Shown here: piece by piece, positions 1-6,658 of the stretch
Layout: the number at the start of each line of letters is the position of its first letter
Position numbering within the stretch: position 1 is the stretch's first letter
NCBI GenBank assembly: GCA_002435835.1
Contig: DIVM01000190.1
Span: 1 to 6,658, forward strand
Origin: Firmicutes bacterium UBA6132
Lineage (GTDB): Bacteria > Bacillota_A > Clostridia > Tissierellales > Sedimentibacteraceae
Length of the DNA stretch: 6,658 nt
Direction: 5' to 3'
Notes under the pieces: model-generated
What the model was told of the DNA's origin: nothing
Database searches by the model: none
What the model saw: the letters and a program-made list of their open reading frames with translations, nothing else
Program-made: the position numbers and the translations under genes

Positions 1-49
1 GTAATTTTGCTGGGTTTTCTTATAAGACTTTAATGATAATATGTTCGCT

Positions 50-69
50 ATAACATCTTCATAACATCT
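50..69. repeat. 9-bp direct repeat, 11-bp period
   Basis: ATAACATCT occurs at 50-58 and again at 61-69, separated by two bases, so the copies lie about one helical turn apart. The second copy runs into the left arm of the inverted repeat at 67-99. Function is unknown. It could be a tandem binding site for the local regulator or for another factor, or chance in AT-rich DNA. Confidence 0.4.
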
Positions 70-99
70 ACATATTAAATTTATATAATAATATGTAGA
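67..99. repeat. 11-bp perfect inverted repeat
   Basis: TCTACATATTA (67-77) and TAATATGTAGA (89-99) are exact reverse complements around an 11-nt spacer. There is no GC-rich stem and no following T-run, so it is a poor intrinsic terminator. It is better read as a possible protein-binding dyad or a structure at the end of an upstream transcript. It lies about 175 bp upstream of the -24 box, within the usual range for sigma-54 enhancer sites. Confidence 0.45.
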
Positions 100-139
100 G
101 TCAGTCATATTCAGATGAAATTAGAATAATTGTAGATAT

Positions 140-174
140 TTGAACAGTATGGTGGTGAAAATTGAACAATATTG
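140..174 (+). promoter_or_regulatory. Candidate upstream activator sites (two TTGAACARTATKG repeats)
   Basis: TTGAACAGTATGG (140-152) and TTGAACAATATTG (162-174) match at 11 of 13 positions and start 22 bp apart, about two helical turns, so both would face the same side of the DNA. The second copy contains the perfect palindrome ACAATATTGT (166-175). They lie about 100-130 bp upstream of the -24 GG, a typical enhancer distance for NtrC-family activators. A related TGAACAG lies at 5725-5731 upstream of the second sigma-54 promoter. Assigning them to the regulator encoded at 2790-4139 is inference. Confidence 0.35.
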
Positions 175-271
175 TAGCCATTATTTAAAGAGCAACATGG
201 TTTTTTCTCATAAGATATTAACTTTTTATATAATTTTACAAATAAAATAAAAGTATAAAAAATTATTTACA

Positions 272-288
272 TTGGCATGAATATTGCT
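272..288 (+). promoter_or_regulatory. Sigma-54 (-24/-12) promoter of the five-gene operon
   Basis: TTGGCATGAATATTGCT matches the sigma-54 consensus TGGCAC-N5-TTGCW. The invariant GG (274-275) and GC (286-287) are separated by exactly 10 bases. The predicted transcription start is near 299, giving a leader of about 60 nt before the ATG at 360. A near-identical promoter precedes the second zinc-ribbon unit, and a sigma-54 activator with a GAFTGA loop is encoded by this same operon, so positive autoregulation is likely. I found no convincing -35/-10 promoter nearby to supply basal expression. Confidence 0.87.
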
Positions 289-291
289 GAT

Positions 292-323
292 AAAATATTA
301 AAAACATAAGTTTTTAATATTTT
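292..323. promoter_or_regulatory. 14-bp perfect dyad over the predicted transcription start
   Basis: AAAATATTAAAAAC (292-305) and GTTTTTAATATTTT (310-323) are exact reverse complements with a 4-nt spacer, ATAA. The predicted +1 (near 299) falls inside the left arm, so a transcript would carry only part of the hairpin. A DNA operator is therefore at least as likely as an RNA structure. The second sigma-54 promoter of the window has no such element. Its role (repressor site, leader stability or chance) is not settled by sequence. Confidence 0.5.
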
Positions 324-359
324 TAAGCTTAATACTAATTAATATCAAGGAGCGATTTT

Positions 360-716
360 ATGAATTTTAAGAAGTCAATATTGTATTTATTATTAAGTAT
401 ATTTGCATTAATTTTTATTTACAATTACATGCTCCCATATTTTGTTACACAAAGTTACATTGCCAATAATATGGGGATGGGCATGGGCATGCATATGCGG
501 GAAAGTATAAATAATAATGTACAATATAATTATAATAATTTAGTCAACATAATTGTTTTTATTGTGGTAATTTTAGCAAGTTTTTTAATATTAGATAAAA
601 TTATATTTGCTTCTAAAAGTAAAAAGTGTAATAAGTGTGGTCTAACTATAGAAAACAATCTATGGAAAGTGTGTCCAAGATGCGGTAACCACTTACATCA
701 ACGTAAGGAGGAATAG
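360..716 (+). CDS. Small two-TM membrane protein with Met-rich loop and C-terminal zinc ribbon
   Basis: This 118-residue protein has a basic N-terminus (MNFKK), a first membrane helix at about 6-28, an extracytoplasmic loop with alternating Met and Gly (M38, M40, M42, M44, M46 with H45), and a second helix at about 61-83. A basic patch (KSKK) and a zinc ribbon follow, with C90-x2-C93 and C105-x2-C108 around the WKVCPRCG core. The charges place both ends in the cytoplasm. The Met/His run resembles soft-metal (Cu(I)/Ag(I)) ligand clusters, but metal binding is inference. It is first in an operon with two other zinc-ribbon proteins, a kinase and a sigma-54 activator. The start is set by AAGGAG seven bases upstream. 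I know no characterised function. The closest relative in the window is the protein at 5864-6280, with the same topology. Confidence 0.9.
   Translation: MNFKKSILYLLLSIFALIFIYNYMLPYFVTQSYIANNMGMGMGMHMRESINNNVQYNYNNLVNIIVFIVVILASFLILDKIIFASKSKKCNKCGLTIENNLWKVCPRCGNHLHQRKEE
705..712 (+). promoter_or_regulatory. Ribosome binding site deciding a TTG start
   Basis: AAGGAGGA lies seven bases before the TTG at 720 and inside the end of the preceding gene. Together with the matching N-terminus of the paralogue at 1114 (ATG, same MTLL start), it supports initiation at TTG. Confidence 0.85.
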
Positions 717-719
717 TTA

Positions 720-1076
720 TTGACGCTCTTACTTTTAATTTTAATAGCTATAATAATATATTATAGTACAATATTTTCTGTTAATAGCAACAAAAAATGT
801 CCAAATTGCCAACATTCAGTGGAATCTGAATTTAATGTATGTCCAATATGTAAAGAGACATTAAAAAGAAGGTGTAATAAATGCAGTGAATTTGTTGATG
901 TAACATGGAAGTATTGCCCGTATTGTAAAACTTCTCTAAGAGAAAGTAATTTTGAAAAGTTAGAACAATTACGATATTTACTATATTGTGCTATTGACAT
1001 AAATAATAAAGAAAAAATTCTTAAGATTAGCCAAGAGATGGATAAAGAAATTATAAAAGAGATAAATAATGAGTAA
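720..1076 (+). CDS. Membrane-anchored double zinc-ribbon protein with helical tail (TTG start)
   Basis: This 118-residue protein has one N-terminal hydrophobic anchor (about 2-20), followed by lysines that favour a cytoplasmic C-terminus. Two zinc ribbons follow: C27/C30 with C41/C44, and C52/C55 with C66/C69, the second with the WKYCPYC core. Residues 76-118 form a charged, probably helical tail missing from the neighbouring paralogue. Residues 1-75 are identical to the 1114-1359 protein at 60 of 75 positions, so the two arose by tandem duplication. Only three bases separate it from the preceding stop, which implies translational coupling. Double zinc ribbons of this kind usually mediate protein or nucleic-acid contacts. 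A role as an adaptor at the membrane is inference, and the partner is unknown. Confidence 0.9.
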   Translation: MTLLLLILIAIIIYYSTIFSVNSNKKCPNCQHSVESEFNVCPICKETLKRRCNKCSEFVDVTWKYCPYCKTSLRESNFEKLEQLRYLLYCAIDINNKEKILKISQEMDKEIIKEINNE

Positions 1077-1113
1077 TGGTAGCAAAATTTACTACTGAAA
1101 GGAGGAGTTAGTT

Positions 1114-1359
1114 ATGACGCTTTTAATTTTGATATTAATAGCCATATTAATTTATTATAAAACAATACTTTCAATTGACAGCAACAAAAAATGCCCAAAT
1201 TGCCAAAATTCAGTGGAACCTGATTTCAATGTATGCCCAGTATGCAAAGAAACATTAAAAAGAAAGTGTAATAATTGCGGTGAATCTGTCGATGTAACAT
1301 GGAAGTACTGTCCTTATTGTGAAACTTCTCTTAGAGAAGGTGATAAGCGTGAAACATAA
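1114..1359 (+). CDS. Membrane-anchored double zinc-ribbon protein, short paralogue
   Basis: This 81-residue protein has an N-terminal membrane anchor (about 2-20) and two zinc ribbons with cysteines at the same positions as the upstream paralogue: 27, 30, 41, 44, 52, 55, 66 and 69. It ends about five residues after the point where the two sequences diverge and lacks the helical tail. The ribosome binding site AAAGGAGGA (1098-1106) lies seven bases before the ATG. Its 3' end overlaps the histidine kinase start at 1349 by 11 bases, so the two are probably translationally coupled. That overlap may mean the tail was lost when the copy came to abut the kinase gene, or that the longer paralogue gained one. 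Function is unknown; a membrane-tethered adaptor or regulator for the adjacent kinase is an inference from position only. Confidence 0.88.
   Translation: MTLLILILIAILIYYKTILSIDSNKKCPNCQNSVEPDFNVCPVCKETLKRKCNNCGESVDVTWKYCPYCETSLREGDKRET
1335..1343 (+). promoter_or_regulatory. Ribosome binding site deciding the kinase start
   Basis: AGAAGGTGA lies five bases before the GTG at 1349. The in-frame GTGs at 1319 and 1340 have no comparable site, and the one at 1340 lies inside this sequence, so 1349 is preferred. Confidence 0.7.
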
Positions 1360-2752
1360 AAAAGGTTTTAAGATTTTAAATATAGCACTTATTTTATTAA
1401 TCTCAATACTTCATTTTATGCCTAAATCTTCAGATTCTTCTCTACATCAATTCTACAGACTTCTTTTTTTTATTCCAATCATATTGTCTTCTTTTATATT
1501 TGGATTTAAAGGAGGGACAATTACAGCACTGCTAATTAGCGTAATATACTCTCCGCAAAAGTTACTTTCAATTGGTTTTGGTATTGAGGCAATTAATGAG
1601 CTTTTAGATATACTCTTGTTTTTTGTAATAGGAATAATTACAGGTATATTGGTTGAAAAGAAAAACATAGCAATAATTGCTATAGATAATCAGTTAAAAA
1701 AGTATGTAATCTTGGAGAATTACACCAATTCTATTTTTGAAAGTATAAGAAATGGCATAATCTCTATTAATAATGATTTTTTTATTACTTCAATAAATTC
1801 TGGAGCCAAGAATATTTTCGGAATAACTGGTGATTTCATTGGTAGAAATTTCATAGAAAACTTCTCATGTTTTAATGAAATTAATAATATAATAACTGAC
1901 GCTATGAGAAATGGTAATGCTGTTGAAAATATAGAAAAAAGTATTATAAAGGAAAATATTGTTGTTAATATAAAAGTTCACGTATACCCACTTAGCTTAG
2001 ACAATAAGAATAAAGGATTAGTTATCATAGTAGAGGATATTACTGAAACAAAAAAAATAATGGATCAAATGCAGAGAAATGAAAAATTAGCATCCATTGG
2101 TCAATTATCAACAGGCATAGCTCATGAGATAAGAAATCCACTTGCTATAATTAAAATGATTGAACAAACCATGAAAACCGAATTAAAAGATAACAAAGAT
2201 GCTGTTTTAGAGCTAAATGTTATTGATGAAGAAGTAGAGAGAGCGAATAACGTAATAAAATCGCTTATGGAATTTGGAAAACCTAATAAGAATGAAAAGA
2301 ATATTTCTTCTTTAAATGATATTATTAACGAAATATTAATTATTGTAAATAAGTATGTTTCACAACATAATGTAAATGTAAAGTTTAATGAGAGTAAAAT
2401 TCCAAGAAGTGAATTTGATAAAGAACAATTAAAGCAGGTTTTTGTAAATCTCATATTTAATGCTGTTGACGCAATGCCTGAAGGTGGAGATATAATTATT
2501 TCTACTGAAAGCATTCACAATAAATGGATAAAGGTTAATTTTCAAGATACTGGTATAGGAATTGAAGAGAATGACCTTAAGAATATATTTAATCCTTTTT
2601 TTACGACAAAAGAGGAAGGAACAGGATTAGGGCTTTCTATTGTTCATAGGATAATAGAGGATCATCGAGGGATTATAAAGGCAACAAGCGTAGTTGGTAA
2701 AGGTACTCAATTTGAAATACTATTCCCTATAGATGAAAATAAATGTAACTAA
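1349..2752 (+). CDS. Membrane PAS sensor histidine kinase, NtrB-like
   Basis: The 467-residue kinase (GTG start) has four probable membrane helices at about 8-24, 37-53, 56-68 and 84-103, joined by very short loops. A PAS-like domain follows (about 122-232), ending in the usual IVEDITE. The HisKA domain carries the phosphoacceptor H259 in STGIAHEIRNPL. The ATPase domain has the N box N367-x3-N371, the G1 box DTGIGI (400-405), FFTTK (417-421) and the G2 box GTGLGLS (424-430). All catalytic motifs are intact. The second-helix region (HQFYRLLFFIPIILSSFIFG) resembles the membrane sensor module of kinases paired with NtrC-type regulators. With no sizeable outer domain, the signal is probably read in the membrane or by the PAS domain. 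It should phosphorylate the regulator encoded 37 bases downstream. The signal is unknown. Confidence 0.93.
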   Translation: MKHKKGFKILNIALILLISILHFMPKSSDSSLHQFYRLLFFIPIILSSFIFGFKGGTITALLISVIYSPQKLLSIGFGIEAINELLDILLFFVIGIITGILVEKKNIAIIAIDNQLKKYVILENYTNSIFESIRNGIISINNDFFITSINSGAKNIFGITGDFIGRNFIENFSCFNEINNIITDAMRNGNAVENIEKSIIKENIVVNIKVHVYPLSLDNKNKGLVIIVEDITETKKIMDQMQRNEKLASIGQLSTGIAHEIRNPLAIIKMIEQTMKTELKDNKDAVLELNVIDEEVERANNVIKSLMEFGKPNKNEKNISSLNDIINEILIIVNKYVSQHNVNVKFNESKIPRSEFDKEQLKQVFVNLIFNAVDAMPEGGDIIISTESIHNKWIKVNFQDTGIGIEENDLKNIFNPFFTTKEEGTGLGLSIVHRIIEDHRGIIKATSVVGKGTQFEILFPIDENKCN

Positions 2753-2776
2753 AAGTGATATAGTAAATGATTATAT

Positions 2777-2782
2777 AGGAGG
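2777..2782 (+). promoter_or_regulatory. Ribosome binding site deciding the regulator start
   Basis: AGGAGG lies seven bases before the ATG at 2790. An in-frame ATG at 2733 would add 19 residues that fit no receiver domain and has no such site, while translation from 2790 begins exactly at the canonical MKVLIADDE. Confidence 0.88.
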
Positions 2783-2789
2783 CAGAGGG

Positions 2790-4139
2790 ATGAAGGTATT
2801 AATAGCAGATGATGAAAAAAATATGCGATGGATCCTTGAAAAAAACTTAAAGTCGGAAGGCTTTTCTATAATATGTGCGGAAAATGGCGAAGAAGCATTT
2901 AATTTGTTTTTGGATGAAAATCCAGATATGGTAATATTAGATTATAAAATGCCAAAACTTGACGGTATGGAAGTTTTAAAAAGGATAAAGAAAATAAATA
3001 ATTCTATTCCAGTGATTATGATAACAGCACATGGAAGTACAGATGCAGCAGTAGAAGCTATGAAGCTTGGTGCAGTGGATTATGTATCTAAGCCTTTTGA
3101 TATTACAGAGTTAAAGTTAACAATTTTTAAAGCTTTAAATATTGATAAATTAAATAAGGAAATACAATATTTAAAGGAAACGTCCACTGAAAATTTTAAT
3201 AATAAAATAATTGGACATAGCAAAAAAATGATTGAAATATTTGAAATTATGAATAAGATTGCGGATACAAATGCTACGATTTTAATTACTGGTGAAAGTG
3301 GAACAGGAAAAGAAGGTATTGCATCAACAATTCATAGTAAAAGCAGTAGAAAGGATAAACCCTATATTACAGTTAATTGTGGTGCAATACCTGATACTCT
3401 AATAGAAAGTGAATTGTTTGGTTATGAAAAGGGTGCTTTTACGGGTGCTAATAGTAGAAAGATAGGTAGGTTTGATAGGGCAGAAGGTGGAACTTTGTTT
3501 CTGGATGAAATAGGCGAACTAAGCTTATCATTACAAGTCAAAATTCTGAGGGTTCTTCAGGAAAAAGAATTTGAAAGAATTGGCGGAACCGAAGTAATAA
3601 AGTCTGATGTAAGAATAATAGCAGCGACAAACCGAGATATTGAAGCTATGGCTAAAAATGGTGAATTTAGAGAAGATCTCTTGTATAGACTTAAGGTAAT
3701 ACCTATAAACATCCCTCCTTTGAGAGAGAGAAAAGATGATATTAAACCTTTAGTAGAATTTTTTATAGATAAATTTAGCAAGGAAACTAATAAAGGTAAA
3801 ATAATAATCGAAAGAGATACGTTGGACTTATTAGAAGACTATGATTATCCTGGAAACATAAGAGAGCTTGAAAATCTAATAGAGAGATTAGTTATACTTT
3901 CAGGTGATGGACTTATAAAAGCGTCAATGCTTCCAAAAGAAATAGTTAAAGGTGCTTATGCTTCTAAAAATAACATATTTACATTACCAGATGAAGGTCT
4001 TAACCTTGAGGAACTTGAAATAAGTCTTGTAAGACAGGCATTAGAAAAATCAAAAGGAAATCAGACCCAAGCTGCTAAGCTTCTTGGAATGTCAAGGCAT
4101 GCTCTTATATATAGAATGGATAAAAATAATTTAAGATAG
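2790..4139 (+). CDS. Sigma-54-dependent response regulator, NtrC family
   Basis: This 449-residue protein has three domains. The receiver (1-120) has the acidic D7/D8, phosphoacceptor D51, T79 and K101. The AAA+ sigma-54 interaction domain (about 140-370) has Walker A GESGTGKE (168-175), the GAFTGA loop (215-220) that contacts sigma-54, Walker B GGTLFLDE (233-240), and arginine-finger region residues near R294 and R300. The C-terminal Fis-type helix-turn-helix (about 423-446) contains [16 protein letters not shown]. Everything needed to activate sigma-54 polymerase is present. It is the partner of the kinase just upstream. Both sigma-54 promoters in the window (272-288 and 5812-5828) are natural targets, which would make it an activator of its own operon and of the second zinc-ribbon unit. 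The target assignment is inference; the family assignment is firm. Confidence 0.96.
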
Positions 4140-4163
4140 TTTCAAAAAATACAGGTATGAAGT

Positions 4164-4183
4164 GAGGCTACTGAAAAAGTGAC
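4164..4183. other. Possible insertion-sequence end relic
   Basis: GAGGCTACTGAAAAAGTGAC reads, on the minus strand, towards a ...TTTTTCAGTAGCCTC end. This loosely resembles the terminal inverted repeats of many insertion sequences. It lies downstream of the transposase-like fragment at 4256-4357 on the same strand, but no partner repeat is visible in the window. The call is weak and rests on resemblance. Confidence 0.2.
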
Positions 4184-4202
4184 ACTACATCATTTTAACA
4201 AT

Positions 4203-4265
4203 AAAAAATTGGTGTACTAACGTTAAGAATAGTATCATTTCTTGATTAGTACACTTTAATTTTTT
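4203..4265. terminator. Bidirectional intrinsic terminator between convergent genes
   Basis: GTGTACTAA (4212-4220) and TTAGTACAC (4246-4254) form a perfect 9-bp stem. Outside it AAAAAATT (4203-4210) pairs with AATTTTTT (4258-4265), and a smaller AAGAA/TTCTT stem (4225-4229 with 4239-4243) closes the loop. Both strands therefore show a hairpin followed by a U-run. It lies 63 bases after the regulator's stop and about 90 bases after the P450's stop, so it can end both transcripts. Confidence 0.75.
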
Positions 4266-4357
4266 ACAGGGCAATATTCACAACCTTCACATTCGTAAGC
4301 GGTATTATAATATAATATTAGATGTAATTTGGTTAAAAAAATTTTATTACATGTCAT
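4256..4357 (-). pseudogene. Cysteine-cluster fragment, possible transposase C-terminal relic
   Basis: Directly after the P450 stop, and in the same frame, the minus strand stays open for 33 codons from ATG (4357) to TAA. Its last part reads NTAYECEGCEYCPVKN, with C23, C26 and C29. The Y-x-C-x2-C-x2-CP pattern recalls the cysteine cluster near the C-terminus of IS1182-type transposases, where it continues with further residues and another Cys; here it stops abruptly. The first half (MTCNKIFLTKLHLILYY) resembles nothing I recognise. There is no ribosome binding site, so it is more likely a degenerate remnant than a working gene. The assignment is from memory of the family and is weak. Confidence 0.3.
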
Positions 4358-5614
4358 TCATTTTGGGTTTATATTATTAATTAAAAATCCACTTTCAGGT
4401 AATGTAGGCATTTTTAATAAGTCATAACTTAAGTCTTGATTAGGAACTGTATACTCTATTTTATTAACAAGAAAATCTAAGCTTGCTTTCATTATTTCAA
4501 CAGTTATTCCTTCGCCTGGGCAACGATGGCCCATAGAAGAATCACCTCCACCTTGCGGTATAAAATTATATAGGTTATGTTTTTTATCCTTAAAACGCTC
4601 TGGTATGAAATAAAATGGTTTATCCCAAATTTTTGAATCGTGATTAGTACCGTATATATCAAGTAATACAGTCATTCCTTCTTTAAATTCACATTGATTC
4701 CAATTGAAGTTTTTTCGAACTAATGCACCAAGCATTGGTGCAAACGGATAATAACGACGCACTTCTTGTGTAAACATATCAAAGTAATTACTGTTTCCTG
4801 ATATGAGCCTATCCTTGCATTCTGAATTGTGATGCAATGCTAAAGCTGAAAATGTTATAAATGTAGAAATAGCAACAATTGGTCTTAACACGTTTATAAG
4901 TTCAATAGCAGCAATTTCATTACTAAACATTTCACCATCTAAATCTTTATAAAAAGCTATAGAATAAAGTATTGTACCCTCTTCCGAATTTTGTTTCCCA
5001 GATCTTACATCTTTTATTAATTTAATTAACCATTCTTCAGTTCTATCCCTTGCTATTCTACCTTTCCAGTGACGCGGTCCCACTGCTCCAAAAGCATCAA
5101 TCATTGAACTAAAATCATCAGCTCTGTTTTTAACATCAGCTTCTTCTATTGGAACTCTGGTCCATTGGCATGCTGAACGACATAAAACTTCTTTAGCTTC
5201 ATTAAAAAGGATAACTCTTTCCGCATTTACCCATGTATCTATACATGTTTCCCAATTTTTTTTTATAATCTTAGATAACTGCATTTCATTGTCTGGAGTC
5301 ATCATAGAAATAAAAAGGTGCTTCCTATGATTATGTTCTTCTCCATCCATTGTTTGTATTGCGTTAACGCCAAACAATGTTTTTTGTATTCTTTTTGGCA
5401 CAGCTCCATTTCTTTTAAATAAATCTGGATCATAAAACAACTTCGTAGCTTCCTCTCCGCTCATGCAAATTGTTTTTTTACCCAATAAACGCGTTTCAAA
5501 TACATTAGTTTCATATTTATCCATCCTATTTTTGATAAACATATAACCTTCTTGCATCAAATTTTTAGTGCTGTCGAGGCATTTATCATATGTAACAGGT
5601 TCATTACTGCTCAT
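4358..5614 (-). CDS. CYP152-family cytochrome P450 (fatty-acid peroxygenase/hydroxylase)
   Basis: The 418-residue protein matches the roughly 417 residues usual for CYP152. The heme-ligand loop PQGGGDSSMGHRCPGE puts the proximal thiolate at C365. The R244-P245 pair in INVLRPIVA replaces the usual acid-alcohol pair and binds the fatty-acid carboxylate; these match R242/P243 and C363 of Bacillus P450 BSbeta at a constant offset of two. The ExxR motif is E284-R287 (EVRRYYPF). Q87 corresponds to BSbeta Gln85, where the decarboxylase OleT has His, so H2O2-driven alpha/beta-hydroxylation of long-chain fatty acids is predicted rather than alkene formation. It has no signal peptide and is probably cytosolic. 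The ATG at 5614 follows AAAGGAGGA (minus strand, 5629-5621). It is convergent with the regulator operon and divergent from the second zinc-ribbon unit. In an anaerobe it may consume peroxide or modify lipids. Confidence 0.94.
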   Translation of the reverse strand: MSSNEPVTYDKCLDSTKNLMQEGYMFIKNRMDKYETNVFETRLLGKKTICMSGEEATKLFYDPDLFKRNGAVPKRIQKTLFGVNAIQTMDGEEHNHRKHLFISMMTPDNEMQLSKIIKKNWETCIDTWVNAERVILFNEAKEVLCRSACQWTRVPIEEADVKNRADDFSSMIDAFGAVGPRHWKGRIARDRTEEWLIKLIKDVRSGKQNSEEGTILYSIAFYKDLDGEMFSNEIAAIELINVLRPIVAISTFITFSALALHHNSECKDRLISGNSNYFDMFTQEVRRYYPFAPMLGALVRKNFNWNQCEFKEGMTVLLDIYGTNHDSKIWDKPFYFIPERFKDKKHNLYNFIPQGGGDSSMGHRCPGEGITVEIMKASLDFLVNKIEYTVPNQDLSYDLLKMPTLPESGFLINNINPK

Positions 5615-5715
5615 AAAATTTCCTCCTTTCTTAAACTATATTTTCCATATTAACTGAAAAAATTCTTTTTAATAAAGTTATTATTTGCCTCTTGTTGAAA
5701 ATTCTACACGGCGAT

Positions 5716-5741
5716 GTAAGATACTGAACAGAAGTAAGATA
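5716..5741. promoter_or_regulatory. Candidate activator site upstream of the second sigma-54 promoter
   Basis: GTAAGATA occurs at 5716-5723 and 5734-5741, 18 bp apart, flanking TGAACAG (5725-5731). TGAACA is also the core of both repeats at 140-174 upstream of the first promoter. The distance to the -24 GG at 5814 is about 75-100 bp, suitable for an enhancer. Whether it is a true regulator site is inference from this partial match. Confidence 0.28.
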
Positions 5742-5811
5742 GAAATTTATAAAACTTATCCATAATAGTCTCAAAATAATGAAAAATCATATTTAAAATA
5801 AAAATAAAAAC

Positions 5812-5828
5812 TTGGCATGATATTTGCT
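5812..5828 (+). promoter_or_regulatory. Sigma-54 (-24/-12) promoter of the second zinc-ribbon unit
   Basis: TTGGCATGATATTTGCT has GG at 5814-5815 and GC at 5826-5827 with the required 10-base gap. It is identical to the promoter at 272-288 at 14 of 17 positions, including both conserved blocks. Transcription should begin near 5839, giving a leader of about 25 nt before the ATG at 5864. The shared promoter type ties the two zinc-ribbon units into one regulon. Confidence 0.88.
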
Positions 5829-5863
5829 ATATATAAGTAAATAAAAATAAAGGAGGTGAGATA

Positions 5864-6280
5864 ATGAAAAATTCTATGTTAAAAATAATCGTAGTAATTT
5901 CTTTATCAATTATAGCATTGTGGTTACTATTCACTATTCTGTTTCCTATGGGGTTCGGAATGACTATGAATTACTCAATACCAACACATATGGGTAACGG
6001 GTTTAATTACAGCTATGGATTTAATAACTATGGTGGATTTGCAACATTGCTATTGGTATCTTTGATAAAAGTATTTACAATAGCATTATTTGTTACATTA
6101 CTGTTTGGAATTTTCATGTATGTAAAAAATAATGTATTTAGTAAAGAAGACATTGATTCAATTAAAAAAGCTTTTACTGGCAAACAATTAAAAACAGATA
6201 AATTTTGCTCAGAGTGCGGTAAAACTATAAATGATGAATGGAAAGTATGCCCTCATTGTGGCAAAGAAGTAGACAAGTAG
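5864..6280 (+). CDS. Two-TM membrane protein with Met/Gly/Tyr-rich loop and zinc ribbon
   Basis: This 138-residue protein has the same plan as the one at 360-716. A basic N-terminus leads to helix 1 (about 6-28), then an extracytoplasmic loop rich in Met, Gly, Asn and Tyr (29-58, starting FPMGFGMTMNYS). Helix 2 (about 60-86) has K69 inside it. A short amphipathic stretch (SKEDIDSIKKAF) precedes the cytoplasmic zinc ribbon C115/C118...C129/C132 with the WKVCPHCG core. The ribosome binding site AAGGAGGTGA (5850-5859) is a perfect anti-SD match. From K69 onward it aligns without gaps with the next gene at a constant offset of 51 residues. Directly after its TAG stop, the same frame continues with a Met-rich tail to 6349. 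The function is unknown; control by the local sigma-54 regulator is likely. Confidence 0.92.
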   Translation: MKNSMLKIIVVISLSIIALWLLFTILFPMGFGMTMNYSIPTHMGNGFNYSYGFNNYGGFATLLLVSLIKVFTIALFVTLLFGIFMYVKNNVFSKEDIDSIKKAFTGKQLKTDKFCSECGKTINDEWKVCPHCGKEVDK

Positions 6281-6292
6281 ATAAGGCCCGGA

Positions 6293-6349
6293 ATGCACAT
6301 GATAATGGACGATGGAAACATGGGTGGTACGATGAAAGGTATGAGATAA
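6293..6349 (+). other. Met-rich 18-codon reading frame, in frame with the preceding gene
   Basis: ATG at 6293 to TAA at 6347-6349 encodes MHMIMDDGNMGGTMKGMR, with six Met in 18 residues. It lies in the same frame as the preceding zinc-ribbon gene, only 12 bases after its TAG. It could be a small peptide started from the weak AAGG at 6284-6286, a decayed C-terminal tail cut off by the TAG, or a readthrough extension. The GMHM in this frame also occurs in the loop of the protein at 360-716. Eighteen codons alone cannot show that it is translated. Confidence 0.3.
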
Positions 6350-6412
6350 AATATACTTATTCATAAAATATTTTAAATAATTAAATTAAATCTAATATAA
6401 TGGAGGTTAAAA

Positions 6413-6658
6413 ATGGTAGCAGGTTTTAGTTATTCAATCTTAATTATTTTAACGTTTTTGATTAAATTTTTATTCGTTATATTCATTGTTGGACTAATAG
6501 GTGGATTATTAGTAGCAGCAAAGAATTATATTTTAACAGCTGAAGATATACAGAATTTTAAATCAACATTTAAAAGTGAAATAAAAGCAACAAGCAATAT
6601 TTGCAGCGTATGTGGAAAAGAAATTAATCCTGAATGGAAAGCTTGCCCTTATTGCGGA
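6413..6658 (+). CDS. Single-TM membrane zinc-ribbon protein, cut by the window end
   Basis: The first 82 residues are visible and the gene runs off the end. One long hydrophobic segment (about 8-36) contains K18, followed by K37-N38, an amphipathic stretch (TAEDIQNFKSTFKSEIK) and a zinc ribbon C64/C67...C78/C81 with the WKACPYCG core. It aligns without gaps with residues 52-133 of the preceding protein, including the intramembrane Lys. It is therefore a paralogue that lacks the first helix and Met-rich loop. GGAGG (6402-6406) precedes the ATG by six bases. No promoter is visible in the gap from 6350, so it probably shares the sigma-54 transcript from 5812. If the family pattern holds, only a few residues are missing. 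Confidence 0.88.
   Translation, partial: MVAGFSYSILIILTFLIKFLFVIFIVGLIGGLLVAAKNYILTAEDIQNFKSTFKSEIKATSNICSVCGKEINPEWKACPYCG

Follow-up and report, generated by a model that had tools for sequence, protein, structure and literature searches.

A candidate sigma-54 circuit for soft-metal stress with small membrane zinc-ribbon proteins in Firmicutes

Introduction

In the CusRS system, Met-rich envelope proteins belong to the response, and regulators of the CusR type are OmpR-family proteins that work with sigma-70. In ZraPSR, ZraP acts as a feedback repressor, according to the title of a reference quoted in PMC7657598. The clostridial sigma-54 regulons surveyed by Nie et al. in 2019 (PMC6615313) have fermentation and amino-acid use as their themes. 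Many of the groups described there have TGT-N10-12-ACA activator sites, and promoters of the TTGGCAT type were reported; 44 receiver-domain regulators were counted, and Geosporobacter ferrireducens was among the organisms analysed (PMC6615313). A 2011 survey stated that Actinobacteria are without sigma-54 (PMC3162934). Apart from PMC6615313, our literature search returned nothing on the system described here.

The present study concerns a stretch of 6,658 nucleotides from Firmicutes bacterium UBA6132 (contig DIVM01000190.1), hereafter the window, and the relatives of its regulator in Firmicutes and Actinobacteria.

Results

Gene layout of the window

A sequence-only reading of this DNA had described five small membrane zinc-ribbon proteins split over two units, near-identical sigma-54 promoters in front of them, and a membrane kinase with a GAFTGA-bearing NtrC-type regulator in one unit. 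All of these were recovered, and the domains of the kinase and the regulator were confirmed in unit 1. The tandem activator sites, the CYP152 gene, the Met/His-rich frame and a Spo0E-like tail on one of the small proteins were absent from that description. The features are as follows.

131..168, + strand: predicted tandem upstream activator site (UAS) 1, matching 11 of 12 core bases and lying about 104 bp before sigma-54 promoter 1
272..288, + strand: sigma-54 promoter 1, TTGGCATGAATATTGCT, a perfect match to TTGGCATG-N4-TTGCT
360..716, + strand: ZR-A, two predicted transmembrane (TM) segments, a Met/His-rich loop between them (MGMGMGMH) and one C-terminal zinc ribbon
720..1076, + strand: DZR-B, one TM segment and a double zinc ribbon (DZR, PF12773, 39.8 bits)
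1114..1359, + strand: DZR-C, one TM segment and a double zinc ribbon, a duplicate of DZR-B (74% identity) without its tail
1349..2752, + strand: membrane histidine kinase with PAS, HisKA and HATPase domains and a TM region weakly like DUF4118/MASE1
2790..4139, + strand: NtrC/AtoC-type response regulator with an ATG start, receiver, Sigma54_activat and Fis-type HTH_8 domains and a GAFTGA loop
4358..5614, - strand: CYP152 fatty-acid peroxygenase gene between the units (NF053744, 661 bits, cutoff 600)
5693..5730, + strand: predicted tandem UAS 2, matching all 12 core bases and lying about 82 bp before sigma-54 promoter 2
5812..5828, + strand: sigma-54 promoter 2, TTGGCATGATATTTGCT, a perfect match to TTGGCATG-N4-TTGCT
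5864..6280, + strand: ZR-D, two TM segments, a Met/Asn/Tyr-rich loop and one C-terminal zinc ribbon
6281..6349, + strand: Met/His-rich frame (PGMHMIMDDGNMGGTMKGMR) without its own start codon
6413..6658, + strand: ZR-E, two TM segments and one zinc ribbon, open at the window end

GTG 1349 is the probable start codon of the kinase gene, which overlaps the preceding gene at its stop. The kinase and the regulator fall below the curated cutoffs for ZraS (210 bits, cutoff 479) and ZraR (382 bits, cutoff 760), and orthology with this pair is not supported at these cutoffs. The CYP152 gene, a P450, was considered as a regulon member and set aside, since its own strand carries no sigma-54 pattern site with up to two mismatches and no member of the neighbour clusters of the relatives matches it; it is probably a bystander. 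The window itself holds no metal-transport gene, and a search of a plasmid collection gave no near match to it.

Promoters and activator sites

With up to two mismatches allowed, the promoter pattern matched twice in the whole window, against an expectation of 0.16; as many matches arose in 2 of 200 shuffles. The activator pattern, TGT-N10-ACA-N6-TGT-N10-ACA, stands once before each promoter; at one mismatch 0.02 sites are expected per window, and none of 200 shuffles held two. Across the genomes of eight relatives (about 40 Mb) this pattern matched 16 times, versus once for the reversed control. Twelve of the 16 matches lie at gene clusters of this system, as assigned by reading positions, and a sigma-54 site follows within 250 bp downstream in 10 of these 12. 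Genomes G002 and G022 gave no match to the pattern. A looser scan for activator sites is noisier, with about three chance matches expected in the Firmicutes set by mono-nucleotide shuffles. Furthermore, several relatives carry sigma-54 sites upstream of the operon matching unit 1.

The window combines -24/-12 elements, an AAA+/GAFTGA activator and predicted UASs near the promoters, the marks by which a sigma-54 regulon is recognized in sequence, and both units are predicted to depend on sigma-54. Since unit 1 carries the regulator and activator sites precede both promoters, the circuit is probably autoregulated.

The small ribbon proteins

In an alignment of ZR-A from the window with seven loci from six genomes, MGMH and the four ribbon cysteines are invariant in all eight rows. 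The ribbon of ZR-D, CxxC...WKxCPxC, is likewise invariant (13 of 13 aligned sequences). Structure models of both proteins are of low confidence (mean pLDDT 63 for ZR-A and 62 for ZR-D); that of ZR-A consists of a helix, a loop, a helix and short strands. The frame that follows ZR-D is possibly what remains of a Met-rich one-TM gene, which relatives carry at this place; in seven related loci a Met-rich membrane gene stands directly after ZR-D. Neighbour proteins that consist of Met to about a quarter also occur. The proteins closest to those of the window bear no functional names, except for a generic 'RPABC4' label on two.

The C-terminal tail of DZR-B (SQEMD) is weakly Spo0E-like, with 19 bits on a fragment against a cutoff of 23, and the 18 other sequences in the alignment lack it. 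A role of this tail as a phosphatase for the regulator was set aside on both grounds. The sole other match of equal length in a protein search with DZR-B, P0008, is 99% identical and represents the window's own protein or a near copy. In Anaerosolibacter, an independent Spo0E-like gene (L128, 6093-6302) lies downstream of an activator site and a promoter.

Conservation among relatives

The sequence-only reading had proposed co-occurrence as a check, and in related genomes the kinase-regulator pair is found together with membrane ribbon genes and sigma-54 promoters. Regulator orthologues were compared over the best 80 loci (26 from Firmicutes, 50 actinobacterial and 4 from other groups). By scan, 57 of these 80 have a ribbon neighbour, so that regulators mostly lacking one, named beforehand as the contrary outcome, are not the overall picture; a ribbon neighbour is absent in 12 of the 26 Firmicutes loci and in all four loci from other groups. 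Among the Firmicutes loci, 14 of 26 have a membrane ribbon gene near the regulator; the actinobacterial count is 43 of 50, and 400 kb of control DNA has none. In one locus scored as ribbon-less by the scan (L018), a ribbon gene is visible by eye. Mapping the ribbon label onto the regulator tree takes 10 changes, a number equally low in 11 of 500 shuffles; the ribbon association has therefore been gained or lost repeatedly.

Copper-type gene context

Three genomes, G001, G005 and G021, have a single multicopper oxidase copy (PF07732), which in each case lies within about 7 kb of a regulator of this system; the two long copies of G003 do so as well. One of two multicopper oxidases in G006 is about 12 kb away. 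The sole multicopper oxidase of G004 is far from the regulator, the copies of G002 are on contigs other than the regulator's, and G022 has no PF07732 match, though the ribbon-kinase-regulator core is present. An FtrD-like gene occurs within about 8 kb of a regulator in G001, G003, G004, G006 and G021. P-type ATPases beside three loci (L004, L009 and L012) pass the cutoffs of both the Cu and the Cd family and score higher in the former; the neighbouring ATPase of L002 is of the Cd/Zn type and under the Cu cutoff. HMA motifs lie beside 43 of the 50 actinobacterial loci and beside 5 of the 26 from Firmicutes, and none was found in the control. The cluster of one relative contains a separate BaeS/CopS-like kinase (L127, 13088-14482).

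The Coriobacteriia branch

Of the 18 Coriobacteriia genomes examined, 15 have no sigma-54 activator other than the regulator orthologue, so that in these the whole regulon can be read from the promoters. Sigma-54 sites stand upstream of the ribbon gene and of a conserved C-rich RNA. The promoter pattern is weak by itself in this branch (30 sites versus 20 in the reversed control), and the claims made here rest on what follows the sites. The RNA has no match above cutoff in Rfam; as 6C RNA (RF01066), one locus reached 39 bits against a gathering cutoff of 47, and a second scan gave no 6C match. It was not found in the window or in 20 other Firmicutes stretches. The Coriobacteriia form of the system seems to control an uncharacterised C-rich small RNA.

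The ribbon proteins of this branch have no obvious Met loops. A CsoR-family gene adjoins 44 of the 50 actinobacterial loci, and a CcdA-type motif lies beside 33 of them. Among the rows listed, the CsoR-family protein of Coriobacteriia keeps both cysteines and has Ser or Ala at the position of the Cu-ligand His; in most of these rows the preceding residue is a His. Since this ligand is replaced, persulfide sensing is possible there.

Discussion

We consider it fairly likely that the locus is a self-contained sigma-54 circuit for metal stress, with Cu(I)/Ag(I) or a similar soft metal as the most plausible signal. This choice of signal follows from the invariant MGMH in ZR-A, the Met-rich gene after ZR-D and the copper-type genes beside many relatives. 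In such a circuit, the membrane kinase would phosphorylate the NtrC-type regulator, which would then bind the tandem TGT-N10-ACA sites that precede the two sigma-54 promoters by about 80-105 bp. It would thereby turn on its own operon (ZR-A, DZR-B, DZR-C, kinase and regulator) and a second one (ZR-D, the Met-rich protein, apparently a remnant here, and ZR-E). We infer that the small proteins would be embedded in the membrane with the Met/His loop outside and the zinc ribbon inside. The outer loops could bind the soft metal, and the ribbon ends may report to the kinase or damp it, as ZraP reportedly does in ZraSR.

The same genes could serve another signal. The circuit might sense thiol, persulfide or general envelope redox stress, with the ribbons as thiol switches and the copper genes as mere neighbours, and we regard this as unlikely, though it is the rival that we take most seriously. 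Persulfide sensors of the CsoR family (CstR) likewise have no Cu-ligand His at the usual place, which is how the protein beside most actinobacterial loci appears, and the adjoining CcdA-type motifs point in the same direction. Besides, one proposal holds that ZraSR serves envelope stress and is merely activated by zinc (PMC7657598). However, the invariant MGMH loop and the quarter-Met neighbours fit soft-metal binding better than thiol sensing, and several of the Firmicutes systems adjoin multicopper oxidases and Cu-type ATPases.

These copper-type neighbourhoods could also be read as the object of the control. The small proteins would then be assembly or electron-transfer factors for extracytoplasmic copper or heme enzymes, for example in metal respiration, and the circuit would govern that machinery and not detoxification. 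Around the operons of the relatives L126-L130 there are indeed many Met-rich membrane proteins, together with multicopper oxidases and with genes of FtrD-like and cytochrome b-like type, and the candidate machinery extends to cytochrome b561 and a polyferredoxin, the latter a reading of the sequence. Yet the window has none of these enzyme genes, and G022 keeps its core without any multicopper oxidase match, and we hold this explanation to be improbable. Zinc-ribbon and AtoC-type proteins are both common families, and an AtoC-like two-component system could have come to lie beside unrelated zinc-ribbon genes by coincidence. Since the adjacency is conserved over two phyla and absent from the control DNA, and the units have activator sites and promoters in common, chance is a very poor explanation, and we return to the soft-metal circuit.

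The sequence-only reading had envisaged a self-amplifying membrane response whose main output is the ribbon proteins. Its first part agrees with autoregulation, which is what activator sites at both promoters most naturally suggest, although the output probably goes beyond the ribbons, as the second unit of the relatives adds a Met-rich membrane protein. Because that unit is found among copper genes, a response to metal is a better fit than a membrane response without a named signal. Taken together, the comparison describes a conserved sigma-54 circuit for apparent soft-metal stress, with unusual small membrane partners, in both phyla. A broader proposal, which we advance tentatively and would not yet favor over its negation, is that the window belongs, as its Firmicutes branch, to a sigma-54 module that is old and portable and whose metal receptors are the loop/ribbon proteins. 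The Coriobacteriia branch would travel with its own sigma-54, usually as the only job of that factor, and drive a ribbon gene together with C-rich small RNAs of a new family, which have anti-Shine-Dalgarno-like loops; translation would in this way be linked to metal or thiol stress at the envelope. The sigma-54 regulon of Coriobacteriia appears to include a widespread uncharacterised RNA.

Of the described systems, the clostridial regulons of Nie et al. share the type of activator site and promoter; no zinc-ribbon, Met-rich or copper targets are named for any of the 39 groups in their Table 1, although groups whose 'hyp' or 'memP' targets have no known function, such as XhpR, may include this system (PMC6615313). 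The best NCBIfam models for the kinase and the regulator are those of AtoSC (PRK11360, 305 bits, and PRK11361, 511 bits). However, these scores are below the curated cutoffs of 646 and 714, respectively, and the window has no acetoacetate genes. CusRS/CopRS resemble the window as a two-component response, whereas the regulator here is of the sigma-54 type. The nearest known kind is ZraPSR, in which, as in the circuit proposed here, a kinase and a sigma-54 NtrC-type regulator control their own genes along with a small metal-binding envelope protein in a very small regulon, as outlined in PMC7657598. No ZraP-type domain was found in the eight window proteins scanned. In contrast to ZraPSR, the window has five membrane zinc-ribbon proteins instead, some with Met/His loops, and its relatives sit in a copper-type neighbourhood.

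Results

The window holds two rightward units, separated by a leftward gene for a CYP152 peroxygenase.

Features of the two units (ZR, two-TM single zinc ribbon; DZR, one-TM double zinc ribbon; activator site, predicted tandem UAS)
131–168, +, unit 1 activator site, sequence pattern
272–288, +, unit 1 sigma-54 site, perfect promoter match
360–716, +, ZR-A, unit 1
720–1076, +, DZR-B, unit 1
1114–1359, +, DZR-C, unit 1
1349–2752, +, kinase, unit 1
2790–4139, +, regulator, unit 1
5693–5730, +, unit 2 activator site, sequence pattern
5812–5828, +, unit 2 sigma-54 site, perfect promoter match
5864–6280, +, ZR-D, unit 2
6281–6349, +, Met/His-rich frame, unit 2
6413 to window end, +, ZR-E, unit 2

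The paired sigma-54 promoters proposed in the sequence-only reading exceed chance, as do the tandem activator sites. Only 0.16 promoter matches were expected even at two mismatches, and two were reached in 2 of 200 shuffles. For the activator sites, of which one is perfect and the other has a mismatch, the expectation was 0.02, and no shuffle of 200 reached two. Eight clade genomes (~40 Mb) contain 16 copies of the 38-bp pattern TGT-N10-ACA-N6-TGT-N10-ACA versus one of the reversed pattern; G002 and G022 have no match. Their positions place 12 of these copies at gene clusters of this system, with a sigma-54 site ≤250 bp downstream in 10, at 387 bp in one, and none in one. Many clostridial activators have TGT/ACA sites of similar design (PMC6615313). 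The regulator is thus predicted, from sequence, to control its own operon (autoregulation) and unit 2.

A regulator search of genome contigs gave 83 relatives, the best 80 of which were taken and sorted as 26 Firmicutes, 50 actinobacterial, and 4 other loci, although MAG titles may be wrong (L007, titled Calditrichales, groups with Firmicutes on the tree and was so counted). The co-occurrence of regulator and ribbons, raised earlier as a check, was borne out overall. A scan of these 80 from 2.6 kb before to 3 kb after the regulator start found a membrane zinc-ribbon frame in 14/26 Firmicutes, 43/50 actinobacterial, and 0/4 other loci, and in none of 20 control stretches (20 kb each) drawn from the five genomes G001, G004, G012, G014, and G021. 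L018 does carry a ribbon, overlooked by the scan pattern. Of the seven actinobacterial loci scored negative, L070 and L073 break off within the regulator gene and L075 ~350 bases past it. The double ribbon of Firmicutes, where present, directly precedes the kinase; the ribbon gene of Coriobacteriia follows the regulator. A regulator tree was built from 45 rows: the window, one paralogue, the 26 Firmicutes loci, 15 of the 50 actinobacterial loci, and 2 of the 4 others. On it, the window regulator is sister to that of a Herbinix MAG (100/98), within a clade of 10 that all bear ribbons. The ribbon label requires 10 changes on the whole tree, a number equally low in 11/500 shuffles; ribbons therefore come and go outside this clade.

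The CYP152 fatty-acid peroxygenase (CypC; 4358–5614, minus strand) shares its intergenic region with promoter 2 and has no counterpart among the neighbour clusters of the 80 loci. The C-terminal tail of DZR-B weakly resembles Spo0E phosphatases. A separate Spo0E-like gene, over cutoff, lies at 6093–6302 of the Anaerosolibacter locus L128, where it follows a sigma-54 site and an activator site of the same type.

Coriobacteriia genomes contain exactly one sigma-54 activator (E 1e-25) in 15/18 cases and two in 3/18. A protein cluster containing rpoN, identified by Pfam on one member, is represented within the retrieved stretches of 39 actinobacterial loci (e.g., L042, 3072–4466) and of one Firmicutes locus among the best 80 of 83; rpoN directly precedes the kinase in 8/11 mapped loci. 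Promoter-pattern sites in 15 Coriobacteriia genomes numbered 30, versus 20 for the reversed control; 8 were just upstream of a ribbon gene and 13 preceded a conserved C-rich RNA. In two genomes (L096, L113) such sites also stand just ahead of genes for small Cys/Met-rich proteins that are apparently exported (PVCSMAMC, PVCAMPGC), and in two (L117, L124) they lie 150–190 bp ahead of a gene that we take to be hemA (glutamyl-tRNA reductase).

The C-rich RNA (~105 nt, two predicted hairpins) was first seen in L097, L098, L101, L105, L108, L111, L112, L114, L120, L121, L122, and L125, and lies near 1500–1610 in each of L152–L181. A covariance model built from 11 of the 13 promoter-preceded copies found one or two copies per genome in 18/18 regulator-bearing genomes, 33 in all. 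Thirty were fetched, 27 with a GCGACC core; the 3 without the exact core were left out of promoter scoring. All 27 have a sigma-54 promoter scoring 11–13 of 13 at 35–38 nt before the core, including 16 from outside the training set, one of which had previously matched the promoter pattern; random 60-mers averaged 7.3 and reached 10 in 7/500. Among 119 genomes of the class, which include many of the 18, RNA is present in 52: 50 carry RNA and rpoN, 2 RNA alone, 6 rpoN alone, and 61 neither (Fisher p 3e-24, ignoring kinship). Two-sided changes occur in 10/25 pairs, with a small covariation term (−0.14), and Rfam gave nothing above cutoff, only sub-cutoff matches to 6C, ar14, and CcsR1. The loops, predicted to be C-rich, might conceivably act as an anti-Shine-Dalgarno sequence.

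Discussion

The ZR-A loop motif MGMH is invariant in 8/8 rows (the window and 7 loci from 6 genomes, 33–50% identical to the window's ZR-A), equalling the conservation of the ribbon cysteines. A one-TM Met-rich protein directly follows ZR-D in 7 loci, with up to 28% Met in mapped loci; at that place the window has only the short Met/His frame. Copper genes are frequent neighbours in the relatives. Multicopper oxidases lie within ~7 kb of a system regulator in G001, G005, and G021, where the gene is the sole copy, and in G003, where this holds for both long copies; one of two in G006 lies ~12 kb away, and G002, G004, and G022 show none near a regulator. An FtrD-like gene lies within ~8 kb of a regulator in G001, G003, G004, G006, and G021 (G003 and G006 have additional copies elsewhere) and at 18 kb in G005; it is unplaced in G022, and G002 has no match. 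The ATPases adjoining L004, L009, and L012 clear the cutoffs of both the copper and the cadmium family, with the higher score in the copper family; the L002 neighbour is of the cadmium family. Actinobacterial loci have HMA motifs in 43/50, CsoR-family genes in 44/50, and CcdA motifs in 33/50, and Firmicutes loci in 5/26, 0/26, and 1/26, respectively (controls 0). In the actinobacterial CsoR the copper-ligand His is missing from its usual position, which makes a thiol or persulfide signal possible in that branch. Weighing loops and neighbourhoods with this exception, the signal is probably a soft metal, copper being the first candidate. Separately, in L126–L130 genes for Met-rich membrane proteins cluster with those for multicopper oxidase and for FtrD-like, beta-propeller, and cytochrome b-like proteins.

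We infer both the identity of the metal and the role of the ribbon proteins. In the membrane the kinase has only a small region, which resembles DUF4118 or MASE1 weakly (scores under the cutoffs), and no outer domain was seen; the His residues of HY...HxFYR are kept in most of 14 aligned kinases, though not in L008 and only partly in L007 and others. The small membrane proteins could provide the missing parts, namely an outer Met/His loop and an inner ribbon. They might be receptors feeding the kinase, or else products that bind metal and then shut the kinase off.

The proposed system of ribbons, kinase, and regulator is real and conserved, and apparently undescribed. Table 1 of the survey of clostridial sigma-54 regulons (PMC6615313) covers 39 regulator groups, some with unnamed targets, and names zinc-ribbon, Met-rich, or copper targets for none of them; searches of openly licensed literature on sigma-54 with copper, zinc ribbons, or Coriobacteriia turned up nothing on the system. 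The option in which the small proteins shut the kinase off resembles the enterobacterial zinc and envelope stress system ZraPSR, in which ZraP is said to shut off ZraSR, according to a reference title quoted in PMC7657598. The window system would work like ZraPSR, but by the tests of membership it falls outside that system.
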